Source: a virus. From it: 40,454 nt of DNA. Position 1 is the stretch's first letter, and each line of letters starts with the position of its first letter. Below are positions 1-40,454 of this stretch, piece after piece. Where the stretch lies: positions 1 through 40,454 of the IMG/VR virus record IMGVR_UViG_3300049893_001663. One strand, 5' to 3'. The notes below the pieces were generated by a model. The model made no database searches. It saw only the letters and a list, made by a program, of their open reading frames with translations, and was not told where the DNA came from. A program made the position numbers and the translations under genes.

Positions 1-131
1 GTTGAAGTCCCAGACTCCGGAGTCCCACATTACCCCTGCCCGCTCGATGTCCCTATGTGTCTGCTCGAGCCAGCGGTCGATCATCCACTGGGGCCGATAC
101 GTGATCGCCTGGGCCGTGTCGTACTTCGTCT
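1..131. repeat. Terminal direct repeat, left copy (contig closes into a circle)
   Basis: These 131 bases recur at 40324-40454. The first 126 are identical, position 127 is C here and T at 40450, and the last four match again. The mismatch is a synonymous third-base change (Thr) in the nuclease gene that crosses the junction. The genome unit is therefore about 40,323 bp. This is either assembly overlap of a circularly permuted genome or a true terminal repeat. The gene continuing in frame across the join favours a circle. Confidence 0.93.
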
Positions 132-771
132 TGAGGATGCTCACCCCGCGGACGAGAACTCCAGCTACGGGGAACCCGTGCTCCGCTGCGGCCCAGCAGT
201 ATGCTGTGAACTGGGAGCGCAAGTCCCACTGGCGGGACCAGGATGCGCCGAGTTGCGAGGTCGTCTTATCATCGAGGATGTATCGGGCTCCTGCAAAATC
301 ACATACCATGTCCGCTCGGCCGCAGTAGATCAGTGGGTCATCCGACTCTGGATGCGCGTAGTCGAGTGGGACGGCGAAGGAGAACTCAATCCCGTGGCGG
401 TCCCCCAGTTGGGCTGGCTTTGCCACGTCTTGGCTCAACGGGTAGCTGGAGAAGTAGAACTCCAGGGCTCCCGCTGTCCGCAGGGCAGACTTCGCACTGT
501 CCGGTGGGCACTCGAAGTCCCCATACGTTACAAGGCAGGCGTTGACCCCGAGGGCTACAGCTTCGGACTCGGGTCGGCCGGAGACGTAGAACGCCTCGCG
601 GGCGACTTCGAGCCCACGGGCATATGCTGCCCCGGCATGGAGGTGGACGTTCTTGCCCTTTGTCTTCCAGTGGTACAGGTGCTCATATGCGAACCGCTGG
701 GGACAGGAGCGAAATGCTGCGATCATAGTTGAATCCCAAACCTGTGGGAACGGCGGACGTTCTATAGCCAT
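1..771 (-). CDS. Cas4/RecB-like PD-(D/E)XK exonuclease, N-terminal 257 residues (gene continues at the right end)
   Basis: Probable ssDNA/dsDNA exonuclease of the RecB/Cas4 (PDDEXK_1) superfamily, acting in phage recombination or DNA processing. Read across the contig join (1 equals 40324), the protein is 310 residues. Visible motifs are an N-terminal FRSCPQRF box with Cys23, GRAD with Asp154, LDDKT with Asp167 and Lys169 (the D-x-K catalytic pair), and Q187-xxx-Y191. C-terminal cysteines at 262, 268 and 273/274 suggest, with Cys23, a Cas4-type Fe-S cluster. The ATG at 771 has GGGAG upstream and overlaps the HTH gene stop by 10 bases. It shares the leftward operon with Sak4-like and SSB-like genes, which fits a recombination role. 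The family is secure; the exact activity is inferred. Confidence 0.85.
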   Translation of the reverse strand, partial: MAIERPPFPQVWDSTMIAAFRSCPQRFAYEHLYHWKTKGKNVHLHAGAAYARGLEVAREAFYVSGRPESEAVALGVNACLVTYGDFECPPDSAKSALRTAGALEFYFSSYPLSQDVAKPAQLGDRHGIEFSFAVPLDYAHPESDDPLIYCGRADMVCDFAGARYILDDKTTSQLGASWSRQWDLRSQFTAYCWAAAEHGFPVAGVLVRGVSILKTKYDTAQAITYRPQWMIDRWLEQTHRDIERAGVMWDSGVWDFN

Positions 772-995
772 CTGGTTCTCCCTAACTTGCGTAAGTCAAA
801 AGGACCGGAATCGATTATCCGGTATTCTGAATGCCGAGCCTGGCGAGTCGGCCTTACGACCACGCCAGCCCTTCGGGCTTCCGCGATGTAGCGGACGCCG
901 GTTGAGCGAGAAATGCCGATTCGCTTGCACACGCCGGGCATGTTCTTGCCCTCGAGATTGCAGAGGAATCGAAAGAACTTTCCAATTGCGCTCAT
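762..995 (-). CDS. Small helix-turn-helix DNA-binding protein
   Basis: A 77-residue basic protein. Residues about 20-45 (RIGISRSTGVRYIAEARRAG) read as a helix-turn-helix followed by a wing-like strand, as in small winged-helix regulators. The ATG at 995 is chosen over an upstream in-frame GTG (1076) because it forms an ATGA overlap with the preceding membrane-protein gene. The gene lies directly before the exonuclease gene, so it may regulate the early operon or bind DNA in replication. The HTH call is from pattern only; the target is unknown. Confidence 0.7.
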   Translation of the reverse strand: MSAIGKFFRFLCNLEGKNMPGVCKRIGISRSTGVRYIAEARRAGVVVRPTRQARHSEYRIIDSGPFDLRKLGRTRWL

Positions 996-1147
996 GTTAG
1001 AGACCCCGCATACTCGAAGGCGGCCAGAAGAGACCAAAGGATAATGTAGGCCTGAAAAACTACATCCGTTGGCCACCTGAAGAACCCTAATATGGCGAAT
1101 ATAAAGCCTGGGAAGGAGGCTATGAGAAACAGAGTAAGGGCGCTCAT
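992..1147 (-). CDS. Small two-helix membrane protein (51 aa)
   Basis: 51 residues, almost wholly hydrophobic, with one likely membrane helix at about 4-22 (FLIASFPGFIFAILGFF) and a second at about 29-45, joined by a short RWPTD turn. The ATG at 1147 forms an ATGA overlap with the 43-residue gene upstream, and the stop overlaps the HTH start the same way. These nested couplings support this start over an in-frame TTG at 1231. Function unknown. Its early-operon position argues against a classical holin, though the two-helix hairpin shape would allow it. Confidence 0.62.
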   Translation of the reverse strand: MSALTLFLIASFPGFIFAILGFFRWPTDVVFQAYIILWSLLAAFEYAGSLT

Positions 1148-1275
1148 GGCTGGGGCCATCCCAGGACGAGGGTGAGGAATAGCCAGAGGAGCATCGCCCC
1201 TACGCAGCCCCAACCGGTGGCTGCTACCCAACCGGAGCCTTCACACTTGTCTGCCCATTCTGGGTCCTCACTCAT
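1144..1275 (-). CDS. Tiny membrane protein (43 aa)
   Basis: A 43-residue gene beginning MSEDPEWADKCEGSG, with an acidic N-terminus carrying two Cys (11, 24) and one C-terminal membrane helix (AMLLWLFLTLVLGW). The start ATG overlaps the upstream stop (1272-1275 reads ATGA on the coding strand) and its own stop overlaps the next start (1144-1147, ATGA). This exact interlocking in a third reading frame is the main evidence that it is real. No family recognised. Confidence 0.6.
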   Translation of the reverse strand: MSEDPEWADKCEGSGWVAATGWGCVGAMLLWLFLTLVLGWPQP

Positions 1276-1484
1276 GGCAGCATGTCCTTGAGCATATCTT
1301 CCGCTGAACGGACGACTCCAGCTGCGACTTTGCGCTTCGATGCGGCGGAGCTGGCGGCCGCGGACTTCCGGCCGGCGGAGATAATCTCCACGACCTCTCG
1401 CATCTCGTCGATGGAGAGTTCTACCCCCTGGGCTCGCTTTGCCCGGAGGGAGGAGAGCCTGATTTCACCTTCATGGGTTAGCAT
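1272..1484 (-). CDS. Hypothetical early protein (70 aa, helical)
   Basis: A 70-residue, probably all-helical protein. Residues 20-40 (VELSIDEMREVVEIISAGRK) form an amphipathic helix, followed by an Ala/Ser/Lys-rich linker and a second short helix ending MLKDMLP. The ATG at 1484 has AGGAGA 7 bases upstream and overlaps the preceding stop by 14 bases. The longer in-frame extension to 1685 is rejected because it would run through the neighbouring gene without a ribosome site. No function recognised. Confidence 0.65.
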   Translation of the reverse strand: MLTHEGEIRLSSLRAKRAQGVELSIDEMREVVEIISAGRKSAAASSAASKRKVAAGVVRSAEDMLKDMLP

Positions 1485-1749
1485 AGTGTCTCCTGAGTAT
1501 GTCAAGCGTTTCGGCACTCGCCGAAACGAAATGCTTCCCTGGCTGAGTCCCTGGGACGACTTCCGCCACGTCGAGCCGAGATTGCGCGAACCACTCTCGC
1601 AGGCGGGCCTCGAAGAACGCTTTGTACGCCCCGAGGGGCACTCGTCCTTCGAGGTCCGACCAGAGTTCGAGGGTGAGCTTTGCAAACAGGTCTTGCTGGA
1701 TGCAAAGCTTGAGTTCGTAATTCGGAATTATCGCTGGTCGTCGTGGCAC
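1471..1749 (-). CDS. Hypothetical early protein (92 aa)
   Basis: A 92-residue protein with a GTG start at 1749 preceded by AAGGA. The central stretch (LELWSDLEGRVPLGAYKAF) followed by FFEARLREWF resembles a recurring small phage protein with an EGRVP-G-A box, known to me only as a conserved hypothetical. It overlaps both neighbours in the early operon (22 and 14 bases). No catalytic motif is visible. Confidence 0.65.
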   Translation of the reverse strand: MPRRPAIIPNYELKLCIQQDLFAKLTLELWSDLEGRVPLGAYKAFFEARLREWFAQSRLDVAEVVPGTQPGKHFVSASAETLDILRRHYANP

Positions 1750-1991
1750 TTGATAGTCCTTCTATGGGGGAATGGGAGTCTCTCGCATTGGCAAGGCTCT
1801 GGGTCGGCCCGGCGAAGGCGGGCGAGGATTTGCCAGTGTTGCTGATCCTCAGACCTGACTCGGACGAGCCTATACTGCCCTGTTCCGTACTCAATCTCGT
1901 CCAGCAAGGTCACAATATGACCTATGAGGACATGACCAGAGCCGAGAACTCCCAAGACCTTGTACTTCCCCCCGGGGGTGAGCCTAGACAT
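1728..1991 (-). CDS. Hypothetical early protein, SH3-like beta pattern (87 aa)
   Basis: 87 residues. The first 60 alternate hydrophobic and glycine positions (GKYKVLGVLGSGHVLIGHIV) in a way typical of small SH3-like beta barrels of phages. The basic C-terminus contains one C-x-C. The ATG at 1991 overlaps the upstream stop by 8 bases. The fold is a guess from the pattern; no enzymatic motif is seen. Confidence 0.62.
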   Translation of the reverse strand: MSRLTPGGKYKVLGVLGSGHVLIGHIVTLLDEIEYGTGQYRLVRVRSEDQQHWQILARLRRADPEPCQCERLPFPHRRTIKCHDDQR

Positions 1992-2454
1992 TTGTGTATC
2001 CGTGCTCGGCCAGGCACGACGGGCAGATGTCCGTCCGCATGGTACGGTATTCGATCCTGCGGGGGAGATCTGGATGGTGCTCGCGGGTCACCGCCTCGCG
2101 GGGCTTTATTATCTGCCACCTCGCGCTCGAGTCCCGGATATGCCGGTGTTCGAGGTATTCTCCCTCGACCCAGAAGTGAGTGCGTCCGCATGTGCAGACT
2201 TGCTCGCAACAGAGTGCGACGAGGGCGTGCTCTCGCCACTCGAGCTTGAGCAAGAGTGCCCGGGCTATTTCTGATGCCTCTCGGCCTTCGTGGGACTCAG
2301 GTGGGAGCCGACGGGCCTCTCGTCTGGCCTCGCGGAGCCTGTCTCGCTCCGTTGCGGTTTGCATCGCACGAGCGAAGAGCTCGTCGAGGGGAGAATTCTC
2401 TGATTCCGGCTCGGCCATGTCCGGGGTAGCAAAGTGGCCTCTGTGCTTGTTCAT
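1984..2454 (-). CDS. Hypothetical zinc-ribbon-like early protein (156 aa)
   Basis: 156 residues: a charged helical N-terminal half with many Arg/Glu, then CCEQVCTCGRTHFW and, near the C-terminus, CPSC. The CxC/CxxC pairs and nearby His would suit one zinc ribbon. The ATG at 2454 has GGAGG 6 bases upstream. It is the first gene after the promoter at 2496-2524. DNA or protein binding is plausible but unproven. Confidence 0.68.
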   Translation of the reverse strand: MNKHRGHFATPDMAEPESENSPLDELFARAMQTATERDRLREARREARRLPPESHEGREASEIARALLLKLEWREHALVALCCEQVCTCGRTHFWVEGEYLEHRHIRDSSARWQIIKPREAVTREHHPDLPRRIEYRTMRTDICPSCLAEHGYTNV

Positions 2455-2495
2455 TGGAGCCTCCGTTCCAAAGACTGCGGTTTGACGATTGGATT

Positions 2496-2524
2496 ATGAT
2501 ATCGTAATCCGCCCGGGATTGCAA
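2496..2524 (-). promoter_or_regulatory. Sigma70-like promoter (leftward)
   Basis: On the minus strand, TTGCAA (2519-2524), a 17-bp spacer, then TATCAT (2496-2501). The -10 matches 5 of 6 and the -35 matches 4 of 6. It lies in the only gap in this part of the operon, about 40 bases upstream of the start at 2454. Most of its spacer is the 15-mer that also occurs at 18812-18826. Confidence 0.6.
2504..2518. repeat. 15-bp element GTAATCCGCCCGGGA, copy 1
   Basis: This 15-mer lies inside the spacer of the leftward promoter at 2496-2524. An identical copy lies at 18812-18826, upstream of the gp4-like gene. Both copies are non-coding, which argues for a shared regulatory or protein-binding role rather than gene duplication. 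Confidence 0.6.
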
Positions 2525-2543
2525 GAAGTTTCTCCCAGGTGAA

Positions 2544-2774
2544 TCACAGTCGAGAGATTTCATTCTCCGCTCGCTCGAGCGTCTCGATGCACTCCTCGAG
2601 ATAGTCCTTATCGTCGAGGAGCTCTTCGTACAGCTCCTTCTGCATAGCGAACTTGGCGTCTTCTATCTGACCTTCGACTACTGACTTCAAGTCCGAAATG
2701 TCATCCTGCACGGCGAGGATCCAATCTCTAGTTATATCGATCTTGGCTTTCAGCGCGTCACTAAATGGTTCCAT
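2544..2774 (-). CDS. Hypothetical acidic coiled-coil early protein (76 aa)
   Basis: 76 residues, strongly acidic and helical throughout, with heptad-like spacing in DISDLKSVVEGQIEDAKF and DYLEECIETLERAENEI. The ATG at 2774 is chosen over the ATG at 2786 because GGAGG lies 8 bases before 2774. An acidic, DNA-mimic-like composition is common among phage inhibitors of host proteins, but nothing specific is recognised. The stop is followed by the promoter region for the next gene. Confidence 0.66.
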   Translation of the reverse strand: MEPFSDALKAKIDITRDWILAVQDDISDLKSVVEGQIEDAKFAMQKELYEELLDDKDYLEECIETLERAENEISRL

Positions 2775-2812
2775 GTTTGCCTCCATGTAGCGGGCTGGAC
2801 ACCCGCCGGGAA

Positions 2813-2829
2813 GGGACTCTCTGAGTCCC
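2813..2829. repeat. Perfect 7-bp inverted repeat in the 2775-2892 gap
   Basis: GGGACTC, loop TCT, GAGTCCC. It lies between two minus-strand genes. No T-run follows on either strand, so it is not a standard intrinsic terminator. It may be an mRNA structure or operator. I see nothing else in this gap. Confidence 0.4.
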
Positions 2830-2892
2830 CTCTCGGCGAGGCTCGTGCGGCGACCTTCTCACACAAGCCCCAGCCGGCAGGGGAGGCGCCTG

Positions 2893-3444
2893 CTATGCCC
2901 CGGAGGGCAGTCCTGCTAGGAGGGCGGATGCCTGGGCCGAGGTATCGGCCTTGGGCGAACGTCCTTTGATTTCCTCGATCTTCGCTCGGATCGGGCCGTA
3001 GTCACGGAGGATTGCCTGCTCCTTCGGAGACTTATCCGCGAGGAACGCGCGGGCCTTCTCGGGCGTCAGGCTGTGCAACTCGCACAGCGCCCGGACGAGC
3101 AATCCGGCGCCAGAGACTCCACCCGTGGACTCGCGGGCTTCGCGCCACTCTCCGCGCTTGACCCGCTCGTGGAGCGCGAGCACCCACTCGAATGCGTCCT
3201 CGGCGTCCTGAGCCGACGCGAACTCGTCTCGGTACTTCTGCTCCACTCCGTGCCACATGAACTGCTCCTGCAGGGCAATCACGTCAGCCTTCTCTACGGT
3301 CACGGAATCGCCTGATTTGAAGTCGAAGCGCAAGCTCCCGCCTTCGAGCCGCTCTGTCTTGCACTTCTGGCGCTCAGTAAACTCGAGCACTCGGCCGTCC
3401 TTCATCGTCACTGGGTACTTCACTGTCTCTTTCTTCTCTGCCAT
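2893..3444 (-). CDS. Conserved phage hypothetical protein (183 aa)
   Basis: 183 residues starting MAEKKETVKYPVTMKDGRVL, then a beta-rich part (GGSLRFDFKSGDSVTVE) and a helical C-terminal half with LLVRALCELHSLTPEKARAF. This layout resembles a phage protein often found near replication genes, whose function I do not know. The ATG at 3444 has GGAG about 6 bases upstream and follows a promoter-like element at 3508-3536. An in-frame ATG at 3528 would add 28 residues and lies within that promoter, so 3444 is preferred. The C-terminus is Ala/Ser-rich. Confidence 0.72.
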   Translation of the reverse strand: MAEKKETVKYPVTMKDGRVLEFTERQKCKTERLEGGSLRFDFKSGDSVTVEKADVIALQEQFMWHGVEQKYRDEFASAQDAEDAFEWVLALHERVKRGEWREARESTGGVSGAGLLVRALCELHSLTPEKARAFLADKSPKEQAILRDYGPIRAKIEEIKGRSPKADTSAQASALLAGLPSGA

Positions 3445-3507
3445 TTCAGTCTCCATTAGCATTACGTTGGAATTCGCATGTGCTGCCAAATCGACGAGCA
3501 CATGCGG

Positions 3508-3536
3508 ATTGTGCCATGTTGCGCTCATCGTGTCAA
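3508..3536 (-). promoter_or_regulatory. Sigma70-like promoter (leftward)
   Basis: On the minus strand, TTGACA (3531-3536, perfect -35), a 17-bp spacer, and CACAAT (3508-3513, 4 of 6). It sits in the 88-bp gap between the stop at 3533 and the start at 3444, and it explains why that gap exists in an otherwise overlapping operon. Confidence 0.55.
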
Positions 3537-3802
3537 CGAGTTTCGGTGGGGTTTCCGTGGGCGCTGTCCACAATCTCGCCCGATACCCTTTGAACGAGGT
3601 AGACTTCGTCCGCTATGGGAAACGCTGGGGAGAGGCAGTACCACGTTGGAACTACGAGCCAGTCCGTGGGGCCGAGCTTGAGGACTGCTAGCTGTGAGAC
3701 CTCGGCCCATGATCCGACTCGCAAGTCGGAATTCGCGGAGAGCCTGGCTGTGAGTCTGTGGCGTGTGCCTTTCCACTGGTGGTCGTACACTGGAGGTTTC
3801 AT
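3533..3802 (-). CDS. Hypothetical early protein (89 aa)
   Basis: 89 residues starting MKPPVYDHQWKG. It is beta-rich with several Trp and Pro (DWLVVPTWYCLSPAFPI). The ATG at 3802 forms an ATGA overlap with the stop of the upstream gene, which fixes the start. No motif recognised. Confidence 0.62.
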   Translation of the reverse strand: MKPPVYDHQWKGTRHRLTARLSANSDLRVGSWAEVSQLAVLKLGPTDWLVVPTWYCLSPAFPIADEVYLVQRVSGEIVDSAHGNPTETR

Positions 3803-3981
3803 GCTTCGGCTCCCCCATCTTCCAAGTCCTCGCATGCGGACACTAGACCGTCGAAGTCTTCCTCTGGCCCTAGCAAGTCCGCAACGGCCAGAACGGCGTC
3901 GTACTCCAACCCGAAGTCCTGGGCGAGGGTGTTGATATAGTCTGCCCTATCCTGGTATCCCTTTTTCGTGTATATGCTCAT
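3799..3981 (-). CDS. Hypothetical acidic early protein (60 aa)
   Basis: 60 residues, acidic, mostly helical, beginning MSIYTKKGYQDRADYINTLA. GGAGG lies 7 bases before the ATG, and both ends couple to neighbours through ATGA. A repeated pattern of a large hydrophobic residue followed by Asp/Glu gives it a DNA-mimic-like charge, but no function can be assigned. Confidence 0.65.
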   Translation of the reverse strand: MSIYTKKGYQDRADYINTLAQDFGLEYDAVLAVADLLGPEEDFDGLVSACEDLEDGGAEA

Positions 3982-4436
3982 TTCTCTGCCTCCATCTGTT
4001 GCTTCAACCTGGCAAGACTTTCCTCGACGCTGGCGCCAGGCTTCTCCGCATCGAGGGCTGCCCGAAGTATACGAGCGAATTTCGTGTCCGAGCGGGACTC
4101 GAGAATCACCCTCACGGGTGGACCCGAGTCCACGCGGGCGCTCAAGTTATTCGCTGCAGCGAGCAAATCACTCGCGCATTGCATGGCGAAGCCTGAGTCG
4201 ACTTGGCCGAGCGACTCTGGGAGTCGCTGAGCTGCGATGAGCCTCTTCGCCAGTCCCGATGGGCCGGCCTCACCTGCTCGAGCGAGAGCGGCCCAGAAGT
4301 AGTAGAGTGTCGTTCGAAGCCCGAGTGCGTCCGTGGGGCTAGCACATGGGACCGCGAACCCACCCGAGCGATGAGCGATGAGTGTGACCTCAAAGCACTC
4401 GGGTGGGTAACGCTCTGGTCTCAAAGATCGGGGCAT
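3978..4436 (-). CDS. Hypothetical early protein (152 aa)
   Basis: 152 residues. The N-terminal third (PPECFEVTLIAHRSGGFAVP) is beta-like, followed by Ala-rich helices (TTLYYFWAALARAG, DLLAAANNLSARV) and a charged tail. The ATG at 4436 has GGAGG upstream, and its stop forms an ATGA overlap with the next gene. No recognised family. Confidence 0.68.
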   Translation of the reverse strand: MPRSLRPERYPPECFEVTLIAHRSGGFAVPCASPTDALGLRTTLYYFWAALARAGEAGPSGLAKRLIAAQRLPESLGQVDSGFAMQCASDLLAAANNLSARVDSGPPVRVILESRSDTKFARILRAALDAEKPGASVEESLARLKQQMEAEK

Positions 4437-4478
4437 GCTATGTTACCTCCGAGTGCTTTCATCTCACGCCTCCAAAGT

Positions 4479-4498
4479 TGCACGCAACGGTGCGTGCA
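4479..4498. terminator. Strong hairpin after the 69-aa early gene (possible weak terminator)
   Basis: A perfect 8-bp stem, TGCACGCA / TGCGTGCA, with loop ACGG in the gap 4437-4500. In leftward transcription it follows the gene ending at 4501 and is flanked by AAAA before and a short ACTTT after. It could be a weak terminator or a processing/stability hairpin separating the first early gene from the rest. Confidence 0.45.
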
Positions 4499-4500
4499 TT

Positions 4501-4710
4501 TTAGCACACCAATAGGGTAACTGGGCATTTTCTAGAACTTGTTATTCTCGTAAGTTCTTCTCTTTCCAAGACAATCGTATTCGCGTTTCTCGAATACGTT
4601 GTTCTCACACAAGACTCTGCATCTCCTTGTGAGCCTTCTGTGGCTACAACACAAATAAACTCAGGCTCTTCTCCGATTTCCACTAAAAAAGCAAACTGTT
4701 TTGTGCTCAT
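4501..4710 (-). CDS. Hypothetical early protein (69 aa)
   Basis: 69 residues, first gene behind the strong promoter at 4772-4800, with a very good ribosome site (GGAGGTGAGAA before the ATG). The N-terminal half is beta-like and acidic (AFLVEIGEEPEFICVVATEG); the C-terminal half is basic with two Cys. The promoter and ribosome site imply high early expression, typical of host-takeover proteins, but no function is recognised. Confidence 0.68.
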   Translation of the reverse strand: MSTKQFAFLVEIGEEPEFICVVATEGSQGDAESCVRTTYSRNANTIVLEREELTRITSSRKCPVTLLVC

Positions 4711-4771
4711 TTCTCACCTCCATTTTTTGGTGATCTGCCCCAGCCGGCCATGCGCGTGGGTGCATTTTCCA

Positions 4772-4800
4772 ATCATATCAGCCCATCCGTGGGCTGTCAA
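4772..4800 (-). promoter_or_regulatory. Near-consensus sigma70 promoter with palindromic spacer (leftward)
   Basis: On the minus strand, TTGACA (4795-4800), a 17-bp spacer, and TATGAT (4772-4777). The spacer carries an inverted repeat, AGCCCA-CGGA-TGGGCT, whose outer base overlaps the -35. That could be an operator placed so that a bound protein blocks RNA polymerase. It drives the gene at 4501-4710 and probably the operon beyond. Confidence 0.75.
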
Positions 4801-4844
4801 TAAGATTCGTGGGTGCTGTGGCGATCCTCGACCGCGAAACGCGG

Positions 4845-5129
4845 CCCGTATTTCCCCAATAGTACCCTGTTAGCACCCAATGTGCGCCACCCGTGGCCCG
4901 ACCCCCCGTCTCAATCTCCCAAGCATTCTCTCTCCCCAGCATTCTCCTCCTCCCTCCTTCCTTCCCATTCAAGTTATAAAAAAATATATGATGAATACAG
5001 GGGAAATATGAGATGAGGTTGGGGGAAGTGTGAAGCATGAAGTGTGCGTAGCGGTAGGATTGAGAGAGGGGGTCGGACGCAAACGGTCGCACCCTGGGTA
5101 CTAACAGGGTGCTAACGGGGAAATCCGGG
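4845..5129. other. Large imperfect inverted repeat with iterons and AT-rich centre: candidate replication origin or control element
   Basis: The left arm (about 4845-4916) matches the reverse complement of the right arm (about 5058-5129) over roughly 70 bp, for example CCGACCCCCCGTCTCAATC at 4898-4916 against GATTGAGAGAGGGGGTCGG at 5058-5076. Each arm has two boxes of consensus GTTAGYACCC spaced 11 bp: 4858-4867 (variant) and 4869-4878 on plus, 5096-5105 and 5107-5116 on minus. The middle is pyrimidine-rich then purine-rich around an AT-rich core (4971-4998, TTATAAAAAAATATATG). Iterons plus an AT-rich unwinding region suggest an origin. No clear DnaA box was seen. This fills most of the 458-bp gene gap 4711-5168. 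Confidence 0.6.
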
Positions 5130-5168
5130 ATTTCCGTATCCCGGGATTCCCCGACCGTCTGTCCCGAG

Positions 5169-5498
5169 TTATTCGGGCCGCATCCGGGCCAATTCCGCGC
5201 GCAACTCAGCAATTTCCGCCTGTTGCTTGTGGAATTTTTGCTCGTATTCCGCGACGACGGCGCCGCGATCCGGTCCATCGAGCCATGATTTAATCCGGGC
5301 AATGTCTCCAGACATGTCAGCGACGATTTTGACGACGAGCAATTCGTCGTTCGTGCGCGCCCCGTGCGTTCCAAGGCCCGTCACTCGTGCGATACCCTTC
5401 GCGGCGGGAATCGTAATTGACGCCTTGGTCTGCAGATTCGTGACCGTGAGCGCCCGAGTTTCCCCCTCGCCTGTCCATTGATATACATTCTTTGCCAT
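5169..5498 (-). CDS. Hypothetical first early protein with C-terminal coiled coil (109 aa)
   Basis: 109 residues starting MAKNVYQWTGEGETRAL. The N-terminal two thirds is beta-rich; the last 30 residues form a coiled coil (EQKFHKQQAEIAELRAELAR). The ATG at 5498 is preferred over 5510 because GGAGG lies 7 bases upstream. It is the first leftward gene behind the promoter at 5539-5567 and stands apart from the rest of the operon across the inverted-repeat element. That position would suit an early regulator or origin-binding protein, which is inference only. Confidence 0.66.
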   Translation of the reverse strand: MAKNVYQWTGEGETRALTVTNLQTKASITIPAAKGIARVTGLGTHGARTNDELLVVKIVADMSGDIARIKSWLDGPDRGAVVAEYEQKFHKQQAEIAELRAELARMRPE

Positions 5499-5538
5499 GA
5501 TCGCCTCCAATCATCGTACGCGGATTGCGCACAGGGTC

Positions 5539-5567
5539 AGTATCGCATCCACGGGCGGGCTTGTCAA
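5539..5567 (-). promoter_or_regulatory. Sigma70 promoter for the leftward early operon
   Basis: On the minus strand, TTGACA (5562-5567, perfect), a 17-bp spacer, and GATACT (5539-5544, with the key A2 and T6). The start codon at 5498 lies about 35 bases beyond the expected transcription start. Four GTAAC boxes abut the upstream side of the -35. Confidence 0.75.
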
Positions 5568-5603
5568 GTAACAATGTGTAACAAATTTGTAACGGAGTGT
5601 AAC
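5568..5603. promoter_or_regulatory. Four helically phased GTAAC boxes upstream of the early promoter
   Basis: GTAAC occurs at 5568-5572, 5578-5582, 5589-5593 and 5599-5603, at steps of 10, 11 and 10 bp, so all lie on one face of the helix directly upstream of the -35. Three of them are TGTAAC. This is the geometry of a multimeric activator or repressor array. Confidence 0.6.
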
Positions 5604-5675
5604 TTCCCCGCGCGATCCGGCATTCCATGCTGTGCAACGGCATCCCACAATCCGGAGGTATGGTGCGCTGCAGCA

Positions 5676-5774
5676 ACCGTACGCATCCGTCCGTACGCGA
5701 ATGCCCGTATGTGTTTCCCCTTACGTAGCACACCGTACGCATCCTCCCGGACGGGCGCTCACGTACGGGCGCTC
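5676..5774. repeat. Cluster of CGTACG palindromes and GGGCGCTC repeats in the divergent control region
   Basis: ACCGTACGCATCC occurs at 5676-5688 and 5732-5744, further CGTACG palindromes at 5692-5697 and 5762-5767, and another at 5515-5520 next to the early start codon. ACGGGCGCTC is repeated at 5751-5760 and 5765-5774. These are candidate operator sites between the leftward and rightward operons. I could not identify a convincing rightward sigma70 promoter between 5604 and 5939. Confidence 0.5.
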
Positions 5775-5869
5775 GCGGGGGCACCCCCACCGGGCCAAAC
5801 TTTAGGGAGGGGTACACTGTGCTTGTGGGGCCCCCTCCAGCTAGGTAGAGCTTAGTGAATCTCGACCGC

Positions 5870-5885
5870 ATTACGAAAGCGTAAT
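5870..5885 (+). other. Leader hairpin upstream of the terminase genes
   Basis: ATTACG, loop AAAG, CGTAAT: a perfect 6-bp stem 55 bases before the first late start codon. Tracts GGTAGAGC (upstream) and GTCGAATCCCG (downstream) recall tRNA D and T arms, but the region does not fold as a tRNA. It may be a structured 5' leader. Confidence 0.35.
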
Positions 5886-5939
5886 TCGGGCGTCGAATCC
5901 CGCCGACCCCGCACCCGGCTTGCGCCCGCCCGCCAAGTC

Positions 5940-6482
5940 ATGCACAATTCGGCCCACAACCCCCGCGAGTCTAGCATGCCGAACGACAGAAGCGAACTCG
6001 TACTCCCCGATGGCACGGTGATTCCAGTGCCGCCCGGCCCGCCCCGGCCAGCCCGTTTCGTACAGACGCGGGAACAGCCGATCCAGAAGCTTCGGTGGAC
6101 CCACGACCTTGCGATTGACATGATGCTGCAGAATCCCGAGTGGGATCAGCGGCGTCTGGCCCAGTACTTCGGGTACAGCGATGCCTGGGTGTGCATGGTG
6201 ATTGCGAGTGATGGGTTCCAGGCGAAGCTCGCGGAGCGCCGGGATGAGGTTCTGAACCCGGAGGTGAAGCTTCAGATTGAGGAACGCTTTCGGGCCCTGG
6301 CGAACCACTCGCTCTCTCGGCTCCACGAGAAGCTCGAGAACCCTAATGCGAGTGATAACCTCGTGCTGAGGAGTGTTGAACTTGCGGCGAAGGCGCTGGG
6401 CCTAGGTGCTCGGGCGCCTATGGTCTCCGCGAACGTGCAGGTTGCGATAGTTGTGCCTCCGAAAGAGGCCCGGGTGGCGTAG
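5940..6482 (+). CDS. Terminase small subunit (probable)
   Basis: DNA-recognition subunit of the packaging motor. 180 residues: a Pro-rich start, then a helix-turn-helix-like block (DQRRLAQYFGYSDAWVCMVI) and a helical oligomerisation part with SDGFQAKLAERRDEVLNPEV, ending ELAAKALGLGARAP. This is the pattern of small terminases in related phages, and the large subunit lies about 450 bases downstream. Two in-frame ATGs, 5940 and 5976, are possible; neither has a good ribosome site. First gene of the late operon. Confidence 0.75.
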   Translation: MHNSAHNPRESSMPNDRSELVLPDGTVIPVPPGPPRPARFVQTREQPIQKLRWTHDLAIDMMLQNPEWDQRRLAQYFGYSDAWVCMVIASDGFQAKLAERRDEVLNPEVKLQIEERFRALANHSLSRLHEKLENPNASDNLVLRSVELAAKALGLGARAPMVSANVQVAIVVPPKEARVA

Positions 6483-6494
6483 AGGAGAACCCAA

Positions 6495-6653
6495 ATGACC
6501 ATACGAAAGTCCGGCTCTGGGTACAAAGTTCAGAGCGAGAAGGGGAAGAACCTCGGTGGGCCATATCCCACCCGCGAGCAGGCGCAAGAGCGGCTCCGCC
6601 AGGTTGAATATTTCAAGCATGCGAAGCCCGCTGGCCGGGCGAAGGGGAAATGA
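6495..6653 (+). CDS. Small conserved phage protein (52 aa)
   Basis: 52 residues, MTIRKSGSGYKVQSEKG onward, with G-G-P-Y-x-T-x-x-Q-A and R-Q-V-E-Y-F-K-H. I recognise this as a small basic protein recurring in many tailed phages, often near terminase or lysis genes, of unknown function. GGAG lies 7 bases before the ATG, and the stop overlaps the next start (ATGA). Confidence 0.72.
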   Translation: MTIRKSGSGYKVQSEKGKNLGGPYPTREQAQERLRQVEYFKHAKPAGRAKGK

Positions 6654-6934
6654 CTATGGAAGGTGTTGGGTATAAGCAACTTACTGGGAGTGCCTTGATC
6701 GCCCCAGTGGGGGTGGCCTCTCGGCTCTTGGGTTATGAGGTCGTCGTGGCGACAGCCGTGGGTCCGATTAACGTCCGGGAGGGGAGTGTCTCCGGGACGA
6801 TCGTGATGGTGATCCCGAGCGGGACAGCCGCCGGCGCCCGGGCGAACCTCGCGACTCCGATTAACATCCCAGGCGGGATCTTTGTGGAGTACAACAGCAG
6901 CGCCACAGGGACGGTAAACTTCCTCGTGTCATAG
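6650..6934 (+). CDS. Hypothetical late protein, beta-rich (94 aa)
   Basis: 94 residues rich in Gly, Val, Ala and Thr with almost no charged residues, suggesting a compact all-beta protein (VVVATAVGPINVREGSVSGT, VNFLVS end). The ATG at 6650 overlaps the previous stop; a second ATG follows at 6656. It lies between the small protein and large terminase. A minor head or decoration role is possible but not shown. Confidence 0.62.
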   Translation: MTMEGVGYKQLTGSALIAPVGVASRLLGYEVVVATAVGPINVREGSVSGTIVMVIPSGTAAGARANLATPINIPGGIFVEYNSSATGTVNFLVS

Positions 6935-6935
6935 C

Positions 6936-8315
6936 ATGAACCGCGACCTCGACATAATCTGGGAACCATCGGCCAAGCAGGCTGAGTTCCTCTCCGCCCC
7001 GGAGGACGAGGTCCTGTACGGCGGGGCCGCTGGGGGCGGGAAGTCTGACGCCCTGCTCATCGACGCCCTTGGGTTGAATCAGTCCCCACCAGCGATCGCG
7101 AACCCACGATATCGGGCATTGCTGATTCGAAGGTCGTTCCCGGAGGTCCGGGATCTCGTGAACCGATCTCGAATGGTCTACCCGCGGGTCTGCGAGGGCG
7201 CGAAGTTCCGCGAGGCGGACCACGAGTGGGAATTCCCCGGCGGGGGCCGAATCGAGTTCAACTATACCGAGTCCGAGACAGACGTGTTCCGGTTCCAGGG
7301 GCGGGAGTTCCAATGGATCGGTGTGGATGAGCTGACTCATCATCCGACACCTGCGCCTTGGCACTTTCTCCGGTCCCGTCTGCGCTCTCCGGACCCGAAC
7401 TTGAAGAAATACATGCGGGCGGGTACGAATCCTGGAGGCCCGGGGCATCAGTGGGTGCAAGAGTATTGGCAGATCGATGCTGCAGGGAGCCCCACGAGTT
7501 TTCGCGCGGAGGTCAAAGACCCACGGACGGGGGCCACATCTCATTTCACCCGCCGATTCATCCCAGCGAAACTCGAGGATAATCCCCACTTAGCTGACTC
7601 CGGATATCGTGAGGCCCTTCTCTCGCTCCCCGATATGCAGCGTCGGGCGTGGCTCGATGGTCGCTGGGACGTCGTGCAGGTAGAGGGCGCGATCTACAAG
7701 CTCGAACTCGAGCGGGCGTATGAGGAGAAGCGGATTCGGAACGTTCCCTACGACCCACTGATCCCGGTGGACACGTACTGGGACTTGGGAGTAGGCGATG
7801 CAACGGCTATCTGGTTCCGGCAGGACGTGGGGCAGGAAATTCGCGTTGTGGACTACTTTGAGGCGAGCGGAGAGGGCCTCCCGTATTATGCGAACGAGCT
7901 CCAGCGTCGGCACTACAATTACGGCCGGCACTATGCTCCCCCGGATATCAGAGTTCGGGAACTCGGAAGTGGGCTCTCCCGGATCGACACCGCGAAGAAG
8001 CTAGGTCTGCGCTTCGAAATCGTTCCCACGATGAGACTCGAGGACGGGATTCACTCCGCCAGGATGATGTTCCCGCGGTGCTACTTCGACATGGTGAAGT
8101 GTAAGGCGGGCCTCCAGGCCCTCTCTAACTACCGGTGGGACAAGAATAAGAGACTGGGAGAACTCAAGTCGACCCCCGTGCATGACTGGTCAAGTCACGG
8201 GGCGGACGCTTTCCGTTATATGGCAGTGGCGAAGACGAAACCGCAGGCTGGAGGAGAAGCTCCCCGTCGGCGGGTCCCCGCCTTTATCTCTGGCTCTCTT
8301 GGGTGGATGGCATAA
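6936..8315 (+). CDS. Terminase large subunit (packaging ATPase/nuclease)
   Basis: 459 residues, normal length. The Walker A-type loop GGAAGGGKS spans residues 29-37. Walker B with the catalytic Glu is in QWIGVDEL (Asp131, Glu132). The C-terminal RNase H-like nuclease begins at YWDLGVGDAT (Asp283, Asp288), with further acidic residues in VVDYF (Asp306) and near GADAFRYMA (about 424). It translocates DNA into the prohead at the portal and cuts concatemers. With a P22-type portal and coat next to it, headful packaging is likely. The stop overlaps the portal start by one base (TAATG). Confidence 0.95.
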   Translation: MNRDLDIIWEPSAKQAEFLSAPEDEVLYGGAAGGGKSDALLIDALGLNQSPPAIANPRYRALLIRRSFPEVRDLVNRSRMVYPRVCEGAKFREADHEWEFPGGGRIEFNYTESETDVFRFQGREFQWIGVDELTHHPTPAPWHFLRSRLRSPDPNLKKYMRAGTNPGGPGHQWVQEYWQIDAAGSPTSFRAEVKDPRTGATSHFTRRFIPAKLEDNPHLADSGYREALLSLPDMQRRAWLDGRWDVVQVEGAIYKLELERAYEEKRIRNVPYDPLIPVDTYWDLGVGDATAIWFRQDVGQEIRVVDYFEASGEGLPYYANELQRRHYNYGRHYAPPDIRVRELGSGLSRIDTAKKLGLRFEIVPTMRLEDGIHSARMMFPRCYFDMVKCKAGLQALSNYRWDKNKRLGELKSTPVHDWSSHGADAFRYMAVAKTKPQAGGEAPRRRVPAFISGSLGWMA

Positions 8316-10690
8316 TGGCTGATAAAACGGTCCAAGAAGCACTCGAGCGGTTTAAGGAAGCGTACGAGTATGAATCTGAGTTCCGCGAGTGCGTGAAGGA
8401 AGACCTCGACTTCCTCGCGGGGAATCAGTGGCCGGAGTCGGTCAAGGCCGCCCGGGAACGGGACGTGGAAAACGGGCCTCGTCCATGCCTTGTGATGGAC
8501 AAGCTGAACCAGTACGTCCGCCAGGTTGTGAATGACGCTCGACAGAACAGGCCCGCGATCAAGGTCCGAGCGGTCGAGGATGGGGACTCGGACGTTGCGA
8601 ATATCATCCAAGGGCTGACCCGCAACATCGAGGACGTGAGCCGGGCAGACATCGCGTATGATCGAGGGATTGAGGGCTCCGCGAGCGTCGGCCGGGGCTG
8701 GTTCCGGGTGAATACGGAGTACGTTCGGGCGGACTCGAGTTCCCAGGACATTCGGATTCTGAGCCTCCCCGATCCACTCTCGGTGATCCCGGACTGCGAC
8801 TATCGGGAGCCAGACGGGTCGGATATGAAGTACTGCTTCGTGATCCAGGACCTCCCGAAGGCCCGATACGAGCGGATGTTCCCGAAGGCAAAGGCCTCGG
8901 ACTTCCAAATCGTCGACGGGTGGGTCTCGGATAACCACGTGCGGATTGCGGAGTACTTCCACGTTTACGAAGAAGCGAAGAAGCTCCTGCGGCTCCAATC
9001 CGGGCATGAGATGTTTGAGGATGATTATGAGGAGATGAAGACGGAGTATGGGGACTCGGCTCCGGAGTTCCACGATTCACGGGATGTTGGTCTTCCCCGG
9101 GTGAAGTGGTGCAAGATGAACGCATTCGAGATTCTGGAGGAGACCCAATGGCTCGGGCGTTGGGTTCCGATTATTCCTGTCCATGGGAATGAGATTTGGC
9201 AGGATGGGAAGAGGCTCCTGTTCGGCATGGTTAGGCAAGCGAAGGATGCTATGCGACTGTATAATTACAGTCGGTCGGCGTATGCGGAACTTATTGCTCT
9301 CGCTCCAAAGGCCCCGTTTATCCTCGCTGAAGGCCAGATTGAAGGATATGAGAGTGACTGGGCTCGCGCGAATCGAGTGAATCTGTCGTACCTGCCGTAT
9401 AAACCTGTGGACGTTGCGGGGCATCAGGTCCCCCCGCCTCAGCGCCAACCCTTTGCCGGAGTGCCCGCGGGGCTGCTTCAGGACATGGTCCAGGCCGAGC
9501 ATGACATCCAGTCGAGCTTGGGGATGTACGCGCCGAGTGTGGGGCAGCCCTCGAATGAACGCTCGGGGAAGGCTATCCTCGCCCGCCAACGTGAGGGGGA
9601 CGTCGGGAACTTCCACTATCGGGATAACTTGGCCCGGAGCATCCGGCATACCGGGCGGATTCTGATCGACCTTATTCCGAAGATCTATGACACCCGCCGG
9701 GTTCTGCGTATCATCGGGGAGGACGGGGTTGAGTCCCAAGTTATCATCGACCCACGGACCCAGCAACCAGTGACTGAGGTAAAGCTCCTTTCCGGGGGCG
9801 TTCGGAAGATCTATAACCCGGGGATTGGGGAGTACGACGTTACGATTTCTACTGGCCCGGGGTATGCGACGAAGCGGGAGGAAGCCGCGAACGCGATCCT
9901 TCAGCTTACCCAGGCAGCTCCGCAGCTCTTCGGGGTAGTCGGGGATTTGCTTGTTAAGTCGATGGACTGGCCCTATGCGGACGAGATTGCCCGCCGTCTG
10001 CGACTCATGCTCCCGCCTGCCCTAAAGCCTGAGGAAGATGGGAAGAAGCCGCTGCCGCCGGAAGCGCAGATGAAGATCACCCAGCTGACCCAGGCACTCC
10101 AAATGGTCACTGCGAAGGCCCAGGAGATGCAAGGGGAGTATGCAAAGCTCAAGGGCATCGTTGATGGGAAGGTTATCGACCAGAAGATAAAGGCCGAGGA
10201 CGCACGAGTCGAGCTTGAGAAGCTTGATGTGGAGCGGGAGAAGCTCGACGTTGAACGGTCGAATATTGCGCTGGAACGGGCGAAGCTCGTGGGAGAGGTG
10301 GAGGCCCGCAATGCCGAGGCACTGGAAAAGGTGGCCCCGATTATGAAGCAAGAGAGTGACTTCTCCGAAGTTGTTCAGGTCATGCAGCAGGGATTTGGCC
10401 AAGTCGTCGATGGCTTGGGGCAGATGCAGGCCGCGATGCAGGCCCTCGGGCAAGGGATGCAAGCTCTTGGACAGAAGATGGATCAGCACGCAATGGGAGC
10501 CCAGGAGCACGTAGTTCGGGTTCTCGCGGATGGCGAAGGGCGGAGCCTCCGGGCGATACAGTCCATGATCGAAGGAGCCCAGACAGTAGCTGTGGTTCCG
10601 GACTTCGACGATGATGGAAACGTAGTCGGTGGCACGGCCCTGCAAAGGGATGGTCGGAAGCGGACAGTTAACGTAGGAAAGGGTACTTAA
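8315..10690 (+). CDS. Portal protein, P22 type
   Basis: 791 residues, the length of P22-type portals. The protein forms the dodecameric DNA channel at the capsid vertex. The N-terminal part has FRECVKEDLDFLAGNQWP and NGPRPCLVMDKLNQYV, typical of this family, with a VGRGWFRVNTEYV core. The last 200 residues carry a long coiled coil (KIKAEDARVELEKLDVER) and Gln/Met-rich segments, like the P22 barrel. The start at 8315 (MADKTV) is set by the TAATG overlap with terminase; a GTG at 8303 is less likely. Upstream of the appendage module and scaffold. Confidence 0.92.
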   Translation: MADKTVQEALERFKEAYEYESEFRECVKEDLDFLAGNQWPESVKAARERDVENGPRPCLVMDKLNQYVRQVVNDARQNRPAIKVRAVEDGDSDVANIIQGLTRNIEDVSRADIAYDRGIEGSASVGRGWFRVNTEYVRADSSSQDIRILSLPDPLSVIPDCDYREPDGSDMKYCFVIQDLPKARYERMFPKAKASDFQIVDGWVSDNHVRIAEYFHVYEEAKKLLRLQSGHEMFEDDYEEMKTEYGDSAPEFHDSRDVGLPRVKWCKMNAFEILEETQWLGRWVPIIPVHGNEIWQDGKRLLFGMVRQAKDAMRLYNYSRSAYAELIALAPKAPFILAEGQIEGYESDWARANRVNLSYLPYKPVDVAGHQVPPPQRQPFAGVPAGLLQDMVQAEHDIQSSLGMYAPSVGQPSNERSGKAILARQREGDVGNFHYRDNLARSIRHTGRILIDLIPKIYDTRRVLRIIGEDGVESQVIIDPRTQQPVTEVKLLSGGVRKIYNPGIGEYDVTISTGPGYATKREEAANAILQLTQAAPQLFGVVGDLLVKSMDWPYADEIARRLRLMLPPALKPEEDGKKPLPPEAQMKITQLTQALQMVTAKAQEMQGEYAKLKGIVDGKVIDQKIKAEDARVELEKLDVEREKLDVERSNIALERAKLVGEVEARNAEALEKVAPIMKQESDFSEVVQVMQQGFGQVVDGLGQMQAAMQALGQGMQALGQKMDQHAMGAQEHVVRVLADGEGRSLRAIQSMIEGAQTVAVVPDFDDDGNVVGGTALQRDGRKRTVNVGKGT

Positions 10691-10691
10691 A

Positions 10692-11117
10692 ATGGGCGTT
10701 GGTGACACGTTTCAAAACAATCTGCTGGATCTGGTCTTTCGCGCAACCGCGATAGCAAACATCGCGGACAATGCGGCTGCTTCGCCAGAGACAAACATCC
10801 ACAATGCGCTGCACACGGCGAGCCCGGAGACCGGGAATCTCTCGACGAGTGAAGTAACTTACACGAGCTATGCGCGCGTGAACGTGGCGCGCTCGACCGG
10901 CTTCGGTGCTGCGTCAAGCGGCTCGACAAGTCCTGCGGCCAACATCGACTTCCCGGCTGGTACGGGCGGATCGGGAACGGCGTCCCACTGGGGACTTGGC
11001 AAGACTGGGGGTGGCGCTGCACTGCTCTACTGGTCAGGCACGGTAACGCCGAACGTTGTCACAGGTAACGGCGTGACCCCGCGACTGACTACGGCGAGTA
11101 CGGTGACGCTGGCGTAG
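10692..11117 (+). CDS. Tail fibre-like structural protein (Gp80-like pattern)
   Basis: 141 residues, low in charge, with an N-terminal helix (FQNNLLDLVFRATAIAN), then NIHNALHTASPE, YTSYARVNVARS and HWGLGKTGGGAALLYWSG. This order of motifs (A-L-H-T, Y-A-R-V, a W/F-G box, then L-L-Y-W-S/G) is typical of a small phage tail-fibre/virion protein family. It starts the variable module between portal and scaffold. Surface attachment is inferred. Confidence 0.65.
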   Translation: MGVGDTFQNNLLDLVFRATAIANIADNAAASPETNIHNALHTASPETGNLSTSEVTYTSYARVNVARSTGFGAASSGSTSPAANIDFPAGTGGSGTASHWGLGKTGGGAALLYWSGTVTPNVVTGNGVTPRLTTASTVTLA

Positions 11118-11119
11118 TC

Positions 11120-11554
11120 ATGCCGTCCACCAACCCCATCCGTAAAGCCCTTGAGGAGTCCGACACCCGTGGTCTTGTGAAACTAACAGGACTGCGGGTG
11201 AAGAACAAGCACGAGGCCGAGCAGATGATGCATCTTGCGCGCACGAAGGCGGAGAGCGTAGAGCTCGCCAAGCGGCAGTATTCGCATGCTTGGCTTGTCG
11301 AGCGCGGGTTGCCGTCGATGCTGCCGAGTAAGGATTGGCCTATCGTGATCGCTGCGTCAGTGGGGATCTGCGTGGACTCTGCGGTGCCAGAAGTGAAGAT
11401 CGCTCTCCGGGGCGCGATGGAGGATGCGGTCAAGAAGTGCTATGCCGATGGCACTCAGGATCCGGTGATCGTGCGCCAAGCGATGAAGGATGCGTTCGAG
11501 AAAGAGCGCAAGGGGTTGTTCATGGGGATTGGTGAGAGGGCTAAGGAGAAATAG
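11120..11554 (+). CDS. Hypothetical late protein (144 aa)
   Basis: 144 residues, helical and rather basic, unlike its beta-rich neighbours. It contains EAEQMMHLARTKAESVELA and a C-terminal region KDAFEKERKGLFMGIGERA. It lies within the appendage module and starts two bases after the previous stop. It may be a chaperone or assembly factor for the fibre genes; no family recognised. Confidence 0.6.
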   Translation: MPSTNPIRKALEESDTRGLVKLTGLRVKNKHEAEQMMHLARTKAESVELAKRQYSHAWLVERGLPSMLPSKDWPIVIAASVGICVDSAVPEVKIALRGAMEDAVKKCYADGTQDPVIVRQAMKDAFEKERKGLFMGIGERAKEK

Positions 11555-11556
11555 AT

Positions 11557-12045
11557 ATGGCACTGACTTCCGGACAATTAACGCAACTCAAGAATGTGGC
11601 GCTTGCCGATCCGACCGCAGCCGCTTTCTTGTCTGCCGGCAATGATACCGAGCTCGCGGCATGGTTCAACGCTAATGCCGTGCCTGATTTTTGGGTGTAT
11701 CGTCGCAACATCAATAGCGGCGAGATCGGTATTGCGGTGAGCTATGTGGCTGTTGCATCAATGACGACAGCAAATCTTGATCGTGTGAACAATTTCCTTA
11801 ACATGAATAGGGTGTCGTTCAATGGGCGTGCCGATATCAAGACGTTTCTCGATGACACATTCTCGGGGACTCTTGGGGGAGAGGGCGCCAACACGAGGGC
11901 TGCGCTCGATCTAATGTTGCGTCGGCTTGCGAATCGCTTCGAGCGCACATTTGCGACAGGTACGGGAACAAGCGTTGCGCCGGGTGCGCTCGTCGAAGAA
12001 GGAACGGTCAACACGACGATTGCCGCGCAGATTAGGACCGCATAA
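11557..12045 (+). CDS. Conserved phage hypothetical protein (162 aa)
   Basis: 162 residues starting MALTSGQLTQLKNVALADP, with ELAAWFNANAVPDFWVYRRN and a C-terminal GTSVAPGALVEEGTVNT. The 'x-L-T-x-x-Q-L-x-x-L-K ... A-D-P ... PDFWV(W/Y)R' pattern recurs in many tailed phages among structural genes. The precise role is unknown to me. It overlaps the next gene by one base (TAATG). Confidence 0.66.
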   Translation: MALTSGQLTQLKNVALADPTAAAFLSAGNDTELAAWFNANAVPDFWVYRRNINSGEIGIAVSYVAVASMTTANLDRVNNFLNMNRVSFNGRADIKTFLDDTFSGTLGGEGANTRAALDLMLRRLANRFERTFATGTGTSVAPGALVEEGTVNTTIAAQIRTA

Positions 12046-12542
12046 TGGCTAATGCAATCCAGATTGACGGTACGGCATGGAAAAAGGTTAATGGCGAGGC
12101 CGGCGCTGATACTGCTTGGTCGATGGAGGGGGTAACCAACGGTGCTGGGCAGGTGTCCGCGCAGGCTGATCTGGGCGCATTGCCACGAGGGGCGATTATC
12201 GATTGGCAGTGCGAGGCCCAATTCCAGGCAACGCCGACGCAGGGCAAGGGGATTGAGCTATATGCATCAGGGGCGGATCAGACAAGCTCGCGCGTCGATG
12301 GCGATATTGGCACGAGCGATGCAGCCCTTGGCGATGTGGACATGCGCCGAAACCTGTACCAGTTCGGCTATGTCGTGAGTGAGAATGCTGCCGCGTCAGA
12401 GAAATGTATTGCCAGTGGTTATTTCCCGTGGACGAAGCGGTACATCTCATTCGTCGGTTACAACGATAGCGGAGCAACGACGAACGCGACTGATAGCAAC
12501 TTCATCTTCTATTACCGCGTAGTGTATCCAGAGGTTCAGTAG
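12045..12542 (+). CDS. Hypothetical structural protein (165 aa, beta-rich)
   Basis: 165 residues, beta-rich and acidic: MANAIQIDGTAWKKVNGEAG, GAIIDWQCEAQFQATP and a Tyr-rich C-terminus (NFIFYYRVVYPEV). The jelly-roll-like composition and position suggest a virion appendage subunit. The start is fixed by TAATG with the upstream gene, and its TAG overlaps the next GTG. Confidence 0.6.
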   Translation: MANAIQIDGTAWKKVNGEAGADTAWSMEGVTNGAGQVSAQADLGALPRGAIIDWQCEAQFQATPTQGKGIELYASGADQTSSRVDGDIGTSDAALGDVDMRRNLYQFGYVVSENAAASEKCIASGYFPWTKRYISFVGYNDSGATTNATDSNFIFYYRVVYPEVQ

Positions 12543-13408
12543 TGCTTGGTCCGAATTCGAACCTGCTGTTGAGGACTCTGCCGCCTCAGATCCCGCGCAT
12601 CAATTGGAGCAATCCAATTACGCGCGGGCTAGTATTCGCGCCGTGGCCGGTGGGCAATACGTTTTACGATCTAGTCTCACGGGAATGGGGAACTGTTACA
12701 GGCACCATCACGAGAAAGCGACAGGCAAGAGAGAACGGACACAGCAGGATTTCCTTCGCCAATGTGGCTACGGGTAGCGGAGCTGGCGGGAATGACTATG
12801 TTCTATGGCCAGGAAGTTCTACGTTGCGCGGCGGTGACATCGTTAATAACTGCACGCTCTTGGCTCTTGGTGGAGCTAACGCATCGGTAGATGGAGTGAT
12901 GTATCCGATTATTGGAAATACTGATTCAGTAACTACGGGTGATGGCATCGTCCTGTGCATTGATTCGTTTAATCAGGTAGGACGGGGAAATATCTTAAAA
13001 ACGAATTACGCTGGTTCGAAAGGCAACTCCGCTGCCGTATTGGGATCGGACTTCGAGAATCAGCTTCATCTGTTTGGATTTTCCTTCACAAATAACGGCA
13101 CTGATGGCCATTGGTTTTATGACGGAATCGGAACTGCCTTTAGCGGGGCAGGCACACACGGTACGGGAGTCAACGACAGTCGTAGAGCGCGCATAGGATC
13201 AGCAGGCAATTTCCAATCCGATACGACTTTGCTTGCTTGCGGTTTCATGTGGAATCGAGCACTAACACCACAAGAATACGCGGCGCTGTGGTTTGATCTG
13301 TGGCAGCTTTACGAATCAGATCCGTTGTTCGTGGTTGGCACTCCGCCACCTCCGCCTCCGCCAGCCGCACAAATCCGCATTGCCTCATCCGGAATGATCT
13401 GGCGATGA
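12542..13408 (+). CDS. LamG/concanavalin-like domain virion protein (putative appendage)
   Basis: 288 residues, GTG start (TAGTG overlap). The middle looks like a concanavalin/LamG sandwich: NPITRGLVFAPWPVGNTFYD at the start, and FMWNRALTPQEYAALWFD near the end. The latter matches the 'W-x-R-A-L-t-x-x-E-i-x-x-L' ending common in LamG-3 proteins of phages. A poly-proline run then links to a short tail. Such domains bind glycans or cap fibres, so a host-surface role is inferred. Confidence 0.72.
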   Translation: MLGPNSNLLLRTLPPQIPRINWSNPITRGLVFAPWPVGNTFYDLVSREWGTVTGTITRKRQARENGHSRISFANVATGSGAGGNDYVLWPGSSTLRGGDIVNNCTLLALGGANASVDGVMYPIIGNTDSVTTGDGIVLCIDSFNQVGRGNILKTNYAGSKGNSAAVLGSDFENQLHLFGFSFTNNGTDGHWFYDGIGTAFSGAGTHGTGVNDSRRARIGSAGNFQSDTTLLACGFMWNRALTPQEYAALWFDLWQLYESDPLFVVGTPPPPPPPAAQIRIASSGMIWR

Positions 13409-13632
13409 GCACGATATCCCGCAACTCCGGTACGCGCATTGAAAAGCGCGAGATTAAATGGCCCTGCGACGTGTGCGCGCGGAGCACTGAGCGCGGTTGG
13501 CTTTGGCTACCTGGGGGAGATTGGGTGCTCTGTCCGCAGTGCGCGGGGAGTGGCTTGATCACGGGCGAGGAAACGCGCCTCACGCAAACACGCAAGATTA
13601 TTTTGCCATCACGAATGGGAGTATCGCCATGA
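13405..13632 (+). CDS. Small zinc-ribbon protein (75 aa)
   Basis: 75 residues starting MSTISRNSGTRIEKREIKWP, with CDVC and CPQC about 25 residues apart, a classical four-Cys zinc ribbon. The start is fixed by an ATGA overlap with the upstream stop, and its own stop overlaps the next ATG. It is an unexpected nucleic-acid-binding-like protein inside a structural module. No function assigned. Confidence 0.6.
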   Translation: MSTISRNSGTRIEKREIKWPCDVCARSTERGWLWLPGGDWVLCPQCAGSGLITGEETRLTQTRKIILPSRMGVSP

Positions 13633-14066
13633 GTAGGTATGCCTTCGGAATGCGCTCGACCGTTGCTGGGACGAGTGCGAGAGCACACTTGTCAATTTTT
13701 GCTGCCGCGTCGATTGGCGGCACGGTTCGGGAAGTCGGTGTGTGCAATACGACAACGACTGCGTTTGCGGTATCGCTGGCACGGTTTACGAATGCAACGG
13801 GCGTCGGCGCAGGTCAGACCGAAGGCGAATACGACGAGGCCGCAGCCGCGCCGAGCTGCACGGTATTCGCAGGACACACGGCGGACGGTGGTGTGGGTCA
13901 GGTCTTTCGACAGTGGTCTCTTGGTGCTGCTATCGGCAGCGGCGTTATCTGGACGTTCGGCGACAAGGGACTCATCATCCAGGTTGGAACGGCGAACGGG
14001 ATCGGGCCGCTTGTGCCTACTGGCACGGGTCAGATCGGAGATGATTACCTCGACTGGGACGAGTGA
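13629..14066 (+). CDS. Hypothetical structural protein (145 aa)
   Basis: 145 residues from the ATG at 13629 (ATGA overlap with the zinc-ribbon gene). Starts MSRYAFGMRSTVAGTS; beta-rich, with EVGVCNTTTTAFAVSLARF and VIWTFGDKGLIIQVGTANG. The pattern resembles small phage virion proteins with a single beta-sandwich. The longer in-frame ORF upstream to 13497 overlaps the neighbouring gene and is not used. Confidence 0.6.
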   Translation: MSRYAFGMRSTVAGTSARAHLSIFAAASIGGTVREVGVCNTTTTAFAVSLARFTNATGVGAGQTEGEYDEAAAAPSCTVFAGHTADGGVGQVFRQWSLGAAIGSGVIWTFGDKGLIIQVGTANGIGPLVPTGTGQIGDDYLDWDE

Positions 14067-14239
14067 TGTACGCCGAAATGCTGTTCAATGAGCTAGCGCA
14101 GCGCGGGTTTTTAAATGGTGAATGCGATGGTGTCTCCTATGCACAACTCACCGACGAGGCGAAGCATGATCTTGATCAAATCGTACATTACATACGCGCT
14201 ACCATGATTGAACATACAGTTAATGTTTGTGACGAGTGA
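14066..14239 (+). CDS. Small hypothetical protein (57 aa)
   Basis: 57 residues, MYAEMLFNELAQRGFLNGEC onward, helical and acidic. The ATG overlaps the upstream stop (TGATG). It has two in-frame Met near the start and ends HTVNVCDE. Coding is supported by the coupling and by tight packing between neighbours; no function recognised. Confidence 0.5.
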   Translation: MYAEMLFNELAQRGFLNGECDGVSYAQLTDEAKHDLDQIVHYIRATMIEHTVNVCDE

Positions 14240-14245
14240 TCCATT

Positions 14246-14920
14246 GTGGCTGTTGGCATAACAAATACTGCTAACCCGGCAGGTGTTGGCACTACCGCTA
14301 ACGTAGCGACGTATACGGGCGTTTCGATCGGGACTGCAAGTCCTGATCGCGTTTGCGTTGTGCTGATCGGTAAAGAGGTTGCCACGGTTACAGTTAGCAG
14401 CGTGACGTGCGATGGCGTTGCCATGACGGCTATCACGAGCGGCGCGACGTTCGGAAATCAGGGCGTATGGGCGTATTGGATACATAAGCCCACCGGCACA
14501 ACAACTGATATTGCCGTGACGTGGAGTGGGGCGGCGACGAGCGCGCAAGAGCACATCGCGGTCTATGCGATAACTGATGCGGTATTCCCGCCGCTAGTAT
14601 CCGGAACGAATACATCTACAGATATGGATGCTGGCACGCCTCTCACGACAGGCAGTCAAACTATACCGACGAACGGCGGAGCGCTTGCTATTGCATCATG
14701 CGCGAATGATGCAACTACGAAAACATGGGCCAATATCACTAGTGATCTTGATACCGATGCCGGGGATTTTCGGTTTTCTACGGCAAAGAGAACCACAAGC
14801 GGTACGGTAACAATGACTTGTACAGGGAGCACTAATCAGGAAGACGGCGCTCTCCTTTACATGATCTTCGCGCAACAAGCCTTGCCGGCAGTATCCATGC
14901 AAACGATGAGGGCTGCATGA
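14246..14920 (+). CDS. Putative virion/tail structural protein (224 aa)
   Basis: 224 residues, GTG start. It is very rich in Thr, Ala, Ser and Gly and low in charge, with regular beta strands (RVCVVLIGKEVATVTVSSVT, TTDIAVTWSGAATSAQEHIA). This resembles beta-sandwich appendage proteins that accompany LamG proteins in phages. The stop forms an ATGA overlap with the repeat-protein gene. Confidence 0.6.
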   Translation: MAVGITNTANPAGVGTTANVATYTGVSIGTASPDRVCVVLIGKEVATVTVSSVTCDGVAMTAITSGATFGNQGVWAYWIHKPTGTTTDIAVTWSGAATSAQEHIAVYAITDAVFPPLVSGTNTSTDMDAGTPLTTGSQTIPTNGGALAIASCANDATTKTWANITSDLDTDAGDFRFSTAKRTTSGTVTMTCTGSTNQEDGALLYMIFAQQALPAVSMQTMRAA

Positions 14921-16275
14921 GCAATTACACACGCTACAAGGTTCCGACTCCGCTACGAGCGGATCGGATCCGAGTATCGCGTGTTATTGGCGGATTAGAA
15001 CCCTCTTCAGCATCTATCGGTGCTGCCGCCGGTATCGGCAATGCCGCAGGTATTGGTGTATCCACCGCCGCATCCACAGGTGCGGCATCCGGAGTCGGTA
15101 ACGCTAGTGCTGTAGGTCTAGCGATATTTTCAGGTGTTGGCGCCGCAGCCGGGACAGGTAACGCAAGTGGCGTTGGTGTTGCATTCTCCAGCGCGACTGG
15201 TGCCGCATCTGGGACGGGGAATGCGGCTGGCGTTGGTTCCTCGACCGCTGCATCTATTGGAGCAGCAGCCGGAACTGGGGATGCGGCTGGGACCGGGTCT
15301 TCGACTGCTGCATCGGCAGGCGCGGCGGCTGGTACTGGAGATGCCTCTGCTGTAGGTGCACCCACTGCGGCGGCAACGGGTGCCGCAGCCGGCACGGGTA
15401 ACGCAAGTGCTACTGGCACTGGCATTAACGCCTCTGTCGGCAATGCGGCCGGCACTGGGGATGCGGCAGCGGTATCCGAGTCGGGAAGTATCGGTGCTGC
15501 GGCAGGGACGGGCGATGCAAGCGGCGTTGGCGCCTCGACGGCAGCGGCAACGGGCGTTGCGGCTGGCACGGGCGCGGCATCTGCTACGGGCGCGTCTACA
15601 GCAGCATCTGTGGGATCGGCGGCTGGTACTGGAGATGCGGCTGCGGTAGGTGCTGCGGTCTATGCTGCAATAGGTAACGCTGCTGGTACTGGTGACGCTA
15701 GTGCAGTTGGCACAGCTGTCATAGCCTCTGTCGGAGCGGCAGCTGGAGTCGGAGCGGCAGCCGGGACTGGTGCAGCGACTTTCGCTGGTGTTGGGTCGGC
15801 AGCTGGCGTAGGCGGGGCACTTGCGATCGGGGCGGCATTTGGAACTGGTGTTGGCAATGCTGCTGGAGTGGGCAACGCTTCCGCTGTTGGGGAATCTGTT
15901 GAAGCCGGGAGCGTTGGGGCGGCGGCAGGAGCCGGAACAGCTAGTGGTGTTGGCTCTAGCATTGCAGCGGCCGTAGGTAACGCAGGTGGTGTAGGCTCTG
16001 CCAGTGGTGTGAATCCCGAGGTAGCGGCGGAAGTCACTGGTGGGTGGGCAGTCAAGCCTGGGCGGGTTCCGAGAAAGGAAAATCGAGAAGAAGCAATTCT
16101 CCGTCAGAGACAAGATTTTGGCGTCCTCCCCCGCGAGGTCCCAGCCGTTGGGACGGCCCCCTCCCTGGCCGAGGCAGCTGGCACGTCCGGGGTTGAGGGC
16201 GCCCCCGTAATCGATCTCGACTCCCGCCGGCGTCGAAATCAGCAAACAATGTTACTGCTGCTGATGGCAGCCTGA
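14917..16275 (+). CDS. Gly/Ala-rich 20-residue tandem-repeat virion protein (452 aa)
   Basis: The first 30 residues are basic and mixed (YKVPTPLRADRIRVSRV). Residues about 33-370 are some 17 copies of a 20-residue repeat of form S-x-G-A-A-A-G-T-G-x-A-x-x-V-G-x-x-x-A-A. Gly recurs at repeat positions 3, 7, 9 and 15, and there are almost no charges. The last 80 residues are ordinary (VAAEVTGGWAVKPGRVPRKE, DLDSRRRRNQQTMLLLLMAA). The repeats suggest a rigid fibre or Gly-rich solenoid. Position in the appendage module fits an extended tail or head fibre. Long shadow ORFs on the opposite strand arise from this repeat. Confidence 0.75.
   Translation: MSNYTRYKVPTPLRADRIRVSRVIGGLEPSSASIGAAAGIGNAAGIGVSTAASTGAASGVGNASAVGLAIFSGVGAAAGTGNASGVGVAFSSATGAASGTGNAAGVGSSTAASIGAAAGTGDAAGTGSSTAASAGAAAGTGDASAVGAPTAAATGAAAGTGNASATGTGINASVGNAAGTGDAAAVSESGSIGAAAGTGDASGVGASTAAATGVAAGTGAASATGASTAASVGSAAGTGDAAAVGAAVYAAIGNAAGTGDASAVGTAVIASVGAAAGVGAAAGTGAATFAGVGSAAGVGGALAIGAAFGTGVGNAAGVGNASAVGESVEAGSVGAAAGAGTASGVGSSIAAAVGNAGGVGSASGVNPEVAAEVTGGWAVKPGRVPRKENREEAILRQRQDFGVLPREVPAVGTAPSLAEAAGTSGVEGAPVIDLDSRRRRNQQTMLLLLMAA
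15013..16026 (+). repeat. 60-bp coding tandem repeat array (about 17 units)
   Basis: Degenerate 60-bp units encode the 20-residue Gly/Ala repeat. Units differ mainly at third bases and in the variable last five codons, so the array is old and selected at protein level rather than freshly duplicated. One unit (near 15475-15485) is two codons short. Confidence 0.85.
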
Positions 16276-16276
16276 A

Positions 16277-16294
16277 CCTAGGCAGTTTCCTAGG
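16277..16294. repeat. CCTAGG inverted repeat before the scaffold gene
   Basis: CCTAGG at 16277-16282 and again at 16289-16294, six bases apart, can form a 6-bp stem. It lies in the 42-bp gap before the scaffold and coat genes. Possible mRNA processing or stability hairpin; no T-run follows. Confidence 0.35.
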
Positions 16295-16317
16295 GCACAA
16301 TCCGACAGAGGTCGAAA

Positions 16318-17166
16318 ATGGCAGAAGAATCAGCGGTACCAGCAAGCGAGGGGCAAAGCGCTCCACCAGAACCGAATATCATCGTGACTGGGGGGCCTGA
16401 AGCCGCCCCAGCAGAGCCAAAAGCGCAGGAAGCTCCTGCGTCTCAAGAATCCGGGGAAGAAGCGCCCCCGAAACAGCCTTCCGGCAAGGAAAAGCTGAAC
16501 AAGCGCTTCAGTGAGCTGACGCGCACGATTTATGAAGAACGCGCTCGTCGGGAAGCCGTAGAGCAGGAACTGTCCGAGCTGAGGGCCAGGGCGCAGTCTG
16601 CCCAGCCGTCTGGCGGTAACAGTGCCCCGAAGCTCGAAGACTTCAAGGACTATGAGGAGTACGCAGAAGCCAAGGCCCGCTGGGTCGCGGCGGAAGAGAT
16701 TCAACGAGCTACTCAAGTGCACGCCCAGCGTACAGCTAAGGATCGTGCGGCTCAGATAGCCGTTGAAATTCGCTCCCGCTGGGACTCCGGCGAAGCCGAG
16801 GCGCGTGAGAAGTTCGAGGATTACGATGAGGTAATGGCAGACCCAGGAGTGAAGTTCTCCGAGGCCGTGTCCATTTCGCTTCTTGATTCCGAGGTCGGCC
16901 CGCAACTTGCGTATTACTTGAAGTCCAATCCCGAGGAAGCCCGCAAGCTCGCGGGACTGAGCCCCGTCGCGGCAGCTCGAGCAGTAGGCAAATTGGAGTT
17001 GAAGTTGAGCAATGCTCCAGCACCGAAACCCACAACCAGTGCTCCGCCTCCCCCGAAGCCAGTAACGGCCTCGGCTCCCACGGATGGCCTCTCGGATAGG
17101 CTTCCCGTGGAAGAGTGGATTCGGCGGAGAAATAAGGAAGTTCTAGACAGGAGACGTCATGGCTAA
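16318..17166 (+). CDS. Capsid scaffolding protein (probable)
   Basis: 282 residues, highly charged: an acidic, Pro/Ala/Glu-rich first 55 residues, then a coiled coil (KLNKRFSELTRTIYEERARR, to about 95), more helices, and a basic C-terminus ending LPVEEWIRRRNKEVLDRRRH. That is the architecture of P22-like scaffolds, whose basic C-terminal helix binds coat protein. It directly precedes and overlaps the coat gene by 8 bases. It should direct prohead assembly and then exit. AGAGG precedes the ATG. Identity rests on composition and position. Confidence 0.8.
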   Translation: MAEESAVPASEGQSAPPEPNIIVTGGPEAAPAEPKAQEAPASQESGEEAPPKQPSGKEKLNKRFSELTRTIYEERARREAVEQELSELRARAQSAQPSGGNSAPKLEDFKDYEEYAEAKARWVAAEEIQRATQVHAQRTAKDRAAQIAVEIRSRWDSGEAEAREKFEDYDEVMADPGVKFSEAVSISLLDSEVGPQLAYYLKSNPEEARKLAGLSPVAAARAVGKLELKLSNAPAPKPTTSAPPPPKPVTASAPTDGLSDRLPVEEWIRRRNKEVLDRRRHG

Positions 17167-18382
17167 CACCAACTTAACAATCGATATGATCACGCGGGAA
17201 GCTCTTCGCATCCTGCATAACAACCTGGGCTTTACCCGGACCGTTAATCGGGAATACCAGGATGAGTTCGCCAAGTCCGGTGCCAAGATCGGTACCGTTC
17301 TGCGGATTCGCAAGCCCATTCAGGTCCCGGTGGTCACCGGTGCGACTCTGAGTGCCACGGATTACGTGGAAGAGAAAGTCGACTTGACCGTTGCGACGCA
17401 AAAGCACGTGGACGTGAACTTTACCTCTGCGGAGCTAACGATGTCGTTGGATGACTTCTCCCGGCGGATTCTCACCCCCGCAATGGCGCGCCTAGCGAGT
17501 GAAATCGACAAGGACGGCCTGGCTCAGTATGTCAACGTAGCACAAAGCGTTGGCACGCCGGGAACGACTCCCTCGACCGCTCTCGTGTGGCTCCAGGCGA
17601 ACCAGAAGCTGAACGAAATGGCTGTTCCGCTTGACTCTCGCTTCGGCGCCATGAACCCCATCACTAATGCGTACATGGTCGATGGGCTCAAAGGCTTGTT
17701 CCACGCCTCTGGTAGCATCTCATCGCAGTTCAAGAAAGGCATGATGGGCGAGAACGTGTTGGGCTTTGACGAGCTCTTCATGGACCAGAACGTGCAGAGC
17801 CAGACTAACGGAGCGGGGGCGAGCTACCAGACGAACCTGGGTTCCGGGTGGACGACGGAAGGTCTAGCGACGTTGGCAGTGGATACTGGGACCGGCGCCC
17901 TTACGGCCGGCCAAGTGTTCACGATCGCGGGGATCTTCGACGTAAATCCAGAGACCAAGGTGGCTCTGGCCTCCCTGAAGCAGTTCGTGGTCACGGCGGC
18001 TTACGGTGGTGGTGGTGGGAACATTTCGTATGCTCCCGCGATCTACTCCGCTTCGGCCACTGGCTCGGACGCGGCAAAGCAGAACGTCGCGCAAACGAAC
18101 ACGGCAGGTAACTTTGATAACAAAGCCCTGACGCTCGTCGGAAGTGCGAGTACGGCGTATCCGCAAAACCTGGCCTACCATCGTGATGCTTTCACCCTTG
18201 CAACGGTTGACCTGCAAATGCCGGAAGGCGTTGACATGGCTCGCCGGGCGACGTATGATGGGATCTCCCTTCGCATCGTTCGTCAGTATGACATCTCTAA
18301 CGACAAGTTCCCGTGTCGTATTGATGTGCTCTACGGTTGGGCAACCACCCGTCCTGAGTTCGCCTGCCGCGTGTGGGGCTAA
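17159..18382 (+). CDS. Major capsid (coat) protein, P22 gp5-like
   Basis: 407 residues starting MANTNLTIDMITREALRILH, followed by NLGFTRTVNREYQDEFAKSG and GTVLRIRKPIQVPV, the N-terminal pattern of P22-type HK97-fold coat proteins. The middle contains an inserted-domain-like region (about 220-310), and the end RRATYDGISLRIVRQYDISN is typical. Strong ribosome site (AGGAG) inside the scaffold end. It is followed by a UUCG-type hairpin, common after highly expressed genes. Confidence 0.92.
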   Translation: MANTNLTIDMITREALRILHNNLGFTRTVNREYQDEFAKSGAKIGTVLRIRKPIQVPVVTGATLSATDYVEEKVDLTVATQKHVDVNFTSAELTMSLDDFSRRILTPAMARLASEIDKDGLAQYVNVAQSVGTPGTTPSTALVWLQANQKLNEMAVPLDSRFGAMNPITNAYMVDGLKGLFHASGSISSQFKKGMMGENVLGFDELFMDQNVQSQTNGAGASYQTNLGSGWTTEGLATLAVDTGTGALTAGQVFTIAGIFDVNPETKVALASLKQFVVTAAYGGGGGNISYAPAIYSASATGSDAAKQNVAQTNTAGNFDNKALTLVGSASTAYPQNLAYHRDAFTLATVDLQMPEGVDMARRATYDGISLRIVRQYDISNDKFPCRIDVLYGWATTRPEFACRVWG

Positions 18383-18399
18383 CTTAGTTAATTAGGCAA

Positions 18400-18417
18400 A
18401 GCGGGCTTCGGTCCGCT
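18400..18417 (+). terminator. TTCG-tetraloop hairpin after the coat gene
   Basis: AGCGGGC, loop TTCG, GTCCGCT: a 7-bp stem with one G-T pair. No T-run follows, so it is more likely a 3'-end stabiliser or partial terminator setting high coat expression than a full stop. Confidence 0.5.
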
Positions 18418-18435
18418 GAGCCGAAAGGAGAACAT

Positions 18436-18762
18436 ATGAGCACAAATTTGATCCGAGGGAACATAAACCGGATGATGCTGGTTCAAGCATCGTATGATCC
18501 GGCTTCGGTTGCTGCTAACACTACGGCGGATAATTCGACTACAATTACCGTACCCGGAGCCAGGGTAGGGGATCTCGTAATCGCGTTTAAGCCGACTACG
18601 GAAGCTGGGCTTGCTGTCGTAGATGCAAGGGTGTCAGCAGCTAATACGGTTCAAGTTGTCTTTGGGAACTTCACCGGCGGTGGGATTGACGAAGGGGCGG
18701 AAACCTGGACGTTCCTTATCATCAGACCAGATGTGGCAACCCTTCCAGGGGATGCACTGTAA
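18436..18762 (+). CDS. Hypothetical head-associated protein (108 aa)
   Basis: 108 residues, beta-rich: SVAANTTADNSTTITVPGAR, GDLVIAFKPTTEAGLAVVDA, TVQVVFGNFTGGGID. It lies directly after coat, has a good ribosome site (AAAGGAG), and is isolated by hairpins on both sides. Small beta proteins here are often decoration proteins, which fits but is not proven. Confidence 0.65.
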   Translation: MSTNLIRGNINRMMLVQASYDPASVAANTTADNSTTITVPGARVGDLVIAFKPTTEAGLAVVDARVSAANTVQVVFGNFTGGGIDEGAETWTFLIIRPDVATLPGDAL

Positions 18763-18768
18763 CATGGG

Positions 18769-18788
18769 CGGGCTGCGCAAGCGGCCCG
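18769..18788 (+). terminator. GCAA-tetraloop hairpin, possible terminator
   Basis: CGGGCTGC, loop GCAA, GCGGCCCG: an 8-bp stem with one G-T pair, followed by TTTCCCC. A weak T-run makes partial termination plausible between the head gene and the tail-completion genes. Confidence 0.55.
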
Positions 18789-18811
18789 TTTCCCCGGCGT
18801 GTTACGTTGTT

Positions 18812-18826
18812 GTAATCCGCCCGGGA
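18812..18826. repeat. 15-bp element GTAATCCGCCCGGGA, copy 2
   Basis: Identical to 2504-2518. Here it lies between the hairpin at 18769 and the ribosome site of the gp4-like gene (start 18845), in the plus-strand late block. The TTGTTG just upstream makes only a weak promoter. Confidence 0.6.
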
Positions 18827-18844
18827 AACGATAGGAGCTAGCCA

Positions 18845-19552
18845 ATGGCAACTGGAACCACGATCATCGATGCCGCCTTGCATGCGCTCCAGGCTTTGCA
18901 GGAAGGGGCGAGTCATAATACGAATCAAGGGACGTTTGCCCTTGCACACCTCAACCGGATGCTCGAGGCTTGGAGTATCCGTAAGTCGTTCGTGTATCGG
19001 GAGAAGGAAGAAGACTTATCGTGGCCCGGAGCTACGACCTCGAGGACAATCGGAACGAGTGGGAACTTCAATACGACTCGTCCCTCGAGAATCGTCTCCG
19101 CTGCGTATAGAGGCTCAGACGGGTATGATTGGCCTGTCCCGGTGAGTGAGGAGAGGCCGAAGTACGAGCAGATCATGAACAAGGCCCTTGCTGGAGATCC
19201 TCCGGAGTTGCTGTATTATGATCGAGGTTTCCCCTTAGGCGTTCTCTACGTCTGGCCAGTACCTTCAGCAAGTTGGACCCTGCGGCTCTCTACGTGGGAG
19301 CAACTCTCGTCTCTCGCAACGGTGGGAGCAACCTTTTCGATGCCGCCGGGGTACGAGGAAGCTCTCGTGTGGAACCTCGCGGAGAGACTGTGGCCGACGT
19401 ACCCGTCGGAGCAGACTCGAGACCTCGTTCGGTCTATGGCACTTGAGACGAGAACCGCAATCAGGTCGTACAATACCTTCCCGGTGCCGACCCTGCGGAT
19501 TGATCCGGGGCTCGCTAGTGTAGGTTCATACAACATCTATCAGGATCGCTAA
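18845..19552 (+). CDS. Tail accessory/head-completion protein, P22 gp4-like
   Basis: 235 residues. Begins TTIIDAALHALQALQEGASH, then AHLNRMLEAWSIRKSFVYRE, the helical start of P22 gp4-type tail adaptors. The C-terminal half has PPELLYYDRGFPLGVLYVWP and MPPGYEEALVWNLAERLWP, also typical. It binds the portal and closes the filled head as the first ring of the short tail. Good AGGAG ribosome site; followed at once by the gp10-like gene, as in P22-like phages. Confidence 0.85.
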   Translation: MATGTTIIDAALHALQALQEGASHNTNQGTFALAHLNRMLEAWSIRKSFVYREKEEDLSWPGATTSRTIGTSGNFNTTRPSRIVSAAYRGSDGYDWPVPVSEERPKYEQIMNKALAGDPPELLYYDRGFPLGVLYVWPVPSASWTLRLSTWEQLSSLATVGATFSMPPGYEEALVWNLAERLWPTYPSEQTRDLVRSMALETRTAIRSYNTFPVPTLRIDPGLASVGSYNIYQDR

Positions 19553-19553
19553 C

Positions 19554-21053
19554 GTGCCCAATCGGACTACGATAAGCATTCCCCTGGGACTATCTTACGA
19601 TACTCGGGGTGGGGCCGCTGCGACGAACATGGCCGCGGGCAAGGACCAGCGAAGGCTGAATTACATCTACGAGATCACTCGGCCGTCTGTTGGGGTTGCC
19701 CCGGATGTAGTTCTGGCGAAGCGTCCTGGGGTGACGATAGACGCTGGGACGTATGGTGCTGGGACGCAGGTCCAATATCTCGTTGCGAAAGATCCCGCTG
19801 GGACTTGGGACCCGACGCCTTGGATCTTTGTGAAGGACGGGTCTGCGAACAAGGTAGTGAACGCTTCCACGAACACGACGATATTGAGTAACTCTGACTA
19901 TCAACCTCGATTCTGGGACACGATTAACATCAGTGGGACAGAGAATATCATCGTCCAACTCCAAAACACGACCAGTCCGTCTGGGACCCCAGCGCAGAAG
20001 GCCTACTATTCCACCGCGATAGCTACTTGGACAGAGATCTCGGATGCCGACTTTACTGGGCTCTCCCACCGGGGGAAGATGGAGTTCATGGATGGCTACG
20101 CGTTCATTGCAGAGGCTCGACACAGGATCTATCAGTCGAATGTGAACAGCCTCACCGCATGGGCGACGAATGATTACTTGACAAAGTCGATCTCCCAGGA
20201 CCCGCCACAGGGATTGGCCAAAGTTCGGAATCAAATCCTGTTCTTCGGAACGGAGACGGTTGAGGTCTTCACGAACCAAGGAGGGACGGCCGGATCTGTT
20301 CTCGGTCGAGTTCCCCACACGGCTCAGCGGATTGGGCTTGGCCACGTCGCTGGAGGTGGGGGCGGACTCGTCGGAAAGACAAATTACTACGCGGCCCTCG
20401 GAGATCTGATGTTCTTCGCCGGGCGCTTTGGCGGTGGGGCGCTAGATACCTGCTGCATCGCGTATGATGGAAATAGGTTTGAGAAGATCTCCCGCCCGTA
20501 TGAGGATAAGTTGCTGAGCAGCTCCACCGTGTATGGAGTCCACAAGATCGCCTTTCGTGGGATGGTCGGGGTTGCATTCCAGTTGACTCTCCCCACGGCC
20601 TCGACACAGCGCTCTCTCGTGTTCTTCCCCGACCTCAACGACTGGTTCGAGTGGGAAGCCACTGTGTGGAGTCCAGCGAATAACGGGACACACTACGCAG
20701 GGGTAGCGAATACGCAGAAGTTGTACACGTTCCAGGCAACGGACAACTGGCAAGACGATGGGACGAACTATACCACAACCGCACAGTTCCGTATCCCCCT
20801 TCCCGACCTTGGGTGGCATACTATGCCACACTGTGGGGTTATCGCAGATACGACTTCGTCCACGCAGAATTTGGCCGTTTCATTCTCCGACGATGACGGA
20901 GCGAACTGGTCCACGGCGAGGAATATTGACCTTTCCCAGCAGAGGAAAGAGATCTTTGCTTGTGGCGGCTTCCGGGAGCGTATGGTTAGGCTTACCCACA
21001 CAGGAAGTGGGGAGACACGGCTTCGTAAATATTTTGCTTCAATAGGAAACTAG
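19554..21053 (+). CDS. Packaged-DNA stabilisation/tail hub protein, P22 gp10-like
   Basis: 499 residues, GTG start one base after the previous stop. Starts RTTISIPLGLSYDTRGGAAA; contains AKRPGVTIDAGTYGAGTQVQ and a run of beta strands with propeller-like repeats (GRFGGGALDTCCIAYDGNRF, RSLVFFPDLNDWFEWE). The length and order after gp4 match P22 gp10. It would form the hub below the gp4 ring. Confidence 0.82.
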   Translation: MPNRTTISIPLGLSYDTRGGAAATNMAAGKDQRRLNYIYEITRPSVGVAPDVVLAKRPGVTIDAGTYGAGTQVQYLVAKDPAGTWDPTPWIFVKDGSANKVVNASTNTTILSNSDYQPRFWDTINISGTENIIVQLQNTTSPSGTPAQKAYYSTAIATWTEISDADFTGLSHRGKMEFMDGYAFIAEARHRIYQSNVNSLTAWATNDYLTKSISQDPPQGLAKVRNQILFFGTETVEVFTNQGGTAGSVLGRVPHTAQRIGLGHVAGGGGGLVGKTNYYAALGDLMFFAGRFGGGALDTCCIAYDGNRFEKISRPYEDKLLSSSTVYGVHKIAFRGMVGVAFQLTLPTASTQRSLVFFPDLNDWFEWEATVWSPANNGTHYAGVANTQKLYTFQATDNWQDDGTNYTTTAQFRIPLPDLGWHTMPHCGVIADTTSSTQNLAVSFSDDDGANWSTARNIDLSQQRKEIFACGGFRERMVRLTHTGSGETRLRKYFASIGN

Positions 21054-21054
21054 C

Positions 21055-22584
21055 ATGTCGCTTGGCGCTTTCTCCAGTGAGGTCGGGTTCCCGCAAGGGG
21101 CCTTTGATAGACTGTCGAATAACTCGCTCAGCAAGTCTGTTGAGGTTATTCGTGAGCGGCTCACGGAGATTACTACGATTATTAACAACGGAGGAACGGG
21201 GACAGCTCCGCCGTTCGCTACCGTTGACGACGACGGGACCGTGCTCGTGAGTGATCAGATTGCATCTGCGAGTCGCGTGGCAACCGGGGTCTACGAGGTC
21301 TCGGCGAACGTCGCCTTCCAGGCAAGCGGGGCTTATTGGAGGTGCGTGCCGCTCGTGACGCCGATGGGATTTGTTGCAAACCCAGGGGAGATTCTGACCA
21401 AGTATTACAAGATGCTGTATACGACCGCGCCCAATCAAGCACAATCGTCAGTGCAGTATTACCAGGAAGGTGGTGAGGTTTGGGCAACGGATAACGACTA
21501 CACGGTTTCTGGTTCATCTTACGACCGTATTGGGATATTGCGCCCGGAGAGCAATACCTGGACGTACTTGAACCTCAACGAGACGAATTACATTCAGCAG
21601 TATGGCAGTGCTGCGGGCGGGATGTTTGTCGATAACACCAATGGCTTGATGTTCATTCAGGCCAATGATGTTAGCAACAACGTCTCGACCTTGATCTACG
21701 ACTGCGCGAGCAAAGCACTGCTGCTCAACGTGCGAGATTCGCTTGGCGGGCTTGATGGTGGTCAGTTCGAGTATGTTGTCGGCATTGATCCGGCAAATGA
21801 GACTTGCGTGATCCTCGACAACAACGCCTATGACTGGCGCACGACCACGAATGGCATTCCCGATGCAACGAGTTCCGGAGAGTTCAATCCTGCGGTCGCG
21901 GCTAATTCCTATAAGCCAGTCATGGCTGACACAGCCGGTAATTACTGGAACACGCACGACGATAACATCTACAAGTGGGTGTTCGGTGGTGGAGAGACCG
22001 CATACTCTACGGGCGCGGATAAATTGGCGCCCGGGCTTGTGTGCTATCGAGCGTCGAACAACACGATCTACTATATGTCGCAGAATGGCGACTACATCAA
22101 GTCGTTCGCATGCACAGATCAGACAATCACGCGCCTGAATGGATCTGCATGGGGAACGGTATCGTCGGAAGCAACCGCGCTCACATCGCTTAAGGGTATT
22201 CAGAGTCTTGACGTATCGAAGGATGGCACTCGCCTTATTGCCACGCGCGGTGGGTCTGCGACGTACTACACTTTCTACATCATTGACCCGAGTGACGGGT
22301 CTATCGAGGCCGCGTATACGCTGCCTTCACCATGGACCTATAACTGGTACTCGCGCATGATTGCCATATCCGACAATCGCATCTGGACGCTTGGCACGGA
22401 GCGCATCATGGAAGTCACATGGACCGGCGCACAACCCGGCGATCCGCCCCTCGTCTACAAGCCCGTCGTCGCCAACTCGCGCATGGTGACTGCCAGCAAA
22501 GCGCGCGTGGAGATTTTCGAGGTCGGGAACAGCATCATTAGGCGAGACACGCCGTTTCACATTGGATTCTTTGGATTGACGTAA
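21055..22584 (+). CDS. Putative tail protein with beta-propeller-like repeats (509 aa)
   Basis: 509 residues. A short helical N-terminus (LSNNSLSKSVEVIRERLTEI) probably anchors it to the tail; the rest is beta-rich with repeating blade-like segments such as RIGILRPESNTWTYLNLNET, TLIYDCASKALLLNVRD and YYTFYIIDPSDGSIEAAY. It occupies the place of a tail needle, tip or fibre gene after gp10. Base composition seems closer to the 10.7-16 kb module than to its neighbours. Receptor binding is inferred. Confidence 0.65.
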   Translation: MSLGAFSSEVGFPQGAFDRLSNNSLSKSVEVIRERLTEITTIINNGGTGTAPPFATVDDDGTVLVSDQIASASRVATGVYEVSANVAFQASGAYWRCVPLVTPMGFVANPGEILTKYYKMLYTTAPNQAQSSVQYYQEGGEVWATDNDYTVSGSSYDRIGILRPESNTWTYLNLNETNYIQQYGSAAGGMFVDNTNGLMFIQANDVSNNVSTLIYDCASKALLLNVRDSLGGLDGGQFEYVVGIDPANETCVILDNNAYDWRTTTNGIPDATSSGEFNPAVAANSYKPVMADTAGNYWNTHDDNIYKWVFGGGETAYSTGADKLAPGLVCYRASNNTIYYMSQNGDYIKSFACTDQTITRLNGSAWGTVSSEATALTSLKGIQSLDVSKDGTRLIATRGGSATYYTFYIIDPSDGSIEAAYTLPSPWTYNWYSRMIAISDNRIWTLGTERIMEVTWTGAQPGDPPLVYKPVVANSRMVTASKARVEIFEVGNSIIRRDTPFHIGFFGLT

Positions 22585-22594
22585 GGAGTGAGTC

Positions 22595-23845
22595 ATGGCT
22601 TACAAGACAAGAGAGCAGGCCCAAGACGAGCGTGAATCGCAAGGTTATGGTGACCAAGTCGAATTCAACGGTCAGCAGTATTGGACTCTGACTCCAGAGC
22701 AGGCCATAAACTGGGGTAAGCCAAGGCCTGGCGCAGAGGAAGACTTACATAAGTACATCACCAAATTGCCGGATGGGCGTGCCGCAGTTCCATTAAACAT
22801 CATGCAATATGCTGCCAAGTACAATAATCCCAGTTTTATTGACAAGATTGCCGGCCCTGGACTCGCGCTTGGGGCTGTCGGGCTTGGCAATCTCGCCTTC
22901 GGTGGCGGGCTAGGCGGCCTATTTGGCTCCGGCGCGGGCGCCGCAGAGAGCGGCCTATCCGCCGAGCTCGCAGCCGGCGGGAACGTGCCGTGGCAAGGAG
23001 CTGGAGCAGGAGGTGGAGGCTCCTATTTCGACCAACTTATGCAGAATATGAACCTCTCTGCTGCAGATCCTGGCCTTTCTACTGAGAACTGGATGTCGCG
23101 GGTTGCTGGACCAGAGGGAGGGGTTGACCCCTGGGGTGGAGTTGATAGTGCTGGTTCCGACGACCTTATGGGTTCTTCGGGACTCCCCTGGAACGAAGAT
23201 ATGGCATATTACGGCCCTGAGTCCGCTGGAACCCAACCCCCAGCTCCAGTGTTCGATAGATCCCGGCCCACCCAAGGCTTAATAGACTCTGTCCTCAACC
23301 CAGTAGCTGCGCAATTGGGCCTTAGCGTACCTGCACTTATGAAGATCATCGGCGCCGGGGCTGGTGGAGTTGCGTCATATGTCGGTGGGGAGAAGCAGAA
23401 GGATATCTCCCGGGACCTGATCAACATGACGGCTCCGGAGAGGGAGAAGTTCCGTTCGCTCAACAGGGCGGACTTTATGGAGCAGTATAGGCCGATTCTC
23501 GAGCGTGGGGCTGACATTCGTGGGAGGCAGTGGAGCCAGAACGTTGGCAACCCAGCGCTGAGTCCCAAGGCCATGATCGCTACAGATAGGGACTTGGCTG
23601 ACCTGTACGAGACCGCGTTTACGAATGAGCGGAAGCTGTATGGAGACTATGGGTTCAACACTCCGAGTATCGCTTCGGGATACAACAACCTGCTCAATGC
23701 GACGGCTGATCAGGCGAAGGGGGTGGGTGGAGCCATTGGATCGATCTTGGGAACAGTCGCAGGCTCTAGCCCGGTTAACCAGAGCCCAACAGATAGACTT
23801 CTCGCAATGATCGAGAACAACCCACAAATGTTCTTCCGGTCTTAG
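22595..23845 (+). CDS. Putative ejection (internal virion) protein 1 (416 aa)
   Basis: 416 residues. The N-terminal 90 residues are soluble (FNGQQYWTLTPEQAINWG), followed by a Gly/Ala-rich hydrophobic stretch (LALGAVGLGNLAFGGGLGGL) that could span or perturb a membrane. A second such segment lies near 250-262 and a third near 385-400. This mix and the place between tail and lysis genes match P22 gp7/gp20/gp16-type proteins injected with the DNA. No sequence-level family recognised. Confidence 0.6.
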   Translation: MAYKTREQAQDERESQGYGDQVEFNGQQYWTLTPEQAINWGKPRPGAEEDLHKYITKLPDGRAAVPLNIMQYAAKYNNPSFIDKIAGPGLALGAVGLGNLAFGGGLGGLFGSGAGAAESGLSAELAAGGNVPWQGAGAGGGGSYFDQLMQNMNLSAADPGLSTENWMSRVAGPEGGVDPWGGVDSAGSDDLMGSSGLPWNEDMAYYGPESAGTQPPAPVFDRSRPTQGLIDSVLNPVAAQLGLSVPALMKIIGAGAGGVASYVGGEKQKDISRDLINMTAPEREKFRSLNRADFMEQYRPILERGADIRGRQWSQNVGNPALSPKAMIATDRDLADLYETAFTNERKLYGDYGFNTPSIASGYNNLLNATADQAKGVGGAIGSILGTVAGSSPVNQSPTDRLLAMIENNPQMFFRS

Positions 23846-23854
23846 GAGATACAA

Positions 23855-25240
23855 ATGGCGACGCTAGAGAGTTCCTTGCTCAATGTTCCGATCCTCCGGG
23901 AAATGCTGGGGATGGAGCAGTATGAGCAGGGCAAGCAGGCGCGGGACCTTGAACAGACTTTGGGGATTCTCAGTTCCGTGGGGAAGCTTGCGGAGTTGCA
24001 GAACCTTCCCGCGAGACGGAGGTTGCTCGAGGCTCAGGCAACGGGGGAGGAGTTCAAGGTCGAGGATACACGAGGGTTGCGGGATCTTCAAGCTAGGCTC
24101 CCGGAGATCCTGGCCCGCGGGGACTCAGCGGAGATCCAGGCTGCGATAGCTCGGCTTGCACCTCAGCAATGGGTTGCCGGGCAATTCAAGAATCCTATGG
24201 AAGGGTTGCCAGATACTGTCAAGCTCCAAGAGATTCGGGACAGGTACGAGCAGAGCCCAGACCCGAGGCTTGCTCGTCGAGCAGCGGAACTCACGGGGCA
24301 GATAACCCAGCGGTCAACCTCGGATAAGCAACGGGCGGAGGCCGCGCTCATCGAGATGGGGACCCATCCATACATAGCTCGTGGATTGGTCAACGGGACT
24401 ATTATAGCAGTTACTCGGCCAGACGGAAGTCAGTATCTAGTCGACAAGAGAACCGCACAGCCGCCTGCGGTTCCTGGGGAGCCGGCGCCAGTGCCGGTAC
24501 CTGCGCCAGGAGCTGGAGCTGGAGCAGGGGCATCTCCCTATGCTGCTCTGCCCCCGCCGCCAGGAGGGACCCTGCTGAGTGCTCCAACAAAACCCCGTCA
24601 GTTACTAAACGAGGAGGCGCAACAGCTCGCTAAGCTCACGGCCGATAAGCAGATCCCAAAATTAGACCAAGCTACACAGGCTATTGAAGCTATTTTTGGG
24701 CAATTTCCCGAAGGGGATACTCCAGGACTAGGGTACGGGAAAACTACTAATCCCGTAGCTGGCGCTGTTTACGGCGGAATGAGTGCTCTTCCACCAAAGG
24801 TGTTCCCCGGCGCACAAAAGTTTGGCGAGCAAGCCCAAAGGAACAGAGCCAATGTCCAAAGGTGGGCTAACGTGCTTGTTAGAGAATCTGCCGGACTTGC
24901 CCAGACGAATACGGAGTTGGAGAATGCTAAAAATGAACTCCAAGCTAAAATGAGCGGTTCTGAGATCGACTTACGAAACGCTTTCAAAGATTGGAGAAAG
25001 GCCTTCCTGGCTACAAAAGCAAATATCTTTTCCGGGTTTGACCCACAAGTAGTTTATGAATATTACCAGAGACATAAAGCACCTGCGACCTTTACAGCGC
25101 CAGATCCAGAGTCAGCAAAGGAGCTAGCTTTAGAGCTAAAGCAACGTGGCTTCAACAATATCCGGGTCCAGGCAATAGAGCCTGAGGCCCCTCCCGCCGC
25201 TCGTCCGAAGGCAGAGGACTTCCTCCCACGGAGACGCTAA
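23855..25240 (+). CDS. Putative ejection (internal virion) protein 2 (461 aa)
   Basis: 461 residues, mainly helical and charged, with a Pro/Ala/Gly-rich linker at about 205-245 (PAPVPVPAPGAGAGAGASPY) between two helical halves. The N-half has LEQTLGILSSVGKLAELQNL; the C-half has NTELENAKNELQAKMSGSEI and ends in a small basic domain with ELKQRGFNNIRVQ. Position and composition suit an injected virion protein. The ribosome site AGGAG precedes the ATG. Confidence 0.6.
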   Translation: MATLESSLLNVPILREMLGMEQYEQGKQARDLEQTLGILSSVGKLAELQNLPARRRLLEAQATGEEFKVEDTRGLRDLQARLPEILARGDSAEIQAAIARLAPQQWVAGQFKNPMEGLPDTVKLQEIRDRYEQSPDPRLARRAAELTGQITQRSTSDKQRAEAALIEMGTHPYIARGLVNGTIIAVTRPDGSQYLVDKRTAQPPAVPGEPAPVPVPAPGAGAGAGASPYAALPPPPGGTLLSAPTKPRQLLNEEAQQLAKLTADKQIPKLDQATQAIEAIFGQFPEGDTPGLGYGKTTNPVAGAVYGGMSALPPKVFPGAQKFGEQAQRNRANVQRWANVLVRESAGLAQTNTELENAKNELQAKMSGSEIDLRNAFKDWRKAFLATKANIFSGFDPQVVYEYYQRHKAPATFTAPDPESAKELALELKQRGFNNIRVQAIEPEAPPAARPKAEDFLPRRR

Positions 25241-25241
25241 T

Positions 25242-27200
25242 ATGACACTCGAAGAACTCGCAGCGAAGACTGGGTATGACCTGGCGGGTGCCAAGGCAGC
25301 GGGCGTCCCGGAACAAGAGATTGTGCAATTCCTCTCTTCCGTCACCGAGGCGGCCCCAGAAACTGGGCCTACCCCCGGGCAGATGTTCCGGGAAACGGTA
25401 GGTCCGACCGTTCGGGCGGTGACTCGTGGGGCTACAGCGCTTAACGCCCTTGTGGGTGACGTGCCATTCCAGCTTGCCGGCCAAGGTCGGAGAAGTTCTG
25501 AGTCTGTGGAGAGGGCCCTCGAGAGCGCTGGCTTCCCGGCGCCACAGGATCCGGCGGCGCGCGTTGCGGAGGACATAGCCTCGGCTATGACTGGGACAAG
25601 TACAATTGCTGGCTTGGCCCGGGTAGCCCAACCAATGACTGAGATGGGCCGACGGATAGCTGAGGCTCTGTACTCGAGACTAGGGCTTCAACAGACGGCA
25701 GTAGCTGGTGGCGCAGCCGCAGCCGGGACGGTTCGCGAGTCCGGGGGCTCTCCGCTAGAGCAAGTGGCGGCTGGAGTCGGGACGAGCCTAGCTCCGGCGG
25801 TTGTGGCAGCTCCGGTGGCGAGGGGCTTGCAAGCAGTCACTGCCCGCAGAGCCGGCCCGGTGTATCGGGAGTTCCAAGCCGCGGGAGCCGCTCCCACCGT
25901 GGGGCAGGCGATGGATTTCGAGTTCCTCCAGGGCATGGAGAACCTCATAGCGAAGTTCCCCGGGGGAAAGGGAACCCTGCGACACTTCTTTAAAAAGCAG
26001 CAGGAAGATATCGGAGCGTTTACGCAGACAGGGGTGTCCGGGGAAGCAGCTGGACGGGCTATCCAGTCTGGGATTGAGGGACAGAAGAGTCTGACTCGGC
26101 CCCCACAAGGTGGGTTTCTCCAGCGTACGGCTGAGCAGTGGCAGAACCTCGACAGCCAGTTATCTAAGCTCATCAATCCACAGGCAGACATAGTGCCGAG
26201 CAATACTATGCAGACCTTGCAGAAGCTCACTGGTCGGGTGAACGAGCCAGCGATTAACGAGGTCCTCCAGAACCCAACAGTCGCGAGAATGCTCGAGGCT
26301 GTGCAAACAGCAGCTCCCGGGACACCAGCAGGGCCCGGAAGGCTCTCGTATCAGACTTTGGCCGAGATGAGAGAGAATATCGGGCAGAGATTGGAGCGTA
26401 GTGCGTTGACCGAGACCCTGGGGAAAGGAGAACTCAAAGCCCTTTATCGTGCTTTGTCAGAAGATATTCGAGGGATAGTTCAGGGATATGGCAAGCGAGC
26501 GGAAAACCTGTACAATCACAGGCAGAACCTTTGGGAAGGCCGGCAAGACCGGGTGGAGAAGATTCTGGAAAAAGTAGCTGGCCCCGGGAAGACTCCAGAA
26601 GACTCTTGGCAAGCTTTTGTTCCGAAGAACTCGGAAGAGGTCGCGAGGGTCCGTGGGGTTATGCGGAGCTTGCAACCAGACGAGCGGCAGATAGTGTCTG
26701 AAGCTATGATTGCGCGGATGGGTCGTGCTCCCACGGGGAAGCAAGACCCGACGGGGGAGAAGTTCTCAACGGAGAATTTTCTCAGCAATTGGGTGAGCAT
26801 GTCTGATGGGGCAAAGCAGATCCTGTTCACAGATCCCGGGACACGGAACTATCTCAACTCCGTTGCTGGAGTTTCGGGCCGACTGAGGGAAGCTGGGAAG
26901 GTAGGGAGTAGACTGGCGGAGTCTGCAGCTGCAGCTCCATATGGTTTAGCTATTCTTGCGTTAATGCAGCATTTTGCTTTAGCGACCCTCGCCCCGCTCA
27001 CGGCGTTCCAAGGGGCAAAGCTCCTCACGAACCAGAACTTCGTCAAGTGGCTCTCGGGAATGGAGGGAGTCCAACCGAGTGCCATCCCTGGGCGGATGGT
27101 TCGACTTTCTCAGATCTACCAGCAATCTCGAGACCCAGAAACCCGCGAGGCACTATCCGCATACGTCAAGGGTCTTAACGAGGCCCAAGGAGAGCCATAA
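25242..27200 (+). CDS. Putative ejection (internal virion) protein 3 (652 aa)
   Basis: 652 residues. Long helical protein with Ala-rich amphipathic segments (AVAGGAAAAGTVRESGG, SLAPAVVAAPVARGLQAV) and a hydrophobic helix near 560-590 (YGLAILALMQHFALATLAPL). The middle resembles long internal virion proteins that cross the periplasm, e.g. AAGAAPTVGQAMDFEFLQGM. It starts two bases after the previous stop and overlaps the next ATG by one base (TAATG). Confidence 0.62.
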   Translation: MTLEELAAKTGYDLAGAKAAGVPEQEIVQFLSSVTEAAPETGPTPGQMFRETVGPTVRAVTRGATALNALVGDVPFQLAGQGRRSSESVERALESAGFPAPQDPAARVAEDIASAMTGTSTIAGLARVAQPMTEMGRRIAEALYSRLGLQQTAVAGGAAAAGTVRESGGSPLEQVAAGVGTSLAPAVVAAPVARGLQAVTARRAGPVYREFQAAGAAPTVGQAMDFEFLQGMENLIAKFPGGKGTLRHFFKKQQEDIGAFTQTGVSGEAAGRAIQSGIEGQKSLTRPPQGGFLQRTAEQWQNLDSQLSKLINPQADIVPSNTMQTLQKLTGRVNEPAINEVLQNPTVARMLEAVQTAAPGTPAGPGRLSYQTLAEMRENIGQRLERSALTETLGKGELKALYRALSEDIRGIVQGYGKRAENLYNHRQNLWEGRQDRVEKILEKVAGPGKTPEDSWQAFVPKNSEEVARVRGVMRSLQPDERQIVSEAMIARMGRAPTGKQDPTGEKFSTENFLSNWVSMSDGAKQILFTDPGTRNYLNSVAGVSGRLREAGKVGSRLAESAAAAPYGLAILALMQHFALATLAPLTAFQGAKLLTNQNFVKWLSGMEGVQPSAIPGRMVRLSQIYQQSRDPETREALSAYVKGLNEAQGEP

Positions 27201-28210
27201 TGGCTGAGTACGACTCCCCAGTTGGTGTGATTCCCAAGCTCATGGCCGCTGCGCATCGGCGGCAAAGTCGCAAAGGCCGGCCTCCGGCAGACGAGGGCTC
27301 TCTGCCGCTAGAGCGAGAAGCGACGAAAGCCGAGCGCGGGCGGGCCTCGCTTACGCAACAGGAGATCGATGCTGCGGAGAGACCAAATCCGCTGGATATC
27401 TTGCTTGGGGGGATTGGCCCGTCGCAGGCGATGTTGCTGGGACTGGGTGCAAAGCTTGCTCCGACGGGGAGGATTGAGCGGGCGATGGAGTTGCTGGACA
27501 AGGGGGTCGACCCAGCGGCGGTATATGCTGCAACGAGTTCCCAAGGGCGGTTGCCGGGGATCAGTCGAGGGGCGGAGGGCAAAGCTCGATGGGAGATCAC
27601 GGATACTCCGGCGAGAATGAGTTTCCCCCCGAGAGGTGGGAAGTGGAATCTTGAGGACTTTCTTGATCACCCAGAACTCTACGCGAATATACCAGATTTG
27701 CGGGGGATGAAACTACAGATTGAGCCGAGTCGAACTCGCTTTGCTGGTCAATATGACCCAAGGAAAGACGAGATCTTTATTCAAGGGACAGAAGGGTACT
27801 TTAAAAAGACCCTTCCTCATGAAGTTGGGCACGCGATTCAGGAAAGGGAAAACTTTGCTCGTGGGGGCAACGTCGAGATGTGGCCAGAAATTCTTAGAGA
27901 AAACCTCGGTCAAAAGATGGCTCGTCTTGTTGGGATGAGGCAGCAAGGGCAAGAGCGTGGAGTTGACCTCCAGAAACTTATGCAAACCCCTGGGTATAAG
28001 AAGCTACAAGAGGAGATTCGACGGATTTCTGAGGTTGGCGATGATTCACGAGAGCTTGAGCGACTCTATCGTAGGCTGGCGGGAGAGGTTGAAGCTCGAA
28101 ACCTCACAACCAGGTGGAATATGGATCTTGGACAAAGGGCTAAAACTCCACCTTGGTTGACGGAGGAGTCGAATATCCCCCGTGAAAGGCAACTTATCTT
28201 AATGAGGTAG
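27200..28210 (+). CDS. Internal virion protein with HExxH metallopeptidase-like domain (LPD23-like)
   Basis: 336 residues. The C-terminal half carries KKTLPHEVGHAIQERENFAR, a zinc-metallopeptidase-like HExxH (His207, Glu208, His211), and YRRLAGEVEARNLTTR (Glu296/Glu298), which would supply the third ligand. I recognise this pair from the metallopeptidase-like 'large polyvalent protein associated' domain 23 found in phage and mobile-element polyvalent proteins. The N-terminal half is helical with a weakly hydrophobic segment (DILLGGIGPSQAMLLGLGAK). As last gene of the ejection set it is probably delivered with DNA and may act on cell wall or host proteins. Activity is inferred. Confidence 0.7.
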   Translation: MAEYDSPVGVIPKLMAAAHRRQSRKGRPPADEGSLPLEREATKAERGRASLTQQEIDAAERPNPLDILLGGIGPSQAMLLGLGAKLAPTGRIERAMELLDKGVDPAAVYAATSSQGRLPGISRGAEGKARWEITDTPARMSFPPRGGKWNLEDFLDHPELYANIPDLRGMKLQIEPSRTRFAGQYDPRKDEIFIQGTEGYFKKTLPHEVGHAIQERENFARGGNVEMWPEILRENLGQKMARLVGMRQQGQERGVDLQKLMQTPGYKKLQEEIRRISEVGDDSRELERLYRRLAGEVEARNLTTRWNMDLGQRAKTPPWLTEESNIPRERQLILMR

Positions 28211-28252
28211 AAGTTGAGGGACAGTACCAGAGAGAAAAAGAAAGGAAGCTTC

Positions 28253-28555
28253 ATGCAGATTAACGAAGGCGGTATGTTCCAGGAAATTATCTCGGCTATA
28301 GTCGCCGCCGCCGTTGGTGGCGTTGCTTGGGCTATTCGTAACACGTATGGGAGGATCAGGAAATTGGAGGATTGCACCGTGCGCAAGTCAGAGTTTGAAG
28401 AACTTGAAAAGTCTGCCGTCAAACACGAGGTTTTTGACGAGCGGATGGAACGTGCTGAGACCGATCGCCGAGAGATGCGCGAGGGGATTGTGAAACTGTT
28501 TGATAAAATTGATGAGATCAAGACGATTCTGATCAAGCAGAACACGGACGGCTGA
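28253..28555 (+). CDS. Small membrane protein with coiled coil (putative holin-like)
   Basis: 100 residues from the ATG at 28253 (GGAAG upstream). One membrane helix near residues 9-28 (IISAIVAAAVGGVAWAI), then a charged coiled coil (FEELEKSAVKHEVFDERMER) to the end. It lies two bases before the lysozyme gene, so a holin or holin-regulator role is likely by context. A single N-terminal helix with a long cytoplasmic coil would be an unusual holin. Confidence 0.6.
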   Translation: MQINEGGMFQEIISAIVAAAVGGVAWAIRNTYGRIRKLEDCTVRKSEFEELEKSAVKHEVFDERMERAETDRREMREGIVKLFDKIDEIKTILIKQNTDG

Positions 28556-28557
28556 CT

Positions 28558-29025
28558 ATGATCAAGCGCGATCGGATCATTATCTCTGCACTGGCTTTCA
28601 GCGCGGTTGGTTTCGTTTCGCTCGTGCAGTATGAGGGCTATACCGACAAGGCGGTTATCCCCATTCCTGGTGACGTTCCAACAATCGGCTTCGGCACTAC
28701 GGAAGGCGTGAAGATGGGAGACACGATCACGCCACCGCGCGCGTTGCAGCGGGCCTTGACGAACCTCGAAAAGTTTGAGGGCGCATTAAGGCGCTGCGTC
28801 AAGGTTCCGCTGCATCAATACGAGTACGATGTCTATGTCTCGCTGAGCTACAACATCGGCGAAAATGCTTTCTGCGGGAGCACCCTTGTTGCCAAGCTCA
28901 ACGCTGAGGACTATGCCGGTGCCTGCGCGGAGCTCAGCCGCTGGGTGTATTCTGGCGGGCAACGCATCCAGGGACTCGTCAACCGTCGCGCGAAAGAGCG
29001 CGCACAATGTGAGGGCGCATCATGA
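28558..29025 (+). CDS. Endolysin: R-type lysozyme (GH24) with SAR-type N-terminal anchor
   Basis: 155 residues, normal for P21/R21-type lysozymes. Residues 7-23 (IIISALAFSAVGFVSLV) are a weakly hydrophobic signal-arrest-release helix rich in Ala/Ser/Gly. Catalytic Glu26 follows at YEGYTD, with GDVPTIGFGTT completing the GH24 active site (Thr42 and a nearby Asp). NIGENAFCGSTL and GLVNRRAKERAQC are family signatures. It cleaves peptidoglycan once released from the membrane. The stop overlaps the next start (ATGA). Confidence 0.93.
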   Translation: MIKRDRIIISALAFSAVGFVSLVQYEGYTDKAVIPIPGDVPTIGFGTTEGVKMGDTITPPRALQRALTNLEKFEGALRRCVKVPLHQYEYDVYVSLSYNIGENAFCGSTLVAKLNAEDYAGACAELSRWVYSGGQRIQGLVNRRAKERAQCEGAS

Positions 29026-29150
29026 TCGAATTCCTAATCGGGCTCGCCATCGGCGGCGCGCTCGTCATTCACGCAGTACGCCGATACCTTAACCGTGAGG
29101 GTAAAGTCGCGGATCTCGTTCGCCGGGTAACCGGAGCTATCAAGGAGTAA
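29022..29150 (+). CDS. Tiny membrane protein in the lysis cassette (42 aa)
   Basis: 42 residues: a membrane helix (FLIGLAIGGALVIHAV) followed by a basic amphipathic tail (RRYLNREGKVADLVRRVTG). ATGA overlap with the lysozyme stop fixes the start. By size and place it could be a second holin/antiholin or a pinholin-like protein; unproven. Confidence 0.62.
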   Translation: MIEFLIGLAIGGALVIHAVRRYLNREGKVADLVRRVTGAIKE

Positions 29151-29154
29151 GACA

Positions 29155-29691
29155 ATGGCACAAGCAGAAAGTGGCGTACCAGCCAAGACCGTGGTGCATA
29201 CCACGCTAAACCTCAACGTGCGGGATCTGTGGTACAGATTTCAGCGGACAATTGAGGAGATGGTGTTGTCTGGATCGAGCAATGTCGCATCACATATGCG
29301 AGACGACGACTATAAGCGGATGCAGCAGAACTTGAAATACATCCGTGACGCTGCAATCGTCGCTACATCGGCTCCGCAACTCGATACACCATTTACGTTG
29401 ACTCGCGAGTACGCATTAGAGCATTGGTTCGATGACAAGCGCATGCTTGAGAACGACGACATGGACACAATCAAGACCATGCTCGTTACTGCGAGGGATG
29501 GGCTCGCACTATCGGCACAGAGCAACCGCTTGCCGAACCGGCTGCACATTCCTGATGGCGAGCGCCTAATCGCGATGCTCGACGCGATTGATACGCATGT
29601 ACAAAAGGTGACGTTGGAAAATTCCCCTATGGATTTTCCGCAGACATCACCGACGAGAGAGGTATCGCCAGCGGGTCGCACGGGAATCTAA
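29155..29691 (+). CDS. Hypothetical late protein (178 aa)
   Basis: 178 residues, mostly helical: LNLNVRDLWYRFQRTIEEMV, DDDYKRMQQNLKYIRDAAIV, DDMDTIKTMLVTARDGLALS. No membrane segment or enzymatic motif. It sits inside the lysis cassette. The C-terminal 30 residues are Pro/Ser/Thr-rich and probably disordered. Confidence 0.62.
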   Translation: MAQAESGVPAKTVVHTTLNLNVRDLWYRFQRTIEEMVLSGSSNVASHMRDDDYKRMQQNLKYIRDAAIVATSAPQLDTPFTLTREYALEHWFDDKRMLENDDMDTIKTMLVTARDGLALSAQSNRLPNRLHIPDGERLIAMLDAIDTHVQKVTLENSPMDFPQTSPTREVSPAGRTGI

Positions 29692-29754
29692 ATGCCGCGC
29701 TGGGAATACGAGCAGCAACTACCACAACTATTTCGTCAACCGAAGGGGATTACC

Positions 29755-29943
29755 ATGCAAGAACCATTAAGCGTATCAATCAGCGTCAGCGTAAAAGACG
29801 CATCCGGCGCCGTCGTGTATTCAGCCGAGCACTGCTGGGCCGGCATGTCCGAAAAGTCGGAGGTCGAGTTTCTCGCGGCCTTACACAACGCCGTAACCGA
29901 TCTGGGTAGGGCGAAAGCGGCGGGGAAGTCGAAGCCCGCCTAG
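29755..29943 (+). CDS. Small hypothetical protein (62 aa), possibly extended by a -1 frame
   Basis: 62 residues starting MQEPLSVSISVSVKDASGAV: a beta-strand N-half then a helix (EFLAALHNAVTDLGRAKAAG). The ATG at 29755 is chosen for its AAGGGG ribosome site over an in-frame ATG at 29692. The stop at 29941-29943 is followed, in the -1 frame, by coding-like sequence (see 29910-30014). Function unknown. Confidence 0.55.
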   Translation: MQEPLSVSISVSVKDASGAVVYSAEHCWAGMSEKSEVEFLAALHNAVTDLGRAKAAGKSKPA

Positions 29944-30014
29944 ACCGGATCGAGGAGTTGCTAACCGAGCTCGTGGCCATTCTCGCAGGCTACCGTGGGA
30001 CTGATCCTAGCTAA
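29910..30014 (+). other. Coding-like -1 frame segment after the 62-aa gene
   Basis: Open from a TAG at 29907 to TAA at 30012, this frame reads GESGGEVEARLDRIEELLTE then LVAILAGYRGTDPS, a plausible amphipathic helix. It has no ATG. It overlaps the tail of the 62-aa gene and the start of the i-spanin. Either a frameshifted C-terminus of the upstream gene (programmed, or by an assembly indel) or chance. Confidence 0.35.
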
Positions 30015-30366
30015 CTGGCGCATCTTCGGCGTGCTGGCCATCCTCCTGGTGGCCGGCGCTGCCGTGGGTGTCAGCCGCTACCAGCTCGCACTATGCGAGG
30101 TCAGATATATGCGGCTGATGGTCGAGTACAAGGGTCTCGTGAGCAGAGCAGAGGAACAGAACCGCGCCGTCGAGGCGCTAGAGCAGGCGGCCAAGGAAGC
30201 AGCCGCACGGGCTCGCCAGGCGCGCGAGGCTGCGGCCAAGACCGTGCGGATAGCCGAGGGTAAGGCTGCGTCACTGGAACGCGCTCTGAGTGCTCCTCGT
30301 GCGACGTCAGAGTGCCCTGCTGGCGATGCGGTTAGGGTGGTGAGGGCGGATCTTGCTGCTCAGTAG
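29995..30366 (+). CDS. i-spanin (Rz-like inner-membrane lysis protein)
   Basis: 123 residues, GTG start. One N-terminal membrane helix (IFGVLAILLVAGAAVGV) at about 10-27, then a periplasmic coiled coil rich in Ala/Glu/Arg (NRAVEALEQAAKEAAARARQ) and a short conserved-looking end SECPAGDAVRVVRADL. This is the layout of Rz-type i-spanins, which with the o-spanin fuse inner and outer membranes at lysis. The o-spanin does not follow directly: a minus-strand cassette lies between. The 3' end overlaps the convergent gene at 30332 by 35 bases. Confidence 0.78.
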   Translation: MGLILANWRIFGVLAILLVAGAAVGVSRYQLALCEVRYMRLMVEYKGLVSRAEEQNRAVEALEQAAKEAAARARQAREAAAKTVRIAEGKAASLERALSAPRATSECPAGDAVRVVRADLAAQ

Positions 30367-30550
30367 CCGATATTTTTTCGCTGACCTCCCATACCGGCAT
30401 GGCTGTTAGCATCTCGGATCCATTGTCCATGGTAATTCTAGTCCCGCGCGTTCCGTTATATTCGACGGCTTCCCAATGGTTGATCTTGTCAGCAATCACA
30501 AAAAAATCTTTCGAGTTTACGTCGTATCCCAGGAACCTTAAAACTCTCAT
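30332..30550 (-). CDS. Small hypothetical protein of the minus-strand cassette (72 aa)
   Basis: 72 residues starting MRVLRFLGYDVNSKDFFVIA. Compact and mixed, with GTRGTRITMDNGSEM and an acidic/Pro-rich tail. The ATG at 30550 has AAAGGA upstream; in-frame extension to 30628 runs antisense to the o-spanin remnant and is rejected. Last gene of the cassette, 13 bases after the previous stop. Confidence 0.58.
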   Translation of the reverse strand: MRVLRFLGYDVNSKDFFVIADKINHWEAVEYNGTRGTRITMDNGSEMLTAMPVWEVSEKISATEQQDPPSPP

Positions 30551-30551
30551 T
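30539..30551. repeat. 13-bp direct repeat TAAAACTCTCATT, copy 1
   Basis: Identical to 30825-30837, 286 bp away. Each copy contains the start codon region (minus strand ATGAGAGTTTTA) of one of the two small cassette genes. The pair brackets the o-spanin remnant and the 90-aa gene, so it could mark a recombination or insertion junction. Confidence 0.5.
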
Positions 30552-30650
30552 GCTAGTATCCTTTCATTCGCGTTGCTCGCCGGCTGTGCTACTCCCGACC
30601 CCATCATTGTGCGCATCATTCCAATCAATCAAAGAGCCTCTAGCTCGTAA
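30541..30650 (+). pseudogene. Remnant of an o-spanin (Rz1-like) lipoprotein gene
   Basis: The plus strand reads LKTLIASILSFALLAGCATP then DPIIVRIIPINQ and stops at 30650. Compare the intact o-spanin at 31651 (LLLSGCATPEPITVRV). The lipobox LLAGC and the next residues match, and DNA similarity is visible around 30580-30615. There is no nearby in-frame ATG, and the sequence breaks off after about 20 mature residues. It lies antisense to the end of the minus-strand gene 30564-30836. Probably a decayed copy left by rearrangement; a short functional Rz1 with a non-ATG start cannot be excluded. Confidence 0.5.
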
Positions 30651-30836
30651 TTCATACCCTCCACGATCAGATGTATCCCAATGCACTTCGACATATTTTG
30701 CCAGTTCATTTACTAACCTTTGTCGTACCATGGACTCGCAATGTTTGGTCATAGCAAGGGTGCCTTCCTGGTTGAGACTATCGACGATGTCTTGGCTAAT
30801 CCATTGCACGACGTTTGCGCTACCTAAAACTCTCAT
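30564..30836 (-). CDS. Small hypothetical protein of the minus-strand cassette (90 aa)
   Basis: 90 residues starting MRVLGSANVVQWISQDIVDS. The middle has RQRLVNELAKYVEVHWDTSD. GGAGA lies 7 bases before the ATG. The start overlaps the DHH gene end by 17 bases. The last 20 codons are antisense to the o-spanin remnant, so the C-terminus may be secondarily acquired. No family recognised. Confidence 0.55.
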   Translation of the reverse strand: MRVLGSANVVQWISQDIVDSLNQEGTLAMTKHCESMVRQRLVNELAKYVEVHWDTSDRGGYELRARGSLIDWNDAHNDGVGSSTAGEQRE

Positions 30837-31674
30837 TTGGATTCTCCTGTTGCTCAGTAGTCAGGGGATGCCCATAAGGCACCCGAAATCCGCTTGCATG
30901 CTTATGGCCTCCGCCCCCGTATTGTTTAGCGATCTCAGCAACATCCATCCCCTCATCTACAGAGCGTAAGGAAAACACACGACCGTTAGGCGTATCCCAA
31001 TAACACCCAGCAAATGGTTGGCCTTTGGCAAGTTCGTGTCCGGCATCGCTAGTCAATGTGTATGGTAGATTCGCAACCGGAACTCTAAATCCGCCGATAA
31101 CAAACTCGCGCGTAACGACCTTTATCAGCTCAGAAATATCTTTGTGATGCTTGCGCTCGATTGCCTCGCCCTGCTCTGCCAGTTTTTGGGGGTCCGTTTT
31201 CATAAGCTCATCCCATACGCCAAAGTCATAGGGATAGCTGAACACGTTTGCTTGAATCTCACGGGTACGAGCAAGGGCAAATCGCCACAAATCTCGATCC
31301 TCGATGTGATGCAACAGTTGCGGCATAGTTGTTGCCTTTGGCTCCCAGTATTGCCAAGCGAGCACTGCCCCCGAGTGTTCCAAGCTCACAAGCGACTCAA
31401 TCCTTTTGGATTCGATCAGTGGCGCTAGATCCTCAATGGCTGTTTTGTGGTGATCGATTAGCACGACCTTCCCGGCCTTTGTCAGAATATCCTCTACCAC
31501 ATCACGCTTATAGGAGAAGTCTACTAGGTAAACGTCACGCCCAGTCACATCTGGTGGCGTATCCTGATAGACGCCAGCATGAAAATTAAACGTGCGATCA
31601 GCGTATCGAGAAAATACCCAGGCAGCCCCAAAACCATCCGCGCAATTACTATGATAAATACAAAGTGGGTTCAA
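30820..31674 (-). CDS. DHH/DHHA1 family phosphoesterase
   Basis: 284 residues, TTG start with AAGGAG upstream. Motifs in order: YHSNCADGFGAAW (Asp13), VYLVDFSY (Asp52), LIDHHKTA (Asp74-His75-His76, the DHH box), EDRDLW (Asp126/Asp128), and the DHHA1 signature GGGGHKHASGF at 253-263. The family (RecJ, NrnA, GdpP, exopolyphosphatase-like) uses Mn2+ to cut phosphodiester or phosphoanhydride bonds in short nucleic acids, cyclic dinucleotides or polyphosphate. It heads a minus-strand cassette lying among plus-strand lysis genes, and its start overlaps the o-spanin start antisense. The exact substrate cannot be told from sequence. Confidence 0.9.
   Translation of the reverse strand: MNPLCIYHSNCADGFGAAWVFSRYADRTFNFHAGVYQDTPPDVTGRDVYLVDFSYKRDVVEDILTKAGKVVLIDHHKTAIEDLAPLIESKRIESLVSLEHSGAVLAWQYWEPKATTMPQLLHHIEDRDLWRFALARTREIQANVFSYPYDFGVWDELMKTDPQKLAEQGEAIERKHHKDISELIKVVTREFVIGGFRVPVANLPYTLTSDAGHELAKGQPFAGCYWDTPNGRVFSLRSVDEGMDVAEIAKQYGGGGHKHASGFRVPYGHPLTTEQQENPNESFR
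30825..30837. repeat. 13-bp direct repeat TAAAACTCTCATT, copy 2
   Basis: Second copy of the repeat at 30539-30551. It overlaps the end of the DHH gene and the start of the 90-aa gene. Confidence 0.5.
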
Positions 31675-31908
31675 TTTAGTCTCCTTGGTTTACTGCTCTC
31701 AGGCTGCGCCACTCCAGAGCCCATCACTGTGCGCGTGCCCGTGGCAATCAAGTGCATCGACAAAATCCCTGAGCGCCCTCAATTGCGTACCGATGCGGAG
31801 CTTGCGGCCCTCGACGACTACGGCCTGATCATTTTGCTTGCGAAGGATCGGCGCCTGTACCAGAGCTGGACTGCGGAGTTGCTAGCGGTGGTGGAGGGGT
31901 GCCGGTAA
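31651..31908 (+). CDS. o-spanin (Rz1-like outer-membrane lipoprotein)
   Basis: 85 residues: a signal peptide (VQFSLLGLLLSG) with lipobox LLSGC, then a Pro-rich mature start (CATPEPITVRVPVAIKC) and a helical C-terminus ending ELLAVVEGCR. This is the size and shape of Rz1-type o-spanins, which anchor in the outer membrane and pair with the i-spanin at 29995. The two are usually adjacent or nested; here about 1.3 kb of minus-strand genes separates them. No clear ribosome site is seen before the ATG at 31651; an in-frame ATG at 31579 exists. Confidence 0.72.
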   Translation: MINTKWVQFSLLGLLLSGCATPEPITVRVPVAIKCIDKIPERPQLRTDAELAALDDYGLIILLAKDRRLYQSWTAELLAVVEGCR

Positions 31909-32203
31909 GGGCGGCGCGAGCTACCCAGCCATCCTCAACTGTTGCTGTTCCGGCCTCGTCACACCAGAAATTTGAGGGCTCGCCGCTAACAGTGTCCCAG
32001 GCCATGTCATCGCAGATAGTGAAGTGATCCTTGTCTGCGTAGAACCTCAGCGCGGTCTCCAGCTCCGCGATCCGCTTCTCGCGAGGCTCGGCGGCGGCGG
32101 AATAGGCGCGCCACATCCATTCATATGTTGATGGGAGGAACGCACCAAATCCACGCTCACGCATCATCACCTCAAATTCCGCTCTGAGTTCGTTTGTGGT
32201 CAT
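31829..32203 (-). CDS. Hypothetical phage early protein (124 aa)
   Basis: 124 residues. Starts MTTNELRAEFEVMMRERGFG, then EWMWRAYSAAAEPREKRIAE and an acidic middle, ending in a Pro/Ser-rich tail. The 'L-R-x-E-F-E ... W-x-A-Y-x-A-A ... R-x-x-E-L-E' layout recurs in small phage proteins of unknown function. The last 80 bases overlap the o-spanin 3' end on the other strand. It is coupled to the upstream gene through ATGA. Confidence 0.62.
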   Translation of the reverse strand: MTTNELRAEFEVMMRERGFGAFLPSTYEWMWRAYSAAAEPREKRIAELETALRFYADKDHFTICDDMAWDTVSGEPSNFWCDEAGTATVEDGWVARAALTGTPPPPLATPQSSSGTGADPSQAK

Positions 32204-32463
32204 TTCTCGCCTCCGTTCATCGCGGTGTCGATGGCGGCATCTAGCGTATCATCAAAAATGATCTGCGGCGACCAGATAGGTCCGTAGATTACGCGGCTGC
32301 GCAGCCACCGATACCGCTCCGCATCGCGCTTGGCTTCGGCAAGCTCGCGCTCTAGTCGGCGGGCGAAGTCGAGTAGCTTGTTGTAACTATCCGCGAGTTC
32401 ATTTATTCCGCACTCCTTCGGTTGTGTAGACACTAATGCATCCGTGCGGGGCGTGTCGGTCAT
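32200..32463 (-). CDS. Conserved small phage protein (87 aa)
   Basis: 87 residues starting MTDTPRTDALVSTQPKECG, then a coiled-coil stretch (DFARRLERELAEAKRDAERY) and RWLRSRV, ending DAAIDTAMNGGEK. I recognise the 'M-T-D-T-P-R-T-D-A ... A-R-x-L-E-R-E-L-A ... R-Y-R-W-L-R ... D-x-A-I-D' pattern as a common tailed-phage protein of unknown function. ATGA couplings lie at both ends. Confidence 0.7.
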   Translation of the reverse strand: MTDTPRTDALVSTQPKECGINELADSYNKLLDFARRLERELAEAKRDAERYRWLRSRVIYGPIWSPQIIFDDTLDAAIDTAMNGGEK

Positions 32464-32561
32464 GGTTGCATCCCTGAATCAACCCAAGGCCCCCACAACG
32501 GAGCTGTGAAGAGGACGAGAATAACTAACATGAGAATCACAACGAGTATTGCTTGTTTCAT
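32460..32561 (-). CDS. Tiny membrane protein (33 aa)
   Basis: 33 residues: MKQAILVVILMLVILVLFTA then PLWGPWVDSGMQP. A single strong membrane helix follows a short basic start. GGAG lies 6 bases before the ATG, and the stop forms an ATGA overlap with the next gene. The coupling and ribosome site make it credible despite its size. Confidence 0.6.
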   Translation of the reverse strand: MKQAILVVILMLVILVLFTAPLWGPWVDSGMQP

Positions 32562-32573
32562 TTTAGTCTCCTT

Positions 32574-32792
32574 TCACGAGTCTTTGAAGTTCACCCCAGC
32601 GGCTTTCATACAATCGCGGGAGTCTTTGCACTTAATCTGCTTCCGGTTGTAGAACCCCCGCCAGTCCTGGACGGTCTGTTCGGAGACTCCGAGCCGAGAG
32701 GCCAAGAGCCCCGTTCGGATCTTGCGATTCGCTGCGAAGAATGCCCACGGACAGCACCAATGTGATTCACGGAGAAGGTCTTCGAATTTCAC
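32574..32792 (-). CDS. Small HTH-like protein (72 aa)
   Basis: 72 residues, GTG start with a GTGA overlap to the helicase stop. LLASRLGVSEQTVQDWRGFY is a helix-turn-helix of the transposase/terminase-small-like kind, flanked by Cys (CC near 13 and two in IKCKDSRDC). It may be an early regulator or DNA-binding accessory of the helicase. Target unknown. Confidence 0.62.
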   Translation of the reverse strand: MKFEDLLRESHWCCPWAFFAANRKIRTGLLASRLGVSEQTVQDWRGFYNRKQIKCKDSRDCMKAAGVNFKDS

Positions 32793-34015
32793 GGTCGTAT
32801 TACCTCATCGTTATTCGGTCGGGAATCAATAGGCTCTAGAAAAGCTTGCTTCCCCTCGTACACGAGGCGGACAACCTGAGCCCGTAGGGCTGTCGTGAGC
32901 ATACCTTCGAAATCTCGTGCGTCGGGAAAGTACGTTTGAGCGAAGCGATAGACTTCTTCATATCGCATTCGGCCTCTTCGGTGGATGAGTGAAATCAGCC
33001 GGTCCATGTGCCCACTGGCTTCGTTCTGTCCCAGGCGAGCGAAAACCTTTGGCATGTCACTCTCAAGGTCTGTGACCATTGTGTTCGCGAGAACAAGATC
33101 TTCGAGTTCAATCCTCATCGTGTCCCGTTGGGATGCTGAGATCACCATTGCGAGCTTGTGGATGTGGGTTTGCTTCCGCGCTATGTATCCCCCGAATCTC
33201 TGATCATCGAGCCCGTCTGGGCGATTCTCGTAGTGGTCTTGGTACCATTGGGTGCCCCAGGTTATGGCTTCCCGCGTTAGGGTGAACTCTCCGCACATCG
33301 TTGCGGCTACGTACTCGAGGTCGTGGACAAGCTCTATCGCCCGGTCCGCCATTCCAGCGGGAACTCGCTCCCGCGGGTAGGCGACGTACTTTTCCTTCGC
33401 ATCTGCGAAAACGAAGACGCAACGGGAGGTAAAGCCCCCGCCGATGAGGTACTCTGGGAAATTCCCCGCGATCCACGAAGGCGTCGTGCAGGCTACGATG
33501 TTGATCCAAGGATTCACGATTTCGTCTGTCCCCGCGAGCTTGGTCACCTTCCTCATCGTCCCCTGGCGGCCGTCCCACAGCGTGACGAGCAGGTCTATCA
33601 TGTCCCTGTCATCTGGGTTGAGCAAGTTCCCGAATTCGCTCGACTCGATCGTGATCGCGCTCATCGCGTGGAAAACTCCATCAAGTTCAAACGCCTCGCC
33701 CGACTCCGCAAGAGACTTGGCTAAAGCTTGCCACGTCACGATCTCCGGGCCGAACTTGACCCCTGGGACTTGGCGAAGGAGACTCATTCCGATACTCGCA
33801 GTTGTGGATTTCGATACGATCCCGGGAGGGGCGACGAGGATGATGTAGAAGTTTGGGTACCATCGAAAGTACACCTGGTCAATCCACACTCGTCGGCGGA
33901 GCGCGCCCGCAAGGGTTGAAACTCCGACCCAGAAGTACATACGCTTTGGGGCCTCGCCGAAGCTCGCGTAGTCGACGAACGATTGAAGCCAATTTTCAAG
34001 ATGTCGGCCACTCAC
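32789..34015 (-). CDS. DUF3987-like primase/helicase ATPase
   Basis: 408 residues, GTG start with GTGA overlap to the polymerase gene. Starts LENWLQSFVDYASFGEAPKR and YFWVGVSTLAGALRRRVWID. The P-loop region is YIILVAPPGIVSKSTTASIG (residues 57-76), a degenerate Walker A with Ser in place of the Gly before Lys69. ITIESSEFGNLLNP supplies a Walker B-like acidic region, followed by NIVACTTPSWI (sensor-like). This matches the DUF3987-type helicases found next to polymerases in phages and plasmids. It likely unwinds DNA for the adjacent polymerase. Confidence 0.72.
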   Translation of the reverse strand: MSGRHLENWLQSFVDYASFGEAPKRMYFWVGVSTLAGALRRRVWIDQVYFRWYPNFYIILVAPPGIVSKSTTASIGMSLLRQVPGVKFGPEIVTWQALAKSLAESGEAFELDGVFHAMSAITIESSEFGNLLNPDDRDMIDLLVTLWDGRQGTMRKVTKLAGTDEIVNPWINIVACTTPSWIAGNFPEYLIGGGFTSRCVFVFADAKEKYVAYPRERVPAGMADRAIELVHDLEYVAATMCGEFTLTREAITWGTQWYQDHYENRPDGLDDQRFGGYIARKQTHIHKLAMVISASQRDTMRIELEDLVLANTMVTDLESDMPKVFARLGQNEASGHMDRLISLIHRRGRMRYEEVYRFAQTYFPDARDFEGMLTTALRAQVVRLVYEGKQAFLEPIDSRPNNDEVIRP

Positions 34016-36354
34016 TCACACTCCCCCCAGGACTTGGTTGATGTTTTTATTCCAACTGGGATAATCAGCGGGTCTTCATACGGGACGAGGATTTGAGCCT
34101 CTTCTCGGAGCCTACGGATTACCCACTCGCCGAGGTGCGTCGGGAACTGGCCCGCGAGGGAGTCGTGGACTTGGAGGAGGACTTGGGCCTCCCGGAGGTT
34201 CTTGTGGATGTTGACGAAAGCTCGGTTGATGACGCAGGCGACTGTGGACTGGGGGATCCAGGCGAGGGCTTCCGGGAGCAGGCCTTCCACACGGTCGAAG
34301 TAAAATCTACGATATCCAAAGCGATTTGTAACACATCTCTTGGATGCAAGATCAGCTTCCGTCCTGACGTGCCAATCACGTATTCCAGGGTGGGCGACAA
34401 ACCAGCGAGAACGCCGTCTTTCAGCTTCATGGACGGAAATTCCGCAGTTAATAGCCATCGTTCTTGGACCCCCACCGTAGTTTGTCCCGTGGACCCAGGC
34501 CTTTGCAGCCGGACGACTAATTCCCAGAACTTTGGCGTTCTCGCTATGGATATCCACCCCCTCACGGAGCATCGCTTTGAGCTCTCCGTCATCGGCTTCC
34601 CATACCACCACCTGAAGGTCCGCGCGGTCCAGGTCCATGTCGAAGAATGTGAATCCAGTATCGGGTATGAAGAGTCGGCGGACATTGGGAAGCTCCAGGT
34701 CGTCAGGGTCCTCGGGCACAGTGCCTTTGGGCAGGTTTTGAAGGTTTGTCCCAGAACCAAAGGCGTTCTTGGAACTCGAGAAGCGGAAAGTCTCCGTTCC
34801 ACAGATGTTGAACGAGCAACGCATCCGTCCGTCCCAGTCGAGCTTGGCCTCGACGAAGGTTGAGCGGAATACGCCGAGGGAACGGATCTCAGCGATCTTG
34901 CGGACGAGCGGACCGAGCAGGGGCTCGCGGGTGGCGATGAGCGTGAGCGCGTCGTCGTCGAGCGTTGGCTGTCCAGTCTTGCGATTGTGGATTACCTTTT
35001 GCCCCAGATCGGTGTAGAACAGGTTGTGCATTTGGATTGGGGATCGCGGGTTGAGGCGGTAACCCAATACGGCCTCGAACCAGGCCTCACGGGCCTCGAT
35101 CTCGGAAGCGAGTTCGAAAGAGAATGCTGCCTTTTGGGATGTGTCGATCCGAACTCCGCGCGTCATGGCTTCGAGGACGGCGGAGAACAGTTCGTGCTGG
35201 AAAGTCTCGACCGAGGAGAGACTGAGCTCTTTACAGATATTGCGAGTCGTGTCCGCGCATTCGAGGGTCCGAATTGCGTCTTCGCAGTTGTAGTACCAGA
35301 GTTGGTCCTCGCCGACCTTCGGGTCCCACTCCTTCCCATCGTCTTTCCAGTACACGTAGTGGGAACAGTAGATTGAGGCTTGGAAGTCGAGAGCCTTGGG
35401 GAGGCCCGCAAACGCTACGTGATGGCTGACCATTGTGTCCTGGCCCAGGCGGGGGATGAAGCACCACCAGCGGTAAGTGTACTGGAAGTCGTAGAGGAGA
35501 TTCTGCCCTACGACCTCAGCATTCGGATGGCAAAGCACTCGCTGGAGGAGCCAGAGGATCTGGGCCTCTTCCTCCGCGAGCCAGTAGCCGTCCTGCCGCT
35601 CCACGCACATGAAGGGGATGCAATACGCTCTGTCCGCGAAAGGCGCTATCCCGGCGCAAGCTATGTGACCCGCCCGAGTCTCAAGGTCGAAGGAGATTCG
35701 GTGTGGGCCAAGGTCGAGAATAGTCAGCGTGGCTTTGAGTGCGTTGATTGCTTGCTCGAACGTGGGACGGAGGACGAGAGACCACTCGGGGACTGTGAAG
35801 TCCCGGGACTCGATGTGCTTTGCCGCTCGCCGCAAGTCGTGGACAGCCGCGGATCTCCACGACCACTGACGGAGGATTGCGGCGGGATGGTACGTCGGGA
35901 CGACCCAGGCACCGCTTGGATGCCGGAGTTCGCTTCCCCGCCACTTCGTTATCCCGAGCTTGCCGGTCAAGGCCCAGAGGGCGGTGTTCCCGAAAGCGAC
36001 GATCACATTCGGCTTGACCATCTCGACTTCCCGCTCGAGGAGCTCGACCCCCTCGGCTACGATCTGGGTCATCCAGATCCCACGGAACGGGGCGCACTGG
36101 ACTTCTGTCCGGGCCTTGCCTTTCAAGTTGAACCAAGCCCCGATTTCGTTCTTTGGCGGCCTCGCGCGGCAGACGTTCGTTACGAATGCTTCGGAACGGA
36201 GAATCCCAGCCTCGTGAAGCATCCGATCGAGTTCCATTCCGCTCACGCCGACGAAGGGGATGCCAAGACGTTCCTCGGACTCCCCTGGGGCCTCACCCAC
36301 GAGCATGATCCTCGCGGGGCAAGGTCCAACTGGACGGATTTGAGGGAGGGTCAT
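34012..36354 (-). CDS. Uracil-DNA glycosylase / DNA polymerase I fusion (replicative polymerase)
   Basis: 780 residues. Residues 1-185 are a family-4-like uracil-DNA glycosylase domain: LVGEAPGESEERLGIPFVG and HPAAIL (156-161). Residues 215-360 are a 3'-5' exonuclease with SFDLET (Asp223, Glu225), QNLLYDF (Asp289) and YYNCED (Tyr355, Asp359). Residues 380-780 are a family A polymerase: motif A DMDLDRADLQ (Asp574, Asp579), motif B KAWVHGTNYGG (Lys618, His622, Tyr626), motif C QVHDSL (His730, Asp731, Ser732). The metal-binding Asp residues are kept, but the Glu, Phe and Glu usual in motifs A, B and C are Asp, His and Ser. No ribosome site of its own; coupled to an 8-codon leader. Main replication enzyme. 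Confidence 0.92.
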   Translation of the reverse strand: MTLPQIRPVGPCPARIMLVGEAPGESEERLGIPFVGVSGMELDRMLHEAGILRSEAFVTNVCRARPPKNEIGAWFNLKGKARTEVQCAPFRGIWMTQIVAEGVELLEREVEMVKPNVIVAFGNTALWALTGKLGITKWRGSELRHPSGAWVVPTYHPAAILRQWSWRSAAVHDLRRAAKHIESRDFTVPEWSLVLRPTFEQAINALKATLTILDLGPHRISFDLETRAGHIACAGIAPFADRAYCIPFMCVERQDGYWLAEEEAQILWLLQRVLCHPNAEVVGQNLLYDFQYTYRWWCFIPRLGQDTMVSHHVAFAGLPKALDFQASIYCSHYVYWKDDGKEWDPKVGEDQLWYYNCEDAIRTLECADTTRNICKELSLSSVETFQHELFSAVLEAMTRGVRIDTSQKAAFSFELASEIEAREAWFEAVLGYRLNPRSPIQMHNLFYTDLGQKVIHNRKTGQPTLDDDALTLIATREPLLGPLVRKIAEIRSLGVFRSTFVEAKLDWDGRMRCSFNICGTETFRFSSSKNAFGSGTNLQNLPKGTVPEDPDDLELPNVRRLFIPDTGFTFFDMDLDRADLQVVVWEADDGELKAMLREGVDIHSENAKVLGISRPAAKAWVHGTNYGGGPRTMAINCGISVHEAERRRSRWFVAHPGIRDWHVRTEADLASKRCVTNRFGYRRFYFDRVEGLLPEALAWIPQSTVACVINRAFVNIHKNLREAQVLLQVHDSLAGQFPTHLGEWVIRRLREEAQILVPYEDPLIIPVGIKTSTKSWGECE

Positions 36355-36377
36355 GTTAGGCTTTCGTCGGTTTTCAT
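36351..36377 (-). CDS. Eight-codon leader minigene before the polymerase
   Basis: ATG at 36377, stop overlapping the polymerase ATG; encodes MKTDESLT. Its ribosome site AAGGAG lies within the last codons of the methyltransferase gene. ATGA overlaps link it to both the methyltransferase stop (36374-36377) and the polymerase start (36351-36354). It probably serves to deliver ribosomes to the polymerase start rather than to make a functional peptide. Confidence 0.45.
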   Translation of the reverse strand: MKTDESLT

Positions 36378-37666
36378 TTGAGCTCCTTTATCCTCGTAAG
36401 AGCAATGCCGTAACTCGCGGGGTCGATCTCGAATCCCGTGGCTCGACACTTCAGCGCATGGGCCGCCGGGAAGACCGGGCCAGTTCCACAGAATGGATCG
36501 AGCACGGAATCCCCTGGGTGAACGGAGCGGGAGAGCAGGTCCTGGAACAGGGCCACCGGCTTCTGGGCCGAGTGCCCAAGGTTGTCGTCAGAGGGGAAGG
36601 TCAGCACGTCCCCGGCGATCCGGGTGACCGGTTTGGCCCCTTTGATGGCGAAGATGATTAGCTCGTATCGACGCTGGGGAGTGTGCTCTGGCCACGGAGT
36701 TCGCAGGCCTCCGGGCTTGTGCCAGATGAGCGGGGTCCGGTGCACCCACCAGCCTGCTTGCTCGAGCGCGTCTCGATAGTCAAAGAACCAATCTATGTCG
36801 CAGAAGACGTACATATGTGCTTGGGGCTTTACGAGTTTTAGGGCTTCGTATGCCAGGAACCGTAGGGCGGCGTCTGCGGCGTTGAAGGAATCGAGGTACC
36901 CGTGGGCACCTGCGGCCGCTCCGTCAGAATCCCCAAACTCGTCTGCACCTATCCCATAAGGTGGGTCGGTGATTATCACGTCGTAGAGTTCGAGGCCTGT
37001 CATTGCGAGATCGTAGCACGATCCGAGCCGCAGGGTGTGAGTCTCCGCCGTGAACTCCGCGCCGTATCGCTCTGCGAGCAAGGCGTTCTTCCGGCCTTCC
37101 TCTTGCCGCTTCAGCGCTTTGAAAGCTTCATCCACAGACTTCGCTTTCGCAACCTCTGGGTTGTGAAGATGCTGCGCGAGAATAAGCTCTTTGCGTGTCG
37201 TGGACTGGTACTCGCCATCTCGGCGGCCGCGAACTTCTTCAGCAATGTCTGCTGGTGTTGGCGGAGCCTCCCCACGGAGGCGTGCTTGCTCCCCACGAAT
37301 TTCGGCCACGCGGGAAACAGCCGTGGCCCGTTCTTGCCATGTGAGATCCGTGCGCTGAACGTTTTCTTCCAGCTCGGCTTCAAGGGCCGCGAGAGGAGAA
37401 AGCTCTCCGAGCGTGAGAGTCGGGACCTCATCTCGTCCCACTTCGACAGCTCCACAACGGAAAGATATCCCCAGTTGGTGAAGATCTCGGATTGCCCGAA
37501 GTCTCCGTTCCCCGGCGACGAGGGTTCCATTATCACGGACTACCACTGGGTGCAGCAGGCCGTGATCCCGGATGGACTCCATCAGAGAGTGGAGCTTCGC
37601 TGGGTCGAATTCCTTTCGCTGCCGATTCGATGGGATAACGATTTCTGAGATAGGTAATAGCTTCAC
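36374..37666 (-). CDS. ParB-like N-terminal domain / DNA methyltransferase fusion
   Basis: 430 residues, GTG start with GGGAGG upstream. Residues 1-120 are ParB/Srx-like: SEIVIPSNRQRKEFDP, IRDHGLLHPVVVRDNG and the GERRLRA box (52-58). Residues 205-430 are an amino-methyltransferase with TDPPYGIG (motif IV, 233-240), HSAQKP (365-370) and DPFCGTG (motif I, 390-396). The motif IV-before-I order marks the beta-type N6-adenine/N4-cytosine class. It could modify phage DNA against restriction; the ParB part may give sequence-specific binding. The first 134 bases overlap the end of the DUF1937 gene. Confidence 0.88.
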   Translation of the reverse strand: MKLLPISEIVIPSNRQRKEFDPAKLHSLMESIRDHGLLHPVVVRDNGTLVAGERRLRAIRDLHQLGISFRCGAVEVGRDEVPTLTLGELSPLAALEAELEENVQRTDLTWQERATAVSRVAEIRGEQARLRGEAPPTPADIAEEVRGRRDGEYQSTTRKELILAQHLHNPEVAKAKSVDEAFKALKRQEEGRKNALLAERYGAEFTAETHTLRLGSCYDLAMTGLELYDVIITDPPYGIGADEFGDSDGAAAGAHGYLDSFNAADAALRFLAYEALKLVKPQAHMYVFCDIDWFFDYRDALEQAGWWVHRTPLIWHKPGGLRTPWPEHTPQRRYELIIFAIKGAKPVTRIAGDVLTFPSDDNLGHSAQKPVALFQDLLSRSVHPGDSVLDPFCGTGPVFPAAHALKCRATGFEIDPASYGIALTRIKELK

Positions 37667-38060
37667 TGAACCTCCCTGGGATGTCGTTGAAGTCGAGATA
37701 GTACACTGGGATATTGAGGTCCTCTGCGAGGACGACCTCGTGGGCTATGCCGAGGGAATCTTCCCATCCCTCGAGGGTTATGACGACTACGCGAGAGGCC
37801 GCCCGGACTAGCGGGCGGCACTGGCGGAGCCAGAATTCGTGAGACTCGGTCTCGGAGAGGCGGAGCCAGAATTCGTGAGACTCGGTCTCGGAGATGAGGC
37901 CGGAGATCTCGGGGAGGAGAGAGTGCCCGTGGACGATTGGGCTGTAGACGGGAATATCCGCGAGGGCAAATAGCCCCGCGATCCGGCGGGCTTGCCTGAA
38001 CCGGCGAACTCGGATGAGTTCTTCCGGGCTGGTATACGGGCTTGCAAGGTAAGTGTACAA
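37533..38060 (-). CDS. DUF1937 family protein (nucleoside 2-deoxyribosyltransferase-like)
   Basis: 175 residues, TTG start with GGAGGATAAC upstream. Starts MYTYLASPYTSPEELIRVRR, with PVYSPIVHGHSLLPEISGL and RVVVITLEGWEDSLGIAHEV, the DUF1937 signatures. The fold is related to nucleoside 2-deoxyribosyltransferases, so nucleotide metabolism is likely. The region between LPEISGLI and the core holds a 12-residue tandem duplication (SETESHEFWLRL). The last 44 residues overlap the methyltransferase gene and look non-conserved (PSEAPLSDGVHPGSRPAAPS). Confidence 0.78.
   Translation of the reverse strand: MYTYLASPYTSPEELIRVRRFRQARRIAGLFALADIPVYSPIVHGHSLLPEISGLISETESHEFWLRLSETESHEFWLRQCRPLVRAASRVVVITLEGWEDSLGIAHEVVLAEDLNIPVYYLDFNDIPGRFSEAITYLRNRYPIESAAKGIRPSEAPLSDGVHPGSRPAAPSGSP
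37823..37894 (-). repeat. 36-bp in-frame tandem duplication in the DUF1937 gene
   Basis: Two perfect consecutive 36-bp copies (37823-37858 and 37859-37894) give SETESHEFWLRL twice. Identical DNA means the event is recent or an assembly artefact. It keeps the frame. Confidence 0.85.
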
Positions 38061-38071
38061 GTTATCCTCCG

Positions 38072-38095
38072 AAAAAGCGGGGGCCGAAGCCCCCG
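38072..38095 (-). terminator. Intrinsic terminator between the SSB-like and DUF1937 genes
   Basis: In leftward transcription: CGGGGGC, loop TTCG, GCCCCCG (38078-38095), then CTTTTTC. This is a textbook intrinsic terminator. The ribosome site of the DUF1937 gene begins immediately after the T-run, leaving no room for a promoter, so downstream genes depend on readthrough or antitermination. Confidence 0.82.
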
Positions 38096-38112
38096 AACCT
38101 CGCTACTGAGGA

Positions 38113-38565
38113 CTATAGGCGGGATACCCCTGTGACTTTGGCCCTGGGCTCATTGTTGTAGATTTCATGCTCGACCTTCACCCGCGCGACCTTGCCTACG
38201 AAGTCTCCTAAGGCGAATGCACGGTTGGGGTCGTTAATTCCACAAGCTTCGCGGGCCTGCCCGAGCTTCACATTCTTTCCTTCGCCCAGATCGAGTCCTC
38301 CTGACGGAGTTAAGTCGAGGAAGATCCCTTGAGGCACGAAGACTTTGTCCCGCCCCAGATCTGCCCTGATCGCTGGGGAATCGATAGACCAGATAATATC
38401 TAAGGCAACTCCAGATTTCGAGGGGTCGGCTTTCGAGGTCCATTCCCTAGGAGTCACCTTATCTACGACTGCTGGATACTCTCCCACTGGGCAGGCTTTG
38501 TATTGGGTGGAGTTTGCCCCTTGAAACTGCGTTTGCATAAATGCTGCTGGGTCAAAAGTACTCAT
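38113..38565 (-). CDS. Putative phage single-stranded DNA-binding-like protein (150 aa)
   Basis: 150 residues from the ATG at 38565 (AAGGAG upstream). Starts MSTFDPAAFMQTQFQGANST, then CPVGEYPAVVDKVTPREWTS and DIIWSIDSPAIRADLGRDKV, ending EHEIYNNEPRAKVTGVSRL. The beta-rich core and its position next to a Sak4-like ATPase match phage SSB-like proteins, though I rely on resemblance and context. An open in-frame stretch extends upstream to an ATG at 38760 (65 more residues, 34 bases overlapping the ATPase gene); its composition is protein-like, so the N-terminus is uncertain. It fills the 38566-38726 gap. Confidence 0.68.
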   Translation of the reverse strand: MSTFDPAAFMQTQFQGANSTQYKACPVGEYPAVVDKVTPREWTSKADPSKSGVALDIIWSIDSPAIRADLGRDKVFVPQGIFLDLTPSGGLDLGEGKNVKLGQAREACGINDPNRAFALGDFVGKVARVKVEHEIYNNEPRAKVTGVSRL

Positions 38566-38726
38566 TGCTCCTTGCTCCTTGCTTTGCGCTGGTTGAGGTT
38601 CCCGCACGTGTATGCGGGCAAAGCGCTCGGGGGAGCGATACTCACTCCGTCCGAGCCTGATCCAGCCCTCGGACTCTGCTTGGCGACATGCCAGGCGGAA
38701 GCCGCGGGGACTGGTGCAGACGACCC

Positions 38727-39572
38727 TCAGGGTCCTACGCGGCCGCCCCGAGATTTCCATGTGCTCACGATCTGTCCGAAGTCCGGCTCGAGCCCGTCCG
38801 CGATCCGCAGATTTCGAGCCTTGAGATCCGCCCCGATGGCTGCTGTGCTCCAGGTGAACTTGTCCCCCTGCCGCTGGGCGAGTACCACGTCGGAGAAGTA
38901 GATCGGGAGCTTTGGGGCGAGCTTCCGCCCGAGGGTTGCCGCCATGATCTGGCTCCCGCCGGCAACCTCATTCGTCTCTCGCTCTGCGTGGGCCACGAGG
39001 ACGAAGTGACAACGGGTGACTACGCAGATATTTCGAATGAGCCACTCGAGGTTGTCCATCGCTACGCCCCAGTCGGCCATAGACTTCACGGGCTTGCTCC
39101 CGACTTGGAGGGCCATCGCCATGACGTTGAGGCCGGAAAGGGAATCGAGCCACAGGACTCGGTCGGGAGCCCAAGAGTCGACTGCCCCGTAGGACTGTCC
39201 GCATCGATCGCACTTGAAGCCAGAGAGGGTCTCGAGGACCTGGATGTACTGGTTGTGCTTCAACTTGTTAATGTCCCCGAGCTTGGTGAGGGATTCGAAG
39301 GAAAGGGTGTTGATCTTGCGGGCAGAGTCGATCATCGAGGCCCAGTCCGTCGTCGCGGGCTGGACGTAGTGCCAATGCAGGTCCTGGCACGGAATGTCCC
39401 CGACGACTTCGAAGCCTGGCTCTGTGAATATCGCGAAGACCTTGAGACCTTGCTTGACCATCGTTCGGAGGGACCAGGTCTTGCCGGCGCCCGAGCCTCC
39501 GATGAGCATGGTATTCGTGCCTGGGAGGGAGGGTTGCTGGCTTGCTGACACAACTGCGGGAATTGCGCTCAT
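38727..39572 (-). CDS. Sak4/RecA-like recombination ATPase
   Basis: 281 residues. Walker A IGGSGAGKT (24-32) and Walker B VLWLDSLSG (Asp143) define a RecA-core P-loop ATPase; CDRCG (121-125) adds a possible zinc pair. CVVTRCHFVLVAHAERETNE and DVVLAQRQGDKFTWST resemble Sak4-type single-strand annealing ATPases. These promote annealing with an SSB partner, which is the next gene. With the Cas4-like exonuclease upstream this forms a recombination set. The ATG forms an ATGA overlap with the 58-aa gene. Confidence 0.8.
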   Translation of the reverse strand: MSAIPAVVSASQQPSLPGTNTMLIGGSGAGKTWSLRTMVKQGLKVFAIFTEPGFEVVGDIPCQDLHWHYVQPATTDWASMIDSARKINTLSFESLTKLGDINKLKHNQYIQVLETLSGFKCDRCGQSYGAVDSWAPDRVLWLDSLSGLNVMAMALQVGSKPVKSMADWGVAMDNLEWLIRNICVVTRCHFVLVAHAERETNEVAGGSQIMAATLGRKLAPKLPIYFSDVVLAQRQGDKFTWSTAAIGADLKARNLRIADGLEPDFGQIVSTWKSRGGRVGP

Positions 39573-39745
39573 GTCGGTTCTTTCTCATCAGAGATGGTTA
39601 TAGTGCAATACTCACGAGAGTATTTATCTATTTCAATTGAAGCCCTGAGAATAGTACTTCCCTTGATTCCTGGGATTAAGTGCTCCAAGTTTTTCCTGAT
39701 GAGAGTTATGACCTCTGATTTAGTTAGATAAATGTCGGCTTTCAT
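39569..39745 (-). CDS. Small hypothetical protein (58 aa)
   Basis: 58 residues: MKADIYLTKSEVITLIRKNL, HLIPGIKGSTILRASIEIDK, ending ISDEKEPT. Alternating helix and strand. The start overlaps the upstream stop (39742-39745) and the stop overlaps the ATPase start (39569-39572), both as ATGA. It is more AT-rich than its neighbours, suggesting separate origin. No function known. Confidence 0.66.
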   Translation of the reverse strand: MKADIYLTKSEVITLIRKNLEHLIPGIKGSTILRASIEIDKYSREYCTITISDEKEPT

Positions 39746-40125
39746 GGTGTTATCCCAAGAAGGAAATCCGCCTCTCGACGTTGGAGCTCGAGCGGCAGGG
39801 TTGAGAAAGTATCAAGTGGGACTCGTGTGTTGAGGGTGAGGCTCCCGGGGACGCAGCCCCAGTACTCACCCGTAGCGCATCCGCAAGGTGCCCGGATGAT
39901 ATCGAACTCTTGAATCACCCCATCGTCGAGCATACACTCGCGAGCCCAAACCTCCCCGCAGATCCAGCAGATCCAAAGCCGGGACGAGTACGAGGGGAGC
40001 TCAAGCTCCCCCGGGTCTCTCCGAACGACCCAATCACCTCCCCAGCGAGCGGTCCACACGCACTGGACCTCCCTGTGCATGGTTCCGGTCTCTGGGTCAG
40101 TCCAGGTTCGTGGGTTAAGCGTCAA
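39742..40125 (-). CDS. Hypothetical Cys-rich protein (127 aa)
   Basis: 127 residues, TTG start. LWICWICGEVWARECMLDDG and APCGCATGEYWGC supply several Cys pairs that could bind zinc. The N-terminus is Trp-rich (VQCVWTARWGGDWVVRRDPG). An internal ATG (MHREVQC) is an alternative start. It overlaps both neighbours by a few bases. Nucleic-acid binding is only a guess. Confidence 0.6.
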   Translation of the reverse strand: MTLNPRTWTDPETGTMHREVQCVWTARWGGDWVVRRDPGELELPSYSSRLWICWICGEVWARECMLDDGVIQEFDIIRAPCGCATGEYWGCVPGSLTLNTRVPLDTFSTLPLELQRREADFLLGITP

Positions 40126-40180
40126 AGTACGCTCGGATGAGGATGAGGAGGAGGAAGATTGCTAGCAGGACCCAGAACAT
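40115..40180 (-). CDS. Micro membrane protein (21 aa)
   Basis: MFWVLLAIFLLLILIRAYFD plus Ala: a single hydrophobic helix of 16 residues with a basic residue after it. The ATG at 40180 lies within the exonuclease gene end (overlap 19 bases) and its stop overlaps the next start. Very short, so doubtful, but its composition and packing are typical of phage micro membrane proteins. Confidence 0.42.
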   Translation of the reverse strand: MFWVLLAIFLLLILIRAYFDA

Positions 40181-40454
40181 TCTGGCTCGACCTTTGTTTC
40201 CATCCGGGTCAGTGGGTCCCACTTGCGCCGCTCGAAGTACCCCTCCAGCCAGGGAGTGGGATCTTGAGAGGAACAGCATTGGGTGAATACGCACCCGCCG
40301 TACTCTGTACACGAGTGGTCGAGGTTGAAGTCCCAGACTCCGGAGTCCCACATTACCCCTGCCCGCTCGATGTCCCTATGTGTCTGCTCGAGCCAGCGGT
40401 CGATCATCCACTGGGGCCGATACGTGATCGCCTGGGCCGTGTCGTACTTTGTCT
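40162..40454 (-). CDS. Cas4/RecB-like exonuclease, C-terminal part (continues from position 1)
   Basis: C-terminal end of the 310-residue nuclease whose start is at 771. Bases 40324-40454 repeat 1-131, and 40162-40323 encode the unique last 53 residues plus stop. This part carries the Cys set in DHSCTEYGGCVFTQCCSSQD (262, 268, 273, 274), proposed Fe-S ligands with Cys23. The frame is uninterrupted across the join. Confidence 0.83.
   Translation of the reverse strand, partial: TKYDTAQAITYRPQWMIDRWLEQTHRDIERAGVMWDSGVWDFNLDHSCTEYGGCVFTQCCSSQDPTPWLEGYFERRKWDPLTRMETKVEPECSGSC
40324..40454. repeat. Terminal direct repeat, right copy
   Basis: Repeats 1-131 with one C-to-T difference at 40450. See the left copy. 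The unique genome length is about 40,323 bp. Confidence 0.93.

Follow-up and report, generated by a model that had tools for sequence, protein, structure and literature searches.

A fast-diverging DNA hairpin with an AT-rich core beside the early genes of UDG-PolA phages: a candidate replication origin

Genes and features at the locus

The window, that is, the whole stretch of DNA analysed here, is IMGVR_UViG_3300049893_001663 and is 40,454 bases long. Its two ends share an overlap of 131 bases, one of them mismatched, and the genome therefore circularises at about 40.3 kb. Rightward from about 6 kb run the late genes (terminase, P22-like portal and structural genes). The leftward genes encode a DHH phosphoesterase, a DUF3987/primase-like protein, a UDG-PolA polymerase, a ParB-methyltransferase fusion and a Sak4-like protein. 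The element described here is located where this leftward early region begins. The features used below are the following.

4501-4710, minus strand: gene B, the next early gene, 69 aa; GGAGG before the ATG
4772-4800, minus strand: promoter-like site TTGACA-17-TATGAT, identified by its 11/12 consensus match only
4832-5144: whole foldback element (self-alignment, folding z-scores)
4832-4970, plus strand: left arm, pyrimidine-rich on this strand (self-alignment, base composition)
4858-4867, plus strand: degenerate box AATAGTACCC; absent from relatives
4869-4878, plus strand: exact box GTTAGCACCC (motif match); absent from relatives
4958-4997: AT-rich core, 31/40 A+T
5000-5144, plus strand: right arm, purine-rich on this strand (self-alignment, base composition)
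5096-5105, minus strand: exact box GTTAGTACCC (motif match); absent from relatives
5107-5116, minus strand: exact box GTTAGCACCC (motif match); absent from relatives
5172-5498, minus strand: gene A, the first early gene, 109 aa; GGAGG before the ATG; has the late operon on one side and the element on the other, a layout also seen in relatives
32789-34015, minus strand: DUF3987 protein, PHROG 'DNA primase', adjoining the polymerase (PHROG, Pfam)
34012-36354, minus strand: UDG-PolA DNA polymerase (Pfam PF03167 and PF00476), whose relatives carry the element

The polymerase consists of a uracil-DNA-glycosylase-superfamily domain (PF03167) fused to PolA, and the gene at 36374-37666 encodes an N6/N4 DNA methyltransferase with a fused ParB N-terminal domain. 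Directly ahead of the late operon is a tRNA-like stretch at 5827-5913 (GGGGCCC...GTCGAATCCCGCCGACCCCGCA); ARAGORN called no tRNA in the window, this stretch included. Within a 180-aa ORF at 5940-6482, a patch at 6160-6247 has 76-84% DNA identity to three of the polymerase relatives considered below (G007, G009 and G015), in which the DNA flanking the patch has no match.

The preliminary description placed the element between the first early gene and an early promoter and saw no credible gene in it, and we agree on both points: the element is flanked by gene A and by the promoter-like site, which reads leftward from 4800 to 4772, and a long ORF that spans it (198 aa, TTG start, 4778-5374, minus strand) overlaps gene A in a different frame and has no match in a PHROG family search. 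The ORFs that cross the element match nothing, and a protein-coding explanation was rejected.

A 313-base foldback with the AT maximum of the genome at its centre

The inverted repeat flagged at this locus is real, and is larger than first described. Its arms had been reported as imperfect reverse complements of about 70 bp. The imperfect complementarity stands, at 83% between 4845-4886 and 5088-5129 and 89% in a second paired block (4898-4916 with 5058-5076), but the length limit does not, as self-alignment gives a DNA hairpin of 313 bases, continuous although imperfect, over 4832-5144. A foldback scan identified this as the strongest foldback anywhere in the window. Compared with dinucleotide shuffles, the element folds with z-scores of -7.4 as DNA, -9.0 as plus-strand RNA and -10.1 as minus-strand RNA, and no shuffle matched it in any of the three. 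The left arm contains a 16-nt direct tandem repeat, TCTCCCAAGCATTCTC, at 4915-4946.

The reported switch at the centre from pyrimidine-rich to purine-rich sequence is seen in the composition of the arms, and the AT-rich centre was likewise borne out, the core being the most AT-rich 40-bp stretch of the genome. It therefore has the AT-richness expected of the unwinding region of a replication origin. It holds an A7/T7 run at 4978-4984; the window has just one other A/T run of length 7. Folding places the T run, close to the apex, in an AT helix whose pairing is weak, and not in a clean open loop.

The GTTAGYACCC boxes

Two GTTAGYACCC boxes had been reported in each arm. Three are exact, and the fourth (4858-4867) is degenerate; the 11-bp spacing and the orientation towards the centre were described correctly. 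With one mismatch allowed, three boxes are observed against 2.7 expected, which is chance level, so that only their placement is notable and not their number. The suggestion that they might be conserved in related phages failed: the pair is absent from all the polymerase relatives fetched, and from viral contigs. Since related phages do without them, the boxes are not the essence of the element, and sequence comparison marks them as incidental to it. The only occurrences of the box-pair pattern in genomes are in Pedobacter, where the 11-bp unit GTTAGYACCCT forms several arrays; these tandem repeats have no relation to this phage and were rejected as relatives of the element.

The same architecture occurs in phages with related polymerases

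A search of 50,697 phage records with the DNA of the element found no similar sequences, and relatives were therefore sought through the polymerase, their genomes being scanned for foldbacks without using any element sequence. Gene A used as a probe found no relatives, and TerL returned phages of another replication type, which were then taken as controls.

Many of the polymerase relatives have a standout foldback with an AT core, as a rule lying 5' of the polymerase at a distance of 8.5-16 kb; one genome (G054) is an exception, with its foldback downstream of the polymerase and lacking an AT core. In the UDG-PolA phages the element is a hairpin of 200-650 bp with an AT core and usually a run of T8-T10. 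The core is the AT maximum in seven of eight relatives (scanned over the whole genome for three and over a 20-kb piece for four). Read in the direction of the polymerase, most of the relatives' cores consist of TATA/ATAT followed by T8-T10, by A or C and by an AT stretch.

The runs were then used independently of position. We collected all A/T runs of at least 8 from 23 genomes, complete or nearly so and including the window, kept in each genome the run with the best foldback, and measured its position only afterwards. Such runs are present in 18 of the 23 genomes, and in 15 there is just one. In all 18, the best-scoring run lies 6.7-17.0 kb upstream of the polymerase; the z-score of its foldback against shuffles is 3.0-17.5, with no shuffle equal to it in 16 of the 18. 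The T is on the polymerase strand in 14 genomes and on the opposite strand in four. A foldback score of at least 25 was reached by 16/18 runs in the relatives and by 0/22 in 727 kb of control phage DNA (the TerL relatives, Serbin and Tiera), counts which are not probabilities because the relatives are not independent samples.

The five genomes with no run of this length are the window (A7), G022 (A7, weak), G020, MW202554 and G011. G020 and MW202554 have an element-like foldback with an AT core and no long run; in G011 no element was found in a scan that covered all but the last 1.7 kb. The MW202554 foldback is 660 bp long, at 35554-36215, with the centre ATATGATATTATTATATTATTATACTCATAT, and overlaps small annotated ORFs that are maybe spurious. 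In the most distant phages the foldback is weak (z 0.35 in the Caulobacter phage Kuura and -1.9 in the Vibrio phage VS-ABTNL-3).

In the genomes examined, the element lies in or beside a non-coding gap according to automatic and rough ORF calls. Two annotated genomes place the run in a gap at 43,883-44,433 (Mel-JY34) and at 40,606-41,293 (VS-ABTNL-3). Most genomes have one or two early genes on the late side of the element, with the late genes, which run in the opposite direction, starting about 1.2 kb away. The neighbouring genes and their number vary among relatives, and the hairpin stays. It is found with two terminase families (phrog_979/2 and phrog_38), always with the terminase genes within a few kb, and it tracks the polymerase.

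What is conserved is thus the hairpin architecture, the AT core with its T run, and the position beside the first early gene. On this comparative evidence, many of the phages with the UDG-PolA polymerase have this architecture at a corresponding position, spelled in unrelated letters. Because the architecture is conserved and the letters are not, ordinary similarity searches overlook the element. For most environmental phages the origin is unknown, its sequence not being conserved. A literature search, which covered few subscription journals, found the element described nowhere, and the Kuura paper names only the direct terminal repeat (DTR). We therefore regard the element as conserved and, so far as searched, undescribed in phages.

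The two arms change together

The pairing score of an arm with its own partner averages 38, and that of arms taken from different genomes averages 14. The left arms of G031 and G049 are 83% identical and the right arms 87%; their own scores are 37.5 and 36.5, and swapping the arms reduces them to 13 and 23.5. For G001 and G015 (arms 81% and 79% identical) the own scores are 31 and 41 and the swapped scores 17.5 and 21. In such near relatives, whose arms are 79-87% identical, good pairing is confined to the two arms of one genome; changes in one arm have been matched in the other, which indicates compensatory evolution. A homogenising mutation process (template switching) could also give rise to matched arms.

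On the polymerase strand, the 28 elements contain 176 G.U and 150 A.C mismatches (p 0.17); the counts for the window alone are 7 and 5. As there is no strand-specific excess of G.U, the selected form seems to be the DNA rather than one RNA strand.

GC skew

A cumulative GC skew extreme at the element had been put forward as support for an origin. Most relatives do have a skew minimum close to the element, but it mostly coincides with the divergence of early and late coding about 1.2 kb away; the skew is confounded with coding direction and is therefore not decisive. Only in Microcystis phage Mel-JY34 does the skew change sign at the element, within co-directional genes, the coding divergence lying 1.9 kb away and not being the site of the change. 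C, and not G, is in excess downstream of the element in this phage. Over Mel-JY34 42493-3444 (across the record start), the GC skew of genes in the same direction flips from G-rich to C-rich over the element.

Possible functions of the element

We consider that a large group of phages with UDG-PolA and a neighbouring DUF3987 primase-like protein probably has its replication origin, or a site of strand initiation, in this element. The origin proposed in the preliminary description thus has more support than any other reading, although on other grounds than those named there, since the boxes are absent from relatives. It is favoured because the core is the AT maximum, the T run is oriented, the stem co-evolves, and the association is with the polymerase and not with the terminase. 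Several observations are against it: the T run is not in a clean loop and is on the other strand in 4/18 genomes; the skew minimum is about 1.2 kb from the element in most genomes; and there are AT cores that have no run (G020, MW202554), a genome where no element was found (G011), and weak foldbacks in the distant phages.

The strongest counter-evidence comes from Kuura, where a DTR of 606 bp was determined with PhageTerm (PMC9959647). The only A/T run of at least 8 in Kuura is an A12 run at 43141-43152, and the left boundary of the DTR (base 43208; the repeat extends to 43813) is 56 bp past its end, a proximity with a likelihood of about 1% by chance. From this layout, the element may be the terminus, or origin and terminus may be close together. 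The main rival is therefore a site for concatemer processing, at which the hairpin would mark the terminase cut and the duplication of the DTR, and the constant proximity of the terminase genes is in its favour. We nevertheless consider it unlikely, given that the element is common to two terminase families and follows the polymerase, that Kuura is among the most divergent phages and has a DNA foldback no better than shuffles, and that its ends are the only ones mapped in the group.

An effect at the level of the transcript, with the early mRNA folding into a long hairpin here (for processing by RNase III, as a long non-coding RNA or as an anti-defence RNA), would suit the element's location within the early transcription unit and the very stable RNA folds of both strands. 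This appears less probable still, because the transcribed strand has no excess of G.U over A.C across the 28 elements, no Rfam model matches the element, and the best conserved part is the AT core, the part where an RNA hairpin would be weakest. Control of early transcription or of supercoiling at the DNA level (an operator hairpin or cruciform switch) would agree with the first early gene on one side of the element, a strong promoter-like site on the other and boxes resembling paired protein sites; however, the boxes are private to this phage and the hairpin persists while the neighbouring genes and their number differ, so that such a role is very improbable. We attach hardly any weight to a MITE with terminal inverted repeats: a foldback over the whole length with internal repeats is the typical shape of one, but the element is present as a single copy, with no hits in the phage records and no target-site duplication at its ends, and it occupies the same position in many divergent phages with arms that co-vary.

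Two named elements were also compared. The N4-type hairpin promoter was rejected: the N4-type giant virion RNA polymerase is about 3,500 aa long, and the largest ORF in the window, the portal protein, has only 795 aa. The CIRCE operator was set aside, as its spacing and orientation are different.

Because the element occurs with two terminase families and has no strand-specific G.U bias, a role of the DNA in replication fits best. If the element is an origin, origins could be found in many uncultured genomes by structure and position alone; the proposal could be tested in the cultured carriers Mel-JY34 and VS-ABTNL-3; and the widespread UDG-PolA replication module would be tied to its start site.

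Comparison with known systems

Iteron origins of theta plasmids and lambdoid phages resemble the element in having an AT-rich unwinding stretch, and the window adds two pairs of boxes at 11-bp spacing. They differ in that they have conserved initiator-binding repeats, while the boxes of the element are absent from relatives, and we know of no iteron origin built on a genome-specific 300-bp hairpin. The T7-type terminal repeat is similar in that the Kuura DTR boundary adjoins the element and that hairpin intermediates are reported in T7 concatemers; it is dissimilar in that the element spans different terminase families, and to our knowledge T7 lacks an AT-cored hairpin of this kind at the corresponding position.

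Other parallels are found among initiation sites that form hairpins. The oriV of RSF1010 has one such site on each strand, ssiA and ssiB, recognised by a plasmid-encoded primase (PMC4434180). These sites, of 40 nt, form a short hairpin and are defined in sequence, whereas the sequence of the element is unconserved and the DUF3987 protein is a putative primase. The mitochondrial light-strand origin OriL is a single small stem-loop. Its stem shuts out single-strand binding protein, and a T stretch is left free for priming (PMC4256270). The element resembles it in having stem-loop DNA and a T stretch, with a long stem and a central T run in most relatives; it differs in its stem of 100-300 bp and in its T run lying in an apical AT helix, and we claim no homology.

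By analogy with these systems, the hairpin and T run would, rather more probably than otherwise, form an origin working like OriL or the primase-loading ssi sites. The AT-rich core would melt first, and the separated strands, or a cruciform, would fold into the long hairpin, from which single-strand binding protein would be excluded. Near the apex the T run would stay exposed, and a primer could be laid there and then passed to the phage polymerase; the neighbouring DUF3987 protein, as a putative primase, is a candidate for the priming protein. More tentatively, at somewhat less than an even chance, the element may represent an undescribed class of origin: a long and fast-diverging hairpin that keeps its self-complementarity, AT apex and oriented T run, the counterpart of OriL for UDG-PolA, and possibly also the genome end.
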